64,000 bases of DNA from Leisingera sp. ANG-M7. Lineage in GTDB: Bacteria; Pseudomonadota; Alphaproteobacteria; Rhodobacterales; Rhodobacteraceae. The number at the start of each line of letters is the position of its first letter. The first letter of the stretch is position 1. The DNA is taken from contig NZ_JWLI01000005.1 in NCBI RefSeq assembly GCF_000813965.1, forward strand, positions 310,001 through 374,000, in the 5' to 3' direction. Position numbers and translations under genes: made by a program. Under the pieces are notes generated by a model, which worked only from the letters and a program-made list of their open reading frames with translations, ran no database searches and had not been told where the DNA came from. Shown piece by piece: positions 1 to 64,000 of this stretch.

Positions 1-1154
1 GCCTTGGCGCGGGCGTTGCCCATGAACATGAACTTGCCAACCTTGACCTTCTTGCCTTCGGCTTTCAGCGCGTCCTCGGTCGCACCGACGGTCGCAACCT
101 CGGGGGTGGTGTAGACGACACCCGGAATGACGCCGTAGTTCACGTGGCCATGCTTACCGGCGATCACTTCGGCTACCGCCATGCCCTCATCCTCGGCCTT
201 GTGGGCCAGCATCGGGCCTTCGATCACATCGCCGATGGCATAGATGCCGGGCAGGTTGGTGCGCCAGTGGTTGTCGGTGGCGATCTGGCCGCGCTCGGTC
301 ATCTTGATGCCAAGCGCATCCAGCCCCAGCCCTTCGCTGTAGGGTTTGCGGCCCGTGGCCACCAGCACCACATCGGCGTCCAGCGTGACCTCGTCGCCGC
401 CCTTCTTGGGCTGGTATTTGACTTTGGCTTTGGTCTTGGTGGTCTCCACCCCCTGCACTGCGGCGCCCAGGATGATGTTGAGGCCCTGCTTTTCCAGGAT
501 CCTTTTGAAGGAGCGCTGAACGTCCTTGTCCATGCCGGGGCAGACTGCGTCCATGTATTCGACCACGGTCACTTCCGACCCGAGGCGGGCATAGACCGAG
601 CCCAGTTCCAGACCGATGACGCCGGCGCCGATCACTGCCAGCTTTTTCGGGATCTTCGGCAGCTCCAGCGCGCCGGTGGAGGAGACCACGATCTTTTCGT
701 CGATCTCCACGCCCGGGATGGAGGCAGGCACCGAGCCGGAGGCGATCACGATGTTCTTGGCTTCATGCACCTCGTCGCCGACCTGCACCTTGCCGGCCGC
801 CGGAATGGACGCCCAGCCCTTGATCCAGTCGATCTTGTTCTTCTTGAACAGGAACTCGATGCCGCCGGTGTTCTGGCCGATCACCTCGTCCTTGTAGGCC
901 TTCATCTGGTCCCAGTCGACCGAGGGGCTTTTGCCCTTGAGGCCCATATGGGCAAAGTTGTGCTCTGCCTCATGCAGCAGATGGGTCGAATGCAGCAGGG
1001 CCTTGGACGGGATGCAGCCCACGTTCAGGCAGGTGCCGCCGAGGGTCTCGCGGCCCTCGACAACAGCTGTCTTCAGTCCCAGCTGGGCGCAGCGGATGGC
1101 ACAGACATAGCCGCCGGGGCCGGCGCCGATTACGATGACGTCATATTGGGACAT
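1..1154 (-). CDS. lpd: Dihydrolipoyl dehydrogenase (E3), 3' end outside window
   Basis: E3 reoxidises the dihydrolipoyl groups of the 2-oxoglutarate dehydrogenase complex and passes electrons to NAD+ through FAD and a redox disulfide. The N-terminus ([16 protein letters not shown]) carries the FAD-binding GxGxxG at residues 10-15. The active-site disulfide motif [13 protein letters not shown] gives Cys42 and Cys47. A second GxGxxG ([12 protein letters not shown]) marks the NAD domain. About 384 codons are visible; the C-terminal dimerisation domain with the catalytic His-Glu pair lies beyond base 1. The ATG at 1154 follows a GAGGAAAA ribosome site. As the last TCA gene of the sucC-to-lpd series, it very probably serves OdhB rather than pyruvate dehydrogenase, although E3 can be shared. 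The family assignment is secure. Confidence 0.97.
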
Positions 1155-1224
1155 GGGTCGGTTTTCCTCGTTTCTCCCCGGTTCCGTTCAGCGGAACACG
1201 CATTAGGGGATAGTGGTCTGATGA

Positions 1225-1494
1225 TCAGACGGGGGTCAACATCTTGATCGAGATATTGGTGACCCCGTCGCGTTCAAGGTGCATGGCGAGTTCTTCCGAG
1301 CCGAAGAAGGCGCGGGCTTTCTCCAGATCGGTGATCGCAAACAGCGCCACGGCGTGGTTTTTCTGGTCAGGATCGCTCCAGACGTTCAAATCGGTGATGC
1401 CCGCGGCCTGCCGGTTGCGCTTGTCCTGCCGGAACACGGTCAGCCAGGCGTTGAAATCGGCCACATCGGCCTGCCAGAGAACATGGGTTGCCAT
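1225..1494 (-). CDS. Small conserved hypothetical protein (89 aa)
   Basis: I do not recognise a named function. The protein begins MATHVLWQADVADFNAWLTVF and is a compact single domain with a pattern of short strands and helices like dimeric alpha/beta-barrel (ABM-like) proteins; that resemblance is only an impression. The ATG at 1494 is chosen over the longer reading because AAGGAG lies just in front of it. There is no signal peptide and no membrane segment. It is the last gene before lpd in the minus-strand series, about 70 bases from the lpd start, and may be cotranscribed with it. Confidence 0.7.
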   Translation of the reverse strand: MATHVLWQADVADFNAWLTVFRQDKRNRQAAGITDLNVWSDPDQKNHAVALFAITDLEKARAFFGSEELAMHLERDGVTNISIKMLTPV

Positions 1495-1680
1495 CGGGGT
1501 TACTCCTTTATCCGTTTTGAAGGCAGGATGCCCTGGTAAGGGTAAGGAGCGCTTTGATTCCACTCAAATAAGGCGGGTTCTGTATTCAGGTTTGCAGAAA
1601 GGGTGCGCTGCCCCTGGCCCATGCGCAGTGGGGCTCTGCCCCGTTCGGCCCTGAAACCGCCCCCCAGGCGGTTTCCAAGA

Positions 1681-1719
1681 CGGGCCTCACCCCCCGGAGT
1701 ATTTTTACAAAGGTGAAAG
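1681..1719 (-). repeat. Roseobacter-type intergenic repeat copy
   Basis: The stretch reads CGGGCCTCACCCCCCG followed by CGGAGTATTTTTACAAAGG and ends directly against the MAPEG stop codon. The first 16 bases recur exactly between paaC and paaD (50877-50892). The CCCCGG-GTATTT-AAAG part recurs with changes in the opposite orientation at 35719-35743. Short GC-rich elements of this type are common between genes in Rhodobacteraceae. I see no transposase and treat it as a small dispersed repeat. Confidence 0.5.
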
Positions 1720-1720
1720 C

Positions 1721-2113
1721 TCATGCGAGGAGCACCCCCGCGAGCATCGCGGCTAGGCCGCTGGTGGCGATGAGCCAGATGGCGGTGCGCAGATAGGGCA
1801 CGCCGCTGAGGTAGGCAGGCAGGTAGAGAGCGCGGCCTGTGAGATAGGTGTAGATGCCGCTGGTGATCAGCGCGCTCTGCAGGCCTGCCAGTTCTGAAAC
1901 CAGCGCAAGGGCGATGAAGACCGGGGCGGTTTCCAGGAAATTGGTGAAGGCGCGGCGTGCCCGGCCTGCCAGTGCGCTGCGGGAGACGGATGTGTCACGC
2001 GGGCCCGCGGTCCAAGCGTTGCCAACGGACAGCTTCAGCAGGAAGCTGTCACAGCTCACGTGGATCAGGGCGAGGATCGAGAGGCAGACAAGGCCCCAGA
2101 GCGGGAGGGTCAT
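1721..2113 (-). CDS. MAPEG family membrane protein (130 aa)
   Basis: This is a member of the MAPEG superfamily, small integral membrane proteins related to microsomal glutathione transferases and leukotriene synthases. It has about four hydrophobic segments (residues 5-20, 58-75, 82-105, 112-129). The signature region RARRAFTNFLETAPVFIALAL is at about 51-71, where the Asn-x-x-Glu pair is typical of the family. The length is normal. No substrate can be deduced; bacterial members are mostly uncharacterised. The ATG at 2113 has no clear ribosome site. It lies between the sulfotransferase and the 89-aa gene on the same strand as the TCA genes. Confidence 0.85.
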   Translation of the reverse strand: MTLPLWGLVCLSILALIHVSCDSFLLKLSVGNAWTAGPRDTSVSRSALAGRARRAFTNFLETAPVFIALALVSELAGLQSALITSGIYTYLTGRALYLPAYLSGVPYLRTAIWLIATSGLAAMLAGVLLA

Positions 2114-2335
2114 AGGGTGTGTCTCTCAAACGGGCCGGAGTTCGCGATGGCAGTGCTTTGAGGACATGGGATACAGCCGGAAATTGCCGGACAATTGCAA
2201 AGTGCGCTCCAACGCTGGCGTTTCAGTGACAAGGGACGCCCTCTTAACAATTCGGATTGAACTGGATGCGGCTCATGGATCATGCGGAGCGAAGCCCCCT
2301 GTTCGTTCATATTCGTCGGATCAAGCGAAGAACGC
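2114..2335. other. Intergenic region between MAPEG gene and sulfotransferase
   Basis: These 222 bases contain no ORF I trust on either strand and no strong hairpin. The composition is closer to the low-GC sulfotransferase than to the TCA genes. A promoter for the MAPEG gene could lie here but I cannot point to convincing boxes. Confidence 0.4.
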
Positions 2336-3172
2336 CTAATATCCAAATGCTTCGAAATCTGCCCGGTAGATTTGTTCAATGCGGGATTTGACGGAACTCG
2401 TCAGCAAGGTCTCACCTTCAAACTCTCCACTGTTCTTGTTGGCGTGAGGAACAGACCAATTGTCAGGGAGCTTGCGGTCAAGTCTCTCTGCCACCGACTT
2501 GTAGAAAGTTCCAAGATCTTCGGTCCGCCCGATCAGGTCGGCCTGGAACACATTTGGCTTGATGGAAGGAACCAGCGGTCTCCAATGCGGATCAACGCTG
2601 TCAGGGCCGGCCTGTTCAATCGTCTGAGCGACATAGTCGAGAAACTTCTCGAAACCTGCAGCCGTTCTGATGTCATTGTTCCAGTCGAACCGAACCATAG
2701 CATTCATCCGCAAGCGTTCGTCCACAAACCAGGGGTGATTGCGGTCATGTGATACGCAAAGATACAAGAAAGCCGACAGCGCCCGCCGTTCAGGGTTCCG
2801 AACAGTGGTCAGCTGCAACGTATCCGGAAGCAGCCGGTGCCCGCGAGGGAACGCGATCAGCGGCTGAAAGAGACCTGCTTCAGTCAGGCGGTGAGACGTG
2901 GCATCCGGATTGATGTCGGTGGCTGATGCAAACCTTGCCGTCAGCGGGATCCCGAACTCAAGTTCGAAGAGAAACCGTTTAGTCGAACTTGTGCCAGTTT
3001 TTCCGTTTGCTTTGTATGACCATGTGCGGCTTTGAGGGACGAAGATCCTCAGGAAATAGTCACGCACAGCAGGGAGATCTGAAAACTCATCAGGGAATGC
3101 CTGAAGGGCAGCGTCAAGGATGGCTTGACGCTGCTTCGGTCTCGGCGCTGTGTTGAAAAAGATCTCCGCCAT
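2336..3172 (-). CDS. Sulfotransferase family protein inserted between odhB and lpd
   Basis: This is a PAPS-dependent sulfotransferase of the Sulfotransfer_2 (carbohydrate sulfotransferase-like) type by motif. YKANGKTGTSSTKRF at about residues 53-67 fits the 5'-phosphosulfate loop, and TVRNPERRALSAFLYL at about 122-137 fits the 3'-phosphate loop (R-x-P-x-x-R-x-x-S). The acceptor is unknown; a surface polysaccharide is plausible. No signal peptide is seen. The start ATG lies only 5 bases after the odhB stop and has no Shine-Dalgarno sequence, so translation may depend on coupling to odhB. Three sampled 60-base lines are 47-50% GC, against 63% in a neighbouring odhB line, suggesting later acquisition. 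The family call is fairly sure, the role is not. Confidence 0.75.
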   Translation of the reverse strand: MAEIFFNTAPRPKQRQAILDAALQAFPDEFSDLPAVRDYFLRIFVPQSRTWSYKANGKTGTSSTKRFLFELEFGIPLTARFASATDINPDATSHRLTEAGLFQPLIAFPRGHRLLPDTLQLTTVRNPERRALSAFLYLCVSHDRNHPWFVDERLRMNAMVRFDWNNDIRTAAGFEKFLDYVAQTIEQAGPDSVDPHWRPLVPSIKPNVFQADLIGRTEDLGTFYKSVAERLDRKLPDNWSVPHANKNSGEFEGETLLTSSVKSRIEQIYRADFEAFGY

Positions 3173-3177
3173 AAAAG

Positions 3178-4692
<1,515 letters not shown>

Positions 4693-4704
4693 GTCTCTTT
4701 ATCC

Positions 4705-7656
4705 TCAGATGCTCAGCGCTTCGTTCACGAGGGCTGCTTGTTGGGCTTTGTGTTCGCTGGCCAGGCCGGTTGCGGGCGAAGCCGAGGTGGCGCGGCCTGC
4801 ATAGACGGGCCGGGTGTGCTTGGCGCCGATGCGGGTCAGCACCCATTCGATGTTGGGCTCGATGAAGGTCCAGGCGCCCTGATTCTTGGGCTCTTCCTGG
4901 CACCAGACCATTTCCGCCTGTTTGAAGCGTTCCAGCTCCTTCACCATCGAGATGGCAGGGAACGGGTAGAACTGCTCGATCCGCATCAGGTAGACGTCGG
5001 TGATGCCGCGGGCGTCGCGTTCTTCCAGCAGGTCGTAGTAGACCTTGCCCGAGCACATCACCACGCGCTTGATCTTGTCGTCCGCCACCAGCTGGGTATC
5101 GGAGTTGCCGTGCTGCGCGTCATCCCACAGCACCCGGTGGAAGCTGGAGCCAGTGGTGAATTCCTCTGCCTTGCTGACCGCCAGTTTGTGGCGCAGCAGG
5201 GACTTCGGGGTCACCAGGATCAGAGGCTTGCGGAAGGTGCGGTGCAGCTGGCGGCGCAGGATGTGGAAGTAGTTCGCAGGCGTTGTGCAGTTGGCAACGA
5301 TCCAGTTGTCCTGGCCGCACATCTGCAGGAAGCGCTCCAGACGGGCGGAGGAGTGCTCCGGCCCCTGGCCCTCGAACCCGTGCGGCAGCAGGCAGACGAG
5401 GCCTGACATCCTGAGCCATTTGCTTTCGCCCGACGAGATGAACTGGTCGAACATGATCTGGGCGCCGTTGGCGAAATCGCCGAACTGGGCCTCCCACAGG
5501 GTCAGGGCGTTGGGTTCCGCCAGCGAGTAGCCGTATTCAAAACCCAGCACCGCATATTCGGACAGGGCCGAGTCGATCACCTCGTACTGGGCCTGGCCCG
5601 CACGGATGTTGTTGAGCGGGTAGTAGCGCTCCTCGGTCTCCTGGTTGACGATGCCGGAATGGCGCTGGGAGAAGGTGCCGCGGGTGGCGTCCTGGCCCGC
5701 AAGGCGGACCGGATAGCCTTCGGTCATCAGCGAGCCAAAGGCCAGCGCCTCGCCGGTGGCCCAGTCAAAGCCTTCACCGGTTTCGAACATCTTGCCGCGC
5801 GCATCCAGAACCCGGCCGACGGTGCGGTGCAGCGGGAACCCTTCGGGCACCCGGCTGAGCGCGTTGCCGATCTCGGCCAGCGTCTCCGGTTTGATCGCGG
5901 TGCGGCCGCGCTGGTAGTCGGCGTCCTTCTTGTCCAGATGCGACCAGCGCCCGTCCAGCCAGTCGGCCTTGTTGGGCTTGTAGTTCTTGCCGGTCTCGAA
6001 CTCTTCATTCAGATGCGCCTGGAAGGCCGCCTTCATGTCCTCGATCTCGCCCTCGGGGATTAGGCCGTCCTTGACCAGCCGGTCGGTATAGAGGGTGAGC
6101 GTGGTCTTGTGGCCCTTGATTTTCTTGTACATCAAGGGGTTGGTGAACATCGGCTCATCGCCTTCGTTGTGACCGAAGCGGCGGTAGCAGAAGATGTCCA
6201 GCACGACATCCTTGTGGAATTTCTGGCGGAACTCGGTGGCAACCTTGGCCGCATGCACCACCGCCTCCGGGTCGTCGCCGTTCACGTGGAAGATCGGCGC
6301 CTCAACCACCAGCGCATTGTCGGTGGGGTAGGGGGAGGAGCGCGAGAAATGCGGTGCAGTGGTGAAGCCGATCTGGTTGTTCACCACGATATGCATGGTG
6401 CCGCCGGCCTTATGGCCCCTGAGGCCCGACAGGGCAAAGCATTCCGCCACCACGCCCTGGCCCGCAAAGGCCGCATCGCCGTGCAGCAGGATCGGCAGCA
6501 CCTGGCTGCGGTCGGTGTCGCCCAGCTGGTCCTGCTTGGCGCGGACCTTGCCCAGAACCACCGGGTTCACCGCCTCCAGGTGGGAGGGGTTGGCGGTAAG
6601 GCTGAGGTGCACGTTGTTGCCGTCGAACTCGCGGTCGGACGACGCGCCGAGGTGGTATTTCACGTCGCCGGAGCCGTCCACATCCTCGGGCTTGAAGCTG
6701 CCGCCCTGAAACTCGTTGAAGATCGCCCGGTAGGGCTTCTGCATCACATTGGCGAGGATATTGAGGCGGCCGCGGTGCGGCATGCCGATCACGATGTCCC
6801 GCACACCCAAGGCGCCGCCACGCTTGATGATCTGCTCCATCGCCGGGATGAGGCTCTCGCCGCCGTCCAGGCCAAAGCGCTTGGTGCCGGTGTATTTGAC
6901 GTGCAGGAACTTCTCAAAGCCCTCGGCCTCGACCATCTTGTTGAGGATCGCCTTGCGCCCCTCGCGGGTGAAGGTGATTTCCTTGTCGTAGCCCTCAATC
7001 CGTTCCTTCAGCCAGCTGGCCTCTTCGGGATTGGAGATGTGCATGTACTGCAGCGCGAAGGTGCCGCAATAGGTGCGTTTCACGATCTCCACGATCTGGC
7101 GCATGGTTGCGACCTGCAGGCCCAGCACGTTGTCGAGGAAAATCGGCCGGTCCATGTCGGCATCGGTGAAGCCGTAAGATTTCGGATCCAGTTCCGGGTG
7201 GCTGGCGCTTGCGCGCATGCCCAGCGGATCAAGGTCGGCCGCCAGATGGCCTCGGATCCGGTAGGCGCGGATCAGCATCAGCGCGCGGATCGAGTCCAGC
7301 ACCGCGCGCTGGATCTGATCATCGGTGACCTCGACGCCCTTGGCGGCGGCCTTGTCCTTGATTTTCTTGCCCGCGCCCTTGGCCTCCGCAGGGGCCGGCC
7401 ATTCGCCGGTCAGCGCGCCGGTCAGATCGTCATTGGGGGCCGGCGGCCAGTCGCCGCGCGCCCAGGAGGGGCCCTTGGCCTCTGCCTTCACGTCCAGTTC
7501 GGCGTCGCCCATCTGGCGGAAAAACTCGGCCCAGGCGGCATCCACCGCGTTGGGGTCATTGGCGTAACGGGCATAAAGCTGCTCCAGATACTCCGCATTG
7601 TGCCCCTGCATGAAGGAGGAGGCGTGGAAGAGGTCGTTGGGCGATTGGTCGGTCAT
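4705..7656 (-). CDS. sucA: 2-Oxoglutarate dehydrogenase E1 component
   Basis: Thiamine-diphosphate-dependent E1 that decarboxylates 2-oxoglutarate and succinylates the lipoyl groups of OdhB. The 983-aa length and order fit the family. The N-terminus (NDLFHASSFMQGHNAEYLEQLY) is the E2-binding helix. Further on come GMPHRGRLNILANV, HGDAAFAGQGVVAE (ThDP/Mg binding) and the C-terminal transketolase-like half with LLPHGFEGQGPEHSSAR. A GGAG ribosome site lies in front of the ATG at 7656. It is preceded by the small secreted-protein gene and followed closely by odhB, so E1 and E2 are cotranscribed. Confidence 0.98.
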   Translation of the reverse strand: MTDQSPNDLFHASSFMQGHNAEYLEQLYARYANDPNAVDAAWAEFFRQMGDAELDVKAEAKGPSWARGDWPPAPNDDLTGALTGEWPAPAEAKGAGKKIKDKAAAKGVEVTDDQIQRAVLDSIRALMLIRAYRIRGHLAADLDPLGMRASASHPELDPKSYGFTDADMDRPIFLDNVLGLQVATMRQIVEIVKRTYCGTFALQYMHISNPEEASWLKERIEGYDKEITFTREGRKAILNKMVEAEGFEKFLHVKYTGTKRFGLDGGESLIPAMEQIIKRGGALGVRDIVIGMPHRGRLNILANVMQKPYRAIFNEFQGGSFKPEDVDGSGDVKYHLGASSDREFDGNNVHLSLTANPSHLEAVNPVVLGKVRAKQDQLGDTDRSQVLPILLHGDAAFAGQGVVAECFALSGLRGHKAGGTMHIVVNNQIGFTTAPHFSRSSPYPTDNALVVEAPIFHVNGDDPEAVVHAAKVATEFRQKFHKDVVLDIFCYRRFGHNEGDEPMFTNPLMYKKIKGHKTTLTLYTDRLVKDGLIPEGEIEDMKAAFQAHLNEEFETGKNYKPNKADWLDGRWSHLDKKDADYQRGRTAIKPETLAEIGNALSRVPEGFPLHRTVGRVLDARGKMFETGEGFDWATGEALAFGSLMTEGYPVRLAGQDATRGTFSQRHSGIVNQETEERYYPLNNIRAGQAQYEVIDSALSEYAVLGFEYGYSLAEPNALTLWEAQFGDFANGAQIMFDQFISSGESKWLRMSGLVCLLPHGFEGQGPEHSSARLERFLQMCGQDNWIVANCTTPANYFHILRRQLHRTFRKPLILVTPKSLLRHKLAVSKAEEFTTGSSFHRVLWDDAQHGNSDTQLVADDKIKRVVMCSGKVYYDLLEERDARGITDVYLMRIEQFYPFPAISMVKELERFKQAEMVWCQEEPKNQGAWTFIEPNIEWVLTRIGAKHTRPVYAGRATSASPATGLASEHKAQQAALVNEALSI

Positions 7657-7697
7657 CTTAAGCTCCCGAAGAGTCGGTATGCGGTTGTTGGGGCAGG

Positions 7698-7973
7698 TCA
7701 GGGTTCACACTGGAACGTGACCTGTTCCTTGGTCGGGTCGAGCGATTGTTCCGGGCCGGACGTAATGGTCACGGAACTGGCGCCCTTGCAGATTTCGTTT
7801 TCGATACGGTCCTGAACATCCTCAATGCTGGTGCCGGGCTCGAAGTTCAGCACGCCCTGCATCGGCTGGGTGATGGCCGCGGCGGAGGTGGCGGTGAGGA
7901 GGGTGAGGCTTAGTCCTGTCGCACAGACTGGCAACAGGCTGAGAAAACGGAGAGAGCAACTATTCTTGGTCAT
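7698..7973 (-). CDS. Small secreted protein of unknown function (91 aa)
   Basis: A predicted Sec signal peptide (residues 1-33, hydrophobic LLPVCATGLSLTLLTATSAAA) precedes a mature domain of about 58 residues with two Cys (IENEICKGAS and VTFQCEP), which could form a disulfide in the periplasm. I do not recognise the family. The ATG overlaps the stop codon of the DUF805 gene (TAATG), so the two are translationally coupled. It sits 41 bases upstream of sucA. It has no evident link to TCA chemistry. Confidence 0.7.
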   Translation of the reverse strand: MTKNSCSLRFLSLLPVCATGLSLTLLTATSAAAITQPMQGVLNFEPGTSIEDVQDRIENEICKGASSVTITSGPEQSLDPTKEQVTFQCEP

Positions 7974-8473
7974 TAGTGCGCCTCGTGCGGGTTGGGACCG
8001 TATTTGTTCTCACCCGGCTGAGATTTCTTTGAGGTAAAGAACAGGAACAAAACGAGCGGGATCATTGCTGCTGCGAAACCTATACCATTCTGGAGCTGCT
8101 GCAGATTGGGTAGGGCTTTCAATGCGAACATCACGATTGCAAAGAGTGCAAAGGGCACAACAAATATTGTACTGGCTGCCACACCAACATCGTGCAGACG
8201 CCGTGACAGCGCGGCAAAAAACGGTATGGCAAACAATCCAGTATAAAGATTGAAGAACCAAGGGTATTGAGGCCCAAGATAGAAATAGACGCCAAAGTGG
8301 ATTTTGAAGCTGCCTTCGGGTTGTTCAGCAGTCAGGTTCAATCCGACAAACTGGACGAGTGCCAGAAACAAAACAAAAAACCAGAATTCGCTTCGGGCCG
8401 CGCGTCCGCCGAACTGCGCGTAGTTACTCATGCAATTTTTGACTGAGGCCCAAAAGCCCATTTTTTGCACCAT
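7973..8473 (-). CDS. DUF805 family inner-membrane protein
   Basis: The N-terminus matches the DUF805 pattern: a short amphipathic lead, then YAQFGGRAARSEFWFFVLF at residues 18-36, followed by hydrophobic segments (about 29-46, 68-86, 97-118, 134-150). The RLHDVG motif typical of the family is at about 91-96. Function is unknown. ATGs at 8473 and 8461 are both possible and neither has a clear ribosome site; many DUF805 proteins start near MGF, which favours 8461. A sampled line is 42% GC, well below the TCA genes. It lies between sucD and the secreted-protein gene and is probably a later insertion. Confidence 0.82.
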   Translation of the reverse strand: MVQKMGFWASVKNCMSNYAQFGGRAARSEFWFFVLFLALVQFVGLNLTAEQPEGSFKIHFGVYFYLGPQYPWFFNLYTGLFAIPFFAALSRRLHDVGVAASTIFVVPFALFAIVMFALKALPNLQQLQNGIGFAAAMIPLVLFLFFTSKKSQPGENKYGPNPHEAH

Positions 8474-8488
8474 ATTTAATATTGCGCT

Positions 8489-8526
8489 TTTGCCGCACCC
8501 GCTCAGAATAAAGCAAGCGCGGCAAA
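8489..8526 (-). other. Hairpin between sucD and the DUF805 gene
   Basis: An 8-base inverted repeat (TTTGCCGC at 8489-8496, GCGGCAAA at 8519-8526) follows the sucD stop codon on the minus strand. There is no uridine tract, so it is a poor intrinsic terminator. It could stabilise the 3' end of a sucCD message or cause partial attenuation before the downstream genes. Confidence 0.4.
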
Positions 8527-8538
8527 TCGTGTTTTAAC

Positions 8539-9423
8539 TTACTTGCCGATCGCTTTCAGCACCGCTTCACCCAGGCCGGCCGGGCTTTCGGCGACCACGA
8601 TGCCTGCGGATTTCATCGCTTCGATCTTGTCCTCGGCGCCGCCCTTGCCGCCGGCGACAATGGCGCCCGCGTGGCCCATGCGGCGGCCCGGAGGGGCGGT
8701 GCGGCCTGCGATGAAACCTGCAACCGGCTTCTTGCGGCCCTTCTTGGCCTCATCGGCCAGGAACTGCGCCGCCTCTTCCTCGGCGGAGCCGCCGATTTCG
8801 CCGATCATGATGATGCTTTCGGTCTCGTCGTCGGCAAGGAACCATTCCAGCACGTCGATATGCTCGGTGCCCTTGATCGGGTCGCCGCCGATGCCGACGC
8901 AGGTCGACTGGCCCAGGCCCACGTCGGTGGTCTGCTTGACCGCTTCATAAGTCAGGGTGCCGGAGCGGGACACCACGCCGACGGAGCCGCGGCGGTGGAT
9001 GTGGCCGGGCATGATGCCGATCTTGCAGGCGTCAGGGGTGATCACGCCGGGGCAGTTGGGACCGATCAGGATGGAGGAGGAGTTCTCCAGCGCGCGCTTT
9101 ACCTTCATCATGTCGAGAACCGGGATGCCCTCGGTGATCGCGACGATCACTTCCATCTCGGCGTCGATCGCCTCGAGGATCGAGTCCGCGGCAAACGGCG
9201 GCGGCACGTAGATCACGGAGGCGTTGGCCTCGGTCACATGCTTGGCTTCATGCACGGAGTTGAAGACCGGCAGATTCAGGTGGGTCTGGCCGCCTTTGCC
9301 GGGGGTCACGCCACCGACCATCTTGGTGCCGTAGGCAATAGCCTGTTCAGAGTGGAAAGTGCCCTGCGAGCCGGTAAAGCCCTGACAGATGACCTTGGTG
9401 TTTTCGTCGATGAGGACTGCCAT
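8539..9423 (-). CDS. sucD: Succinyl-CoA synthetase alpha subunit (ADP/GDP-forming)
   Basis: The alpha subunit binds CoA and carries the phosphohistidine during conversion of succinyl-CoA to succinate with NTP formation. The 294-aa protein has the CoA-binding N-terminus ([23 protein letters not shown]), the phosphosite region [10 protein letters not shown], and the active-site His251 in [11 protein letters not shown]. Its partner sucC is separated from it by a GT25 glycosyltransferase gene, whereas the two genes usually adjoin. The start follows 12 bases after that gene, consistent with one transcript. Confidence 0.98.
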
Positions 9424-9435
9424 GTTTCGGTTCCT

Positions 9436-10263
9436 TCAAGCGGTATGTGTGTGTTGGGTCTGCGGGGTGGCCAGGGAACGGCCGTCGAAGCGGATTTTTT
9501 CGAGGGTGGCCCGCCCCAGGACCACGCTGGGAAGTATTCGGAAGCCGCCGCGGAATTCGTATATCCCGCGCCGGAGTTTCTGGCGGATCAGCGGCCAGCC
9601 CTTGGGCCGGTAGCGCGGCGGGCCGACGCCCACTTCACCCGGTGCCTCATTGCCCTGTTCGGCAAGTGCGGGCTGAACCTGATAGACCTTGATGCCGCGT
9701 GCAGGTAGCGAGGCATCGAAGTTGAACAGCAGGTTGTCCAGCGTGATGCAGAACGGGCGGCTGTCCAGCAGATGCTGTGCAGCTTTCCGGCTGATCACAT
9801 ATGCCGCGCCGCCGGCGTGACGGGACAGCATCTGGCGCACCTCGCGGCCCAGATGGGTGAAGCTTTCCTTGCCAAGCGCCACCTGCAGCCTGTTGGCCCG
9901 CCAGCGCTCAAACTTGACAATGTCGGCATCCGCAGGCCACCAGGACAGATCCGCCAGCCAGGCGCCGGTGTCGGGCGACAGGAAGACATCATCCTCCAAG
10001 ATCAGCGCGACATCGGCATCCGAGGCCAGGAAAGTCCTCCAGGCCTTGGCATGGCTGAGGGTGCAGGCCATGTCCTTGGTCTGGAAGTAGCCCCAGTTGC
10101 CCTCGGAGCTGCACTGTTTGAGCATCTCCTCGCGGCTGACCTGGGTACTGTCCACCGCATCAATGCGCACAGCCTCGAGCCCGGCCTGATCCAGCTCCCG
10201 CTGCATCAGCTCCGCCCGGCCCGTGGCCTGCCGCAAGCCTATGAGGTAGACAGCCGCCTTCAC
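9436..10263 (-). CDS. Glycosyltransferase family 25 protein between sucC and sucD
   Basis: This is a GT25 (LPS galactosyltransferase-like) protein. The N-terminus AAVYLIGLRQATGRAELMQ matches the family opening (usually V-x-x-I-N-L), and ALILEDDVFLS places the metal/nucleotide-sugar acidic motif at Glu90-Asp91-Asp92. ACTLSHAKAWR at 67-77 matches the conserved G-x-x-G/L-S-H segment. The start is GTG at 10263, needed because the family N-terminus begins at once. It lies 12 bases after sucC and 12 before sucD, so it is likely cotranscribed with them. It probably acts in the cytoplasm on lipopolysaccharide or another surface glycan. The donor and acceptor cannot be deduced. Confidence 0.82.
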   Translation of the reverse strand: MKAAVYLIGLRQATGRAELMQRELDQAGLEAVRIDAVDSTQVSREEMLKQCSSEGNWGYFQTKDMACTLSHAKAWRTFLASDADVALILEDDVFLSPDTGAWLADLSWWPADADIVKFERWRANRLQVALGKESFTHLGREVRQMLSRHAGGAAYVISRKAAQHLLDSRPFCITLDNLLFNFDASLPARGIKVYQVQPALAEQGNEAPGEVGVGPPRYRPKGWPLIRQKLRRGIYEFRGGFRILPSVVLGRATLEKIRFDGRSLATPQTQHTHTA

Positions 10264-10275
10264 CGGATCTGGCCC

Positions 10276-11469
10276 TTAGCCCTTGACCGCCTTCACGATT
10301 TTCTCGGCGCCGTCCTTGAGGTTGTCGGCGGCGATCACGTCGAGGCCGGAGGTGTTGATGATCTCCTTGCCTTTTTCGACGTTGGTGCCCTCAAGGCGGA
10401 CAACCAGCGGCACCTTTAGGCCGACTTCCTTGACCGCGGCGACCACGCCCTCGGCGATCACGTCGCAGCGCATGATGCCGCCGAAGATGTTGACCAGGAT
10501 GCCTTTGACGTTCGGGTCGGAGGTGATGATCTTGAACGCCTCGGTCACCTTCTCCTTGGTGGCGCCGCCGCCGACGTCGAGGAAGTTGGCGGGCTCAGCA
10601 CCGTAAAGCTTGATGATGTCCATGGTGGCCATCGCCAGGCCGGCGCCGTTCACCATGCAGCCGATCTCACCGTCCAGCGCGATGTAGTTCAGGTCGTACT
10701 TGGAAGCTTCCAGCTCTTTCGGGTCTTCCTCGGTGGTGTCGCGCAGCTCAGCCACGTCGGCGTGGCGGTAGACCGCGTTGCCGTCGAACCCGACCTTGGC
10801 GTCCAGCACCTTGAGGCTGCCGTCGTCGCCGACGATCAGCGGGTTGATCTCCAGCATTTCCATGTCCTTCTCGACGAAGGCTTTGTAGAGCTGGCCCATC
10901 AGCTTGACGCACTGCTTGATCTGCGCGCCCTCCAGGCCCAGCGAGAAGGCGATGCGGCGGCCGTGGTACGCCTGATAGCCGGTGGCCGGGTCTACCGAGA
11001 AGGACAGGATCTTTTCCGGGGTGGCCGCGGCCACTTCTTCGATGTCCATGCCGCCCTCGGTGGAGCAGACAAAGGAGATGCGCGAGGTCTGGCGGTCGAC
11101 CAGCAGCGCCAGGTACAGCTCGGTCTGGATGCCGGAGCCTGCTTCGATGTAGATGCGGTTCACCTGCTTGCCGGCCGGGCCGGTCTGATGGGTGACCAGG
11201 GTGCGGCCCAGCATCTTCTTGGCTTCTTCGGCCGCTTCTTCCACCGATTTGGTCAGGCGCACGCCGCCCTTCTCGCCGGCGTCGGCCTCCTTGAAAGAGC
11301 CCTTGCCGCGGCCGCCTGCGTGGATCTGTGCCTTCACCACCCACAGCGGGCCGTCAAGTTCACCGGCGGCGGTTTTGGCTTCTTCGGCCCGCAGCACCAC
11401 GCGTCCGTCGGACACCGGAGCACCGTAGCTGCGAAGGAGGGCTTTGGCCTGATATTCGTGGATGTTCAT
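10276..11469 (-). CDS. sucC: Succinyl-CoA synthetase beta subunit
   Basis: The beta subunit has the ATP-grasp fold that binds the nucleotide and succinate. The 397-aa protein starts [19 protein letters not shown], the classic SucC N-terminus. It contains [15 protein letters not shown] (nucleotide-binding lysine region), EINPLIV, and [16 protein letters not shown] with FLDVGGGA in the C-terminal domain. It appears to be the first gene of the sucC-GT25-sucD-DUF805-sucA-odhB-lpd series. The upstream region carries the twin TTGTGATCAC dyads described separately. Confidence 0.98.
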
Positions 11470-11719
11470 TTGAAACTGTCCCGTCTGGCTGCAATTGTCT
11501 GCTGATTTATAGGCCGTGTTAAAGCCAAGTGTTAAAGGCTTTTTTGACAGGGGGCAGGGAAATGCGGAAGATTTTCGGTTTTTGTGATCACGGGTTTTGG
11601 GGGTGTGATCACAAAATGGCGACGGCGTGAAGCGGGTGATTCGAGCCAGAAGCCAAGGGCGGTGCGCGCCGCATCATAGATCAAAAGCGGCAGCGGCCGG
11701 AGCGGAAGCGCCGGCGCAA
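11470..11719 (-). other. sucC leader and promoter region
   Basis: No ORF is visible between the sucC start and the mdh terminator. Reading on the minus strand, the region holds the twin dyads (11581-11616). It then has an AT-richer segment with CTTTAACACTTGG and a possible -10 box CTATAAATC about 40 bases before the ATG. The promoter boxes are only guesses; the dyads are clear. Confidence 0.4.
11581..11616. promoter_or_regulatory. Twin palindromic operator upstream of sucC
   Basis: Two GTGATCAC palindromes lie at 11584-11591 and 11605-11612, 21 bases apart centre to centre (two helical turns). They are flanked so that the whole is an inverted repeat: TTTGTGATCAC on one side and GTGATCACAAA on the other. 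They sit 115-143 bases before the sucC ATG. The sdhC upstream region has the same arrangement at the same distance. The TTGT-GATC-ACAA shape resembles operators of GntR-type regulators, but the regulator is not identified. Confidence 0.65.
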
Positions 11720-11746
11720 AAGAAAAGGCCCGCCGGAAGCGGGCCT
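11720..11746 (-). terminator. Intrinsic terminator of mdh
   Basis: On the minus strand the stem AGGCCCGC / GCGGGCCT (loop TTCCG) is followed by TTTTCTTTT, 25 bases after the mdh stop. This is a standard rho-independent terminator, and it separates mdh from the sucC transcription unit. Confidence 0.9.
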
Positions 11747-11771
11747 CTCTGAATTCCGGTGGCTGCGGGCC

Positions 11772-12854
<1,083 letters not shown>

Positions 12855-12893
12855 CTAAACCGTCTGTAATCTGGGCATTTCGGAGGGCAGGTG

Positions 12894-13649
12894 ATGGCGG
12901 CGTTTGATGCAATGTTTTTCGTTTTTGCCATCCCGGCGGTCGTTTTTGCGGGCGTGTCCAAGGGCGGTTTCGGGTCTGGCGCAGCTTTTGCCTCGGCGTC
13001 GATTCTGGCGCTGGTGTTGGAGCCAGGTACCGCGCTGGCGCTGATGCTGCCCCTGCTGATGCTGATCGACGTGGCCAATCTGAAACCATACTGGGGGCGC
13101 TGGAACCTGCGGGCGTCGCTGCTGCTGATTGGCGGCGGATTGCCCGGTGTGGCATTGGGGGCCTGGCTCTATGCGGCGGTGGATGCCGATGCGATGCGGG
13201 TGCTGATCGGGCTGGTCTCCGTAGGTTTTGTGCTGTGGCAGCTGCGGGCACGGCTGGGGCTGCGGCAGGCGGCGGATGCGCCGCTGTCCACGGGCGCCGG
13301 GGCGCTGGCGGGGCTGGCGGTGGGGTTCACCAGTTTTGTCAGCCATGCAGGCGGGCCGCCGGCCGCGGTCTATCTTCTCAGCCTCAAGTTGCGGAAGACC
13401 GAGTACCAGGCCAGCACGGTGCTGATTTTCTGGGCCATCAACATCGCCAAGGCGGTGCCTTATGCCGGGCTGGGGATGTTCACACGTGAAACCCTGGTGC
13501 TGGACCTGATGCTGGCGCCCTTTGCCCTGCTGGGGGCATGGCTGGGGGTGAAGCTGCACCATTCGATACCGGAACGCTGGTTCTTTGCGCTCACCTATGT
13601 GCTGCTGACGGTGACCGGTGCCAAGCTGATCTGGGACGGGCTGGTCTGA
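12894..13649 (+). CDS. TauE/SafE family membrane exporter
   Basis: A 251-aa integral membrane protein of the TauE/SafE (DUF81) family, which moves sulfite or organosulfonates across the inner membrane. About eight hydrophobic helices are arranged in two halves; FAGVSKGGFGSG near the N-terminus and TSFVSHAGGPPAAVYLL near the middle are the paired family motifs. The ATG at 12894 is preferred to the GTG just before it because GGAGG at 12882-12886 gives good spacing. It is divergent from mdh. Substrate cannot be told from sequence. Confidence 0.88.
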   Translation: MAAFDAMFFVFAIPAVVFAGVSKGGFGSGAAFASASILALVLEPGTALALMLPLLMLIDVANLKPYWGRWNLRASLLLIGGGLPGVALGAWLYAAVDADAMRVLIGLVSVGFVLWQLRARLGLRQAADAPLSTGAGALAGLAVGFTSFVSHAGGPPAAVYLLSLKLRKTEYQASTVLIFWAINIAKAVPYAGLGMFTRETLVLDLMLAPFALLGAWLGVKLHHSIPERWFFALTYVLLTVTGAKLIWDGLV

Positions 13650-13727
13650 AGACTGCTCATATCAGCCAGCCCGCGCGGCGTCCCCGGCCGCTTAACCTGC
13701 AGCCTGGAAGCCTGCCTCAATACCTGC

Positions 13728-14042
13728 TCAGGCGTCGCTGTCGGTGTTCGGCAGTGCTTCTGCGAGCACTTCATAAGACTGTCCGGAAGCCACCAGGCAG
13801 GTCATGCCGTTGGGTGTGGTTACCGTAATGGTCCAGCTGCCGGTTTCGTCCGAGGCGAAGGTTTCCATCACCATGCCCTGCTGGCCCATGCCAATGCTCT
13901 GGCGGCTTTCGCCGTATTTTTCCGCCAGCCGTTTCACCACAGCCTCGCGCGGGGCGCAGTTGCGGCTTTGGGCGGCGGCGGGGGCGGCGGCCATGGTCAC
14001 CGCGGCCAGCGCCAGCGGCAGTGCGAAGAATGAGTGTTTCAT
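13728..14042 (-). CDS. Small secreted hypothetical protein (104 aa)
   Basis: A Sec signal peptide (residues 1-25, cleavage after APAAAQ likely) precedes a mature domain of about 80 residues. Cys29 and Cys82 may pair in the periplasm. The mature domain has RNCAPREAVVKRLAEKYGE followed by a beta-rich part (GSWTITVTTPNGMTCLVASG). I do not recognise a named family, but it reads as a genuine protein of coding composition. It is convergent with the TauE gene and divergent from the malyl-CoA gene. Confidence 0.75.
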   Translation of the reverse strand: MKHSFFALPLALAAVTMAAAPAAAQSRNCAPREAVVKRLAEKYGESRQSIGMGQQGMVMETFASDETGSWTITVTTPNGMTCLVASGQSYEVLAEALPNTDSDA

Positions 14043-14391
14043 CTCGTTTTACCCTTTCCGGAACGGCCGGACAGAGCAGGGTGCCTGACGGCAGCCCCCG
14101 GTGTCCCTGTGCGGGCCGGTGTGTGACGCAATTCGAAATGCAGGCCCCATGCCTGCGGGCATCAGATGCGGCCCGGTTGGGCGGCAATGTGCTGTGCCTT
14201 GGTACCCTTCAGTGTGCCAATCAGGTGCTGATAAGTGGTTAATCGGGCGTGCGCCGGGAATTCACACATTTTTTCAATATCTTGCTGCGATGGCGCGAGA
14301 GGTTACGCTGCGCTGCGGCGGAATTGTACTTGAAAGTATACAATCGAATCTGTACCGCTTTACGCAACAAAATAACTTTCGGAGAAGCTCC
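14043..14391. other. 349-base intergenic region upstream of the malyl-CoA gene
   Basis: The region separates two divergent genes. Near its right end it becomes AT-richer and holds an inverted repeat, ATTGTA at 14323-14328 and TACAAT at 14339-14344, with GGAGAAG (14381-14387) as ribosome site of the following gene. Longer readings starting upstream in the same frame lack support. Confidence 0.5.
14323..14344. promoter_or_regulatory. Candidate operator, ATTGTA-N10-TACAAT
   Basis: A perfect 6-base inverted repeat with a 10-base spacer, ending 47 bases before the malyl-CoA gene start. The TTGTA/TACAA shape is seen at operators of FCD-type GntR regulators. It could control entry into this branch of the ethylmalonyl-CoA pathway. 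This rests on pattern only. Confidence 0.4.
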
Positions 14392-15246
14392 ATGGATCCG
14401 CGCACGCGCCCTTACCGTTCGGTTTTGTATATCCCCGGCTCCAACGCGCGTGCGCTGGAGAAGGCCAAGACCTTGCCGGTGGACGCGGTGATCTTTGATC
14501 TGGAGGACGCGGTCTCAGCCGATGAAAAAACCAATGCGCGCGAGACCTTGGCCCAGGCGCTGAAGGTTGGCGGCTATGGTTCGCGGATGAAGATCGTGCG
14601 GATCAACGGGCTGGATACACCCTGGGGCCGCGGTGACGCAGCAGCAGCAGCGCGGATGGCCCCGGATGCGATTCTGCTGCCCAAGGTGAATGCGCCGGAG
14701 GACCTGGATGCATTGGCGGAAATCACCGGTGACATTCCGCTGTGGGCGATGATGGAAACCCCGCGGGGCATGCTGAATGCCGCTGCGATTGCCGTGCACC
14801 CCAAGCTGCAGGGCATGGTGATGGGCACCAATGACCTGGCCAAGGAATTGCAGACCCGCTACCGCCCTGACCGGATGCCGATGATGGCAGGGCTGGGCCT
14901 GTGCCTGCTGGCGGCCAAGGCCGAGGGGCTGGTGATTGTGGATGGCGTCTATAACGCCTTCAAGGATGTGGAGGGGCTGGCCGCGGAATGCGCGCAAGGC
15001 CGCGACATGGGCTTTGACGGCAAGACCCTGATCCACCCGGCGCAAGTGGAAGTGGCCAATGCGGCCTTTGCCCCGACCGAGCGGGAGATCGATACTTCCC
15101 GCCGTCAGATTGCCGCATTTGATGAGGCGCAGGCCGCAGGGCAGGGTGTCGCGGTGGTTGACGGCAAGATAGTTGAGAACCTGCATGTCGTAACGGCGCG
15201 CGAGATCCTGGCAAAAGCGGATGCAATCGCTGCGGTTTCCGCGTAG
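14392..15246 (+). CDS. mcl2: HpcH/HpaI/CitE family: (3S)-malyl-CoA thioesterase or malyl-CoA lyase-like
   Basis: A 284-aa CitE-like TIM-barrel protein. RSVLYIPGSNARALEKA, the DLEDAV acidic motif at about 40-45, KIVRINGLDT and the C-terminal IHPAQVEVANAAFAPT are family hallmarks. It differs at the N-terminus from the longer L-malyl-CoA/beta-methylmalyl-CoA lyase (Mcl1). Lying 800 bases before mesaconyl-CoA hydratase, it fits best as Mcl2, the (3S)-malyl-CoA thioesterase that releases malate at the end of the ethylmalonyl-CoA pathway. A lyase acting on a related CoA ester is the alternative. The ATG at 14392 follows GGAGAAG; the reading open from 14101 is not needed. Confidence 0.8.
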   Translation: MDPRTRPYRSVLYIPGSNARALEKAKTLPVDAVIFDLEDAVSADEKTNARETLAQALKVGGYGSRMKIVRINGLDTPWGRGDAAAAARMAPDAILLPKVNAPEDLDALAEITGDIPLWAMMETPRGMLNAAAIAVHPKLQGMVMGTNDLAKELQTRYRPDRMPMMAGLGLCLLAAKAEGLVIVDGVYNAFKDVEGLAAECAQGRDMGFDGKTLIHPAQVEVANAAFAPTEREIDTSRRQIAAFDEAQAAGQGVAVVDGKIVENLHVVTAREILAKADAIAAVSA

Positions 15247-15280
15247 GTGTTAATCAGCTTAACATCAAAGAGGGGCTGAA

Positions 15281-15829
15281 ATGGCACTGTTGATCCTGGG
15301 ACTTCTGCTGTGGTGGGGCGGCCATCTGTTCAAACGGCTGGCGCCGGATATGCGCGCCTCCATGGGCAATGGCGGGCGCGGCGTGGTGGCGCTGGTGCTC
15401 GTGGCCGGTGTGGTGCTGATGGTGCTGGGCTACCGCTCCGCCGAGAGCTTCGACCTGGCGCTGGTTCCGCCGTTCCTGACACACATCAACAACCTGCTGG
15501 TTCTGGTTGCGATCTATTTCATGAGCCCCGGCCCGCATAAGGGGGCGCTGTTCTACAAGATGCGCCACCCGATGCTGACGGGGTTTGGCCTGTGGGCGCT
15601 GGCGCATCTGCTGGTCAATTGGGATCCGGCGTCGTTTGTGCTGTTCGGCGGCCTGTGGGCCTGGTCCATCGCCGAGAAGATCGTGATCAACCGCGCGGAG
15701 CCTGACTGGCAGCCTGGCCCGAAGGGGACGATCGCCAAGGACGGGATGTTCCTTGCTGCTTCGATTGTCCTGATGGGGGTGATCGGCTACGTCCACGTCA
15801 TGGTCGGCCCGTCGCCGTTCGGCGGCTAG
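15281..15829 (+). CDS. NnrU family membrane protein
   Basis: A 182-aa protein with about five hydrophobic helices. The segment HPMLTGFGLWALAHLLVNWD at about 99-118 and the N-terminal LWWGGHLFKRLAPD match the NnrU family. NnrU was named from denitrification loci and is related to isoprenylcysteine methyltransferase-like membrane proteins; its activity is not established. There are no nitrogen-oxide genes nearby. It sits between the malyl-CoA gene and DUF1737/mesaconyl-CoA hydratase on one strand with short gaps, so it is probably in their operon. Confidence 0.82.
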   Translation: MALLILGLLLWWGGHLFKRLAPDMRASMGNGGRGVVALVLVAGVVLMVLGYRSAESFDLALVPPFLTHINNLLVLVAIYFMSPGPHKGALFYKMRHPMLTGFGLWALAHLLVNWDPASFVLFGGLWAWSIAEKIVINRAEPDWQPGPKGTIAKDGMFLAASIVLMGVIGYVHVMVGPSPFGG

Positions 15830-15852
15830 GCCCAAGCACAGGGTAGGAAACC

Positions 15853-16056
15853 ATGAAACTGTACCGATTTTTGTCCGAAGACGACACCTCTGCCTTTTGC
15901 CACAAAGTAACGGATGCGCTGAACAAGGGCTGGGAGCTGCATGGCAGCCCGACCCAGGCTTTTGATCCCGTCAAGGGGATCATGCGCTGCGGCCAGGCGG
16001 TGGTGAAGGATGTGGACGGAACCTACACCCCTGAGACCAAACTGGGAGAACACTGA
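15853..16056 (+). CDS. DUF1737 protein (67 aa)
   Basis: A short soluble domain of the DUF1737 type: MKLYRFLSEDDTSAFCHKVT at the start and NKGWELHGSPTQAFDP in the middle, followed by a Gly-Cys turn. Function is unknown. Its stop codon shares a base with the start of mesaconyl-CoA hydratase (TGATG), indicating translational coupling. It therefore may have some link to that enzyme or simply travel with it. Confidence 0.82.
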   Translation: MKLYRFLSEDDTSAFCHKVTDALNKGWELHGSPTQAFDPVKGIMRCGQAVVKDVDGTYTPETKLGEH

Positions 16057-17087
16057 TGGCCAAGACCAATCCGGGCCGGTTTTTCGAAGACTACACTGTT
16101 GGCGAGGTGATCCGCCACGCGGTGCCTCGCACGGTGTCGGGCGGCGAGCGGGCGCTTTATCATGCGCTCTATCCGGCGCGCCATGCGCTCTATTCTTCGG
16201 ATGAATTCGCCCGGGCCTCTGGTCTGCCCTCGGCGCCGCTGGATGATCTGGCGGCCTTCCATGTGGTGTTCGGCAAGACGGTGCCGGACATCTCGCTCAA
16301 TGCGCTGGCAAACCTCGGCTATGCCGAGGGGCGCTGGCTGCTGCCGGTTTATCCCGGCGACACGCTGCGCTCGGAGTCCGAGGTGATCGGCCTCAAGCAG
16401 AATTCCAACGGCAAGTCCGGCGTGGTCTATGTGCGCACCCGCGGGCTGAACCAGCGTGATGAATGCGTGATGGAATACGTGCGCTGGGTGATGGTGCGCA
16501 AACGCGACCTGGATGCGCCTGCACCGGAAACCGTGATCCCCGAGCTGAACAATGTGATCCCGGCGGGTCAGCTGGTGATCCCTTCGGGACTGGATTTCAG
16601 CAACTACGATTTCACCCTGGCGGGCGAGCCGCACCGCTGGGGCGACTATGAGGTGGGTGAGACCATCGACCATGTGGATGGCGTCACCATCGAGGAAGCC
16701 GAGCACATGATGGCGACCCGCCTGTGGCAGAACACCGCCAAGGTGCATTTCGACAATACCGCGCGGCCTGATGGCACCCGGCTGATCTATGGCGGACATG
16801 TGATCTCATTGGCGCGGACGCTGAGCTTCAACGGGCTGGCCAACGCGCAGATGATCGCCGGCCTGAATGGCGGGGCGCATGCCAACCCCTGCCTTTCTGG
16901 TTTCACTGTGCGGGCCTGGTCAGAAGTGCTGGACAAGTCCGACACCGCGGCGCCCGGCGTTGGCGCGATCCGGCTGCGGCTGGTCGCGACCAAGGGCGGT
17001 GACCCGTTCCAGCTGAAGGGCGAGGACGGCAAGTACCTGCCGGATGTGCTGCTGGATCTGGACTACTGGGCTTTGATGCCGAAGTGA
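16056..17087 (+). CDS. mch: Mesaconyl-CoA hydratase (ethylmalonyl-CoA pathway)
   Basis: Hydrates mesaconyl-C1-CoA to beta-methylmalyl-CoA. The 343-aa length and the double hot-dog (MaoC-like) layout fit. The first half starts RFFEDYTVGEVIRHAVPRTV and continues to DLAAFHVVFGKTVPDISLNA; the second half starts at RWGDYEVGETIDHVDG and carries MMATRLWQNTAKVHFD and YGGHVISLARTLSFNGL. Its companions of the same pathway in the window are the malyl-CoA gene upstream, ethylmalonyl-CoA mutase at 26510 and crotonyl-CoA carboxylase/reductase at 30190. Identification is strong from sequence plus context. Confidence 0.93.
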   Translation: MAKTNPGRFFEDYTVGEVIRHAVPRTVSGGERALYHALYPARHALYSSDEFARASGLPSAPLDDLAAFHVVFGKTVPDISLNALANLGYAEGRWLLPVYPGDTLRSESEVIGLKQNSNGKSGVVYVRTRGLNQRDECVMEYVRWVMVRKRDLDAPAPETVIPELNNVIPAGQLVIPSGLDFSNYDFTLAGEPHRWGDYEVGETIDHVDGVTIEEAEHMMATRLWQNTAKVHFDNTARPDGTRLIYGGHVISLARTLSFNGLANAQMIAGLNGGAHANPCLSGFTVRAWSEVLDKSDTAAPGVGAIRLRLVATKGGDPFQLKGEDGKYLPDVLLDLDYWALMPK

Positions 17088-17229
17088 CCGGGCTGGCGCG
17101 GCGGTCTTTTCGGGACCGTTGCTTACGCCCCACGCTCTCCCTGTCAGAAACGCGGACCGGAGAAATTCCCGTCTTGCAATCCTGAGGCGCGCCGGTAAAC
17201 CTGCCTGCGCTACTCAGGGTGGAAAATTT

Positions 17230-17511
17230 ATGATTGACGAAGAAAAGTCATCGGCCAGTTACGGGACAGCTGTCATATTGTGCGGTCTGTTCGGTGTGAT
17301 TGGCGTGCATCATTTCTACTTGCGGAATTACGTGCATGGAATGATTGACCTAGGGTTGTTCATTCTGTTTGTCGTTCTTCTGGCCGGCAACCAGCCCTTG
17401 CTGGGTTACCTGGTGCTGCTCGTTGATATCGTGCACTCAATAATCGTTTTTTATCTGTTGATTGCGGAAAAGGCCCGCGACGGATCGGGCCGTTTGGTCA
17501 AACTTAAATAG
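17230..17511 (+). CDS. TM2 domain membrane protein (first of a pair)
   Basis: A 93-aa protein with a TM2 domain: two short hydrophobic hairpins around GLFGVIGVHHFYLRNYVHGMID (HHFYL is the family core), followed by a third hydrophobic stretch (LLGYLVLLVDIVHSIIVFYLL). TM2 proteins have no settled biochemical role. The ATG at 17230 is chosen because the domain starts soon after; the open frame extends upstream without support. A second TM2 gene follows after 13 bases, so the two form a tandem operon. Confidence 0.78.
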   Translation: MIDEEKSSASYGTAVILCGLFGVIGVHHFYLRNYVHGMIDLGLFILFVVLLAGNQPLLGYLVLLVDIVHSIIVFYLLIAEKARDGSGRLVKLK

Positions 17512-17524
17512 GGTTAAGAACAAC

Positions 17525-17764
17525 ATGGCAAATATGGATCATGCAGTTGCCGGCGACGTTAGCGAAAAGGGGTTCGTTCCCGCTGTGCTGCTGTGCTTCT
17601 TTCTGGGATCGCTGGGCGCGCACCGTTTCTATCTCGGCAAGATCGGCACCGGCATCCTCATGCTGATCACGCTTGGCGGCCTGGGGATCTGGACAATTAT
17701 TGACTTTGTCCGCCTGATTATCGGCTCCATGGGCGACCGGGACGGTCTGCCGCTGCGCCGCTGA
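17525..17764 (+). CDS. TM2 domain membrane protein (second of a pair)
   Basis: A 79-aa protein with the canonical TM2 core: LLCFFLGSLGAHRFYLGKIGTG and LGGLGIWTIIDFVRLIIGSM. It matches the family consensus (G-x-H-R-F-Y-L-G, then W-x-I-x-D) better than the first copy. The ATG at 17525 has only a weak ribosome site, but the preceding TM2 gene ends 13 bases earlier, allowing coupling. A strong intrinsic terminator follows. Confidence 0.85.
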   Translation: MANMDHAVAGDVSEKGFVPAVLLCFFLGSLGAHRFYLGKIGTGILMLITLGGLGIWTIIDFVRLIIGSMGDRDGLPLRR

Positions 17765-17771
17765 AACTTGT

Positions 17772-17802
17772 CTGCTGCGGCACTCAAGCCGCAGCAGATT
17801 TT
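17772..17802 (+). terminator. Intrinsic terminator after the TM2 pair
   Basis: A perfect 10-base stem, CTGCTGCGGC / GCCGCAGCAG with loop ACTCAA, is followed by ATTTT, 7 bases after the second TM2 stop. Confidence 0.85.
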
Positions 17803-17876
17803 GCGGCCTGAGTGCCGGTAAACTCCCCGCGCAAAAGTGATAGCCCTGAAAGCTGCAATCAGCTTAAGCTGGACGC

Positions 17877-18578
17877 ATGCGGGTTTTGCAGCTTCTGGTT
17901 TTCTCCATGCTCTCCCTTTGGCCGCTGCGCGCAGCGGCCTGCGATCTGGCATTGGTGCTGGCGGTGGATGTCTCCGGCTCAGTTGATGCCGAGGAATACC
18001 GGATTCAGATGGACGGGCTGGCGGCGGGGTTGCGCGACGGCGTCGTCTCTGAGGCGCTGGTCAAGGCGCGTGCGCAGGTGCTGCTGCTGCAATGGTCGGG
18101 CGAGTCGCGTCAGGAAGTGACGCTGCCCTGGGCGGAGATCCGCACCTTCGGCGATGTCGAGGCGCTGGCGCAGGCAATTGAGCAGGCGCCGCGGCCCTGG
18201 CGTAATTACTCCACCGCGGTGGGGGAGGCTTTGTTTCTGGCGTTAGAGCAGTTTCCGGCAGTGGAGCACTGCAAGCGACGGGTGATTGATGTCTCAGGTG
18301 ACGGATTCTCCAACGAGGGGATCGAGCCGCGCGAAGTGCATGGCGCGCTCACCGCGGCAGGGGTCACTGTGAATGCCATCGCCATCGAGCAGAGCGAGCC
18401 GGACCTGACGGCCTATTTCTTTGAAAATGTCATCCGCGGAGAGGGGGCCTTTGTGGTCTCTGCCGCGAGCTTTGCCGACTACCCGTCGCGCATCCGTAAG
18501 AAGCTGGTCAGAGAGGTGGCAAGACAGACCGCGGCACTGCCTGCAGGGACAGAGAGGGCGGTTGCGTCTTTGCAGTGA
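17877..18578 (+). CDS. DUF1194 secreted von Willebrand factor A-like protein
   Basis: A 233-aa protein with a signal peptide (about residues 1-21, ending LRAAA) and a vWA fold. The MIDAS-like motif DVSGSVDAEEY lies at about 30-40, and the second conserved block RVIDVSGDGFSNEG at about 138-151. DUF1194 proteins are common in Rhodobacterales; their role is unknown, and metal-dependent protein binding in the periplasm is likely by fold. The start follows directly on the terminator of the TM2 pair, so it has its own promoter. It is followed by the sdh control region. Confidence 0.87.
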   Translation: MRVLQLLVFSMLSLWPLRAAACDLALVLAVDVSGSVDAEEYRIQMDGLAAGLRDGVVSEALVKARAQVLLLQWSGESRQEVTLPWAEIRTFGDVEALAQAIEQAPRPWRNYSTAVGEALFLALEQFPAVEHCKRRVIDVSGDGFSNEGIEPREVHGALTAAGVTVNAIAIEQSEPDLTAYFFENVIRGEGAFVVSAASFADYPSRIRKKLVREVARQTAALPAGTERAVASLQ

Positions 18579-18625
18579 TTTGCAGAAGGGGCCCTGATTC
18601 TGCAAAAAATTTTCAATCGGCAGAT

Positions 18626-18657
18626 TTGTGATCACTAATTATTTGCTGTGATCACAA
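18626..18657. promoter_or_regulatory. Twin palindromic operator upstream of sdhC
   Basis: GTGATCAC occurs at 18628-18635 and 18648-18655 (20 bases apart), and the whole reads TTGTGATCAC-N12-GTGATCACAA. It ends about 117 bases before the sdhC ATG. Content, order and distance match the element upstream of sucC. No other pair of this kind was found in the window. Confidence 0.65.
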
Positions 18658-18772
18658 GCCGTGGCGTTTTAGCGCCAACAGGCCAGAAACCTGCCGTTTT
18701 TAACCGTTCCTTCGGGTGACACGCCGTAAAAATCGGCTAAAACGTCGTCAGCCAACCTGAAAAGGAGCCAAC

Positions 18773-19156
18773 ATGGCCGATGTCAATCGGGGCAACCGCC
18801 CGCTTTCGCCGCATTTGCAGGTCTACCGGCCGCAGCTGACCTCCGTGACTTCGATCCTGACACGGATCACCGGCAACGCACTGATCGTCTCGGCGCTGCT
18901 GATCGCCTGGTGGTTCCTGGCTGCCGCAACCTCACCTGACTACTTCGCTATCGCCAACGGGCTGCTGACCAGCTGGTTCGGTGATCTGGTGATGACCCTG
19001 TCGGCGCTGGGCCTGTGGTATCACGCGCTGGCGGGTATCCGGCACCTGATCTGGGACAACGGCATGATGCTGGACCTGGAGCAGGCCGAGAAGCTGGGCT
19101 GGTTCGTGGTGATCGGCTCTGCCGTTCTGACTGTCCTTACCATTATCATCGTCTAA
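18773..19156 (+). CDS. sdhC: Succinate dehydrogenase cytochrome b556 subunit
   Basis: Membrane anchor of complex II, with three transmembrane helices (about 30-50, 64-88, 105-126). The N-terminal RPLSPHLQVYRPQLTSVTSILTRITG is the family signature, including the Ser/Arg region that lines the quinone site. HALAGIRHLIWD supplies the heme ligand His. A good ribosome site (AAGGAGCC) precedes the ATG. It is first of sdhCDAB. Confidence 0.96.
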   Translation: MADVNRGNRPLSPHLQVYRPQLTSVTSILTRITGNALIVSALLIAWWFLAAATSPDYFAIANGLLTSWFGDLVMTLSALGLWYHALAGIRHLIWDNGMMLDLEQAEKLGWFVVIGSAVLTVLTIIIV

Positions 19157-19174
19157 GCCCGGGAGGCACACGCA

Positions 19175-19546
19175 ATGCGATATCTGACTGACCGCAAGCG
19201 CGCCGTTGGCATGGGCGCTGCAAAATCCGGAACGGAACATCACTGGTCGATGCAGGTGAGCTCAATTGCTCTCCTGATCCTGGTGCCGCTGTTCGTCTTC
19301 ACCTTCGGCTCTGCGCTGGGCGGCACCTATGAAGAGATCACCGCCTATTACTCCCGCCCGTTCCCGGCGATCGTGGCGGCGCTGACCATGTGGGTCGGTA
19401 TGATGCACTTTAAATCCGGCGCCCAGACCATGATCGAGGATTACGTCCACGGGCTGAAAGGCCGTCTGACGATCATCCTGGTCAATTGCCTGTCCTATGC
19501 CGTCGCCGCGACCAGCGTTTACGCGCTGATCCGCCTGGCCCTGTAA
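19175..19546 (+). CDS. sdhD: Succinate dehydrogenase membrane anchor subunit
   Basis: The second complex II membrane subunit, 123 aa with three helices (about 27-49, 60-78, 95-117). It begins [24 protein letters not shown], typical of alphaproteobacterial SdhD, and carries [17 protein letters not shown], whose Asp-Tyr pair belongs to the quinone site region. GGGAGG in front of the start gives a good ribosome site. The gap to sdhC is 18 bases. Confidence 0.95.
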
Positions 19547-19565
19547 CTCCCCGAGGTCTTTTTCA

Positions 19566-21371
19566 ATGGCTGCTTACGAATACGAAACACATGAATATGA
19601 CGTGGTCGTGGTTGGCGCCGGCGGGGCCGGTCTCCGCGCGACGCTGGGCATGGCGGAGCAGGGGCTACGCACCGCTTGCGTAACGAAGGTGTTCCCGACC
19701 CGCTCCCACACCGTGGCGGCGCAGGGCGGTATTGCCGCGTCCCTGGGCAACATGGGCCCTGACAGCTGGCAGTGGCATATGTATGACACCGTCAAGGGTT
19801 CCGACTGGCTGGGCGACACCGACGCGATGGAATATCTAGCCCGCGAGGCCCCCAAGGCGGTGTACGAGCTGGAGCACTACGGCGTGCCGTTCTCGCGCAC
19901 CGAGGAAGGCAAGATCTACCAGCGCCCCTTCGGCGGCCACACCACCGAATTTGGCGAAGGCCCCGCGGTGCAGCGCACCTGTGCGGCGGCGGACCGGACC
20001 GGCCACGCCATCCTGCACACGCTCTATGGCCAGAGCCTCAAGAACAACGCCGAGTTCTACATCGAGTATTTCGCCATCGACCTGATCATGTCCGAAGACG
20101 GGCAGTGCCAGGGCGTTGTCTGCTGGAAGCTCGATGATGGCACCATGCATGTCTTCAACGCCAAGATGGTGGTGCTGGCGACCGGCGGGTACGGCCGCGC
20201 TTACTTCTCTGCCACTTCGGCGCATACCTGCACCGGTGACGGCGGCGGCATGGTGGCGCGTGCGGGCCTGGCGCTGCAGGACATGGAGTTCGTGCAGTTC
20301 CACCCGACCGGCATCTATGGCTCCGGCTGCCTGATTACCGAAGGCGCGCGGGGCGAGGGCGGTTACCTGACCAACTCCGAGGGCGAACGCTTCATGGAGC
20401 GCTATGCGCCCCAGTACAAGGATCTGGCGCCGCGCGACTATGTTTCCCGGTCCATGACCATGGAAATCCGCGAAGGCCGCGGTGTGGGCGCCGAGGGCGA
20501 CCATATCCACCTGAACCTGAGCCACCTGCCGGCCGAGGCGCTGGCGGAACGGCTGCCGGGCATCTCTGAAAGCGCCAAGATCTTTGCCGGCGTCGACGTG
20601 ACCAAGGAGCCGATCCCTGTTCTGCCTACCGTGCATTACAACATGGGTGGTATCCCCACCAACTATTGGGGTGAGGTGCTGAACCCGACGTCCGAGGACC
20701 CGACCGCGGTTGTGCCGGGCCTGATGGCCGTGGGCGAAGCGGGCTGCGCCTCGGTGCACGGTGCCAACCGGCTTGGATCCAACTCGCTGATCGACCTCGT
20801 GGTCTTTGGCCGTGCCTCCGCCATCCGCGCGGGCAAGGTAGTGGACGCAGACGCGGCGAACCCGGTGCTGAATCAGGCCTCCGTCGATAAGGCTTTCGAC
20901 CGCTTCGACACCCTGCGTAACGCCAATGGCGGTATCCCGACCGCGGATCTGCGCCTGGAAATGCAGAAGTGCATGCAGGCAGACGCGGCGGTGTTCCGCA
21001 CCTCCAAGACCATGGCGGAAGGCGTCGAGAAGATGACCGAGATCGCGGCCAAGCTGGATGACCTGAAGGTGACCGACCGCTCGCTGGTATGGAACTCTGA
21101 CCTGATGGAGACGCTGGAGCTGACCAACCTGATGCCAAACGCGCTGGCGACCATCGTTGGCGCCGAAGCCCGCAAGGAAAGCCGTGGCGCCCACGCGCAT
21201 GAGGACTTCACCACCCGCGACGACGAGAACTGGCGTGTCCACACCGTCTCCCGCGTGGAGGGCAACAAGGTTGATCTGACCTACCGCCCGGTAATCACTG
21301 ACCCGCTGTCCACCGAAGCCGAAGGCGGCATCAGCCTTGCCAAAATCGCGCCCAAGGCGCGGACGTTCTAA
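19566..21371 (+). CDS. sdhA: Succinate dehydrogenase flavoprotein subunit
   Basis: The catalytic subunit that oxidises succinate to fumarate with covalent FAD. The dinucleotide motif [12 protein letters not shown] is at about 14-25. His48 in [11 protein letters not shown] is the flavin-linked histidine. [21 protein letters not shown] and the C-terminal [17 protein letters not shown] belong to the substrate and capping domains. Length 601 aa is normal. It lies 19 bases after sdhD. Confidence 0.99.
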
Positions 21372-21382
21372 GGAGACAGACC

Positions 21383-22162
21383 ATGGTTCAATTCAGCCTC
21401 CCGAAGAACTCTAAGATCACCACCGGCAAGACCTGGCCCAAGCCGGAGGGCGCCAGCAATGTGCGCAAGTTCAAGATCTACCGCTGGAACCCGGATGACG
21501 GGAAAAACCCGCAGGTCGATACCTATTTCGTCGACATGGACAGCTGCGGCCCGATGGTCCTGGACGCGCTGATCAAGATCAAGAATGAGATCGACCCGAC
21601 CCTGACCTTCCGCCGGTCCTGCCGCGAGGGGATTTGCGGGTCCTGCGCAATGAACATCGACGGTATTAACACGCTGGCCTGTATCTACGGCATGGACGAG
21701 ATCAAGGGCGATGTGGCGATCTACCCGCTGCCGCACATGCCGGTGGTTAAGGACTTGATCCCGGATCTCACGCATTTCTATGCCCAGCATGCCTCGATCA
21801 TGCCGTGGCTGGAGACCAAGACCAACCGCCCGGCGAAAGAGTGGAAGCAGTCCATTGAGGACCGCAAGAAGCTCGATGGCCTCTATGAGTGCGTGATGTG
21901 CGCCAGCTGCTCGACCTCCTGCCCGAGCTACTGGTGGAACGGCGACCGCTACCTCGGCCCGGCAGCCCTGCTGCATGCTTACCGCTGGATCATCGACAGC
22001 CGGGACGAGGCCACGCCTGAGCGCCTGGACCAGCTGGAGGATCCGTTCAAGCTCTACCGCTGCCACACCATCATGAACTGCGCCAAGACCTGCCCCAAAG
22101 GCCTGAACCCGGCCAAGGCAATTGCGCATATCAAGAAGATGATGGTCGAGCGCGGGGTCTGA
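21383..22162 (+). CDS. sdhB: Succinate dehydrogenase iron-sulfur subunit
   Basis: Carries electrons from FAD to quinone through three clusters. The [2Fe-2S] motif [14 protein letters not shown] is at about 75-88. [16 protein letters not shown] and [17 protein letters not shown] give the Cys sets of the [4Fe-4S] and [3Fe-4S] clusters. Length 259 aa is typical. The start lies 11 bases after sdhA with AAGGAGA as ribosome site. A terminator closes the operon. Confidence 0.98.
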
Positions 22163-22184
22163 GCCGAACATCGGATGAACAGAG

Positions 22185-22224
22185 CACACCCCGTAGCCGC
22201 AAGGTTTGCGGGGTGTGTTGTTTT
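22185..22224 (+). terminator. Intrinsic terminator of sdhCDAB
   Basis: A 9-base stem CACACCCCG (22185-22193) / CGGGGTGTG (22209-22217) is followed by TTGTTTT, about 22 bases after the sdhB stop. Confidence 0.88.
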
Positions 22225-22254
22225 AAATGAAAAATTTTTCGATTGGAGGAATTT

Positions 22255-22515
22255 ATGACGTTTAAGGCTTTTACCTTGGTTTTGGTCACAGGCACCTTAA
22301 CGGCCTGCGTGTCCTCCGGCGAGAACAGCAGTGTTAATTCTGAATGGAAAGTGTTGAACAGCAAGCGGCCGCAATGTGCAAAGGCTGCGGGTATCACCGG
22401 ACCCTACTCGGCAACCACTGAGTACTACGGGGGATCGGTCGTGCAGGTGTTTGAGCCGGGGCCAGGCGTAAGCGGAGCGCAGGCGGCGAAAGCGAATGCT
22501 TGCATGAAGGCCTGA
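22255..22515 (+). CDS. Small lipoprotein, first of a tandem pair (86 aa)
   Basis: A signal peptide with a lipobox (LTAC, Cys18) indicates a lipid-anchored envelope protein. The mature part has a Cys in RPQCAKAAGITG, a Thr-Glu-Tyr strand, and ends PGPGVSGAQAAKANACMKA. The same framework recurs in the next gene (22654-22923), so they are paralogues from a tandem duplication. ATG 22255 has GGAGGA at 22245-22250. I do not recognise the family. A terminator follows, so the pair is not simply one operon. Confidence 0.8.
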   Translation: MTFKAFTLVLVTGTLTACVSSGENSSVNSEWKVLNSKRPQCAKAAGITGPYSATTEYYGGSVVQVFEPGPGVSGAQAAKANACMKA

Positions 22516-22595
22516 TAGCCGCTTGGGATGTCCCCCAAGGCTAACCGCTGGAGTGTCGGCGAAGCTATGCCTTCTCCGCGGTGGCAGAATTGAAA

Positions 22596-22632
22596 ACCCT
22601 CGGTTTTCCTGCGAAACCGGGGGTATGTTTTT
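22596..22632 (+). terminator. Intrinsic terminator between the two small lipoprotein genes
   Basis: An 11-base stem, ACCCTCGGTTT (22596-22606) with AAACCGGGGGT (22614-22624) including one G-T pair, is followed by ATGTTTTT. Confidence 0.75.
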
Positions 22633-22653
22633 GGCAGGCAATGGATTTCGGGC

Positions 22654-22923
22654 ATGAGACTTCTTGGATGCGCCGCGGGTGCGCTGACCCTTCTCTCGGG
22701 TTGCATGACAGCGGCGGATAACGACCGGATCGGCGGCCAATTGGCTGCGACGGATGCACGGATACCGAGCTGTATCGCGGAGGCTGGGATCACCGGGGAA
22801 GTCCGCGTCAGCACCGAGTTTCTAGGCCATGGTGCGGGTGCCACGGTGCTACGGAATGTGCAGCCCGGGCCGAACGTGACAGAGGCGCAGGCTGCACAAG
22901 CGACCGCCTGCATCAACGCCTGA
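22654..22923 (+). CDS. Small lipoprotein, second of a tandem pair (89 aa)
   Basis: A lipobox LLSGC places the anchor at Cys17. The mature domain shares with the preceding gene a Cys before AGITG, then ST-E, PGP-V, and AQAA-A-AC--A at the C-terminus, with the same spacing of the two mature Cys, which may form a disulfide. The ribosome site is weak. Function is unknown; likely a periplasm-facing outer- or inner-membrane lipoprotein. Its start lies only 22 bases after the terminator of the first copy. Confidence 0.78.
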   Translation: MRLLGCAAGALTLLSGCMTAADNDRIGGQLAATDARIPSCIAEAGITGEVRVSTEFLGHGAGATVLRNVQPGPNVTEAQAAQATACINA

Positions 22924-22968
22924 CGCTAATTGGTTGAGCGGCGGTGCCAGCCGCCCTAAGGTGCCGGA

Positions 22969-23679
22969 ATGCAACCGCATTTCTATGCCATTCTGCTTGC
23001 CGGTGTTGCCGGGCTTTCGATGCCGCTGGGCGGGCTTCTGGCCTGGTGCGAGCACATCAGCAATCCGGTGCTGCGCAATCGGGTGCTGCACGCAATCGCG
23101 GCCTTTGGCGGCGGCGCGCTGGCATCAGCCGTGGCGCTTGTTCTGGTGCCCGAAGCGGCCGAGGCGCTGCCTGCCGCTTGGGCGGTTGGCCTGTTTGCCG
23201 CGGGCGGTTTGGTTTTCTATCTTGTGGATACGGTGCTGCAGCGCCATGGCGGCAGCGGTGCCTTGCTGCTGGCGATGCTGCTAGATTACCTGCCAGAGGC
23301 CATGGCACTGGGGGCGATGCTGGTCGCAGATGCGGCCACGGCCAAGCTGCTGGCGCTGATGATCTTCCTGCAAAACGTGCCAGAGGGGTTTGCTGCCTTC
23401 CGTGAGGTCTGGAGCGGTGACAGCCGGGCCTGGCATGTGCTGCTGCTGTTTCTGGGGCTGGCCGCTCTTGGGCCTGCCTGCGCGCTGGCGGGTCTGGTCT
23501 GGCTGGCGGAAGCCCATGCTGTGCTCGGCGGGATCATGATCTTTGCCGCGGGCGGCATCCTCTATCTGCTGTTTCAGGACATCGCCCCCAAGGCGCACAG
23601 CAGCCGCAGCAGCGCACCTGCGCTGGGGGCGGTTGCGGGTTTTGCGCTGGGGCTGGCCGGTCATCTGCTGATCAGCTGA
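22969..23679 (+). CDS. ZIP family metal transporter-like protein
   Basis: A 236-aa polytopic protein with about eight helices. The ZIP helix IV/V motifs are recognisable as LLDYLPEAMALGAM and IFLQNVPEGFAAFRE. In well-studied ZIP proteins the second motif is H-N-x-P-E-G; here the metal-binding His is Gln (QNVPEG), and the first motif has Asp where His is usual. Zinc or other divalent metal uptake is the family role, but these changes may alter or abolish it. The ATG at 22969 is 46 bases after the second lipoprotein. Confidence 0.78.
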   Translation: MQPHFYAILLAGVAGLSMPLGGLLAWCEHISNPVLRNRVLHAIAAFGGGALASAVALVLVPEAAEALPAAWAVGLFAAGGLVFYLVDTVLQRHGGSGALLLAMLLDYLPEAMALGAMLVADAATAKLLALMIFLQNVPEGFAAFREVWSGDSRAWHVLLLFLGLAALGPACALAGLVWLAEAHAVLGGIMIFAAGGILYLLFQDIAPKAHSSRSSAPALGAVAGFALGLAGHLLIS

Positions 23680-23808
23680 GCCGCAGCCTGCGTGCCGGAT
23701 TGCAGTAACTGCATGGCAAACCTGCAAAAACATCCGGTGCGCCGGGTGGCGCCATCGGGTAGCTTGCAAACCAAGGGAGGATGGTGCCGCAAGTAAGGAG
23801 ACCGCCCG

Positions 23809-23970
23809 ATGAAACCCGTTGAAACCCTGGAAGAGCAGCAAGCAAAGGCCGCCCGCGCCGCACTGGAGGCGCTGGATCAGGCTTATGCCTATTACACCCC
23901 GGAAACGCCTGTTGCGGCGGCTCAGGAACCGCGCCAGGATCAGCTGTTCGAATACTACCAGGCGGCCTGA
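23809..23970 (+). CDS. Small acidic protein (53 aa)
   Basis: An ATG at 23809 with AAGGAG at 23795-23800 opens a 53-codon frame ending at 23970. It starts MKPVETLEEQQAKAARAALE and ends DQLFEYYQAA. It has an N-terminal helix rich in Glu, Gln and Ala and several Tyr in the second half, with no Cys and no membrane segment. I do not recognise it. The strong ribosome site and sensible composition argue that it is real. Confidence 0.6.
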   Translation: MKPVETLEEQQAKAARAALEALDQAYAYYTPETPVAAAQEPRQDQLFEYYQAA

Positions 23971-24038
23971 TCCGAGGGGGCGCTGCAGTGCCGGGTTTTG
24001 CGTTTGAAGGGCCGGCAGGACAGGGTTAGACAGGCCGC

Positions 24039-24233
24039 ATGGTACTTATTGTCGTCCTTGCTGCCGGAGTCTTCTGTTACTTCCTGTGGCGCCACCGCGC
24101 GATGGATCTGACGCGCAACTGCCGCTGGCGGCAGATGAAGTCCGAAGGGCATTGGCGCTGCATCTCTTGCGGGGCTGTCGAACCCGGTGAAGCCGCCCCC
24201 CGCATTTGCCGCAATCCCCGGCGTCAGGGCTGA
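24039..24233 (+). CDS. Small membrane protein with zinc-ribbon-like Cys (64 aa)
   Basis: One N-terminal hydrophobic helix (VLIVVLAAGVFCYFLWR) is followed by a short cytoplasmic part, MDLTRNCRWRQMKSEGHWRC and ISCGAV-x-C. The Cys set (NCRW, RCISCG, RICR) could bind one zinc. The pattern resembles small conserved hypothetical proteins in Rhodobacteraceae. No clear ribosome site is present in front of the ATG. Function is unknown. Confidence 0.55.
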   Translation: MVLIVVLAAGVFCYFLWRHRAMDLTRNCRWRQMKSEGHWRCISCGAVEPGEAAPRICRNPRRQG

Positions 24234-24337
24234 GGCTGCCGGCTGGTTTGGTCCTTAACCGGGCTGCCAGTGCTATGGGCTTGCACCGGGGGAGCGAAGT
24301 GGTCTTGATGGGGCAAACGAACAGGAAGGTTTTCCCC

Positions 24338-25195
24338 ATGTCCAGCACGCCCGCTGCCCCCGCAGACGCAGTAGCCCGCCGCGCTATCAAGCCGGTGATA
24401 TGTTATCCGAACGAGACACTGCCAATGCCGGATCTGGCGCTCTACAACCGGGCGCGGGAAGGCGCCGTGAAGACCGGCGAGGTGCGGGTACCGCCCCGCG
24501 ATGCGGCCTGCTTTGAAGTGCCTGCCGGGCATTTTTTCCGCATCACCTCAATCGAGGGGCCGCAGGTGGGCGACCTGAACCTTTGGAACAAGAATGATCT
24601 GTCGGAGCGGTTTTATTCCGGCAAGACCCGCGCGTTGCATGGCACTCATATCACCGCGGGAGAGCGGATGTGGACCAGCTTCCCGCATCTGCGCCCGATG
24701 GCGACCATCACCGCCGATACACTGGGCTGGTACGGCATGGATGAATATGGCGGCTCGGTGCATGACGTGATCGGCACCCGTTGCGATCCCTATACCGGCA
24801 ACCTGCTGGCAGGCAGCCAGTACCACCACTGCTGCCACTCCAACCTGACCCGGGCGCTGGCAGACCATCTGGGTGTGTCCCTGGCAGAGGCAGAGCCGCA
24901 TGTGCATGATGTCCTGAACGTCTTCATGTGCACGGGCTTTACCCGCGACACCGGCCAGTATTTCATGAAGGCCAGCCCGGTGCGGCCCGGCGATTACCTG
25001 GAGTTTTTTGCCGAGATCGACCTTTTGGGCTGCCTTAGCGCCTGTCCGGGCGGGGATTGTTCAGCAGAGCATTCCAGCGATACCGCCGCCTGTTACCCGA
25101 TGCTGGTCGAAGTTTTTGCCCCGGGAGAGGGCGCGCTTGGCGATTGGAAAAGCCCGCCGCCAAATGGGTATGACCGCAGCCACGGGTGCAAGTAA
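24338..25195 (+). CDS. DUF1989 (urea carboxylase-associated) family protein
   Basis: A 285-aa protein with the DUF1989 fold: FEVPAGHFFRITSIEGPQVGDLNLWN at about 55-80, then DVIGTRCDPYT, HCCHSNLTRAL and LLGCLSACPGGDCS with metal-ligand Cys/His. Relatives act with urea carboxylase/allophanate hydrolase, one now known as part of guanidine carboxylase systems, but no such genes occur here, so it stands alone. The ATG at 24338 follows CAGGAAGG; a start at 24308 is also possible. An imperfect GGTCAAAA-GTTA-TTTTGGCC hairpin lies just after the stop (25200-25219). Confidence 0.85.
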   Translation: MSSTPAAPADAVARRAIKPVICYPNETLPMPDLALYNRAREGAVKTGEVRVPPRDAACFEVPAGHFFRITSIEGPQVGDLNLWNKNDLSERFYSGKTRALHGTHITAGERMWTSFPHLRPMATITADTLGWYGMDEYGGSVHDVIGTRCDPYTGNLLAGSQYHHCCHSNLTRALADHLGVSLAEAEPHVHDVLNVFMCTGFTRDTGQYFMKASPVRPGDYLEFFAEIDLLGCLSACPGGDCSAEHSSDTAACYPMLVEVFAPGEGALGDWKSPPPNGYDRSHGCK

Positions 25196-25282
25196 AACCG
25201 GTCAAAAGTTATTTTGGCCAGAGGTCTTGCTGAAATTCAGGGCGGCGTGAACAATCGCACCTTGTGAATTTCCCGAGCTCCC

Positions 25283-25316
25283 AAAAAGAAAAGGACAGCG
25301 GAATAACCGCTGTCCT
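25283..25316 (-). terminator. Intrinsic terminator of deoD
   Basis: On the minus strand AGGACAGCGG / CCGCTGTCCT with loop TTATT is followed by TTTTCTTTTTGG, 32 bases after the deoD stop. Confidence 0.9.
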
Positions 25317-25347
25317 AGGGAAAGCCGTAAATCGAAATTACGTGGCG

Positions 25348-26052
25348 TCAGCTGAACGCTGCCTCCAAGGCAATTTCCACCATGTCGCCAAAGCTGCGCT
25401 CCCGCTGATCGGAGGGGAGGGCTTCGCCGGTGCCCAGATGGTCGGAGACCGTCAGCACCGCCAACGCCCGGCAGCCGTGACGGGCCGCAAGCGTGTAGAG
25501 TTCTGCCGCTTCCATCTCGACGCCCAGGATGCCGTGGCGCACCATCTGCTCGTTCAGGTCGGGGCGCTCGTCATAGAACACATCGGAGGAGTAGATGCCG
25601 CCGATATGGGTGGCAGAGCCGTGTTTCGATGCTGCCTGGGCTGCTGCCTGCAGCAGGCCCCAGTCGGCGCAGGGGGCAAAGTTAAGCTCGCGGAAGATGC
25701 CGCTGGAGGGGCTGTTCACGGTGCTGGCTGTCATTGCCAGGATCACGTCGCGCACCTTGACCTTATCCTGCATGCCGCCGCAGGACCCGATGCGGATCAG
25801 GGTTTTTGCACCGAAATCGCGGATCAGCTCATTGGCGTAGATCGACAGCGAGGGCATGCCCATGCCGCTGCCCTGGATGGTGACGCGGTGGCCGTTCCAG
25901 GTGCCGGTATAGCCTAGCATTCCGCGCACTTCATTGACCAGCCGGGCATCTTGCAGAAAAGTTTCGGCTGCCCATTTCGCGCGGTAGGGGTCGCCGGGCA
26001 TCAGCACGGTTTCCGCGATGTCGCCCGGTGCGGCGCCAATATGAATGGTCAT
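25348..26052 (-). CDS. deoD: Purine nucleoside phosphorylase (DeoD type)
   Basis: Phosphorolyses purine (deoxy)nucleosides to base and (deoxy)ribose-1-phosphate. The 234-aa protein begins [26 protein letters not shown] and has GSCGG for phosphate binding. MEAAELY is the ribose-binding Met-Glu segment, and the catalytic pair falls at Asp204 and Arg217, the same numbers as in E. coli DeoD. It is followed by its own terminator and lies 20 bases after the H-NS-like gene. Functionally it fits the BMP-type nucleoside transporter at 38709-43661, though that locus is 12 kb away. Confidence 0.96.
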
Positions 26053-26072
26053 GGCTTACCTCCGCTAAGGCT

Positions 26073-26390
26073 TCAGATTTCCAGGTCGGAAATATCCATG
26101 CCCGCGGTCAGCGCGGCATGCACCCAATGCGGTTTGCGGCCACGGCCGGTCCAGGTTTCCTCGGGGTTGCTGGGGTTGCGGTACTTCGGGGCAGCTTTGG
26201 CTTTCTTGGCGCTCTGGCGCGATGCATTGGCGATTTCATCCAGCGAAAATCCGAATTTGGCGGCAGCTTCTTCGGCGGCTTTCAGGGCTTCCTGACGCTC
26301 ACGCAGTTCTGCCTCCTGCAATGCCTTTTCAACGTCGCTTTGCAGCTGGAGAAGCTCTTTTCTGCTCATAGCCGAAAGATCGAAGGTCAT
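26073..26390 (-). CDS. H-NS/HvrA family nucleoid protein
   Basis: A 105-aa DNA-binding protein. The N-terminal half is a coiled-coil oligomerisation region (about 5-45, rich in Leu, Glu and Lys). The C-terminal domain has YRNPSNPEETWTGRGRKPHW, where TWTGRGRKPxW is the AT-hook-like H-NS core. HvrA of Rhodobacter is the closest known type. The ATG at 26390 is preferred to that at 26402 because TGGAG lies 6 bases before it; the upstream ATG has no ribosome site. A 13-base hairpin sits in its leader. Such proteins silence AT-rich DNA and could affect the low-GC genes seen here. Confidence 0.9.
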   Translation of the reverse strand: MTFDLSAMSRKELLQLQSDVEKALQEAELRERQEALKAAEEAAAKFGFSLDEIANASRQSAKKAKAAPKYRNPSNPEETWTGRGRKPHWVHAALTAGMDISDLEI

Positions 26391-26403
26391 TTTGAACTCC
26401 ATA

Positions 26404-26438
26404 TAAAAATGACATACCGGAAAATCCGGTATGTCATT
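26404..26438 (-). terminator. Terminator-like hairpin in the leader of the H-NS-like gene
   Basis: A perfect 13-base stem AATGACATACCGG (26408-26420) / CCGGTATGTCATT (26426-26438) with a 5-base loop is followed on the minus strand by TTTTTATA, and then within a few bases by the ribosome site of the H-NS-like gene. It lies 70 bases after the ecm stop, so it serves as terminator of ecm. Because it is only 18 bases from the start codon, any transcript of the H-NS gene starting upstream must include it. Confidence 0.75.
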
Positions 26439-26509
26439 CCTTATGACCCAATTGCCAGACGCGTTTCAGCATCTTTCTCGGCTATTTGCAGGAAATTGCC
26501 TATTAAAGG

Positions 26510-28477
26510 TCAATTCGCTGCAATTTGCGGTGGCTTAGCCAGGTCAACAATATCGCTCATGATTGAATTAAGCTCGAAATCCTTTGGGGTATAGACGCGG
26601 GCCACACCCATGGATTTAAGCTTTTGTGCGTCATCATCCGGAATGATGCCGCCGACCACCACGGGAATATGCTCCAGCCCTGCGTCTCGCATACGCTGCA
26701 TCATTTCCTCAACCAGCGGCAGATGGCTGCCCGACAGGATCGACAGTCCAACCACGTGGGCGTCGTCCTTCTGCGCCGCTTCCACCAGTTCGGCCGGGGT
26801 CATGCGGATGCCGTCATAGGTGATGTCCATGCCACAGTCGCGGGCGCGGAAGGCGATCTGTTCGGCGCCGTTGGAGTGGCCGTCCAGGCCCGGTTTGCCG
26901 ACCACGAACTTGATCCGGCGGCCCAGCACATCGCTGACCGCATTGACCGCATCGCGCAGGTCGTCCAGCCCTTCGGTCTTGTTCGAAACGGAGGCCGACA
27001 CGCCGGTCGGGCCGCGGTAGGTGCCGTGGACCTTGCGCATTTCCTCGGCCCATTCGCCGGTGGTGACGCCGGCCTTGGCGGCGGCAATCGAGGGCTCCAT
27101 AATATTGGCGCCGCTTTGGGCTGCTGCGCGCAGGGTGGCAAGCGCCGATTGCACCGCGTCGTTGTCACGCGTGCCGCGCCAAGCATTCAGGCGGCTGATC
27201 TGTTCCTGTTCCACCGCCGGGTCGACCACCATGATGCCGCCGTCCTCTGTCTGCAGCGGCGAGGGCTCGCCCTCGGTCCATTTGTTGACACCGACAACGA
27301 CGGTCTCGTTCTTTTCGATCCGGTTCAGCCGTTCGGCGTTGGAATCGACTAGGCGGCCCTTCATGTATTCGATGGAGGCGACGGCACCGCCCATCGATTC
27401 CAGGTTGGCCAGTTCGGCGCGGGCGCCGTCCTTCAGCTCCTCCACCTTGGCATCAACTGCAGGGTTGCCGTCAAATAGGTCGCCATATTCCAGAAGGTCG
27501 GTTTCATACGCCAGTATCTGCTGCATCCGCATCGACCATTGCTGATCCCAGGGGCGGGGCAGGCCAAGCGCCTCGTTCCAGGCGGGCAGCTGCACCGCGC
27601 GGGCGCGGGCTTTCTTGGACAATGTCACCGCCAGCATCTCGATCAGGATGCGGTAGACGTTGTTTTCCGGCTGCTGTTCGGTCAGGCCCAGCGAGTTCAC
27701 CTGCACGCCATAGCGGAAGCGGCGGAACTTGGGGTCGGCAACGCCATAGCGTTTTTCGCAGATCTCGTCCCACAGATCGACAAAGGCGCGCATCTTGCAC
27801 ATCTCGGTGACAAAGCGGATGCCAGCATTCACGAAGAAAGAGATGCGGCCGACCATGGCCGGGAAATCCTCGGGCGCGATGCGTGGTTTCAGCTCGTCCA
27901 GCACCGCCTGTGCGGTCGCCAGGGCAAAGGCCAGTTCCTGCTCCGGTGTCGCGCCGGCCTCCTGCAGGTGGTAGGAGCAGACGTTCATCGGGTTCCATTT
28001 AGGCACGTTGGTGTAGCAGTACTCCGCCACATCTGCGATCATCTTGAGGCTGGGCTTGGGCGGGCAGACATAGGTGCCGCGGCTGAGGTATTCCTTGATC
28101 AGGTCGTTCTGCACGGTGCCCTGCAGTTTCGACACATCCGCACCCTGTTCCTCAGCCACCGCGATGTACAGCGCCAGCAGCCAAGGCGCCGTGGCGTTGA
28201 TCGTCATCGAGGTGTTCATCTGTTCCAGCGGGATTTCATTGAAAAGGGTCCGCATGTCTCCCAGGTGGCAGACGGGCACGCCGACCTTGCCCACTTCGCC
28301 GCGGGCCAGCACATGGTCGCTGTCATAGCCGGTCTGGGTCGGCAGGTCGAAGGCGACCGAAAGGCCGGTCTGCCCCTTCGCCAGGTTGGCGCGGTAAAGC
28401 GCGTTGGATGCCGATGCCGTGGAATGGCCGGCATAGGTGCGGATCAGCCAGGGGCGGTCTTTTTGCATCTGCGGCAT
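26510..28477 (-). CDS. ecm: Ethylmalonyl-CoA mutase (B12-dependent)
   Basis: Converts (2R)-ethylmalonyl-CoA to methylsuccinyl-CoA in the ethylmalonyl-CoA pathway of acetyl-CoA assimilation. The 655-aa single-chain enzyme has the methylmalonyl-CoA mutase-like barrel (RTYAGHSTASASNALYR near the N-terminus, TGLSVAFDLPTQTGYDSD). The C-terminal cobalamin domain carries the DxHxxG motif at Asp532, His534 and Gly537 (GLDGHSNG), then LSILSGSH and VVVGGIIP. The N-terminal sequence and length match MeaA/Ecm rather than methylmalonyl-CoA mutase. It lies divergent from plsB-like and 1.7 kb from ccrA. Confidence 0.95.
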   Translation of the reverse strand: MPQMQKDRPWLIRTYAGHSTASASNALYRANLAKGQTGLSVAFDLPTQTGYDSDHVLARGEVGKVGVPVCHLGDMRTLFNEIPLEQMNTSMTINATAPWLLALYIAVAEEQGADVSKLQGTVQNDLIKEYLSRGTYVCPPKPSLKMIADVAEYCYTNVPKWNPMNVCSYHLQEAGATPEQELAFALATAQAVLDELKPRIAPEDFPAMVGRISFFVNAGIRFVTEMCKMRAFVDLWDEICEKRYGVADPKFRRFRYGVQVNSLGLTEQQPENNVYRILIEMLAVTLSKKARARAVQLPAWNEALGLPRPWDQQWSMRMQQILAYETDLLEYGDLFDGNPAVDAKVEELKDGARAELANLESMGGAVASIEYMKGRLVDSNAERLNRIEKNETVVVGVNKWTEGEPSPLQTEDGGIMVVDPAVEQEQISRLNAWRGTRDNDAVQSALATLRAAAQSGANIMEPSIAAAKAGVTTGEWAEEMRKVHGTYRGPTGVSASVSNKTEGLDDLRDAVNAVSDVLGRRIKFVVGKPGLDGHSNGAEQIAFRARDCGMDITYDGIRMTPAELVEAAQKDDAHVVGLSILSGSHLPLVEEMMQRMRDAGLEHIPVVVGGIIPDDDAQKLKSMGVARVYTPKDFELNSIMSDIVDLAKPPQIAAN

Positions 28478-28628
28478 GTCGGGCCTCGCGAGTCAGTGTG
28501 TAGGTAATTTTATTTCGTCAAGCAGATGTAAACTGCAATTTTCAACCCTTGTCAATTCGCTGCGTTGCGGCAATTTCTCTCCAGTAGCAGGAAACCGGAA
28601 TGGCTTCGCGCTTGTAAAGGCTGTTGCC
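28478..28628. promoter_or_regulatory. Divergent promoter region between ecm and the acyltransferase
   Basis: These 151 bases are AT-richer than the genes on both sides and must hold the start signals of two divergent genes. The sequence GTCAATTCGCTGC at 28551-28563 recurs exactly at the 3' end of ecm (26509-26521). TTGCGGCAAT follows it. I could not assign -35/-10 boxes with confidence. Confidence 0.35.
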
Positions 28629-30077
28629 ATGCGCAACTGTTCAATCATGACGCAAACCGTGGAACTGCCGCTGTGGCTATTTGTGCTTATCGTGGGTTTT
28701 GCCACGGTGACCTTTGCGTCGCACTTCCTGTTCCCCTCTGTGCGCTGGTTCTTCCGGCGGCGGCTGGAGCGGGCGGTGGCGCGGCTGAACAAGCGGCTGG
28801 AACGCCCGATCGAACCGTTCAAGCTGGCGCGCCGCCACGACATGATCCAGCGGCTGATCCACGACCCTCAGGTGGCGCAGGCCGCGGCGGATCATGCTGA
28901 GGCTGAGGGCATCCCGGAAAACGTGGCGTTTGAGCAGGTGCGCCGCTATGCGCGTGAAATCGTGCCGGGATTTTCCGCCTTTGCCTATTTCAGTCTGGCG
29001 ATCCGGGCGGCGCGGTTTCTGTCCAACGCGGTCTACCGGGTGCGGCTGGGCCACCAGGACGAGGAAGCGCTGCGCGCCATAGACCCCAATGCCACCGTGG
29101 TCTTTGTCATGAACCACCGCTCCAACATGGACTATGTGCTGGTCACTTATCTGGCGGCGGAACGCTCAGCCCTGTCCTATGCGGTGGGGGAGTGGGCGCG
29201 GGTCTGGCCGCTCAGCCGTCTGATCCGGGCGATGGGGGCCTACTTCATCCGCCGCCGCTCGCGTAATGGCCTCTACCGCAAGGTGCTGGCAGCCTACGTG
29301 CGGCTGGCAACCCGCGGCGGCTCCACCCAAGCGATGTTCCCCGAGGGCGGTCTCAGTCTCGACGGCGCTTTGGTGCAGCCCAGGCTAGGGCTGTTGAAAT
29401 ACATCGTCGAGGGCTATGACCCAGACCGGCGCGACGTGGTGTTTGTGCCGGTGGCTCTGAACTACGACCGGGTGCTGGAGGACAAGATCCTGACCTCTGC
29501 CGCCAAGGCGGGCGACCGCCGGTTCAAGGCCCGGATCGGGCTGGTCGCGCTGCGGCTGCTGCGGCAGCTATGGCTGTGGATGACCGGCCGTTACCGCCGT
29601 GCGGGCTATGCGGCGGTGAATTTCGGCCGTCCTCTCAGCCTCGCCGGATTCGGAGCCGGGCGCGAGGGCGACATTACCAAACCGCTGGCGCGGGAACTGA
29701 TGCAGCGGATCAGCGGCATTGTCCCTGTTCTGCCGGTGCCGCTGATCTCCGCCATTCTGCTCAGGCAGGGGCCGCTCAGCCGGGCGGCAATTGAGCACAG
29801 GCTGGAGGATCTGGTTGCTGCAATGCCGCTGGCTCATGTCCACATTCCGCGGGACGATCTGTCATATGCGGCTGAGGCGGGCCTGAGCCAGCTGCTGCGG
29901 CGCGGGCTGGTGATGGAAGCGGAGGGACGGATCACACCCATGGCGGATCGTCAGGATCTGCTGGAGTTCTATGCCAACTCGATCCATCATTTGCTGCCCG
30001 AGGACAGCGGTTTGCCCGGTGGCTACACTGATTTTTCTGCACCTGCTAAGAACGATGCTGCATTTGCTGGGTCATAA
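28629..30077 (+). CDS. Glycerol-3-phosphate acyltransferase-like (PlsB-type) membrane protein
   Basis: A 482-aa acyltransferase of the PlsB/PlsC superfamily. One N-terminal membrane helix (about 12-33) precedes the catalytic domain with NHRSNMDYV (His163 and Asp168, the H-x4-D motif) and MFPEGG, the acyl-acceptor phosphate-binding motif. It is shorter than E. coli PlsB (about 800 aa), as usual for alphaproteobacterial versions. Likely role: first acylation of glycerol-3-phosphate in phospholipid synthesis at the inner membrane. ATG 28629 with AAAGG eight bases ahead is preferred to ATG 28647. It ends in the upstream region of ccrA. Confidence 0.82.
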   Translation: MRNCSIMTQTVELPLWLFVLIVGFATVTFASHFLFPSVRWFFRRRLERAVARLNKRLERPIEPFKLARRHDMIQRLIHDPQVAQAAADHAEAEGIPENVAFEQVRRYAREIVPGFSAFAYFSLAIRAARFLSNAVYRVRLGHQDEEALRAIDPNATVVFVMNHRSNMDYVLVTYLAAERSALSYAVGEWARVWPLSRLIRAMGAYFIRRRSRNGLYRKVLAAYVRLATRGGSTQAMFPEGGLSLDGALVQPRLGLLKYIVEGYDPDRRDVVFVPVALNYDRVLEDKILTSAAKAGDRRFKARIGLVALRLLRQLWLWMTGRYRRAGYAAVNFGRPLSLAGFGAGREGDITKPLARELMQRISGIVPVLPVPLISAILLRQGPLSRAAIEHRLEDLVAAMPLAHVHIPRDDLSYAAEAGLSQLLRRGLVMEAEGRITPMADRQDLLEFYANSIHHLLPEDSGLPGGYTDFSAPAKNDAAFAGS

Positions 30078-30189
30078 AATTACCCAAACGTCGCAAAAGA
30101 GGTTGCAATATTACCTTCTCGATCCTATCCATCAGGTAACCGCTGCGATTCTGCACCGCGGCAAAGAACAGGATGCAAAGGAGGCCATC

Positions 30190-31470
30190 ATGGCATTGGA
30201 TACCCAGACTGACGTCATGTCGTACGAGGCGCCCGAGAAAGATCTCTATGAACTGGGGGAAATTCCTCCGATGGGCTATGTGCCTAAAAAGATGTACGCA
30301 TGGGCCATCCGCAAGGAGCGCCACGGCGAGCCGAACACTGCGATGCAGCAGGAAGTGGTCGATGTGCCGGAGCTGGACAGCAACGAGGTGCTGGTGCTGG
30401 TGATGGCGGCAGGCGTCAACTATAACGGCGTTTGGGCCTCGCTGGGCAAGCCGATCTCGCCGTTTGACGGCCACAAGGCTCCTTATCACATTGCCGGCTC
30501 TGATGCCTCGGGCATCGTCTGGGCGGTGGGCTCCAAGGTGACCCGCTGGAAGGTCGGCGACGAGGTCGTGATCCACTGCAACCAGGACGACGGCGACGAC
30601 GAGGAATGCAACGGCGGCGATCCGATGTACTCCCCCAGCCAGCGGATCTGGGGCTATGAAACCCCGGACGGCTCCTTTGCCCAGTTCACCAACGTGCAGG
30701 CCCAGCAGCTGATGCCGCGCCCCAAGCATCTGACCTGGGAAGAAAGCGCCTGCTACACGCTGACCCTGGCGACCGCATACCGGATGCTGTTCGGCCATGA
30801 GCCGCACGACCTGAAACCGGGCCAAAACGTGCTGGTCTGGGGCGCCTCGGGCGGCCTCGGCTCCTATGCGATCCAGCTGATCAACACCGCCGGCGCCAAC
30901 GCCATTGGCGTGATCTCCGACGAGAGCAAGCGCGACTTTGTCATGGGCCTGGGCGCCAAGGGCGTTCTGAACCGCAAAGACTTCAACTGCTGGGGCCAGC
31001 TGCCCACGGTGAACACCCCGGAATATGCCGAGTGGTTCAAGGAAGCCCGCAAGTTCGGCAAAGCGATCTGGGACATTACCGGCAAGGGCAACAACGTCGA
31101 CATGGTGTTCGAGCACCCGGGCGAGAGCACCTTCCCCGTTTCCACCTTTGTGGTGAAAAAGGGCGGCATGGTTGTGATCTGCGCCGGTACCACCGGTTAT
31201 AATCTGACCTTCGACGTGCGTTACATGTGGATGCACCAGAAGCGTCTGCAGGGGTCTCACTTTGCTCACCTCAAGCAGGCCGCGGCTGCCAATAAGCTGA
31301 TGGTGGAACGCCGTCTGGACCCCTGCATGTCCGAAGTATTCACTTGGGCGGATCTGCCGGAAGCACATATGAAGATGCTGCGCAACGAGCATTTGCCGGG
31401 CAACATGTCGGTGCTGGTGCAAGCGCCAAAGACCGGTCTGCGTACCCTGCAGGATGTGCTCGACGCCTGA
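30190..31470 (+). CDS. ccrA: Crotonyl-CoA carboxylase/reductase
   Basis: Reductive carboxylation of crotonyl-CoA to (2S)-ethylmalonyl-CoA with NADPH, the key step of the ethylmalonyl-CoA pathway. The 426-aa MDR-family protein has VMAAGVNYNGVWASLGKPISPF at about 71-92 and the NADPH-binding VWGASGGLGSYAIQL at about 217-231. The long insert with CNQDDGDDEECNGGDPMYS is characteristic of CCR. AAGGAGG at 30178-30184 gives a strong ribosome site. A terminator follows. luxR and luxI lie directly downstream, a linkage known from several roseobacters. Confidence 0.97.
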   Translation: MALDTQTDVMSYEAPEKDLYELGEIPPMGYVPKKMYAWAIRKERHGEPNTAMQQEVVDVPELDSNEVLVLVMAAGVNYNGVWASLGKPISPFDGHKAPYHIAGSDASGIVWAVGSKVTRWKVGDEVVIHCNQDDGDDEECNGGDPMYSPSQRIWGYETPDGSFAQFTNVQAQQLMPRPKHLTWEESACYTLTLATAYRMLFGHEPHDLKPGQNVLVWGASGGLGSYAIQLINTAGANAIGVISDESKRDFVMGLGAKGVLNRKDFNCWGQLPTVNTPEYAEWFKEARKFGKAIWDITGKGNNVDMVFEHPGESTFPVSTFVVKKGGMVVICAGTTGYNLTFDVRYMWMHQKRLQGSHFAHLKQAAAANKLMVERRLDPCMSEVFTWADLPEAHMKMLRNEHLPGNMSVLVQAPKTGLRTLQDVLDA

Positions 31471-31506
31471 AGGCGGACCGGCCCTCAAAGGTGAAGACGA
31501 AAAGTT

Positions 31507-31546
31507 TTTCCCGCGAATCGCAAATGCGATCAGCGGGAAATTTTAT
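31507..31546 (+). terminator. Intrinsic terminator of ccrA
   Basis: Stem TTTCCCGC (31507-31514) / GCGGGAAA (31533-31540), with a second inner stem ATCGCA-AA-TGCGAT, is followed by TTTTATTT. It lies 36 bases after the ccrA stop. Confidence 0.88.
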
Positions 31547-31634
31547 TTAAAAATTTATCTTTTCAAGTGCTTGGCTGTTTCAGCATCGCCGCATTTCCTG
31601 GTGGCTGGGCTAAAAGAAGCATGTAGGATAAACC

Positions 31635-31820
31635 ATGAGTGGTGCGAGGCTGTTTCAGGACACCTATGAACGGCGCGAGGCCGCCAAATTTGACCGTTAA
31701 GTCAGAAGCTTCATTGACTTCAGTAACTTGGCCGCTGCACAAAAGCCGAAGTTATATGCCTTGCCTGAAGCGAAGGGGGTTGCGGCATTCAAACCTAACT
31801 TTGGTGGATTCGGGCGATAG
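31635..31820 (+). pseudogene. Interrupted small ORF (61 sense codons plus one internal stop) before luxR
   Basis: From ATG 31635 the frame reads MSGARLFQDTYERREAAKFDR, then TAA at 31698-31700. It continues in the same frame as VRSFIDFSNLAAAQKPKLYA and further to TAG at 31818-31820. The second part has protein-like composition (Pro, Lys, Gly, Phe). The frame ends 3 bases before the luxR ATG. Either this is a gene inactivated by one nonsense change, or the 21-codon first part is a leader peptide and the rest is chance. I recognise no homologue. Confidence 0.4.
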
Positions 31821-31823
31821 CAG

Positions 31824-32543
31824 ATGGCAGGCAAAGCAGAACTGGACCGCATTCTGGAGGCGCTCGACGCCACGGATACCCTGGATGGTCTCCAGCAGAT
31901 TATCGAGCAGGTCTGCACTGTGTTTGGCGTTGACCATGCCATGTATCACTGGGTCGACAGCGCCGGCGACCACTACTACTTCGGCACCTATCCGCAGACT
32001 TGGGTCGAGCGGTATCAGGAAAAGGCTTATGTCCGCGTGGACCCGGTCGTGGCCGGCTGCTATCAGAGGTTTCATCCCGTCGACTGGAAGCGGCTGGACT
32101 GGTCGCCAAAACCGGCACGGGAGTTTCTTAAGGACGCGCTGGAGCACGGCGTTGGAAACCAAGGGTATTCCATCCCGGTCCGCGGGCCCAACGGTCAGTT
32201 TGCGGTGTTCACGGTCAGCCACAACTGCGATGACGAAACTTGGGAAAAGCTGACCGACCGCTACAGCCGCGACATGATCCTGATGGCGCATTATTTCAAC
32301 CGAAAGGCGCTGGAGTTCGAACCCGACCGCAGCCCGGAGCAGGCGCAGCCGCTGTCGCCGCGGGAGGTGGATGCGCTGACCCTGCTGGCGATCGGTTACA
32401 GCCGGGCGCAGGTGGCAAAGACCTTATCCATTTCCGAGCATACGCTGCGCGTTTATATTGAAAGCGCGCGTTTCAAGCTGGGAGCAATCAATACAACCCA
32501 TGCAATTGCCCGCGCAATATCGCTTGGTTTTATTGTGATTTAA
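31824..32543 (+). CDS. LuxR-family quorum-sensing regulator
   Basis: A 239-aa acyl-homoserine-lactone-responsive regulator. The N-terminal autoinducer-binding domain (about 15-160) contains the conserved aromatic and acidic positions, such as YHWVD, Tyr and Trp in FGTYPQTWVERYQEK and RVDPV. The C-terminal LuxR helix-turn-helix (about 173-236) begins LSPREVDALTLLAIGYSRAQ and ends with the recognition helix around SEHTLRVYIESARFKLG. It sits directly upstream of luxI, resembling the PgaR/PgaI pair found beside ccr in Phaeobacter. The ribosome site is weak. Confidence 0.93.
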   Translation: MAGKAELDRILEALDATDTLDGLQQIIEQVCTVFGVDHAMYHWVDSAGDHYYFGTYPQTWVERYQEKAYVRVDPVVAGCYQRFHPVDWKRLDWSPKPAREFLKDALEHGVGNQGYSIPVRGPNGQFAVFTVSHNCDDETWEKLTDRYSRDMILMAHYFNRKALEFEPDRSPEQAQPLSPREVDALTLLAIGYSRAQVAKTLSISEHTLRVYIESARFKLGAINTTHAIARAISLGFIVI

Positions 32544-32603
32544 CGATCGGTTGTGAAAGCTACCGCAAATACACTCTGAGATTGTCGGTTCTGGCCGTAC
32601 CCT

Positions 32604-32630
32604 GTCCCCACTGTTCAACCAGAAGGGGAC
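32604..32630 (+). promoter_or_regulatory. Hairpin covering the luxI ribosome-binding site
   Basis: GTCCCC (32604-32609) pairs with GGGGAC (32625-32630), with an inner CTG/CAG pair around a TTCAAC loop. The right arm is the Shine-Dalgarno region AAGGGGA, which lies 7 bases before the luxI ATG. In RNA this could hide the ribosome site and reduce autoinducer synthase translation. Confidence 0.45.
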
Positions 32631-32636
32631 TACATT

Positions 32637-33278
32637 ATGCTTCGCTTTATCTATGGCCGCGATCTTCAAAATCATGCTTTCCTGGCGCACTCGATGTTCC
32701 GGGACCGGGCGGACCAGTTCAAAACCCGGTTGGGCTGGGACGTGCAGGTCGATCTGAACGGTGAGGAACAGGATCAGTATGACGCGCTCGACCCGCTGTA
32801 TGTGATCTGGGAAATGCCCGATGGAAGCCATGGCGGCTCCATGCGGTTCCTGCCGACCACCGGACCGGTGATGGTCAATGATGTGTTCCTGGAACTCGCG
32901 GGCGGTGTGCCCATCTGCAGCCCGCTGATCTGGGAATGCACCCGGTTCTGCCTGTCGCGCGATGCGGGGACCAGCGTGGCTGGCGCGCTGACGCTTGGCG
33001 GGGTGGAGATTATGCGAAACTTCTCCGTCGCGCATTTCGCCGGCGTCTTTGACCGCCGTATGGTGCGGATTTACCGCAGCCTGGGCTTCAGCCCCGAGGT
33101 GATCGGCACCCAGGGAGAGGGGCGGGAGCGCATCTGCCTTGGCCTGTGGGAATACACGCCTCAAGTGTACTTGAACGTGGCGTCCAAGGCGGGCATCGCT
33201 CCGGAACTCTCGCAGCTTTGGTTCGACCGTTCGTTTGGCGGGGCAGGGGCCGCGATGCCCTTGGCGCTTACAGCCTGA
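32637..33278 (+). CDS. LuxI-family acyl-homoserine lactone synthase
   Basis: Makes N-acyl-homoserine lactone from S-adenosylmethionine and acyl-ACP (or acyl-CoA). The 213-aa protein has the invariant residues of the family in MFRDRADQFKTRLGWDV (Arg24, Phe28, Trp34), Asp46 and Asp49 in QDQYDALDP, and Arg70 in GSMRFLPTTGP. WECTRFCLSRD at about 99-109 is the second conserved block. It forms a convergent-free pair with luxR, 93 bases apart. The signal acyl chain cannot be predicted from sequence. Confidence 0.95.
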   Translation: MLRFIYGRDLQNHAFLAHSMFRDRADQFKTRLGWDVQVDLNGEEQDQYDALDPLYVIWEMPDGSHGGSMRFLPTTGPVMVNDVFLELAGGVPICSPLIWECTRFCLSRDAGTSVAGALTLGGVEIMRNFSVAHFAGVFDRRMVRIYRSLGFSPEVIGTQGEGRERICLGLWEYTPQVYLNVASKAGIAPELSQLWFDRSFGGAGAAMPLALTA

Positions 33279-33341
33279 CAGACGCGCATTCCGGGGCCGG
33301 TGCCTCTGGCGGACCCGGCCCCGCGGCTGTAGGGTCGCGCC

Positions 33342-34880
33342 ATGACAGCTCTGCCCGTACAGTTTTCCGACGACCAGGCCACCGCTTATGACAGCGTGAC
33401 CGAACTCCTGCGCCAGGCGGGGGTGGACCTTGATGACGGGCTGTTGCATCCGCCCCGCGGCGACGCCGGGGTGATGGCGGTGATCGGCAAGGCGGGATCG
33501 GGCAAGACGCTCTTGCTGGCGGAGCTTTACAAGGCGCTGGAGCAATCAGGTGTCGAGGTCGTCTCCGGCGACTACGAAAGCCGCAAGAAAGGCGACGACC
33601 GCCGCACCCTGGCGATCCTGGCGCCAACCAACAAGGCCGCCAGCGTGCTGCGCCTGCGCGGCGTGCCCGCGACCACCATTCACCGCATCCTCTACACCCC
33701 GGTCTATGACCCCGAGTTCGAGAAGATCGCCGAATGGCTGGCAGGGCAGGGTGATCAGCCTGAGATCGAAGGGCTGACCGAAGAGGCGCTGGCCCGTGCC
33801 GCCGCCTTCTATGAAAGGAACAAGTCGATCCCCGGCGCGCTGGCCGCCGCGGGCCTGCGCGGCTCCGACTTCATCACCGGCTGGAAACGGCGCGAGGAGC
33901 CGCTGGATATCGGCTTTGTCGATGAAGCCTCGATGCTGGACGACCGCCAGTTCGAGGATCTGAAGGAGATTTTCCCGAACCTCATCCTGTTCGGAGATCC
34001 GGCCCAGCTGGCGCCGGTCAATCAGTCGGGGTCGATGGTGTTTGACGCGCTGCCAGAGCCGCGCCGCCTGATCCTGAACCGCATCCATCGGCAGGAGGCG
34101 GGCAACCCGATCCTGGATCTGGCGCATGCGCTGGCCGATCCGCAGCTGGGGTTTGAGGATTTCGAGCGGATGATCGAAGACACGGCGCGCCGCGACGAGC
34201 GTGTGGTCTGGGGGCAGCGGGTCGAGGTCGACCTGATGGCGCGCTCGCCTGTGCTGGTCTGGCGCAACAACACCCGCATCCGGCTGATCAACGCTTTCCG
34301 CAGAGTCTACGGCGCGCCGGAAGATGAACTGATCGCCGGTGAGCCGCTGATTTGCGACGGCATCGAACTGCCGGTGAAGCACCGGAAGAAACGCCTGGAC
34401 CTGGAGGCCCGCGGCCTGATCAAGGGCGCGCAGGTGATCTTTCTCGGCTCCGGCCGCAAGCCAGGATTTTCGCGCCTGCATGTAATGGGGGCGGAGGATC
34501 CTCAGGTGTCCGCCGCCTCTATCGTGAAGATTGAAAAACCGGATGAAGAGGAACCTTTCATCCCCTACGCAGCCCGTATGGGCGCTACCTTCCTGCATGG
34601 CGCGGCGGTAACCATCCACAAGGCGCAAGGCAGCCAGTGGGACACCACTCAGGTCTTCGCTCCGGATATCTATGCCGCCGCCCGGATGGGGCGGGTGGAG
34701 GCCGGCCAGCCATTGTGGAAACGGCTGGCCTATGTGGCCATCACGCGGGCTCAGGAACGGCTGATCTGGGTTGTCAGGAACCGCCTGGCTAAGCCTTCGG
34801 GCCCGCTGCAGGTGGATGACCTGAAGGCGGTGCCTGCGGCGGCGCTGACGCTGGAAGCACAGGAGGAGACCCCGGCATGA
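33342..34880 (+). CDS. RecD-like superfamily 1 ATP-dependent DNA helicase
   Basis: A 512-aa SF1B-type helicase. Walker A GKAGSGKT lies at residues 49-56, Walker B GFVDEASML at about 190-198, and motif III LFGDPAQLAPV follows. The C-terminal UvrD_C_2 domain carries VTIHKAQGSQWD and YVAITRAQERLIWV. It lacks the RecD N-terminal domain and is close to RecD2-like and UvrD_C_2 stand-alone helicases. A role in DNA repair or replication restart is likely by family. It overlaps the following SDR gene by four bases. Confidence 0.88.
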   Translation: MTALPVQFSDDQATAYDSVTELLRQAGVDLDDGLLHPPRGDAGVMAVIGKAGSGKTLLLAELYKALEQSGVEVVSGDYESRKKGDDRRTLAILAPTNKAASVLRLRGVPATTIHRILYTPVYDPEFEKIAEWLAGQGDQPEIEGLTEEALARAAAFYERNKSIPGALAAAGLRGSDFITGWKRREEPLDIGFVDEASMLDDRQFEDLKEIFPNLILFGDPAQLAPVNQSGSMVFDALPEPRRLILNRIHRQEAGNPILDLAHALADPQLGFEDFERMIEDTARRDERVVWGQRVEVDLMARSPVLVWRNNTRIRLINAFRRVYGAPEDELIAGEPLICDGIELPVKHRKKRLDLEARGLIKGAQVIFLGSGRKPGFSRLHVMGAEDPQVSAASIVKIEKPDEEEPFIPYAARMGATFLHGAAVTIHKAQGSQWDTTQVFAPDIYAAARMGRVEAGQPLWKRLAYVAITRAQERLIWVVRNRLAKPSGPLQVDDLKAVPAAALTLEAQEETPA

Positions 34881-35614
34881 GCAAATCAATCCTGATTACC
34901 GGTGCCAGTTCCGGCATCGGCCGCGCTGTTGCAGAACTATTCCTGGCCGAGGGCTGGCAGGTCGGCCTGACAGCACGCCGGGCAGAGAAGCTTGAAGAAG
35001 TGGCGATGGGCTATGCCAATGCCAATGTTCTGCCCGCCGATGTAACTGACCCGGCGGCGGTCGATCATGCGGTGAACAGCTTTGCTATGGCTGCGGGGCG
35101 GCTTGATGTGCTGTTCAACAATGCGGGTATCTTCACCCCACCTGGCACCATTGACGAGATCCCGCTGGAGGACTGGTTCGCTTCGGTGAACGTGAACCTC
35201 ACCGGCATGTATCTGACTGCCCGCGCCGCCTTCCGCCAGATGCGGCTGCAATCCCCGCAAGGCGGGCGGATCATCAACAACGGCTCCATCGCTGCCTATG
35301 TGCCACGGCCCCACTCGGCGCCCTATGCGGCCACCAAGGCGGCCATCACCGGTCTTACCAAAAGTCTGTCGCTGGATGGGCGCCCCTATGATATCGCCTG
35401 CGGCCAAATCGATATCGGCAACACCCGCACCCCGATGGTCGAGGATCTGAGCCAGCGCCACTCAGAGGCCAACCCCGGCGCTGAGCCGATGCATACATTT
35501 GCAGTTGAAGACGCAGCGAAGTCGGTGCTGCACATGGCCAGCCTGCCATTGGAGGCCAATGTGCAGTTCATGACGGTGATGGCGACCAAAATGCCCTATA
35601 TCGGCCGCGGGTAA
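34877..35614 (+). CDS. Short-chain dehydrogenase/reductase
   Basis: A 245-aa classical SDR. The cofactor motif TGASSGIG is at about 8-15, NNAG at about 79-82, and the catalytic Ser with YAATK (Tyr-x-x-x-Lys) at about 150-154. The Arg-rich segment after the first strand (LTARRAEKL) points to NADP. Substrate is unknown. Its ATG overlaps the helicase stop (ATGA), so the two are cotranscribed without an obvious functional link. Confidence 0.9.
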   Translation: MSKSILITGASSGIGRAVAELFLAEGWQVGLTARRAEKLEEVAMGYANANVLPADVTDPAAVDHAVNSFAMAAGRLDVLFNNAGIFTPPGTIDEIPLEDWFASVNVNLTGMYLTARAAFRQMRLQSPQGGRIINNGSIAAYVPRPHSAPYAATKAAITGLTKSLSLDGRPYDIACGQIDIGNTRTPMVEDLSQRHSEANPGAEPMHTFAVEDAAKSVLHMASLPLEANVQFMTVMATKMPYIGRG

Positions 35615-35688
35615 GCTCTCCCGCCCGTCGCCAGTGCCTCCAAGATGCCCTGCTCCCGCTGGGCGTGGCGCTGTGCAGAGTAGTTGAG

Positions 35689-35780
35689 AACCAGAAAAAA
35701 GCCCGGTGTTTTTGGTTTCTTTCTGGTTGGAAATACCCCGGGGTGAATTGGCCGCGCGGCCAAGAGGGGCAGCGCCCCTC
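35689..35780. repeat. Intergenic hairpins and dispersed repeat between convergent genes
   Basis: Two structures lie here. AACCAGAAA (35689-35697) pairs with TTTCTGGTT (35720-35728). GAGGGGC-AGC-GCCCCTC (35764-35780) directly follows the TIGR02186 gene stop on the minus strand. Between them, CCCCGGGGTATTT on the minus strand (within 35719-35743) is a diverged copy of the element at 1681-1719. They probably end transcription from both convergent genes, although no clean uridine tract is present. Confidence 0.5.
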
Positions 35781-35781
35781 C

Positions 35782-36567
35782 TTAGCGGTTCCTAAGTAGG
35801 CTGAACGCAGCAGATGCCCCCCAGCCGGCCGCAATCGCAATTGCCAGCGACATCAGGCCGTATAGAAACGGCTGCTCGCGCGAGAGCGAGAACAGAAACC
35901 GTTCCAGCCCGACCTTGCGCACGTCGATTGAGGTCTCGTAGCTCGACACCACTTCGCCGCCGCGGGTCAGGAAGATGCGGGTTTGGTAATCGCCCTCGGT
36001 CAGGTCGGCAGGCATCTTGATCGCTGTACGGAACAGGGTCTGCTCGTCTACCGCCACTGTGTTTTCACGCAGGGAATATAGCCCGTTCTTTTCGCGGATC
36101 CGCATCACCGCATCGGCAAAAGCCTGGGCACCGCGGATATGCATGGCAGCGCCGACCGAGCGGATTGCTCGCCGGATCGACACCCTGTAGCGCAGGTCTT
36201 CCGTGTCGCGCAGCACCTGGGCAAAGGGGGCACTGGTGGCCACTGCGTAGAACGCCGGCGCCGAGTCGACCAGAACGCTGTCGACGTTGACCCAGATGCC
36301 CAGCTTCTTTTCTTTGCGCCGCACCATCACGGACGGGGCTGGGCCGGACACCGCGACAATCACCTCCAGCGGCTCGTCAGCAGGGATCGGGGTCTCGCGT
36401 TTGACCGCGCCGAAGATGAGGATTTCCGAACCGTCAAAGGTGGCGGTAATTGCCACGCGGTCCTGGCTGAGACCCAATACGACCTCTTCCTTGGCGGCTT
36501 GGGCTGCGGATTGCGGCAGCAGTGCCAGGGTGGCAGCAGTCAGGGCGGACAGCAGCAGTTTGCGCAT
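35782..36567 (-). CDS. TIGR02186 family membrane-anchored periplasmic protein
   Basis: A 261-aa protein with a signal peptide (about 1-24, QSAAQA), a large periplasmic beta-rich domain (EEVVLGLSQDRVAITATFDG onward), and one C-terminal membrane helix (about 235-257). TIGR02186 proteins regularly occur beside TauE/SafE exporters, as here: two TauE/SafE genes precede it on the same strand, the nearer ending 2 bases before. A role as accessory subunit of that exporter is inferred from this context; no activity is known. Confidence 0.87.
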   Translation of the reverse strand: MRKLLLSALTAATLALLPQSAAQAAKEEVVLGLSQDRVAITATFDGSEILIFGAVKRETPIPADEPLEVIVAVSGPAPSVMVRRKEKKLGIWVNVDSVLVDSAPAFYAVATSAPFAQVLRDTEDLRYRVSIRRAIRSVGAAMHIRGAQAFADAVMRIREKNGLYSLRENTVAVDEQTLFRTAIKMPADLTEGDYQTRIFLTRGGEVVSSYETSIDVRKVGLERFLFSLSREQPFLYGLMSLAIAIAAGWGASAAFSLLRNR

Positions 36568-36569
36568 GA

Positions 36570-37493
36570 TCAGTGGCCTCCCGCTTCGCCGAGCGAGAAC
36601 AGCTCAGCCGGTTGCAGCAGAAGGTCGAGGCCCAGTTTCACACAGACGACGATCACCATCAGCGCCAGCAGGATGCGCAGCTGTTCTGCCTTGAGGTAGA
36701 CACCGATGCGGGTGCCGATCTGGGCGCCGATAACACCGCCGACAAGCAGGAGAACCGCCAGCACGATGTCTACGGTATAGTTGGTTGTGGCGTGCAGCAT
36801 GGTGGTGAAGCCAGTGACCAGGATGATCTGGAACAGCGAGGTGCCGACAACCACCTTGGTTGGCATGCCGAGGATGTAGATCATCGCAGGCACCATGATG
36901 AAGCCGCCGCCGACACCCATGATCGCGGCCAGGATACCAACGCAGACGCCTACCAGAATGGGGGGGATCACCGAGATGTAGAGGCCAGAGGTGCGGAACC
37001 GCATCTTGAACGGCAGCGCATGCACCCAGCCGCGCTGGCGCCGGGCTGCGGGCGCGGCGCCGCCCGCCTTCTTGGATTTGCGGATCGCGTTCAGGCTTTC
37101 GATGAACATCAGCCCGCCGACCACGCCGAGGAAAACGACATAGCAGAGCTTGACCAGCAGATCGACCTGACCCAGCGCCTTGAGGTAGTTGAACACCACA
37201 ACCCCCAGCGCCGCGCCCATCAGGCCGCCGGCCTGCAGCATCAGCCCCATCTTGATATCGACTGTCCGCCTTCGGAAATGCGCCAGCACGCCGGAGAAGG
37301 ACGAGGCGACGATCTGGTTTGCTTCCGTGGCCACCGCCACCGCGGGCGGGATGCCGATAAAGAACAAAAGCGGCGTCATCAGGAAGCCGCCGCCGACTCC
37401 GAACATGCCTGAGAGAACCCCGACCATTCCCCCAAGGCCCAGGAGAAGGAAGGCATTCACTGAGACCTCAGCTATGGGAAGGTATATCTGCAT
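36570..37493 (-). CDS. TauE/SafE family exporter (second of tandem pair)
   Basis: A 307-aa polytopic protein. The first half has GMFGVGGGFLMTPLLFFIGIPPAVAVATEANQ, and the second half has AIMGVGGGFIMVPAMIYILGMPTKVVVGTSL, the internal repeat typical of TauE/SafE. It is nearly identical in plan and equal in length to the gene upstream (37604-38527), showing a tandem duplication. Expected activity is export of sulfite, sulfonates or related anions. It is joined to the TIGR02186 gene with a 2-base gap. Confidence 0.88.
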   Translation of the reverse strand: MQIYLPIAEVSVNAFLLLGLGGMVGVLSGMFGVGGGFLMTPLLFFIGIPPAVAVATEANQIVASSFSGVLAHFRRRTVDIKMGLMLQAGGLMGAALGVVVFNYLKALGQVDLLVKLCYVVFLGVVGGLMFIESLNAIRKSKKAGGAAPAARRQRGWVHALPFKMRFRTSGLYISVIPPILVGVCVGILAAIMGVGGGFIMVPAMIYILGMPTKVVVGTSLFQIILVTGFTTMLHATTNYTVDIVLAVLLLVGGVIGAQIGTRIGVYLKAEQLRILLALMVIVVCVKLGLDLLLQPAELFSLGEAGGH

Positions 37494-37603
37494 GTTCTTT
37501 GTTAGACCGCAGTCATATCAAAAATCAATGATCTATGCCGCTCTGCAGCGTGCAGGACTGATTTGCCGTTGCAAACTGGACTTATAGCTGCCGCTCCGGC
37601 GGT

Positions 37604-38527
37604 TCAGGGCAGGTTGAGCACGGTCAGGGAAAAAACGTCGGCTGGCTCCAGTAGCAGCTCAAACCCGATCTTGACCGAGACCGACAGCACCAGCAGGGCC
37701 AGCAGGACCCGCAGTTGTTCCGCCTTGAGCTTAGCGCCAATCACGGTTCCCAGCTGGGCGCCTGCCACGCCGCCAATCAACAGGAACAGCGCCAGCACCA
37801 CGTCGACGGTGTAGTTTGTGGTGGCGTGCATCACTGTGGTGAACCCGGCGACAAAGATGATCTGGAAGAGCGAGGTGCCGATCACCACCTTGGTGGGCAT
37901 GCCGAGGATGTAGATCATCGCGGGCACCATGATGAAACCGCCGCCAACACCCATGATCGCCGACAGGATGCCAACACCAAAGCCAACCAGCGCGGGCGGG
38001 ATCACCGAGATGTAAAGCCCGGAGGCCTTGAACCGCATCTTGTAGGGCAGGGCATGCACCCAGGACCGCTGGCGCCGCTTGTAGGCGGGGGCGCCGCCGG
38101 CCTGCCGGGCTTTGCGGATAGCGTTGACGCTTTCGACAAACATCAGTGCGCCGATCACACCAAGGAACAGCACATAGCAGAGCTGCACCGCCAGATCGAC
38201 CTGGCCCAGCTGCTTGAGCCAGTTGAAAATGGCCATCCCCAGAGCAGCCCCCATGAGGCCGCCGCCCAGCAGCACGTAACCCATCTTCAGATCCACAGTG
38301 CGACGCCGGAAATGCGCCATCAGTCCGGATACGGACGAGGCTACCACCTGGTTGGCCGATGTGGCCACTGCAACCCCCGGAGGGATGCCGATCAGGAACA
38401 GGAGCGGCGTGATCAGAAAGCCGCCGCCCACTCCGAACATGCCAGACAGAACCCCTACAGCGCCGCCAATACCCAGGAGCAGCAAAAAGTTGACCGAAAC
38501 CTCGGCGATGGGGAGGAAGATGTGCAT
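37604..38527 (-). CDS. TauE/SafE family exporter (first of tandem pair)
   Basis: A 307-aa paralogue of the next gene, with the same GMFGVGGGFLITPLLFLIGIPP and AIMGVGGGFIMVPAMIYILG motifs. The ATG at 38527 (MHIFLPIAEVSVN) is chosen over 38548 because it aligns with the MQIYLPIAEVSVN start of the paralogue and gives the same length. The 110-base gap between the two holds no gene. Substrate is unknown. Confidence 0.88.
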   Translation of the reverse strand: MHIFLPIAEVSVNFLLLLGIGGAVGVLSGMFGVGGGFLITPLLFLIGIPPGVAVATSANQVVASSVSGLMAHFRRRTVDLKMGYVLLGGGLMGAALGMAIFNWLKQLGQVDLAVQLCYVLFLGVIGALMFVESVNAIRKARQAGGAPAYKRRQRSWVHALPYKMRFKASGLYISVIPPALVGFGVGILSAIMGVGGGFIMVPAMIYILGMPTKVVIGTSLFQIIFVAGFTTVMHATTNYTVDVVLALFLLIGGVAGAQLGTVIGAKLKAEQLRVLLALLVLSVSVKIGFELLLEPADVFSLTVLNLP

Positions 38528-38654
38528 GCGCCCATACAGCAACCGCAAAGCGCCGGGTCAACCGGTCAGGCGGCAATCCGGCAGACAGGACCGACAGCTG
38601 GTCATGATCTGGATCTAAAGCCCGGGTGCTCCCGCGCCTGCAGGAGAAGGGCGG

Positions 38655-38687
38655 GAAAAGGAAACGCCCGGCGAAGGGCCGGGCGTT
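38655..38687 (-). terminator. Intrinsic terminator of the BMP-type ABC transporter operon
   Basis: On the minus strand AACGCCCGGC / GCCGGGCGTT with a 5-base loop is followed by TCCTTTTCC, about 21 bases after the last permease stop. Confidence 0.85.
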
Positions 38688-38708
38688 ATGCTGTGTCTGG
38701 CGCTGAGC

Positions 38709-39674
38709 TTAGCGCTCTTTCACATAGGGTTCGCCGCCGGCCCTGGGCGGGATCGCCTTGCCGACGAAACCGGCCAGGATGACCACCGTCAGCACGTATG
38801 GCAGCGCGTCCATTGCCTGCACCGGGATGGTGATGCCACCAAGCTCAATGTTCTGGAAGCGCAGCGCAATCGCCTGCAACAGGCCGAACAGCAGGCAGGC
38901 GCCCATAGCGTGCCAGGGCCGCCACTTGGCAAAAATCAGGGCCGCCAGGGCGATGAAGCCGCGGCCTGCGGTCATGTCCTTGACGAAACCCGCCTGCAGC
39001 GCAGTGGCCAGATATGCACCTGCAATGCCGCACAACAGGCCGCAGATCAGCACCGCCGCATAGCGCAGGCCGACAACCGAGACGCCGGCAGTGTCCACCG
39101 CGGCTGGGTTCTCGCCCACCGCGCGCAGGCGCAGGCCAAACCGGGTGCGGAACAGCACCCACCACGTGGCTGGGACCGCCAGGAAGGCAATGTAGACCAG
39201 GATCGAGTGGCCCGAGAGCAGCTCAGCATAGACCGGACCCAGCACTGGCACGCCGGAGAGGCTTTCGGCAAAGGGCAGGTTGATCGGGGTGAACCGCCCG
39301 CCGCCGATCAGCGACGGCGTGCGGCCGCCTTGCTGGAACCAGTCCTGAGCGATGAGCACCGTCATGCCCGCGGCTAGGAAATTGATCGCCACGCCGGAAA
39401 TCAGCTGGTTGCCGCGGAAGGTGATCGAGGCCACCCCATGCAGGCCTGCCAGCAGCAGCGAGGAGCCAATGCCCGCCAGCAGCCCCAGCCAGACATTGCC
39501 GGTGACGGCAGCAACAGCGGCGGAGAAGAAAGCCGCCATCAGCATCTTGCCCTCAAGGCCGATGTCGAAGATGCCCGCGCGCTCCGAGAACAAACCCGCA
39601 AGGCAGGCCAGCAGCAGCGGCGTGGCCAGGCGGACGGTGGAATCCAAGAGCTGGATGATCGTCAGGAAATCCAT
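38709..39674 (-). CDS. BMP-family nucleoside ABC transporter, permease 2
   Basis: A 321-aa inner-membrane permease of the branched-chain/BMP type (YufQ/NupC-like). It has about nine hydrophobic helices with GIFDIGLEGKMLMAAFFSA near the N-terminus and GLRLRAVGENPAAVDTAGVSV as the cytoplasmic loop that contacts the ATPase. Its start codon overlaps the stop of permease 1 by one base. Together with the BMP binding protein and a double ATPase it forms a purine nucleoside-type importer. Confidence 0.92.
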   Translation of the reverse strand: MDFLTIIQLLDSTVRLATPLLLACLAGLFSERAGIFDIGLEGKMLMAAFFSAAVAAVTGNVWLGLLAGIGSSLLLAGLHGVASITFRGNQLISGVAINFLAAGMTVLIAQDWFQQGGRTPSLIGGGRFTPINLPFAESLSGVPVLGPVYAELLSGHSILVYIAFLAVPATWWVLFRTRFGLRLRAVGENPAAVDTAGVSVVGLRYAAVLICGLLCGIAGAYLATALQAGFVKDMTAGRGFIALAALIFAKWRPWHAMGACLLFGLLQAIALRFQNIELGGITIPVQAMDALPYVLTVVILAGFVGKAIPPRAGGEPYVKER

Positions 39675-40768
39675 CAGTTCTGCCCCTTCCGCATCATCAG
39701 GAAGATCCGCTCCAACGGCATCCGCACCATATTGTCGAGCGCGCCGGTGAACAGGATCACCAGGGCTTGGATCACCACGATCAGCTCCCGCGGGATCGAG
39801 GTCCAGAGCGCCAGTTCGGCGCCACCCTGGTAGAGGAAGCCAAAGAGGATCGCCGCCAGGAACACGCCGAACGGGTGGTTGCGCCCCATCAGCGCCACCG
39901 CAATGCCGATGAAACCGGCGCCTTCGGTGGCGTTCAGCACCAGCCGTTCTGCCTCGCCCATCACGTTGTTCACAGCCATCATGCCGGCCAGCGCGCCGGA
40001 GATCAGCATCGCGATCATGATGGTGCGGACAGAGGAAATACCGGCATAACGCGCACCGGGCTCCGATTTGCCCAAGCTGCGGATTTCGTAACCCAGCGGT
40101 GTGCGCCAGATCAGCAGCCAGACAAACAGGCAGGCGCCGACGGCGACCAGCAGGCTGACGTTGGCCGGTGCGGATTTCGAGAACTCGATCCCGATCGGTG
40201 CCAGCAGCTCATGCAGGGAGGGCAGATGCACCGCCTCGGGGAAACGTGCGGTGGCCGGATCCATGGAGCCTTCGGGGCGCAGCAGGTTCACCAGCACATA
40301 GTTCAGCACCGCCGCGGCGATGAAGTTGAACATGATGGTGGTGATCACGATATGGCTGCCGCGCTTGGCCTGCAGATAGGCCGGGATTGCGGCCCAGGCC
40401 GCACCGAAAAGGCCCGCGCCAAGCGCCGCAAAGACCAGCGCTAGCGTCCAATGCGGCCACGGGATCAGCAGGCAGACCAGCGCCACGCCCAGCCCGCCCA
40501 GCATCGCCTGGCCCTCGCCGCCGATGTTGAACAGGCCCGCGTGGGCGGCAATCGCCACCGCAAGGCCGGTGAACATGAAATTGGTGGCGTAGTAGAGCGT
40601 ATAGCCCCAGCCATAGGTGGAGCCCAGAGCGCCATCGACCATCAGCTTGACCGCGGCCACCGGATCTTCGCCGATCCCGAGGATCACCAGGGCCGACAGG
40701 ATCGCGGCCAGGAAAAGGCTGATCAGCGGGATCAGGACCACATCGGCCCATTTCGGCATCTTGTCCAT
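39674..40768 (-). CDS. BMP-family nucleoside ABC transporter, permease 1
   Basis: A 364-aa permease of the YufP/NupB type with about ten hydrophobic helices. HAGLFNIGGEGQAMLGGLG near residue 85 and GYEIRSLGKSEPGARYAGIS are the conserved family segments. The ATG adjoins the ATPase stop codon directly (TAAATG), so translation is coupled. It is the heterodimer partner of permease 2. Confidence 0.92.
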   Translation of the reverse strand: MDKMPKWADVVLIPLISLFLAAILSALVILGIGEDPVAAVKLMVDGALGSTYGWGYTLYYATNFMFTGLAVAIAAHAGLFNIGGEGQAMLGGLGVALVCLLIPWPHWTLALVFAALGAGLFGAAWAAIPAYLQAKRGSHIVITTIMFNFIAAAVLNYVLVNLLRPEGSMDPATARFPEAVHLPSLHELLAPIGIEFSKSAPANVSLLVAVGACLFVWLLIWRTPLGYEIRSLGKSEPGARYAGISSVRTIMIAMLISGALAGMMAVNNVMGEAERLVLNATEGAGFIGIAVALMGRNHPFGVFLAAILFGFLYQGGAELALWTSIPRELIVVIQALVILFTGALDNMVRMPLERIFLMMRKGQN

Positions 40769-42298
40769 TTACGCGGCCTCCCCCGCGACACCGGCCATCA
40801 TCAGGCCGAGTTCTTTCTCATCGGTTTGATCCGCCGGGCGTTCGCCCATGATCATGCCGTCAAACATCACAGCAACCCGGTCTGCCAGTGACAGGATCTC
40901 CTCCAGCTCGACCGAGACCAGCAGGATCGCCTTACCCTGGTCGCGCAGCTCGACGATCTGCTTGTGAATGAATTCAATGGCGCCGATGTCGACGCCGCGG
41001 GTCGGCTGGCCGACCAGCAACAGGTCGGGGTTGCGCTCAATCTCACGCGCCACCACGATTTTCTGCTGGTTGCCGCCGGAGAAGTTCTTGGCCGCCAGCC
41101 AGGGATCGGGCGGGCGAACGTCGAATTTCTCCATCTTGGCCTCGGTATCGGCGCGCAAGGCGGCGTTGTTCATCAGCACGCCGTTTTTGTAGGCCGGATC
41201 GCGGTGGTAGCCGAAGGCCACGTTCTCCCAGGCGTGGAAATCCATGATCAGGCCTTCGCGCTGGCGGTCCTCCGGCACATGGCCGATATGGGCGTCACGC
41301 CGCGCGGCGGCATCGGACCCTAGCCCGTGCAGGGGCAGGGGCGTGCCATGCAGCTTGATGCTGCCGGTGCCGGGGCGCATCCCGCCCAGTACCTCCAGCA
41401 GCTCCGACTGGCCGTTGCCTGCGACCCCGGCGATTCCGACGATCTCGCCGGCCCGCACGGTCAGGTCGATGCCCTTAACGCGCTCGACGCCGGCGCTGTC
41501 CACCACCCGCAGGTTCTCGATCTCCAGGATCGGGGCACCGGGCTGGGCTGGGACCTTATCGACGCGCAGCAGGACTTTGCGGCCCACCATCAGCTCGGCC
41601 AGATGCTCGGGGCTGGTCTCAGCTGTTTTGACGGTGGCGGTCATCTGGCCGCGGCGCATGACGGACACTGTGTCGGTGTATTCCATGATCTCCCGCAGCT
41701 TGTGGGTGATCAGGATGATGGTCTTCCCTTCCGCGCGCAGCCGGTCGAGGATGCGGAACAGCTGGTCGGCCTCGGCTGGGGTAAGAACACCGGTAGGCTC
41801 ATCCAGGATCAGGATCTCGGCCTTGCGGTAAAGCGCCTTGAGAATTTCCACACGCTGCTGCATGCCAACGCCGATCTCATCGATGCGGGCGTCGGGATCG
41901 ACGAACAGTTCGTATTCCTCCTCCAGCGCCTTCAGTTCCTTGCGGGCACGGCGCAGCGAAGGCATCAGCATGCCGCTGTCCTCAGCCCCCAGCACGATGT
42001 TCTCCAGCACGGTGAAATTCTCCACCAGCTTGAAATGCTGGAACACCATGCCGATGCCTGCGGCAATCGCCGCCTGGCTGTCCGGGATCGCGGTCTTCTT
42101 GCCCTTGATCCAGATCTCGCCTGAATCGGCTTTGTAGAAGCCATAGAGGATCGACATCAGCGTCGACTTCCCCGCACCGTTTTCACCGATGATACCGTGA
42201 ATGGTGCCGGGGGCGACGCTGATGGAAATGTCCTTGTTTGCCTGGACCGGGCCAAAGGCCTTGGAAATGCCTTTGAGTTCGATGGCGGGGGCGGTCAA
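40769..42298 (-). CDS. BMP-family nucleoside ABC transporter, double ATP-binding protein
   Basis: A 509-aa ATPase with two ABC domains, as in sugar and nucleoside importers. The first has GENGAGKSTLMSIL (Walker A) and an LSGGQ-region variant IGVGMQQRVEI. The second has VAGNGQSELLEVLGG and NFSGGNQQKIVVAREI. The start is TTG at 42298, since no ATG lies near the conserved N-terminus. GGGAGAG in front supports it, and the gene overlaps the SnoaL-like gene by four bases. A low-efficiency start may set subunit balance. Confidence 0.92.
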   Translation of the reverse strand: MTAPAIELKGISKAFGPVQANKDISISVAPGTIHGIIGENGAGKSTLMSILYGFYKADSGEIWIKGKKTAIPDSQAAIAAGIGMVFQHFKLVENFTVLENIVLGAEDSGMLMPSLRRARKELKALEEEYELFVDPDARIDEIGVGMQQRVEILKALYRKAEILILDEPTGVLTPAEADQLFRILDRLRAEGKTIILITHKLREIMEYTDTVSVMRRGQMTATVKTAETSPEHLAELMVGRKVLLRVDKVPAQPGAPILEIENLRVVDSAGVERVKGIDLTVRAGEIVGIAGVAGNGQSELLEVLGGMRPGTGSIKLHGTPLPLHGLGSDAAARRDAHIGHVPEDRQREGLIMDFHAWENVAFGYHRDPAYKNGVLMNNAALRADTEAKMEKFDVRPPDPWLAAKNFSGGNQQKIVVAREIERNPDLLLVGQPTRGVDIGAIEFIHKQIVELRDQGKAILLVSVELEEILSLADRVAVMFDGMIMGERPADQTDEKELGLMMAGVAGEAA

Positions 42299-42648
42299 TC
42301 GGGCTCTCCCATGCCTGTAAATCCGATCAGCCGCACCACCTTGCCGTCCTCGAGATCGGCAAAATACTGTCCGCGCACCATGCGTTTGCCATCCTTCTCG
42401 AAATCCACCGTGGCGCGCGCATGGCCATGATGTTCGGAGACGGCAACCACATTCGCCGCAGCGCCCGGCATCATCGCGCTGAACTGCGCGATATAGTCCA
42501 GATAGGCGTCGCGTGTGGTGATCGGGGCGGGTGTGTTGGGATCGGAGTAATAAAAACCGGGCCCGATTGCCGCGTCCGTCTTTCCGGCGCGTGTTTCGGG
42601 CGATGGGTCGCCCCAGGCTTCAAACAGAATGTGTAGTGAATCCGTCAT
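42295..42648 (-). CDS. SnoaL-like/NTF2-fold small protein in the transporter operon
   Basis: A 117-aa protein with the cone-shaped NTF2/SnoaL pattern: helix at the N-terminus (SLHILFEAWGD), GFYYSDPNTPAPITTRDAYL, a central strand-rich part and a C-terminal GKVVRLIGFTGMGEPD. Family members bind or isomerise small molecules or are stress-related; nothing specific can be said. It lies between the binding-protein gene and the ATPase, overlapping the latter by four bases, so it is made with the transporter. Confidence 0.75.
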   Translation of the reverse strand: MTDSLHILFEAWGDPSPETRAGKTDAAIGPGFYYSDPNTPAPITTRDAYLDYIAQFSAMMPGAAANVVAVSEHHGHARATVDFEKDGKRMVRGQYFADLEDGKVVRLIGFTGMGEPD

Positions 42649-42665
42649 GGCCTGGGGCTTTCTTC

Positions 42666-43661
42666 TTAGAAGCTCAGCACAGGGCAGCTGTCGTCGGACA
42701 TGTAGTCATGCACCTTGATGTCGCCCGAGGCGATCTTGGCAGCAGCCTCGTCCACAGCGGCCTGCATCTCAGCCGAGACCAGCGACGCGTTGTGCTCATC
42801 CATGGCATAGCCGACACCGCCGTTGGCCAGACCCATGACAGAGAAGCCGGTTTCCATGTCGGCTCCATCGCTGAAGGCCTCAAACACGGCGTTGCCGACC
42901 TTCTTGGTCATCGAGGTCAGCACCTTGCCCGGGTGCAGGTGGTTCTGGTTGCTGTCGACACCAATCGACAGGATGCCTTCGTCGGCTGCGGTCTGCAGCA
43001 CGCCCACACCGGTGCCGCCCGCCGCGGCATAGACCACGTCCGCGCCCTGGCTGATCTGCGCCTTGGTCAGCTCAGATCCTTTGACCGGGTCATTCCAGGC
43101 CGCCGGGGTGGTGCCGGTCATGTTGGCGATCACAGTGGCATCCGGGTTGGCTGCCTTGACGCCTTCGGCATAGCCGCAGGCGAACTTGCGGATCAGCGGG
43201 ATGTCCATGCCGCCGATGAAGCCGACGGTGTTCGATTTGGACGCCATGGCGGCCATCATGCCAACCAGGTAGGAGCCTTCGTGTTCGTTAAAGACAACCG
43301 AGCGCACGTTGTCGCCTTCGACCACCATGTCGATGATGGTGAATTTGGTGTCCGGATAATCAGCAGCCACCTGGCCCAGGGCATCAGCAAAGGCGAAGCC
43401 GACCATCACGATCGGGTTGGCGCCGGCCTCGGCAAAGCGGCGCAGCGCCTGCTCGCGCTGGGCTTCGGACTGCAGTTCGATCTCGCGGTAGGTTCCGCCG
43501 GTCTCTTCGGTCCAGCGCTGGGCGCCGCCGTGTGCGGCCTCATTGAAGCTCTTGTCGAACTTGCCGCCCAGATCAAAGATCAGGGCCGGTTCCGCCAGTG
43601 CGGCACCTGCGGTCAGGGCCAGCGTCGCGGCTGCGCCCATCAGCGGTTTCATCAGGGTCAT
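42666..43661 (-). CDS. BMP family ABC transporter substrate-binding protein
   Basis: A 331-aa periplasmic (or lipoprotein-like) binding protein of the Bmp/Med family. The signal peptide MTLMKPLMGAAATLALTAGA ends near ALA. The mature protein has LIFDLGGKFDKSFNEAAHGG (the family D-x-G-x-x-D-x-S-F-N motif) and YAAAGGTGVGVLQTA. Relatives bind purine nucleosides. ATG 43661 is chosen because GGGAG lies 8 bases ahead and it opens a clean signal peptide. It is the first gene of the operon. Confidence 0.92.
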   Translation of the reverse strand: MTLMKPLMGAAATLALTAGAALAEPALIFDLGGKFDKSFNEAAHGGAQRWTEETGGTYREIELQSEAQREQALRRFAEAGANPIVMVGFAFADALGQVAADYPDTKFTIIDMVVEGDNVRSVVFNEHEGSYLVGMMAAMASKSNTVGFIGGMDIPLIRKFACGYAEGVKAANPDATVIANMTGTTPAAWNDPVKGSELTKAQISQGADVVYAAAGGTGVGVLQTAADEGILSIGVDSNQNHLHPGKVLTSMTKKVGNAVFEAFSDGADMETGFSVMGLANGGVGYAMDEHNASLVSAEMQAAVDEAAAKIASGDIKVHDYMSDDSCPVLSF

Positions 43662-43746
43662 CAGGTTAACTCCCACTGTCATTATTTGTTGGATGCAGCG
43701 GGGCTTTTCCGCTGCCCGGCCCCGTTCAGGCCTTAGAGGGTGCGGC

Positions 43747-43790
43747 AATTTAGCCTGCAGGGCAGGGAGGGGGTCAACCGCTTTTTGACC
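43747..43790 (-). promoter_or_regulatory. Candidate promoter and operator of the BMP transporter operon
   Basis: On the minus strand TTGACC (complement of 43772-43777) and TAAATT (complement of 43747-43752) could be -35 and -10 boxes with a long 19-base spacer. The -35 lies in the inverted repeat GGTCAA (43772-43777) / TTGACC (43785-43790), a likely repressor site. It is about 85-130 bases before the binding-protein start. Confidence 0.4.
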
Positions 43791-43817
43791 ATTTGGTGCG
43801 AAATCCGCGCAACTGGC

Positions 43818-44243
43818 CTAGCGTAAAGACTTTCTCATCAGGATCGCATCCGCCGGATTGGCGTCTTTGCGGCGGTAATATCCCGCCCGGCGCCCGCATT
43901 CCGCGAATCCGCCGACGCGGTACAGCGCTTGTGCGGGTGCGTTATCTTCGGCGACTTCCAGGAAGGCCTCTGCTGCACCGCGCGCGCGGGCGGCTGATTC
44001 CCAGTCTGCCATGCAGGCCCGGGCCAGTCCCTGCCGCTGATGGGCAGGATCGGTGGCGATGGTCAGCAGTTCCGCTTCATCTGCAATCACCCGGACCAGG
44101 GCGAAACAACGGGCATCGCCGGCGGCAAAGACCAGCGGGCTGTCCAAGAGGGCGGCAAACTCCAGCGCCGACCAGGGCCGCGACTGGGTAAAGGCCGCGG
44201 CATGGGTGGCGGCCATCTGCGCCGGTGTCAGCGGGTCACTCAT
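43818..44243 (-). CDS. rimI: Ribosomal-protein-alanine N-acetyltransferase-like GNAT protein
   Basis: A 141-aa GNAT protein. The acetyl-CoA-binding motif is ELLTIATDPAHQRQGLARACM (Q-R-Q-G-L-A). The C-terminal part has EVAEDNAPAQALYRVGGFAECGRRAGYY, the RimI pattern. It follows tsaB with an eight-base overlap, a gene order common in alphaproteobacteria, and this context supports RimI. RimI acetylates the N-terminus of ribosomal protein S18 in E. coli; here that is inferred. Confidence 0.85.
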   Translation of the reverse strand: MSDPLTPAQMAATHAAAFTQSRPWSALEFAALLDSPLVFAAGDARCFALVRVIADEAELLTIATDPAHQRQGLARACMADWESAARARGAAEAFLEVAEDNAPAQALYRVGGFAECGRRAGYYRRKDANPADAILMRKSLR

Positions 44244-44832
44244 CAATCAGTGCCGGCGGCACGTCGCTGGAGGGGGCCGCATCAGCCGCACGCAGGTACA
44301 GCGGTGCGGGCGGCTCCGTCACGGTTTCAAACTTCTGTGCCGCGATGCGCGCAATCGCTTCGGCGATCCCTGCCGGGCTTGCTTCGGGCGCAAACGCCAG
44401 CCCGGCACCGCGGGCGGCGTCCTCGGCCTCTTGGCGGGGCAACAAACGCGGTGCCTCCCCTGGCAGGGCGGCATAGACCTGGTCGCGCGGCGCAGGCACG
44501 GCGGGCAATGACCCCTCGGCGGCGCGGGCCTCAAACCCGTCTACCCCCACCGCCGGAACCTCCAGCCCCAGCGCCAGCCCGCGGGCGGCAGAGACCGCAA
44601 TGCGGATACCGGTGAAATTGCCGGGACCAATGCCCACGCCAATGGCATCAAGATCGGCCCACGTGGCGCCGCCCTCGGCCAGCACCTCCTCCAGGAGCGG
44701 CATCAGCCGTTCGGCCTGGCCGCGCGACATTTCTTCCAGCCGGGAGGCCAGCACCGCATCACCGCGCAGCAAAGCGGCCGCGCAATGCGCGGCCGATGTG
44801 TCAAATCCCAGAACCAGCGGTTCGGAAGCCAT
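44236..44832 (-). CDS. tsaB: tRNA threonylcarbamoyladenosine biosynthesis protein TsaB
   Basis: Partner of TsaD and TsaE in making t6A37 of tRNA. The 198-aa ASKHA-fold protein begins with LVLGFDTSAAHCAAALL and has GVGIGPGNFTGIRIAVSAARGLAL, the diagnostic TsaB segment. The C-terminal half is variable, as usual. It is followed by rimI and lies 21 bases after nfuA. Confidence 0.93.
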   Translation of the reverse strand: MASEPLVLGFDTSAAHCAAALLRGDAVLASRLEEMSRGQAERLMPLLEEVLAEGGATWADLDAIGVGIGPGNFTGIRIAVSAARGLALGLEVPAVGVDGFEARAAEGSLPAVPAPRDQVYAALPGEAPRLLPRQEAEDAARGAGLAFAPEASPAGIAEAIARIAAQKFETVTEPPAPLYLRAADAAPSSDVPPALIDE

Positions 44833-44853
44833 CAGATGTCCTCTCGCGCGCGG

Positions 44854-45420
44854 TCAGACAGCAACCGGGCGCACTTCAGTGACTTCCGGGATGTAGTGGC
44901 GCAGCAGGTTCTCGATGCCCATCTTCAGGGTCAGCGTCGAGGACGGGCAGCCGGCGCAGGCGCCTTGCATGTGCAGGTAGACAACGCCGCGGTCAAAGCC
45001 GTGGAAGGTGATGTCGCCGCCGTCCTGGGCCACCGCCGGGCGCACCCGGCTGTCCAGCAGTTCCTTGATCTGGTTGACGATCTCGGCGTCCTCGCCGGAA
45101 TGCTCGGCATGGCCCGAAGCCGGATCGGCAGACCCATCCGCCATCACCGGCTGGCCGGACTGATAGTGCTCCATCACCGCGCCCAGAATAGCAGGCTTGA
45201 TGTGGTCCCATTCGACGCCGTCCGCTTTGGTCACGGTGACAAAGTCGTTGCCGAAGAATACGCCGGTCACGCCCTCGACCGCAAAGATGCGGGAGGCCAG
45301 AGGCGATTTTCCGGCAGCGTCTGCGCTGGGGAAGTCGGCGGTGCCGACCTCAAGAACGGTCTGGCCCGGCAGGAATTTCAGCGTCGCCGGGTTTGGCGTG
45401 GATTCAGTCTGAATGAACAT
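44854..45420 (-). CDS. NifU-like Fe-S cluster carrier (Nfu)
   Basis: A 188-aa iron-sulfur scaffold/carrier. The N-terminal Nfu_N domain starts MFIQTESTPNPATLKFLPGQ. The C-terminal NifU domain has RPAVAQDGGDITFHGF and the cluster-binding CAGC at Cys155 and Cys158. It probably delivers [4Fe-4S] clusters to apo-proteins such as aconitase. It is first of the nfu-tsaB-rimI series. Confidence 0.94.
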   Translation of the reverse strand: MFIQTESTPNPATLKFLPGQTVLEVGTADFPSADAAGKSPLASRIFAVEGVTGVFFGNDFVTVTKADGVEWDHIKPAILGAVMEHYQSGQPVMADGSADPASGHAEHSGEDAEIVNQIKELLDSRVRPAVAQDGGDITFHGFDRGVVYLHMQGACAGCPSSTLTLKMGIENLLRHYIPEVTEVRPVAV

Positions 45421-45489
45421 GTCGGGTCTCCGTTAAGCGTGCCCCCGATATGCGCCCTGCGGCCCGCCAAGTCAAGATTTGGAACGATT

Positions 45490-46089
45490 CTAAATTTCGC
45501 TGCCCGAGGCGTGCTCCAGCGCCTGCTCCAGCCGGTCATCGCCCCAGAACAGTTCCGCCCCGCTGGTAAAGCTGGGCGCGCCGAAAATGCCCGCGGCAAT
45601 GGCCTCATCGGTCTGCGCCCGCAGTGCCGACTTGATGTCCGGCGCCTGCGCCCGCTGCATCAGGCTGGGATAAAGGCCCGCCTTGCTCAGGCAGCTCTGC
45701 AAGACAGTTTCATCTGCGATATCCGCGCCCGCGCCGAACTGCTCCTGGAACACCGCCTTGGCGAAGGCCTCAATCCGGTCCTTTTCCGCCGCCGCCAGTG
45801 CCAGACGCGCTGCCATCAGCCCGTTCTGCGGGAACACTTCCGGACGGCAGAAGGGCAGGCCGCGGGCCGCGCACATCCGTTCCATGTCGCGCCACATGTA
45901 GCGGCCCTTGGCTGGATAGATGTTGAAAGGCGAGGTGTCCCAGCCCTGAGCGGCAAAAATTGGACCGAGCAGAAACGGTTTCCAGGTAACGGCAACGCCG
46001 CGGGCGGCGGCAAGTTCGCCGATCCGCATCACGCTGAGGTAGGAGTAAGTGGAGGCGAATTCGAACCAGAATGTGATCCTGCCGGTCAT
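45490..46089 (-). CDS. 2-Hydroxychromene-2-carboxylate isomerase family (DsbA-like) protein
   Basis: A 199-aa thioredoxin-fold protein of the HCCA isomerase/kappa-GST group. The N-terminal ITFWFEFASTYSYLSVMRI replaces the DsbA Cys motif with a Ser/Tyr segment, as in HCCA isomerases. GIFGAPSFTSGAELFWGDDRLEQ near the C-terminus is the cis-Pro region. In naphthalene degradation it isomerises a glutathione-dependent intermediate, but no such pathway is seen here, so the substrate is open. Confidence 0.85.
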   Translation of the reverse strand: MTGRITFWFEFASTYSYLSVMRIGELAAARGVAVTWKPFLLGPIFAAQGWDTSPFNIYPAKGRYMWRDMERMCAARGLPFCRPEVFPQNGLMAARLALAAAEKDRIEAFAKAVFQEQFGAGADIADETVLQSCLSKAGLYPSLMQRAQAPDIKSALRAQTDEAIAAGIFGAPSFTSGAELFWGDDRLEQALEHASGSEI

Positions 46090-46110
46090 CGCCTCTGCCG
46101 TCCTTTCTGC

Positions 46111-46566
46111 TCAGGTGATTGCTTCCAGCTTTTCCTTGCTGAGGTCGCCGGGCACGATGGTAATCGGCACCGGCAGGGCGCCGGAGTTCTTGGTGAGCTG
46201 GGTGACCAGCGGCCCGGGTCCCTTGCGGCCGGTGCCCGCACCCAGCACCAGAACGCCGATTTCCGGATCGCCCTCGATAAAGTCGAGGATTTCCGGCACC
46301 GGCTCACCCTCGCGGATCACCAGTTCCGGGTCCACATTCTGGCGGTCGCGCATCCATTTGGCGAAAACTTCGAAATGAGCATGGATGCGCTCGCGCGCTT
46401 CCTCGCGCATCACTTCGCCGACGCCGATCCAGTGGTTGAACTCATCCGGGGGAATAACCGACAGGATGGTGACGCCCGCGCCGGTGTGCGCCGCCCGCAT
46501 CGCGGCAAAGCGCATGGCGTTCAGGCATTCGCGGCTGTCGTCCAGGACCACAAGGAATTTGCGCAT
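46111..46566 (-). CDS. Universal stress protein family
   Basis: A 151-aa single UspA domain. It starts MRKFLVVLDDSRECLNAMRFA and includes VTILSVIPPDEFNHW. Its C-terminal IGVLVLGAGTGRKGPGPLVTQ corresponds to the nucleotide-binding G-x2-G-x9-G region of ATP-binding Usps. The ATG at 46566 is preferred to the one at 46605 because the domain begins there. It is 21 bases upstream of the isomerase gene. Confidence 0.88.
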   Translation of the reverse strand: MRKFLVVLDDSRECLNAMRFAAMRAAHTGAGVTILSVIPPDEFNHWIGVGEVMREEARERIHAHFEVFAKWMRDRQNVDPELVIREGEPVPEILDFIEGDPEIGVLVLGAGTGRKGPGPLVTQLTKNSGALPVPITIVPGDLSKEKLEAIT

Positions 46567-46705
46567 CTTCGCTCTCTCGTTGTTGCACCGCGGATCATGG
46601 CGCATGCGGGGCGATCAGGCAATAGAGCCAAAGAGCCGTCAACGCTGCGTATTTCTGGCCCTAGACTTTGTGCCGGCCGGGCATATTCGGCTTGAGCTTA
46701 CGGAT

Positions 46706-47569
46706 TTACGGCTGGCTGGCGGCCCAGTCCCAATAGAGGTCCCGCACACGTTTGGCGACAGGGCCGGCCTGATAGCGGTTCTCGTCAAAGGCAGTGACCG
46801 GTGTCACTTTGCTCATGTTGCCCGACAGGAAGATCTCGTCGGCCTCCTCGAAATCCTGATAGCCCAGCACGCATTCATGCACGGTGATGCCATCGGCACG
46901 CATATTGCTGATGTGGCGGGTGCGGGTGATGCCGGCCAGGAAGGTGCCGTTGGGGATCGGGGTGAAGACCTCGCCGTCGCGCACCATGAAGACATTGGTG
47001 GTGGCGGTTTCAGCCACATTGCCCATCGCGTCCAGCGCCAGCGCGTTGCTGAACCCTTTGCTGCGCGCCTCCCGCAGCATCCGGGCGTTGTTGGGGTACA
47101 GGCAGCCGGCCTTGGCATTCACCACCGCGCTTTCCAGCACCGGGCGGCGGAACCGGGTGCGGGTCAGGGTGGCAGCGGCATCGGGAGCCGCCATCGGGAT
47201 TTCTTCCAGGCAGACGGCAAATTCAGTGCTGTCCGCTTTGGGCGCGATCAGCGTCTCGTCGCCGTCGGCGGCCCAGTACATCGGCCGGATGTAAACCGCG
47301 GCGCCGGGAGCAAATCCCTCCAGCCCGTCGCGGATGATCTCCACCATCTGCGGTGCAGAATGGCTGGGGGCCATCATCAGCGCCTCCGCAGAGGCATTTG
47401 TGCGGGCACAGTGCAGGTCCAGATCCGGCGTCCTGCCGTCAAAGAAGCGCGCGCCGTCAAATACGGAGGAGCCCAGCCATATCGCATGGTCTGCAGCCCG
47501 CATCACGGCCTGATTTCCGTCCTGCCAGCTGCCGTTGAAATACGTGCGGATTGTGCGGCCTGCAGCCAT
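46706..47569 (-). CDS. Class IV aminotransferase (branched-chain type)
   Basis: A 287-aa fold-type IV PLP enzyme. YFNGSWQDGNQAVMRAADHAIWLGSSVFDGARFFDG matches IlvE, with Arg41 at the phosphate/substrate side. Lys153 in VVNAKAGCLYPNN is the likely Schiff-base lysine. SNALALDAMGNVAETATTNVFMV carries the conserved Glu that binds the PLP nitrogen. It is probably a branched-chain amino acid aminotransferase; D-amino-acid or aminodeoxychorismate relatives are the alternatives. It stands alone on the minus strand. Confidence 0.87.
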   Translation of the reverse strand: MAAGRTIRTYFNGSWQDGNQAVMRAADHAIWLGSSVFDGARFFDGRTPDLDLHCARTNASAEALMMAPSHSAPQMVEIIRDGLEGFAPGAAVYIRPMYWAADGDETLIAPKADSTEFAVCLEEIPMAAPDAAATLTRTRFRRPVLESAVVNAKAGCLYPNNARMLREARSKGFSNALALDAMGNVAETATTNVFMVRDGEVFTPIPNGTFLAGITRTRHISNMRADGITVHECVLGYQDFEEADEIFLSGNMSKVTPVTAFDENRYQAGPVAKRVRDLYWDWAASQP

Positions 47570-47732
47570 GGTTCAGCCTCCCTCTGCTTGCCGCAAGGGT
47601 AGGCAGGGAAAGGTCAGAGGTCCAGACCTAACATCGCTTGCAGGTGTTGGTGGATTGGCGCCGGAAAGGCTTATTTTTCATTCCTTACAGTGGCTTGTGG
47701 TCATTGTGCGCGAAATCTGACGTCGCGCTATT

Positions 47733-47753
47733 TTGGTCAGTCATTCTGACCAA
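47733..47753. other. Inverted repeat at the end of the VOC gene
   Basis: TTGGTCAG (47733-47740) and CTGACCAA (47746-47753) form a perfect 8-base dyad around the VOC stop codon. On the minus strand the right side is followed by AATAG, with no uridine tract. It may be a weak terminator or an operator. Confidence 0.35.
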
Positions 47754-48286
47754 TTGTTTCGCGCGCGAAACATTCGGGCAGAATGGCTGACCTGCTCAAC
47801 TTCCGCGAGCAAAGCCTGCAGGTCCAGCGCTTCTGTCCCCATATTGAGCCTCCCATCCGGGGTGCGCGGCCAGTCGGCCTCTGCCCGGTCGCGGTACAGC
47901 TCCACCCCGTTGCCATCGGGATCGCGCAGGTAGATGGCCTCGGACACGCCGTGGTCGGCGGCGCCTTCCAGTGCAATCCCGGCGTCCAGCACCCGGCGCA
48001 GCACCGCGGCCAGGCTCTTGCGGTCCGGCAGCAGGATGGCGGTGTGGTAGAGGCCGGTCATGTTTGGCGCCGGCGCCGGGCCGCCGCGCGACTGCCAGGT
48101 GTTGAGGCCGATATGATGGTGATAGCCACCCGCCGACAGAAAGGCGGCGGAACTGCCCAGCCGCTGGGTCACGTCAAAGCCCAGCACGCCGCTGTAGAAG
48201 GCAATCGACCGCTCCAGGTCGGAAACCTTGAGATGGACATGGCCGATGCATGTGCCCGCGGGAAGAGGGGGTGTTCCGATGCTCAT
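47741..48286 (-). CDS. VOC (glyoxalase/extradiol dioxygenase) family protein
   Basis: A 181-aa protein with two VOC half-domains. GHVHLKVSDLERSIAFYSGVLGFDV supplies the first metal-ligand His. YHHHIGLNTWQSRGG lies in the first module, TGLYHTAILLPD starts the second, and YLRDPDGNGVELYRD carries the terminal Glu ligand. It resembles CatE-like catechol-2,3-dioxygenases. ATG 48286 is preferred because GGAGG lies just before it; longer readings from upstream are unsupported. It follows the paa operon by 200 bases on the same strand, so a link to aromatic degradation is possible. Confidence 0.85.
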   Translation of the reverse strand: MSIGTPPLPAGTCIGHVHLKVSDLERSIAFYSGVLGFDVTQRLGSSAAFLSAGGYHHHIGLNTWQSRGGPAPAPNMTGLYHTAILLPDRKSLAAVLRRVLDAGIALEGAADHGVSEAIYLRDPDGNGVELYRDRAEADWPRTPDGRLNMGTEALDLQALLAEVEQVSHSARMFRARNNWSE

Positions 48287-48402
48287 TACTGCCTCCATCT
48301 GTGTGCTGGTGCAAAGATGGGGGATAGATTTTCTGGATGCCATTCCGCAGTGCTGCACCATTTCCCTGTAGAGATGCACAGCCTGACAGCGCGGCACGTT
48401 CA

Positions 48403-48454
48403 GCGCGCCGTCAGGCGCGCCCGGCCCAACCGGGCCTGCGCATCTGTGATGCGC
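48403..48454. other. Three consecutive hairpins after the paa operon
   Basis: GCGCGCC-GTCA-GGCGCGC (48403-48420), GCCCGG-CCCAA-CCGGGC (48419-48435) and GCGCATC-TGT-GATGCGC (48438-48454) follow one another, the first two sharing two bases. They lie 33-84 bases after the stop of the last paa gene. No uridine tract follows. They probably end or protect the paa message. Confidence 0.6.
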
Positions 48455-48486
48455 TGCAGCCCGGGCGGGAGAGTTTCCGCTGGAGA

Positions 48487-49248
48487 TCAGGCGGCGGGTT
48501 TCAGTCCGGCTTTGGCCAGTACGGCAGAGGCGGCTTGCTCCCAGCGTGCCTTCAGTTCTGCATTCGGAGTGCGGCGCAGGCCCATGGACTTGAGGCCCTC
48601 GAACTTCTGCGAGGTCTCGGAGCCGAAGCTTGCCGCGACCCGCGGCCACCAATAGCCGGCCAGTTCCTGCAGGGCCTTTGTCCCTTGCGCTTCCACCAGC
48701 ACCATCAGGCCTTCCTCCGCCAGTTCGGCGTGGTGTGCCTCGATGGGCTGGATGGCACGGAAGGCTTCGGCCAGCGGCTGGTAGGACACATGGCTCAGCT
48801 CCTCCAGCTGCACCGCAACCGCGCTGCCCATAAGAAGGTTCATCACCACCGCATCGGCCCAGCCTTCCAGCGGGTAGTTGAACACGGCCAGCCGCATGTC
48901 GTGCTTGGTGCGGGACTGGCCAATGTCGGCGTCCCGCTCCAGCCGTGCGGTCCAGGGGTGGTGATCGGCATAGCGTTCTGTGTCGGCGCCGAAGTCGCCC
49001 ATGATGCGCAGCACTTTCTCGGCGCTGTCGGATTTTTCCAGCACAATCTTGGCGGCGGCGATGCGCGCCTTGATGCCCGGCCCTTCGTTGATGATGTCGG
49101 CAAAACCTGCAGCACCCGCCAGCTCGCTGTCGACAAAGGTCGCCATCATCTTCATCAGCTCGGCGCGGTAGCGCGGCGGCACGTTGGACGGGTTGGACAG
49201 CACGCCGCCCTGGGCCAGATAGCTGGTGATGCTCATCTCGTCAGTCAT
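48487..49248 (-). CDS. Additional PaaA/PaaC-like di-iron protein at the end of the paa operon
   Basis: A 253-aa ferritin-like protein of the phenylacetic acid catabolic (PaaA/PaaC) family, distinct from the paaA and paaC genes of the same operon. Potential iron ligands are kept: Glu42 (VDSELAG), Glu71, Glu150-x-x-His153 (EELSH) and Glu170-x-x-His173 (EAHH), giving two ExxH motifs. It starts 24 bases after paaE. As PaaC normally lacks metal while PaaA holds it, this protein looks more like a catalytic subunit than a structural one. Its substrate is unknown; it could oxidise another CoA ester or help form sulfur-containing secondary metabolites. Confidence 0.8.
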   Translation of the reverse strand: MTDEMSITSYLAQGGVLSNPSNVPPRYRAELMKMMATFVDSELAGAAGFADIINEGPGIKARIAAAKIVLEKSDSAEKVLRIMGDFGADTERYADHHPWTARLERDADIGQSRTKHDMRLAVFNYPLEGWADAVVMNLLMGSAVAVQLEELSHVSYQPLAEAFRAIQPIEAHHAELAEEGLMVLVEAQGTKALQELAGYWWPRVAASFGSETSQKFEGLKSMGLRRTPNAELKARWEQAASAVLAKAGLKPAA

Positions 49249-49272
49249 GATCTTTCCTCCCTCGGGCAGGTG

Positions 49273-50346
49273 TTACTGGTCGTAGTCGACCACGACGTTG
49301 TCAGTCAGCGGAAAGGCCTGGCAGGACAGCACATAGCCTTTTTCGACCTCGTAGTCCTCCAGCGCGTGGTTGGCGACCATTTCGACCTCGCCCTCCAGCA
49401 CCTTGCAGCGGCAGGTGGAGCAGACCCCGGCCTTGCAGGCATAAGGCGCGTCCATTGCGTTTTCCAGCGCGGCGTCCAGCAGGGTTGTATCCTTGCCCAT
49501 CTCGATAGTCTGGGTGGCGCCGTCCAGGGTGATGGCGGCCTTGGTCTGGTTGGCGCTGCTGGCCGCATCCGCGGCGGCGGCCTTGCGCTTGGCGCGGCCC
49601 GGCTGGGCAGAGGCGAACAGTTCGAACTTGATCTGGCTGTCATTCAGGCCGGCAGTGCGCAGGGCGCTGGCGATGCCCAGCATCATCGGCTCGGGGCCGC
49701 AGATGAAGGTGGTGTCGACCGACTGGATGTCGATCCAGTGCTCGAACAGCTGCGCGCATTTCTCTTCGGTCACCAGACCGGTAAAGAGGTCGATTTCCTG
49801 GGCGTCGCTTTCCAGCACATGGATCACATTGAAGCGGCCCATGTAGAGGTTTTTCAGGTCCTCCAGTTCCTCGCGGAACATGATCGTGTTCACGCCCTTG
49901 TTGGCATAGACCAGCGTGAAGGATGACTTGGGTTCGGCGTCCAGCGTTGTTTTCAGGATCGACAGCACCGGTGTGATGCCGGAGCCGCCGGCAAAGCCCA
50001 GGTAGTGTTTTTCTGCCGCCCCGTCGAGCGGGGTGAAGAAGGTGCCCATCGGCGGCATCGCTTGAAGGGTATCACCCGCCTTCAGCTCGGTATTGGCCCA
50101 GGTCGAGAATGCGCCGCCGTCGACGCGCTTGATGCCGACCTGCAGGATGCCTTCGTCCTTGCCGGCGCAGATCGAGTAGCTGCGCCGCAGCTCCTCGCCG
50201 TCGAAGTCGCGGCGGAAGGTCAGGTACTGGCCCTGGGTGAAATCAAACTCCTCAGCCGCGCCACACGCGGGCTTCAGGGTGACCACCACCGCATCGCGGA
50301 TGGTCTTGCGGACGTCGGTGACTTCTAGGTCGTGAAAGCGCGCCAT
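49273..50346 (-). CDS. paaE: Phenylacetyl-CoA epoxidase reductase subunit
   Basis: Passes electrons from NADPH to the PaaA di-iron centre. The 357-aa protein has a FAD domain (RRSYSICAG), an NAD(P) domain (GFAGGSGITPVLSIL and FICGPEPMM) and a C-terminal plant-type ferredoxin domain with CKAGVCSTC-x-C and a distal SCQ Cys. ATG 50346 with GAGGAG upstream is preferred to the longer reading. It lies 10 bases after paaD. Confidence 0.95.
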   Translation of the reverse strand: MARFHDLEVTDVRKTIRDAVVVTLKPACGAAEEFDFTQGQYLTFRRDFDGEELRRSYSICAGKDEGILQVGIKRVDGGAFSTWANTELKAGDTLQAMPPMGTFFTPLDGAAEKHYLGFAGGSGITPVLSILKTTLDAEPKSSFTLVYANKGVNTIMFREELEDLKNLYMGRFNVIHVLESDAQEIDLFTGLVTEEKCAQLFEHWIDIQSVDTTFICGPEPMMLGIASALRTAGLNDSQIKFELFASAQPGRAKRKAAAADAASSANQTKAAITLDGATQTIEMGKDTTLLDAALENAMDAPYACKAGVCSTCRCKVLEGEVEMVANHALEDYEVEKGYVLSCQAFPLTDNVVVDYDQ

Positions 50347-50356
50347 CAGGGTCTCC

Positions 50357-50830
50357 TCAGATGCACTTGAAATAATCAAAGGGTTCCAGGCAGTCCTGGC
50401 AGCGCCAGTGGGCCTTGCAGGGAGTGGAGCCGAACTGGCTCACACGGGTGACATCTTTGCTGCCGCAGCGCGGGCATTTTTCGGGGCCGCCAGCGGGCTG
50501 GGGCGGGGCAATGCCGTATTCCTCCAGCTTGGTGCGGCCCTTCTCCGTCAGCCAGTCGGTGGTCCAGGCGGGGGAGATCTGCGTTTTGAGCAGCAGATCA
50601 GTGATGCCGCGGTCGCGCAGGGCGGTCTCAATATCCATAGCGATCACCGAGGTGGCCGGGCAGCCGGAATAGGTCGGGGTAACGGTGACCACCAGGGTGC
50701 CACCCTCCCAGGCGACATCGCGGATGATGCCGAGATCCACCAGCGAGATCACTGGGATCTCCGGATCGGGCACGGCGTCAAGCCAGTCCCAGACTTGGGA
50801 GATGCTTGGCTGTGTCGTCACTTGGCTCAT
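50357..50830 (-). CDS. paaD: Phenylacetyl-CoA epoxidase assembly protein PaaD
   Basis: A 157-aa protein with an N-terminal MIP18/DUF59 domain (DPEIPVISLVDLGIIRDV at about 22-39, YSGCPATSVI) and a C-terminal zinc- or Fe-S-binding Cys set (CPRCGSKD and CQDCLEPF). It is needed for maturation of the epoxidase, probably by Fe-S or iron insertion. It is separated from paaC by a 100-base gap that contains a repeat and a hairpin. Confidence 0.94.
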   Translation of the reverse strand: MSQVTTQPSISQVWDWLDAVPDPEIPVISLVDLGIIRDVAWEGGTLVVTVTPTYSGCPATSVIAMDIETALRDRGITDLLLKTQISPAWTTDWLTEKGRTKLEEYGIAPPQPAGGPEKCPRCGSKDVTRVSQFGSTPCKAHWRCQDCLEPFDYFKCI

Positions 50831-50875
50831 GCGGTTACCCTCATTGGCTGTTCCGCCCGGCCTCCTTCACGGAAG

Positions 50876-50907
50876 CGGGCCTCACCCCCCGCCTGAAGCC
50901 GGGGGTG
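50876..50907. repeat. Dispersed repeat and hairpin between paaC and paaD
   Basis: GCGGGCCTCACCCCCCGC shares 16 exact bases with the element at 1681-1696. CACCCCC (50883-50889) pairs with GGGGGTG (50901-50907), forming an intercistronic hairpin that could alter message stability between paaABC and paaDE. Confidence 0.5.
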
Positions 50908-50930
50908 CCCTCAGTTCTTTGGCCGTGGCG

Positions 50931-51692
50931 TTACCACTTGGCGCCGGGATAGACGCGCTGCAGCCATTGCATCTGGGTCAGCAGGTGCCCCAAGTGCTCG
51001 GTGTGCATCGCACCGGTGCGCCCGCCTTTGTGGGCAAAGCTGCTGTCCGGAATGATCAGCGTCGCATCGCCCAGGATGCGGGACACCAGGACGTCGTATT
51101 CTTCGCGCAGGGACGCGGGATCGGGGGCAATGCCTGCCTTGACCATTTCCGCATCCACATCGTCGGACTGGAACATCTCGCCTACGTAGGGCCAAAGATA
51201 GTCCAGCGCCTCCTGCATCCGGCGGTGGCTTTCCTCGGTGCCGTCACCCAGGCCCACCACGGTGTCGGCGGAGCGCTCCAGGTGATAGGCCACTTCTTTC
51301 GAGGCCTTTTCGGCAATCGCGGCGACCCGCTCGTCCGAGGATTTCATCAGGCGGCCCAGCTGGATCGAATGCCAGGCGTCGAACAGGAACTGGCGCATCA
51401 GGGTGCGGCCGAAGTCGCCGTTGGGCACCTCGCACAAGAGCACGTTGCGGAAATCCCAGGCGTCGCGCAGGAAGGCGAGGTCGTCGGCGGTTCTGCCTTC
51501 GCCCTGCACTTCACCGGCGAGGCCAAGCCACATCTGGGTCTGGCCGATCAGGTCCAGCGCGGTATTGGCCAGCGCGATGTCCTCTTCCAGCACCGGGGCG
51601 TGGCCGCACCATTCGCTGACCCGGTGGCCGAGGATCAGGGTGTTGTCCCCCATCCGCAGCAGGAACTGAAAAAATGCGTCTTCGCGGGTCAT
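50931..51692 (-). CDS. paaC: Phenylacetyl-CoA epoxidase structural subunit PaaC
   Basis: A 253-aa ferritin-like partner of PaaA; it stabilises the catalytic subunit. It has LLRMGDNTLILGHRVSEWCGHAPVLEEDIALAN near the N-terminus and FDAWHSIQLGRLM and AYHLERSADTVV in the helical core. The start codon shares a base with the paaB stop (TAATG). Length is typical. Confidence 0.95.
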   Translation of the reverse strand: MTREDAFFQFLLRMGDNTLILGHRVSEWCGHAPVLEEDIALANTALDLIGQTQMWLGLAGEVQGEGRTADDLAFLRDAWDFRNVLLCEVPNGDFGRTLMRQFLFDAWHSIQLGRLMKSSDERVAAIAEKASKEVAYHLERSADTVVGLGDGTEESHRRMQEALDYLWPYVGEMFQSDDVDAEMVKAGIAPDPASLREEYDVLVSRILGDATLIIPDSSFAHKGGRTGAMHTEHLGHLLTQMQWLQRVYPGAKW

Positions 51693-51976
51693 TACATCGC
51701 TCCCACTTCTTCGGGGATGTCGAAGAAGGTCGGGTGGCGGTAGACCTTGGACTCGGACGGCTCATAGAGCGGGCCCTTGTCGCTGGGCGAGGAGGCGGCG
51801 ATGTGATTGGCCTCAACCACCCAGATCGACACGCCTTCGTTGCGGCGGGTGTAGACGTCGCGGGCGTTCTTGATCGCCATTTCGGCGTCGGGTGCATGCA
51901 GGGAGCCGACGTGGCGGTGGCTCATCCCGTGCTGGCCGCGGATGAAGATTTCCCAGAGGGGCCATTCGTTTTTCAT
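51692..51976 (-). CDS. paaB: Phenylacetyl-CoA epoxidase subunit PaaB
   Basis: A 94-aa small subunit that bridges the PaaA-PaaC heterodimers. NEWPLWEIFIRGQHGMSHRHVGSLHA at the N-terminus is highly conserved in the family, as is NARDVYTRRNEGVSIWVV. It is translationally coupled to paaC. Confidence 0.96.
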   Translation of the reverse strand: MKNEWPLWEIFIRGQHGMSHRHVGSLHAPDAEMAIKNARDVYTRRNEGVSIWVVEANHIAASSPSDKGPLYEPSESKVYRHPTFFDIPEEVGAM

Positions 51977-52049
51977 GTCTCAAATCCTCCTGGCTGAGGG
52001 GGCGCTGCGCCGGGTCCCGATTGGGGGCGGAGCGCCGGAATGCTTGGGG

Positions 52050-53027
52050 TTACTCGGCGGCGTGCTGGCGTGCAGCCTTCTTTCTGGAATGCGCAAGCAG
52101 GCCGTCGCGGACCCAGGCACCGTCGTCCCAGGCCTTGTTGCGGGCGGCGAGGCGGTCGACGTTGCAGGGGCCGTTGCCCTTGATCACCTCAAAGAACTCG
52201 GACCAGTCCGGGTCGCTGTAGTCATAGTGGCCGCGCTCCTCGTTCCACTTGATGGTGGGGTCCGGCAGGTCGAGGCCGAGGAATTCGATCTGCGGCACCG
52301 TCTGGTCGACGAATTTCTGGCGCAGCTCGTCGTTGGTGTTGATCTTGATCTTCCAGGCCATGCTTTGCGCGGAATGGACCGAGTCCTTGTCGGAAGGCCC
52401 GAACATCATCAGCGCCGGGAACCAAAGGCGGTTCACCGCATCCTGGGCCATCTTCTTTTGCGCAGACGTGCCCTCGGCCATCTTGCGGATGGCATCGAAC
52501 CCTTGGCGGGCGTGGAAGCTCTCTTCCTTGCAGATGCGGATCATCGCACGGGAGTAGGGGCCGAAGGAGGTCCGCTGCAGCGGCACCTGGTTCATGATCG
52601 CCGCGCCGTCAACCAGCCAGCCGACTGCACCGATGTCGGCCCAGTTCAGCGTCGGGTAATTGAAGATCGAAGAGTACTTCATCCGGCCGTCGAGCAGCAT
52701 CTCGGTAAGCTCGTCGCGCGACACGCCCATGGTTTCCGCTGCACAGTAGAGGTACAGGCCGTGGCCCGCCTCATCCTGTACCTTGGCGAGCAGGATCGCC
52801 TTGCGCTCCAGCGTGGGCGCGCGGGTGATCCAGTTGCCCTCGGGCAGCTGGCCGACGATTTCGGAGTGGGCGTGCTGGCCGATCTGGCGGATCAGCGTCT
52901 TGCGGTAGCCTTCGGGCATCCAGTCCTTGGGCTCGATCTTCTCGCCCGCGTCGATGCGCGCCTGGAAGGCGGCCAGCTTTTCCGGATCGTCCTGGGTCGC
53001 TTCGGATTGAACCATCTGAGCATACAT
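52050..53027 (-). CDS. paaA: Phenylacetyl-CoA epoxidase catalytic subunit PaaA
   Basis: Forms ring-1,2-epoxyphenylacetyl-CoA at a di-iron centre. The 325-aa protein starts with [13 protein letters not shown] and contains [32 protein letters not shown] (an ExxH set) and [12 protein letters not shown] (the second ExxH), the typical ligands. GGAGG with 8-base spacing precedes the start. It lies 24 bases after the thiolase gene. Confidence 0.97.
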
Positions 53028-53051
53028 GTCTGGGACCTCCTCAGGTTTTCA

Positions 53052-54254
53052 TTAAACGCGTTCGAGGATCAGGGCGGTGCCCTGTCCGACGCCGACGCAC
53101 ATGGTGCAGAGGGCATACCGCCCGCCGGTGCGCTGCAATTGGTAAGCGGCGGTCAGCACCAGCCGCGCCCCGGACATGCCGAGCGGGTGGCCCAGTGCAA
53201 TTGCACCGCCGTTGGGATTAACATGGGGCGCATCGTCCGCAACGCCAAGCTCGCGCAGAGCTGCAAGGCCCTGGGAGGCAAAGGCCTCGTTCAGTTCGAT
53301 CACGTCCATCTGTTCGATGCTGAGGCCGGTGCGGGCCAGCACCTTGCGGGTGGCGGGCACCGGGCCGATGCCCATGATGCGCGGCTCGACCCCTGCGGCG
53401 GCCATGCCGACGATGCGGGCCATCGGTTTCAGGCCGTTCTTTGCAGCCGCGGCCTCATTTGCCATCAGGATCGCCGCGGCACCGTCATTGACGCCGGAGG
53501 CATTGCCTGCGGTGACGGTCTTGTCGGGGCCGTTGACGCCCTTGAGGCCCGCCAGCTTCTCAGCCGAGGTGCCGGGGCGGGGGTGTTCGTCGGTGTCCAC
53601 AACCAGGTCATCGCCCTTGCGCTGGGGGATGGTGACCGGGGTGATCTCGTCCTTGAAAATGCCAGCCTCATGCGCGGCGGCCCAGCGGGCCTGGCTGCGG
53701 GCGGCAAATGCGTCCTGATCTTCGCGGCTGACGCCATAGTCTTCGGCCACGTTGTCGGCGGTCTGCGGCATCGAGTCGGTGCCGTACATCCCGTGCATCT
53801 TCTTGTTCACGAAGCGCCAGCCGATGGTGGTGTCATAGACCGCATTGGCACGTGTGAAGGCGGAGGTCGCCTTGGGCATCACGAAGGGCGCGCGGCTCAT
53901 GCTTTCAACGCCGCCGGCAATGGCCATGTCGTAATCGCCCGCCTTGATCCCGCGCGAGGCCATGCCGACCGCATCCATGCCGGAGGCGCAGAGGCGGTTG
54001 ATGGTGGTGCCGGGCACAGAGGTGGGCAGGCCCGCCAGCAGGGCGGCCATCCGGGCCACGTTGCGGTTGCTTTCGCCTGCCTGGTTGGCATCGCCAAAGA
54101 TCACGTCGTCCAGGCTGCCCCAGTCTACGTCCGGGTTGCGCGCGGCGAGCGCGGCAATAGGGAGGGCGGCAAGATCATCAGTACGCACCTGACTCAGCGC
54201 GCCGCCATAGCGGCCGATTGGGGTGCGGGTGGCATCGCAGATGAAAGCATCCAT
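53052..54254 (-). CDS. paaJ: 3-Oxoadipyl-CoA/3-oxo-5,6-dehydrosuberyl-CoA thiolase
   Basis: A 400-aa thiolase with nucleophile Cys89 (INRLCASGMDAV), His356 (GGAIALGHPLG) and Cys386 (CTMCVGVGQG). The N-terminus MDAFICDATRTPIGRYGGAL matches PaaJ/PcaF beta-ketoadipyl-CoA thiolases. Context at the head of paaABCDE favours a role in the last cleavage steps of phenylacetate breakdown; the beta-ketoadipate pathway is the other option. ATG 54254 is taken over longer readings. A palindromic operator lies 37 bases upstream. Confidence 0.92.
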   Translation of the reverse strand: MDAFICDATRTPIGRYGGALSQVRTDDLAALPIAALAARNPDVDWGSLDDVIFGDANQAGESNRNVARMAALLAGLPTSVPGTTINRLCASGMDAVGMASRGIKAGDYDMAIAGGVESMSRAPFVMPKATSAFTRANAVYDTTIGWRFVNKKMHGMYGTDSMPQTADNVAEDYGVSREDQDAFAARSQARWAAAHEAGIFKDEITPVTIPQRKGDDLVVDTDEHPRPGTSAEKLAGLKGVNGPDKTVTAGNASGVNDGAAAILMANEAAAAKNGLKPMARIVGMAAAGVEPRIMGIGPVPATRKVLARTGLSIEQMDVIELNEAFASQGLAALRELGVADDAPHVNPNGGAIALGHPLGMSGARLVLTAAYQLQRTGGRYALCTMCVGVGQGTALILERV

Positions 54255-54290
54255 GGGTGTTCGCGTCTCCTGTGGCGGCGGTAGGAAAAG

Positions 54291-54306
54291 CCGACCGTTG
54301 GGTCGG
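54291..54306. promoter_or_regulatory. Palindromic operator upstream of the paa operon
   Basis: CCGACC-GTTG-GGTCGG is a perfect 6-base dyad 37-52 bases before the thiolase start. The ACCGACC/GGTCGGT type is common for TetR-family regulators such as PaaR. No tetR-like gene is present in this window, so the regulator must lie elsewhere. Confidence 0.5.
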
Positions 54307-54464
54307 TGATAAGCCGGAAGATGATTCGCGGCAAGTAAATTGTAACTCAAAAATGGATGTTGGTGAAAATCTGTAACGAATGGACGCAGAGCTGTCCGGG
54401 CTGGGGGCGCCCCCATCCCGCGGGGCTCCCTGAAGCATGCACGCTGAATAAAAGGGCCGGGTGG

Positions 54465-56090
54465 TTACTGCGGTACTTGTCCGCGGTATCGTTCTGTCAA
54501 TTCAGGCGCCACATCATCAGCCTCGTAGACCCCCAGCAGGATACCCTTGCGCCCGGACTTGCCGCGGCGTGCCTTGATTTGCGTATCCGACAGGGTGATC
54601 CGCTGTGACATCCTGAGGCCCCATTCCAGCAAACGGTCATACATCAGATCGATGATCGCCTGATGACTGCCGTCCTTGGCGAGGTCCACCAGTTCATCCG
54701 GGTCATTTTCCATGTCGAACAGCATCGGCCTGAGCCCGCCCTCTGCGTGCATGAACTTCCAGCGTTTGTCGGTGACCATAAACAGTCGCGCATCCTTCGG
54801 CCCCAGGCCCAGCTTCTCGCTAAGCGGCATGGTGGAATAATCGAACTCGGCAATGGCATATTCCCGCCACTCCGGTTTTTCACCGCGCAGGAACGGCATC
54901 AAGGAACGCCCTTCCAGGATGTGCGGCGCAGGTTCGCCGCCTGCCGCCTCCAGGAAGGTCGGCAGCAGATCAATCGCCTCCACTAGTTCGTCGCAGGAGG
55001 TGCCGCGGGCGGTATCGGCCTCCGCGCGCGGGTCATAGATGATCAGCGGCACTTTGATCGAGGGCTCGTGGAACAGGTTCTTCTCCCCCAGCCAATGATC
55101 GCCCAGGTAATCGCCGTGGTCCGAGGTTACCACGATCATCGTATCCTGCATCCGGCCAGTTTCTTCCAGCCAGGCAAACAGCCGTCCCATCTGGTCATCG
55201 GCCTGTTTGATCAGCCCCATATAGGCGGGGATCACCTTTGCCCGCACTTCGTCGCGGCTGAAGGTCTTGCCGATCTGGTTGTTCATCATGCCGCCGAACA
55301 CGGGATGCGCGTCCTCGCGCTCCCCTTTCGAGCGCACGACCGGCAGCACATGCTCCGGCCCGTACATGTCGTGGTAGGGCGCGGGCACGATATAGGGCCA
55401 ATGCGGCTTGATATAGCTCAGGTGCGCACACCACGGGCCCTCTGCCTGCTCGATGAAGGCCATCGCCTGAGTGGTCAGCCAGGGCGTTTCGCTGTCTTCT
55501 TCAGCGATATTGGCGGGCTTGTCCGCATTGATCATGAACCAGCCGGAGGCGATGTCATTCCCCTCGACCCCGGCATTGGCGAAGTCGTTCCACGGGTTTT
55601 CGCCTGGATAGCCCCTTTCCTTGAGGTACTCATTGTAAGGGCTGCGCTTGCTGTCATAGAAGCCATCCGGCCCTTCCGCCCACAACCCGTCATCGCGCAC
55701 CCAGGGATCAAAGCCGCATTCTGACTGGCGCACGCCAATCACGCTGTCCGGGGCCAGCCCCAGCCGCTGCATGCCGTCCGCATCCGCAACCATATGGGTC
55801 TTGCCGATCAGGTGGCAGCCCATGCCTGCGCTGCGCAAATGATCGCCCATGGTCCACTCGCCCACCCGCAGCGGGTAGCTGTTGAACTGCACCCCGTGGC
55901 TGGAGGGGTAACGCCCCGTATAACTCGACATCCGCGACGAGCCGCAGGTGGGCGACTGCACATAGGCACGGGTAAACCTCACGCCCCTGGCGGCCAGCCC
56001 GTCGATGTGGGGTGTCTGCAAATGCGGATGGCCGGCGCAGCTCAGATAGTCGAACCGCAGCTGGTCGAACATGATATAGAGGATGTTCAT
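54465..56090 (-). CDS. Sulfatase/phosphonate monoester hydrolase family protein
   Basis: A 541-aa alkaline-phosphatase superfamily hydrolase. Metal-binding Asp is in MFDQLRFDYL. The modification motif PTCGSSRMSSYTGR gives Cys49 and Arg53, so Cys49 would be converted to formylglycine; the usual Pro/Ala in C-x-P-x-R is Ser. HLIGKTHM, SYIKPHWPY and VVTSDHGDYLGDH carry further ligands and the second metal Asp-His. There is no signal peptide, so it is cytoplasmic, hinting at imported substrates. It could cleave sulfate esters such as choline sulfate or phosphonate/phosphate esters. Confidence 0.85.
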   Translation of the reverse strand: MNILYIMFDQLRFDYLSCAGHPHLQTPHIDGLAARGVRFTRAYVQSPTCGSSRMSSYTGRYPSSHGVQFNSYPLRVGEWTMGDHLRSAGMGCHLIGKTHMVADADGMQRLGLAPDSVIGVRQSECGFDPWVRDDGLWAEGPDGFYDSKRSPYNEYLKERGYPGENPWNDFANAGVEGNDIASGWFMINADKPANIAEEDSETPWLTTQAMAFIEQAEGPWCAHLSYIKPHWPYIVPAPYHDMYGPEHVLPVVRSKGEREDAHPVFGGMMNNQIGKTFSRDEVRAKVIPAYMGLIKQADDQMGRLFAWLEETGRMQDTMIVVTSDHGDYLGDHWLGEKNLFHEPSIKVPLIIYDPRAEADTARGTSCDELVEAIDLLPTFLEAAGGEPAPHILEGRSLMPFLRGEKPEWREYAIAEFDYSTMPLSEKLGLGPKDARLFMVTDKRWKFMHAEGGLRPMLFDMENDPDELVDLAKDGSHQAIIDLMYDRLLEWGLRMSQRITLSDTQIKARRGKSGRKGILLGVYEADDVAPELTERYRGQVPQ

Positions 56091-56216
56091 CGGCGCCTCC
56101 TGCTTGGTGCTGTAGTATTAATAAACAAGTGAAGCAAATTTGACGAGGGAGCTTCTTGACGAGTCCCGCCCTGGCCAGAACTATGGCGTTTGTTTTCTTT
56201 TGTCCCAACGGCATTC

Positions 56217-56747
56217 ATGACAGGTCTTTCACCCCCCGCTGCAATCCGCCCCGCTGGAATGGAGGACTGCTCCAGCCTAGCGGCCTTGTCGATCGAAATC
56301 TGGGCCAGCACCTATCTGCACTATGGGATCAGCGCGCATTTTGCGGACTATGTGCTAGCGTATTATACCCCTGCGCGTTTCGCCGAGGCCCTGCAAAATC
56401 CGGCAGAGGGCCTGCTGGTCTCGCAAAACCTGGACGGCATCGACGGCTATATCCGTGTTACGCACGGACGTCCCAGCCCGGCTGGCGGGGCTTCGTGCAC
56501 CGAGATATCCACGCTCTACGTCCAGCCGCGGCACCACGGGCGCAGCATCGGGCGGCACCTGCTGCAAGCCGGGCTGCAACTTTGCCGGTCAAACGGCTGG
56601 GACGCGCCCTGGCTTGCCAGCAATTCCGAGAACTCCCGCGCAATCTCCTTCTATCTGCGCAACGGGTTTGAACATGCCGGGCTGACAAGTTTCAGGATCA
56701 GCGAAGCCGAATACGCCAACGACGTGCTGCAATACTCCTCTCTCTGA
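56217..56747 (+). CDS. GNAT family N-acetyltransferase
   Basis: A 176-aa acetyltransferase with STLYVQPRHHGRSIGRHLLQAGL as the acetyl-CoA motif (R-x-x-G-x-G/I) and NSRAISFYLRNGFEHAG at the C-terminal end. Substrate is unknown. ATG 56217 is chosen, although the ribosome site is weak, and the frame is open further upstream (TTG 56190). It is divergent from the sulfatase gene. Confidence 0.82.
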   Translation: MTGLSPPAAIRPAGMEDCSSLAALSIEIWASTYLHYGISAHFADYVLAYYTPARFAEALQNPAEGLLVSQNLDGIDGYIRVTHGRPSPAGGASCTEISTLYVQPRHHGRSIGRHLLQAGLQLCRSNGWDAPWLASNSENSRAISFYLRNGFEHAGLTSFRISEAEYANDVLQYSSL

Positions 56748-56800
56748 ATCGCCGACCAAATCTTCAACCGGCTTTCCGATGCGCCACAGAAAGGACACGA

Positions 56801-56870
56801 GCGGGCCCGAAGCCTGTGCATCGGGCCCGCCATGGCACCTGGTGGCGCCCGGGCCTGACGGCCCGGGCGC
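56801..56870. terminator. Two strong hairpins between convergent genes
   Basis: GCGGGCCCGA / TCGGGCCCGC (56801-56810 and 56821-56830) and GCGCCCGGGCC-TGAC-GGCCCGGGCGC (56845-56870) lie between the GNAT gene and the aminotransferase, which converge here. Neither has a uridine tract, but stems of 10 and 11 perfect GC-rich pairs should stop or stabilise messages from both sides. Confidence 0.65.
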
Positions 56871-56890
56871 AGGGGGATCCGGCGCTGATG

Positions 56891-58246
56891 TCAGCTCACC
56901 GCTGCAAAGCCTGCATCAAGGGCAGAAAGTATGGTGCTGGCCTCCGCCTCGCTCAGCACCAGCGGCGGCGACAGGATGATGTTGGGGCCGGAGACCCGCA
57001 CCATGGCGCCTGCCTCATAGGCCGCTTCCTGCAGTTTGCTGATGGTCTTCTTGTCCACGGCTGTCTTGGCGGTGCAGTCGGATACCAGCTCCAGCGCGCA
57101 CATCAGGCCGTGGCCGCCACGGACGTCGCCGATCAGCTCGTATTTCTGCTGCAGCGCCAGCAGGCCCTGATGGATTTGGGTGCCGCGGGCGGCTGCGTTT
57201 TCCGTCACGTTCAGGCGAAGGGTCTCTTGAAGGCAGGCCAGGGCAGCAGCCGCGCCGACCGGGTGGCCCGAGTAGGTGTAGCCGTGTCCGATGGCCGCCT
57301 TGCCGGTGGTGTCCTTCTCGAAAGTTTCGGTCATATGGTCTGCAATCATCACTGCGCCAAAGGGGAAGTAGCCATTGGTGATCGCCTTGGCGGTGGCCAT
57401 CATGTCCGGCTGCACGCCCCAGTGGCGCGAGCCGCTCCACGATCCGGTGCGGCCGAAGGCAGTGATCACCTCATCGGCGATCAGCAGGATGCCGTTTCTG
57501 GAGCAGATCTCGCGCACGCCGGGCATGAAACTGGCATGCGGCGGGATCACCCCGCCGGCCCCCAGGACCGGCTCCATGATGAAAGCGGCGATTGTGCCTG
57601 CGCCCTGAAAGGCGATCTCGTCCTCCAGAGCCTGCAGGCAGAGCTGGGCCAGACGTTCCGGATCGGTCTCGTTGAAGGGGTTGCGGAAGGTGTAGGGCGC
57701 CGGGATGTGAAAGCAGCCGGGCAGCAGCGGTTCGTACTGGGTGCGGAAGTTTGCGTTGCCATTCACCGAAGCCCCGCCCATGTGGGTGCCGTGGTAGCCC
57801 TTCTTGAGGCTCAGGAACTTGGTGCGGCCTTCCTCGTCGCGGATCTTGTGGTACTGGCGGGCAAGACGCAGGGCGGTTTCTACGGAATCCGAGCCGCCGG
57901 AGGTGAAAAAGGCGCGAGTGAGCCCGTCCGGCGCAAAGAACGCGTGCAGCTCTTCTGCCAGCTGAATCACCTGATCGTTGGTGGTGCCGCGAAAGGTGGA
58001 ATAGTAAGGCAGCACGTTCAGTTGCGCCGCGATGGCGTCTTTTACCGGTTGGCATGAGAACCCGAGGTTCACGTTCCAGAGACCCCCGACTGCATCAACC
58101 ACCTCATGCCCGTCAATGTCGGTGATCTTGACACCTTTGGCAGAGGTGATGATGGCGGGCGGACTGGCTAGGCTGTCGCCCGGGTGCGTCATGGGGTGCC
58201 AGAGGGATTTGGCGTTGTGCTCTTTCAGGAAGTTGGAGTCTTTCAT
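56891..58246 (-). CDS. Class III omega-aminotransferase
   Basis: A 451-aa fold-type I PLP enzyme. LWHPMTHPGDSLASPPAII at the N-terminus, TSGGSDSVETALRLARQYH, the PLP-phosphate region, LLIADEVITAFGRTG (Asp258, Glu259) and Schiff-base Lys287 in MATAKAITNGYFP are visible. The family includes beta-alanine:pyruvate, taurine:pyruvate and polyamine aminotransferases. The IclR gene directly upstream on the same strand suggests substrate-induced catabolism. The exact amine is not decidable. Confidence 0.9.
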   Translation of the reverse strand: MKDSNFLKEHNAKSLWHPMTHPGDSLASPPAIITSAKGVKITDIDGHEVVDAVGGLWNVNLGFSCQPVKDAIAAQLNVLPYYSTFRGTTNDQVIQLAEELHAFFAPDGLTRAFFTSGGSDSVETALRLARQYHKIRDEEGRTKFLSLKKGYHGTHMGGASVNGNANFRTQYEPLLPGCFHIPAPYTFRNPFNETDPERLAQLCLQALEDEIAFQGAGTIAAFIMEPVLGAGGVIPPHASFMPGVREICSRNGILLIADEVITAFGRTGSWSGSRHWGVQPDMMATAKAITNGYFPFGAVMIADHMTETFEKDTTGKAAIGHGYTYSGHPVGAAAALACLQETLRLNVTENAAARGTQIHQGLLALQQKYELIGDVRGGHGLMCALELVSDCTAKTAVDKKTISKLQEAAYEAGAMVRVSGPNIILSPPLVLSEAEASTILSALDAGFAAVS

Positions 58247-58289
58247 GGGGCAGCTCCTGGATGCGGCCCGGTTTGGGCCGGTGAAGGGG

Positions 58290-59069
58290 TCAGGCGGTTT
58301 CGTCCTGCGGGAAGCCCGCCGGAGCGGACCCTCCGATGCGATAGGTGAGGGTGGCGCCTGCGCGGCGCAGGGCGGCTGGGATCAGTTGTTTCTGTTCTGC
58401 TGTCATGCGGGAAGCGGGGGCGGCCACCGCTAGGGCGCCGATCACCTTGCGGTCCGGATCAAATATTGGAACCGCGTGGGAATGAACGTCTTCCTCAAAC
58501 CCGCCGACAGACACGGCAATGCCGCTTTTGCGGATGCTGGTAAGCTGGGCGCGGATTTTCTGCGGATCTGTGATGGTTTCCGGAGTGCGGGCCCCCAGCG
58601 GCTGGGACAGTATAGTCTCGGCGAAGTCCGGTTCGGCATAGGCAAGAACTGCCATGCCGGAGCTGGTGCCATGAAATGTCAGAACCTTGGCGTCCTCCAT
58701 CATCACCCTGGTGGCGTTGCGCGGTGAATAGGCGTGTGACAGCGAATTGAGCTGGCTGCCTTGCAAGAGCGACAGGTGAGTGGTTTCGCCGGTTTCATCG
58801 CTCAAATCGCGCAGAACCTGGCGGGAAACGGAGAGGATTGGCACCGCGGCCTCACGCAGGGCTGCAAGACGCAGAACCTGGGGGCCTAGCCGGTAAGAGC
58901 GGTCGCTGCCCGTCTGTTCTACAAAGCCCGATTCCTGAAGTTCGTTCATAAGCCGGTAGACGGTTGCCTTGTTCATCCCGGACAGGCGCGTGAGGTCGCT
59001 GAGCCCGATCGCGGTCCGGCCGTGATTGAAATATGTCAGCAGTGACAAGGCTTTGGATACAGTTCCCAT
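58290..59069 (-). CDS. IclR family transcriptional regulator
   Basis: A 259-aa regulator. The N-terminal winged helix (VSKALSLLTYFNHGRTAIGLSDLTRLSGMNKATVYRLMNEL) is followed by the IclR effector domain with VGGFEEDVHSHAVPIFDPDRKVIGALAVAAP. ATG 59069 gives the standard IclR length; an open frame continues upstream. It lies 43 bases before the aminotransferase and probably controls it and itself. Confidence 0.92.
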   Translation of the reverse strand: MGTVSKALSLLTYFNHGRTAIGLSDLTRLSGMNKATVYRLMNELQESGFVEQTGSDRSYRLGPQVLRLAALREAAVPILSVSRQVLRDLSDETGETTHLSLLQGSQLNSLSHAYSPRNATRVMMEDAKVLTFHGTSSGMAVLAYAEPDFAETILSQPLGARTPETITDPQKIRAQLTSIRKSGIAVSVGGFEEDVHSHAVPIFDPDRKVIGALAVAAPASRMTAEQKQLIPAALRRAGATLTYRIGGSAPAGFPQDETA

Positions 59070-59146
59070 GCGCCTGTTGAAGCTCCCTGTTTGAACTGTC
59101 CGGACGATCTCTCCTGCGCCGACGGTTCCGTGATGCGGTTTAAATG

Positions 59147-59183
59147 GCAGATGCGAGATCTGGTTGTCAATTAAATAAACCAG
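59147..59183 (-). promoter_or_regulatory. Candidate promoter and operator of the IclR gene
   Basis: On the minus strand TTGACA (complement of 59165-59170) is a perfect -35 box, with CATTTA about 18 bases further as a possible -10. The -35 lies inside the dyad CTGGTT (59160-59165) / AACCAG (59178-59183), which suits autoregulation. Confidence 0.4.
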
Positions 59184-59325
59184 TGGTTTGAATAGTGAGC
59201 CGACAAGTTGAACAGAGCCGTAGCGAGCGAGGGGATCGCCAGGCAACGGTTTGGCGGCGGCAGTGCTTAGGGCTGCAAGGGGCTAGGCACTTGCGAACAC
59301 CAAGAGATGCCCGGGATTATCCTCA

Positions 59326-59363
59326 TGCCGTGGCTGTCGGGGTGCCGTGGCTGTCGGGGTGCC
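59326..59363. repeat. 17-base tandem direct repeat
   Basis: TGCCGTGGCTGTCGGGG occurs twice without a gap (59326-59342 and 59343-59359), followed by TGCC, the start of a third unit. It looks like a slippage-type duplication in non-coding DNA. Confidence 0.8.
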
Positions 59364-59546
59364 TTGAAGCCGGTTTGACGCGGGCCTTACAGAACTAACG
59401 GGGAGTCTCGGCAGCGAGGCACAACAAGCCGTGCAGAGGCAGGGGGGTAGCGAGGCGGATAGCCAAGTCAGGAATCCGGGTTCGTCGCGGAAGGAGGCTG
59501 GCCTGTCGGATGATGCGTTTCAAAAAGTTCCCATTTGCCTCATCTT

Positions 59547-59572
59547 CTGTTACGCAACTGCCAGCGTAACAG
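59547..59572. promoter_or_regulatory. Inverted repeat upstream of the fadJ-type gene
   Basis: CTGTTACGC (59547-59555) and GCGTAACAG (59564-59572) form a perfect 9-base dyad with an 8-base spacer, 143 bases before the gene. It has the shape of a repressor site for fatty-acid or branched-chain degradation genes, but matches no consensus I can name with confidence. Confidence 0.45.
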
Positions 59573-59714
59573 GCCGCTGGGCATCTGAACGCCGCGACGC
59601 GGGGTTTGCTGGCCTTCGGCCGCCATTGGGGCTTGGCGCCGGTCCGGGTGCTGTGCCTAATCTGTTGGGAGCCGGGCGCAGGCACTGCCGCCGCGGGAGA
59701 GAGAGGAATACCGG

Positions 59715-61805
59715 ATGAATGAAGCCATTGCATACGAGCGCGTCGGCAATATTGCCGTTCTGAAGGCGCAAAACCCGCCTGTGAACGCGCTGGGCATTGA
59801 TGTGCGCAAAGGGCTGCTGGCCGCAATCGAGCGTGCTGAAGGTGAAGGCGCCAAGGCGGTGCTGATCTACGGTGAAGGCAAAACCTATTTCGCAGGTGCT
59901 GATATCCGCGAATTCGGCAAGCCGCCTCAGGATCCCTACCTGCCGGGCCTGTGCAGCCGGATTGAGGCTTCGCCGCTGATCGTCGTGTCTGCCATGCACG
60001 GCACGGCGCTGGGTGGCGGGCTGGAGGTGGCTCTGTCCTCGCACTACCGGATTGCAGTGCCAACGGCGAAAATGGGGCTGCCCGAGGTCAACCTGGGCAT
60101 CCTGCCCGGTGCCGGCGGAACCCAGCGGCTGCCGCGGCTGGCGGGGACCGAAGCGGCGCTGGAGATGATCACCACCGGCCGCCACTTTGGCGCGGCTGAG
60201 GCGCTGGACAAGGGAATCATCGACCGTATTGCAGACGGCGAACCCCGTGAAATCGGTCTCGCCTATGCGCAGGAACTGCTGGATTCGGGCGCACCGCGCC
60301 GAGCTGTTGGCGAAATGCCCGCGCCGGAAGCTGTGGATTTCGATGCCGTCTATGAGGCGACGCTGAAAAAAGGCCGCGGCCAGCTGTCTCCGGCGACGGC
60401 GGTGCGGGCGGTGCAGGCAGCGGTGGAAGCAGAAAGCTTTGAGGCGGGCCTTAAACGCGAGCGCGCGCTGTTCACGGAACTGATGGAATCGGATCAGCGG
60501 CAGGGGCTGATCCATGCCTTCTTCTCGGAGCGTGCGGTCAGCAAGCTGCCGGAGCTGGAAGGCGTGGATCCCCGCGAAGTTGCCGCGATGGGGGTGATCG
60601 GCGGTGGCACCATGGGCGCAGGCATTGCCACAGCGGCGCTGTTGGCGGGGATGCCGGTGGTGCTGATTGAGATGACGGACGAGGGTGTTGCCGCCGCGCG
60701 CGGGCGCATTGAAGGCAACCTGCAAGGCGCCCTGAAGCGGGGCAAGGTCACCCAGGCGCAATATGATCAGCTGACCGGCGAGGCGCTGACCGTGGCCACG
60801 GATTATGCCGCGCTGGACCAGGTGGATCTGGTGGTCGAGGCCGTGTTCGAAGACATGGGCGTCAAGCGCGAGGTCTTTGGCAAGCTGGATGCGCATTGCA
60901 AGCCGGGGGCGGTGCTGGCGACCAATACATCCTATCTGGATGTGGATGAGATCGCCGCAGCGACCTCCCGCCCGCAGGATGTGATCGGGCTGCATTTTTT
61001 CTCACCCGCGCATGTGATGAAGCTGTTGGAAGTTGTGGTGGCGGAGAAGACTGCGCCGGAAGTTCTGGCCACCGGCTTTGCTCTCGGCAAGCGGCTGAAG
61101 AAAGTGGCGGTGCGGTCTGGCATCTGCGACGGCTTCATCGGCAACCGGATTATGAATGCCTACCGCAAGGCAGCAGAATATGTGGTGCTGGATGGGGCGT
61201 CGCCCTACCAAGTGGACAAGGTGGTGACCACTTTCGGCTTCCCGATGGGGCCGTTTGCAATGGGGGATCTTGCAGGGCTGGATATCAATTGGGCCGCCCG
61301 CAAGCGCCGTGCGCCCACCCGCGACCCGCGCGAGCGGGTGCCGCGCTTCTACGAAATGCTCTGCGAAGGCGGCGATTTCGGTCAGAAAACCGGCAAGGGC
61401 TTTTATGTCTACGAAGCAGGCAAGCGCGGCGGCGTGCCGAACCCTGAGGTGGCCGAGCTGATTGCCCGGGATCAGGAACAGCAAGGCGTTTCCCCGCGGG
61501 AGTTCTCGGACGCGGAGGTGTTGCGCCGCTACATGTGCGCCATGGTGAATGAGGCTGCCAAGGTGGTGGGCGAGGGCATAGCCCGGCGCCCGCTGGATGT
61601 GGATATGGTGATGCTGTTCGGCTACGGTTTCCCGCGGTTCTGGGCCGGTCCGCTGAAATGGGCCGATCTGCAGGGGCTGGACAGTATCCTGGCCGATATT
61701 CAGGCCTATGCAGAAGAGGACGGTTTCTTCTGGCAGCCCGCGCCGCTCCTGGAGCAATTGGTGGCGGAAGGCACGACCTTCGACGATCTGAACAAAGCCG
61801 GCTAG
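59715..61805 (+). CDS. fadJ: Multifunctional enoyl-CoA hydratase/3-hydroxyacyl-CoA dehydrogenase (FadJ/FadB type)
   Basis: A 696-aa beta-oxidation protein. The N-terminal crotonase domain (about 1-190) has GKTYFAGADIREFG and MHGTALGGGLEVALSSHYRIA with the oxyanion-hole and catalytic acidic residues. The linker is followed by the dehydrogenase domain, with NAD motif GVIGGGTMGAGIATAALLAG near residue 295 and HFFSPAHVMKLLEVVV (catalytic His). The last 150 residues form the second HAD_C module. It hydrates trans-2-enoyl-CoA and oxidises 3-hydroxyacyl-CoA. No thiolase adjoins it, so a partner must be encoded elsewhere. Confidence 0.93.
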   Translation: MNEAIAYERVGNIAVLKAQNPPVNALGIDVRKGLLAAIERAEGEGAKAVLIYGEGKTYFAGADIREFGKPPQDPYLPGLCSRIEASPLIVVSAMHGTALGGGLEVALSSHYRIAVPTAKMGLPEVNLGILPGAGGTQRLPRLAGTEAALEMITTGRHFGAAEALDKGIIDRIADGEPREIGLAYAQELLDSGAPRRAVGEMPAPEAVDFDAVYEATLKKGRGQLSPATAVRAVQAAVEAESFEAGLKRERALFTELMESDQRQGLIHAFFSERAVSKLPELEGVDPREVAAMGVIGGGTMGAGIATAALLAGMPVVLIEMTDEGVAAARGRIEGNLQGALKRGKVTQAQYDQLTGEALTVATDYAALDQVDLVVEAVFEDMGVKREVFGKLDAHCKPGAVLATNTSYLDVDEIAAATSRPQDVIGLHFFSPAHVMKLLEVVVAEKTAPEVLATGFALGKRLKKVAVRSGICDGFIGNRIMNAYRKAAEYVVLDGASPYQVDKVVTTFGFPMGPFAMGDLAGLDINWAARKRRAPTRDPRERVPRFYEMLCEGGDFGQKTGKGFYVYEAGKRGGVPNPEVAELIARDQEQQGVSPREFSDAEVLRRYMCAMVNEAAKVVGEGIARRPLDVDMVMLFGYGFPRFWAGPLKWADLQGLDSILADIQAYAEEDGFFWQPAPLLEQLVAEGTTFDDLNKAG

Positions 61806-61846
61806 GCACACGGGCGGCGCCCCTCCGGCCCGCCGAGGGTCAGCGG

Positions 61847-61960
61847 TGCGCGTCCCGGTGCTGCCGGGCTGGACGCGCAAGCGTTGGCCGTATTACGCAA
61901 AAGCGCCGCGCGGAACGCGCGGCGCATGGCCCAACAAGAGCGGCGCACCTTCGGTGCGCC
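61847..61960. terminator. Three hairpins between the convergent fadJ-type and rpe genes
   Basis: TGCGCGTCC/GGACGCGCA (61847-61855, 61871-61879), GCGCCGCGC-GGAAC-GCGCGGCGC (61903-61925) and GGCGCACC-TTC-GGTGCGCC (61942-61960) lie in the 182-base gap. On the minus strand the middle one is followed by TTTTGCG, making it the likely rpe terminator; the first may serve fadJ. Confidence 0.7.
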
Positions 61961-61987
61961 TGGCGATTGGCGGGAGTTCCCCGCGCT

Positions 61988-62677
61988 TTACGCCCAGGTG
62001 CCTTCGGTGGCGGAACGGATCTTGCGGATGTTCTCGCCGTAGACTTCCGGCTTGTCCACGGACCCGCCCTTGAATACCGCGGACCCTGCAACCAGTACGT
62101 CGGCACCGGCTTCGGCCACCAGTGGCGCGGTGGTAGGATCAACGCCGCCATCGATCTCGATATGCACCGGGCGGTCGCCGATCATCGACCGCAGGCGGCG
62201 GATCTTGGCGGTCATGTCGAGGAACTTCTGGCCGCCGAAGCCAGGGTTCACGGTCATCACGCAGACCAGATCAGTCAGGTCCAGCAGATGCTCCACCGCT
62301 TCGGCAGGGGTGCCGGGGTTCAACGCCACGCCTGCCTTCATGCCTGCGCTGCGGATTGCCTGCAGGGTGCGGTGGATGTGCGGGCCTGCCTCGATATGGG
62401 CAGTCAGCACGTCGGCACCGGCGTCGGCATAGGCGTCGATGTAGGGATCAACAGGTGCGATCATCAGGTGCACATCCATTACCGTCTTCACATGCGGGCG
62501 GAAGGCCTTCACCGCCTGCGGGCCGAAGGTGAGGTTCGGAACGAAATGCCCGTCCATAACGTCCACATGCACCCAGTCGGCGCCTTGGGCTTCGATAGCC
62601 TGGATCTCCTGGCCGAAGTTGGCGAAATCGGCGGACAGGATGGAGGGCGCGATCTTGATCTTGCGGTCAAAGGACAT
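61988..62677 (-). CDS. rpe: Ribulose-phosphate 3-epimerase
   Basis: Interconverts ribulose-5-phosphate and xylulose-5-phosphate in the pentose phosphate pathway. The 229-aa TIM barrel has KIAPSILSADFANFG, HVDVMDGHFVPNLTFG with metal-ligand His/Asp, VMTVNPGFGGQ and HIEIDGGVDPTT with the catalytic Asp. ATG 62677 with AAGGAAG seven bases before is preferred to longer readings. Confidence 0.97.
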   Translation of the reverse strand: MSFDRKIKIAPSILSADFANFGQEIQAIEAQGADWVHVDVMDGHFVPNLTFGPQAVKAFRPHVKTVMDVHLMIAPVDPYIDAYADAGADVLTAHIEAGPHIHRTLQAIRSAGMKAGVALNPGTPAEAVEHLLDLTDLVCVMTVNPGFGGQKFLDMTAKIRRLRSMIGDRPVHIEIDGGVDPTTAPLVAEAGADVLVAGSAVFKGGSVDKPEVYGENIRKIRSATEGTWA

Positions 62678-62820
62678 CTGGCGGCTTCCTTGTGCAAAGG
62701 GAATTGAGGAGTCGGAGGCCGTATAGACCGTCCGGCCCGCTGTGCACAGGGGCAGATTGCGCCGCGGCCCTGTTTCCTGGGGTGCCACGCCTGCCGGTTG
62801 CGCCGGTCCTCGTTACAAAA

Positions 62821-62838
62821 CTTTCACGGCAGTGACAC
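62821..62838 (+). promoter_or_regulatory. Candidate Pho box upstream of phnC
   Basis: CTTTCAC and GTGACAC are spaced 11 bases start to start, as the two half sites of a Pho box (CTGTCAC-like). Together 11 of 14 positions agree. It lies 55 bases before the phnC start, suggesting PhoB control under phosphate limitation. Confidence 0.45.
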
Positions 62839-62892
62839 AAGAGCTTTGAGCGGGGCCGGTAGGCAACTCCCGAACGACAAGGGAGCGCCCCG

Positions 62893-63711
62893 GTGCTGCG
62901 CATAGACAAACTGACCAAACGGTTCGGCGGCAAGATTGCGGTGGATACCGCCACGCTGGACATCGACAAGCCCTGCATGATCGGCATCATCGGCCGCTCT
63001 GGTGCGGGCAAATCCACCCTGTTGCGGATGCTAAACCGGCTGGAGGACGCCAGCGGCGGCCGCATCCTGTTCGAGGGGCGCGAGATCACCGGGCTGAAAG
63101 GCAAAGACAAGCGCGCCTGGCAGTCCGACTGCGCGATGATTTTCCAGCAATTCAATCTGGTGCCGCGGATGGATGTGGTGTCGAATGTGCTGCACGGCAC
63201 ACTGAACCGCCGCAACGCGATGGCGACGCTGTTCAACCTCTATCCGATGGCGGATATTCACAAGGCGATCGACATCCTCGACCGCCTAGGCATTGCCGAG
63301 CATGCGGCCAAGCGGGCTGAAGCGCTCTCAGGCGGCCAGCAGCAGCGGGTGGCGATTGCCCGGGCGCTGATGCAGGACCCGAAAATCATTCTGGCGGATG
63401 AGCCGATCGCCTCGCTCGACCCGATGAACGCCCAGACCGTGATGGAGGCGCTGCGCCGCATCCACGAGGAAGACGGGCGTACTGTCATTGCCAACCTGCA
63501 TACGCTGGATACTGCGCGCCGCTATTGCGACCGGGTCGTTGGGATGCGCGACGGGCGCATCGTCTTTGACGGGCTGCCGGAGCAGCTGACCACCGGCGTC
63601 GCCCGCGAGATTTATGGCGCCGGGGAGGAATTCTCCGAAGCCGCCACCTCGACCGAGATTGAAACGCTGGAAAAGACGGGCGCGATGCGCGCTGCCATTC
63701 CCGCTGAGTAA
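62893..63711 (+). CDS. phnC: Phosphonate ABC transporter ATP-binding protein
   Basis: A 272-aa ATPase. Walker [10 protein letters not shown] is at residues 34-42, [19 protein letters not shown] follows, then the signature [18 protein letters not shown] and Walker [35 protein letters not shown] is characteristic of PhnC. The start is GTG at 62893 with AAGGGAGC seven bases before. Followed by phnD, it opens a phosphonate/phosphite uptake operon. Confidence 0.95.
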
Positions 63712-63776
63712 CCCGTGACCCTGAATTCATCGACCCGGCGGGCTGCTCTGCCGGGACCCAACCGGAGAGACATGAG

Positions 63777-64000
63777 ATGAAGAAACTGATTGCTGCCGTT
63801 ATGGCAACCACCGCGCTGGCAGCCCCCGTTGCCGCCGAAGACATCACCGAATTCCGCATCGGGATCATCGGCGGCGAGAATGCCCAGGACCGTTTGAACA
63901 ACAACGAATGCCTGCGCGCCTACACCGAAAAGGAGCTTGGTGTCGAAACCAAGCTGTTCGCGCCGGCCGACTACAACGGCGTGATCCAGGGCCTGCTGGG
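63777..64000 (+). CDS. phnD: Phosphonate ABC transporter periplasmic binding protein, 3' end outside window
   Basis: The first 74 codons are visible. The signal peptide MKKLIAAVMATTALAAPVAA is followed by EFRIGIIGGENAQDRLNN, ELGVETKLFAPADYNGVIQG, matching PhnD binding proteins. It starts 65 bases after phnC; an earlier ATG (63772) is closed at once by a stop. The rest continues past the window end. Confidence 0.93.
   Translation, partial: MKKLIAAVMATTALAAPVAAEDITEFRIGIIGGENAQDRLNNNECLRAYTEKELGVETKLFAPADYNGVIQGLL

Follow-up and report, generated by a model that had tools for sequence, protein, structure and literature searches.

The 64-kb window (the whole stretch of DNA that was analysed) carries genes of the TCA cycle on both strands. 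The minus strand contains mdh, sucC, sucD, sucA and sucB, and the plus strand contains sdhC, sdhD, sdhA and sdhB (18773-22162, with sdhC itself at 18773-19156; Pfam). The sucC gene (10276-11469), which encodes the beta subunit of succinyl-CoA synthetase, was recognised by the Pfam domains ATP-grasp_2 and Ligase_CoA, and sucD (8539-9423), encoding the alpha subunit, by CoA_binding and Ligase_CoA. Downstream in the same direction, Pfam matches indicate sucA (4705-7656), encoding the E1 component of 2-oxoglutarate dehydrogenase, and sucB (3178-4692), encoding the E2 component. A glycosyltransferase family 25 gene (9436-10263, minus strand) is located between sucC and sucD, and a sulfotransferase-family gene (2336-3172, minus strand) follows sucB co-directionally. 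A GntR gene directly after sdhB was considered as a candidate and rejected, as the ORF at this place encodes a ZIP transporter according to Pfam.

A twin operator composed of two copies of the palindrome GTGATCAC lies in front of both sucC and sdhC. In the 302-bp gap between mdh and sucC, direct reading of the sequence gives TTGTGATCAC at 11582-11591 and GTGATCACAA at 11605-11614; the sucC-side twin thus spans 11582-11614 (minus strand), and its GTGATCAC dyads occupy 11584-11591 and 11605-11612, with the centres 21 bp apart. The sdhC-side twin, read in the same way, spans 18626-18657 (plus strand) and has TTGTGATCAC and GTGATCACAA arranged as at sucC; its dyads are located at 18628-18635 and 18648-18655, with the centres 20 bp apart. 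Relative to the start codons, the dyads of the two twins start at -143/-122 and -145/-125. The first-pass annotation had described paired palindromes upstream of both TCA operons, with centres 21 (sucC) and 20 (sdhC) bases apart, 115-145 bases before the start codon and with no further such pair in the window. All of this holds: the pairs were found at 11584-11612 and 18628-18655, the measured spacings are the same, and the search of the window gave only those two. In total, GTGATCAC occurs seven times in the window, compared with a mean of 0.79 in dinucleotide shuffles, and the three single copies (9038, 40341 and 57462) are all within ORFs.

Taken alone, GTGATCAC is common in the genome, where it is found in 190 places; by arithmetic from this number, about 0.09 chance pairs are estimated for the 11 spacings N8-18. 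Pairs with spacings of N6-20 number only three genome-wide, namely the two twins and one pair inside a Mur-ligase (folC-like) ORF, which has no TT/AA flanks. The exact TTGTGATCAC is found 12 times in the genome: four matches are in the two twins, one is at the start of a GntR gene, six are in ORFs, and one is near a contig end (C20:222-231), at a position that no complete ORF covers.

Conservation in relatives had been set beforehand as the test of the twin, and the pair proved to be widespread. With a spacing of N8-18, it was detected in 267 of the 295 sampled Rhodobacteraceae genomes and in 266 of the 294 genera sampled, whereas the reversed control pattern was found in none. A hand count gave two pairs in 201 of the 267 genomes, one in 48 and three or more in 18. 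In total, 72 pair loci were read, comprising the two of the window and 70 of the at least 75 pairs listed for relatives (those left out are two of G133, two of G124 and one of G151). The pair precedes sucC in 36 of them and sdhC in 32, i.e., in 68 of the 72 loci, the window's own included; four pairs lie elsewhere, and one of these (L074) adjoins mdh. The distance between the centres in the 68 sucC and sdhC loci is 21 bp in 64 cases and 20 bp in four. An extra pair with 21-bp spacing was noted in genome G042 (L070, 1501-1529), outside the called ORFs and in a 3-kb locus without SucC, SdhC or Mdh. In a class-wide sample, the pair was present in 9 of 289 genomes, four of them within the family. 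Outside the family, five of the 285 class genomes contain it, and no match (E 1e-3) to SucC, SdhC, SdhD, SdhA or Mdh was found in the 2.5-3 kb loci of these five pairs.

A gene encoding a GntR-FCD protein (P0002) is located on the same contig outside the window (G000:C45, about 23052-23708). The protein contains the PF00392 (GntR, 52.7 bits) and PF07729 (FCD, 65.7 bits) domains, which places it in the GntR family, and TTGTGATCAC is found at the start of its gene (G000:C45:23033). There are 25 GntR-domain matches in the genome, and P0002 alone has an exact TTGTGATCAC at the start, as judged by coordinates, with the bare GTGATCAC only partly covered. In the 30 closest P0002 homologue loci fetched, its own included, GTGATCAC is just upstream of the gene in every case. 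Among the named homologue loci, which are the best 80 of 512 relatives, 61 have GTGATCAC just upstream and 19 lack an exact upstream site; in the control, the palindrome was found in 59 of 4000 random windows. The named relatives include Ruegeria, Rhodovulum and Haematobacter, which points to Rhodobacteraceae as the family sampled. An NCBIfam search gave no match above the cut-off, and no relative of P0002 was detected among viral contigs. One GTGATCAC pair from outside the family (L269, 1501-1532), with its centres 24 bp apart, has beside it a gene (695-1396) for a GntR relative that shares 35% identity with P0002.

The AkgR protein of Rhodobacter sphaeroides is presumably RSP_0981 (Imam et al. 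2015, mBio). GTGATCAC is reported as the motif of AkgR, a transcriptional activator (PMC6365646), and the GntR regulator RSP_0981 has the predicted targets RSP_0967-6, RSP_0974-6 and RSP_0965-62, with succinyl-CoA synthetase, succinate dehydrogenase and 2-oxoglutarate dehydrogenase as their functions (PMC4344238). These predicted targets match the genes downstream of both twins in the window: GTGATCAC is present twice at each operon, the sites precede sucC and sdhC, and sucD, sucA and sucB follow sucC co-directionally, so that sucCD, sdh and sucAB are all represented. The first-pass annotation had proposed a single GntR-type regulator that could not be named at that time. Since the motif and the targets match those of AkgR/RSP_0981, and since the genome contains a GntR-FCD gene with the same palindrome, the regulator of the twins can most likely be named as the already published AkgR; together with the co-occurrence described below, this naming is well supported. 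P0002 would then be the same protein as RSP_0981. An R. sphaeroides record was not found among the best 80 of 512 P0002 relatives.

Putative promoters can be placed between each twin and its gene. At sdhC, the best consensus score in the window indicates a -35 box GTGACA at 18716-18721, and the consensus score gives a -10 box TAAAAC at 18738-18743 (plus strand). A GTGACW box is present in 27 of the 32 sdhC loci within the span read, and positions +22 and +23 from this box are T and A, respectively, in 23 of the 27 each. Its distance from the twin was determined for 170 listed matches (150 rows listed from a search of 186 genomes and the 20 rows of a complete second search). In 129 of them, the box follows the twin at 57-61 bp; the others have it at 47-48 bp (8 matches), 68-71 bp (13), 77-82 bp (10) or other distances (10). 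Thus, 31 of the 41 off-peak matches are about one or two helical turns away, and 10 of the 170 listed fit no phase peak. The 41 off-peak matches keep the helical phase (R 0.48 at 10.5 bp and 0.52 at 11 bp), and 3 of 20000 random draws were as strong at 10.5 bp; the related genomes in this test are not independent, and the 170 listed matches include some pairs before sucC. The counts for the phase test, as well as those for the co-occurrence and near-pair tests below, were copied by hand from search tables.

At sucC, the best consensus score in the window points to a -35 box TTAACA at 11530-11535, and the consensus score also gives a -10 box TATAAA at 11506-11511 (minus strand). In the 36 sucC loci, T is found at offsets 47, 48 and 49 in 31, 30 and 25 cases, respectively. 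This T-rich stretch fits a -35 box about one turn nearer the twin than at sdhC. The sucC promoter is less certain, since in many relatives, and especially at sucC, other candidates score higher against the plain promoter consensus.

Several other sequence features were noted near the twins. The bases at 11572-11573, 10-11 bases past the sucC-side twin, are both A or T in 36 of 36 sucC loci, which might reflect a bend in the DNA or a longer contact. In five of the 32 sdhC loci (L048, L055, L071, L127 and L142), CGCCAAAA is present at a fixed offset, 24 bases past the twin, and it is also seen in several listed rows of the family search. We take CceR, a LacI-family regulator of alphaproteobacteria, to be RSP_1663. 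According to PMC5507952 and PMC4344238, the predicted targets of RSP_1663 in R. sphaeroides also include sdh and mdh; its predicted motif, [AGT]GTT-N6-8-AAC[ACT] (PMC4344238), is unlike the twin palindrome. The sequence GTTTTAGCGCCAAC at 18666-18679 resembles this motif, but has C before GTT. The CceR motif, in the form given in PMC4344238, is not enriched after the twins, with 2 of 36 and 2 of 32 loci versus shuffle means of 1.4 and 1.1, while the shorter TAGCGC is somewhat commoner there (4 and 5 loci versus shuffle means of 1.2 and 1.6).

Very probably, the twins are operators of the GntR/FCD protein AkgR, at which pairs of dimers activate sdhC and sucC from a fixed helical face, with akgR itself probably self-repressed. 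This reading builds on the twin, its spacing and phase, the motif before the regulator gene, and the joint absence of gene and twin, all of which are seen directly here. Each dyad would be occupied by one AkgR dimer, which places two dimers next to each other at a distance of two helical turns, and their binding to the twin would be cooperative. Bound upstream of both -35 boxes, AkgR would touch RNA polymerase from a fixed helical face and thereby activate the sdhC and sucC promoters. The position and phase of the twin fit activation, which would proceed by contact; the GTGACW box in phase with the twin suggests that it proceeds from one face of the helix. One-face binding had been proposed from the outset, and it is supported by the 20-21 bp between the dyad centres as well as by the phasing of the twin relative to the inferred sdhC promoter.

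Many GntR proteins are repressors, and AkgR could bind the twin as a repressor site or for looping instead of as an activator contact. We consider this unlikely, as the twin is located upstream of the inferred -35 boxes, with 98 bp (sdhC) or 88 bp (sucC) between the centre of the nearer dyad and the downstream start inferred for the window, the twin is in helical phase at sdhC, and AkgR is termed a transcriptional activator in PMC6365646.

The arrangement at the promoter of akgR is of another kind. Here, a single dyad follows a -35-like TTGAC box and precedes the start codon, in the region where the spacer and the -10 box are expected. Across the 86 distinct site-bearing akgR upstream sequences, each base of TTGAC at -18 from the dyad is found in 69 to 76, and the exact TTGAC at that position is present in 44 of the 61 named akgR loci with the site; in all 61 of these, an in-frame ATG is located +15 to +20 relative to the dyad. 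The location of the dyad in the place of the spacer and the -10 box suggests self-repression, so that AkgR probably represses its own gene, the single dyad within the promoter mediating negative autoregulation. As the ATG is about where transcription should start, the akgR message may be leaderless. In the genome of the window, akgR has on either side a gene for a guanylate-cyclase-domain protein with TPR repeats (L024, 1137-2996 and 3763-6000).

The pair and the regulator gene tend to be present or absent together. Among the 295 genomes, 260 contain both the pair and a strong orthologue of P0002, 23 contain neither, seven the pair only and five the gene only (Fisher p 1.7e-23, with genomes taken as independent). 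The limit for a strong orthologue, E below 1e-70, was set once the table had been inspected. Thus, 23 of the 28 pairless genomes are without a strong orthologue of the GntR gene. In two of the five gene-only genomes, G040 and G291, the corresponding position upstream of sucC holds a twin with one mismatch (0 of 200 shuffles for each genome). The remaining three (G147, G155 and G166) have no exact pair; the search for sucC found none in G155 and, in G147 and G166, only a paralogue at 51-52%. Six of the pair-only genomes (G019, G033, G096, G256, G264 and G273) are at most 93% complete, and the seventh, G114, is listed as 100% complete. Near twins in the pairless genomes were read on the sucC side, where 20 of 22 loci were readable (for G109 and G008, the pattern used yielded no start). 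In 16 of the 18 readable genomes that lack a strong orthologue, any twin candidate was matched by at least 22 of 200 shuffles. A candidate with three mismatches was found in G017 (1 of 200 shuffles) and one with four mismatches in G157 (4 of 200); these imperfect twins are possibly relics. On the SucC tree of 57 rows (37 with a pair or near pair and 20 with none; one of the 36 sucC loci was dropped for length), the pair label needs nine changes, at least five of which are forced by well-supported branches. The absence of the pair is thus scattered over the tree and is therefore not the effect of one lineage.

The protein acting at the sites might instead be another GntR/FCD paralogue that recognises this palindrome. 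The genome offers 25 GntR-domain matches from which such a protein could come, and the 35% relative outside the family adjoins a GTGATCAC pair. In addition, the GntR regulator PS417_07240 of Pseudomonas simiae, which is 32% identical to AkgR and differs from it in belonging to a deoxyribonate cluster, is proposed in PMC6365646 to read GTGATCAC too, as the same 8-bp palindrome lies near the start of its gene cluster. This explanation appears very unlikely, since, of the 25, P0002 alone has an exact TTGTGATCAC copy at the start of its gene, the site recurs at most of its homologues, and gene and twin tend to occur in the same genomes (the co-occurrence was run for P0002 alone). Finally, although TGTGA...TCACA is superficially like a CRP half-site pair, a CRP- or FNR-type site (half-sites TGTGA-N6-TCACA or TTGAT-N4-ATCAA) or a leader RNA hairpin is highly improbable, as direct reading gives at both twins a palindrome without a 6-bp or 4-bp gap and a half-site that is not TTGAT, and the twin precedes the inferred promoter and would be untranscribed from it.

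We lean modestly towards a broader view, in which one 8-bp palindrome serves two opposite architectures: tandem dimers, placed whole helical turns from the promoter, would activate sdh and suc, while a single dyad in the core promoter would repress akgR, whose message is possibly leaderless. The system would be kept across most of the family, with the sites repeatedly absent together with the gene.

By sequence, the nearest solved relative of P0002 is McbR of E. coli (structure 4p9f, E 1.5e-21), a protein from a different organism. The targets of McbR differ from those of AkgR. The likeness to AkgR of R. sphaeroides consists in the motif GTGATCAC (PMC6365646) and in the GntR family and predicted targets (PMC4344238), whereas the present analysis describes the spacing of the twin, its phase relative to the promoter and the akgR promoter site. 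In the literature passages and listings covered, which did not include Imam et al. 2015, AkgR was in some cases named in reference lists only, and no description of the twin spacing was found. The regulon and the motif are already known, and the twin is a real, well-conserved operator pair of this published regulon; the twin spacing, the promoter phase and the akgR arrangement are additions that may be new in print. With them, a known regulon becomes a geometric hypothesis, in which twin dyads two turns apart are phased with the promoter, and class-I-like activation by a GntR/FCD protein becomes directly testable.
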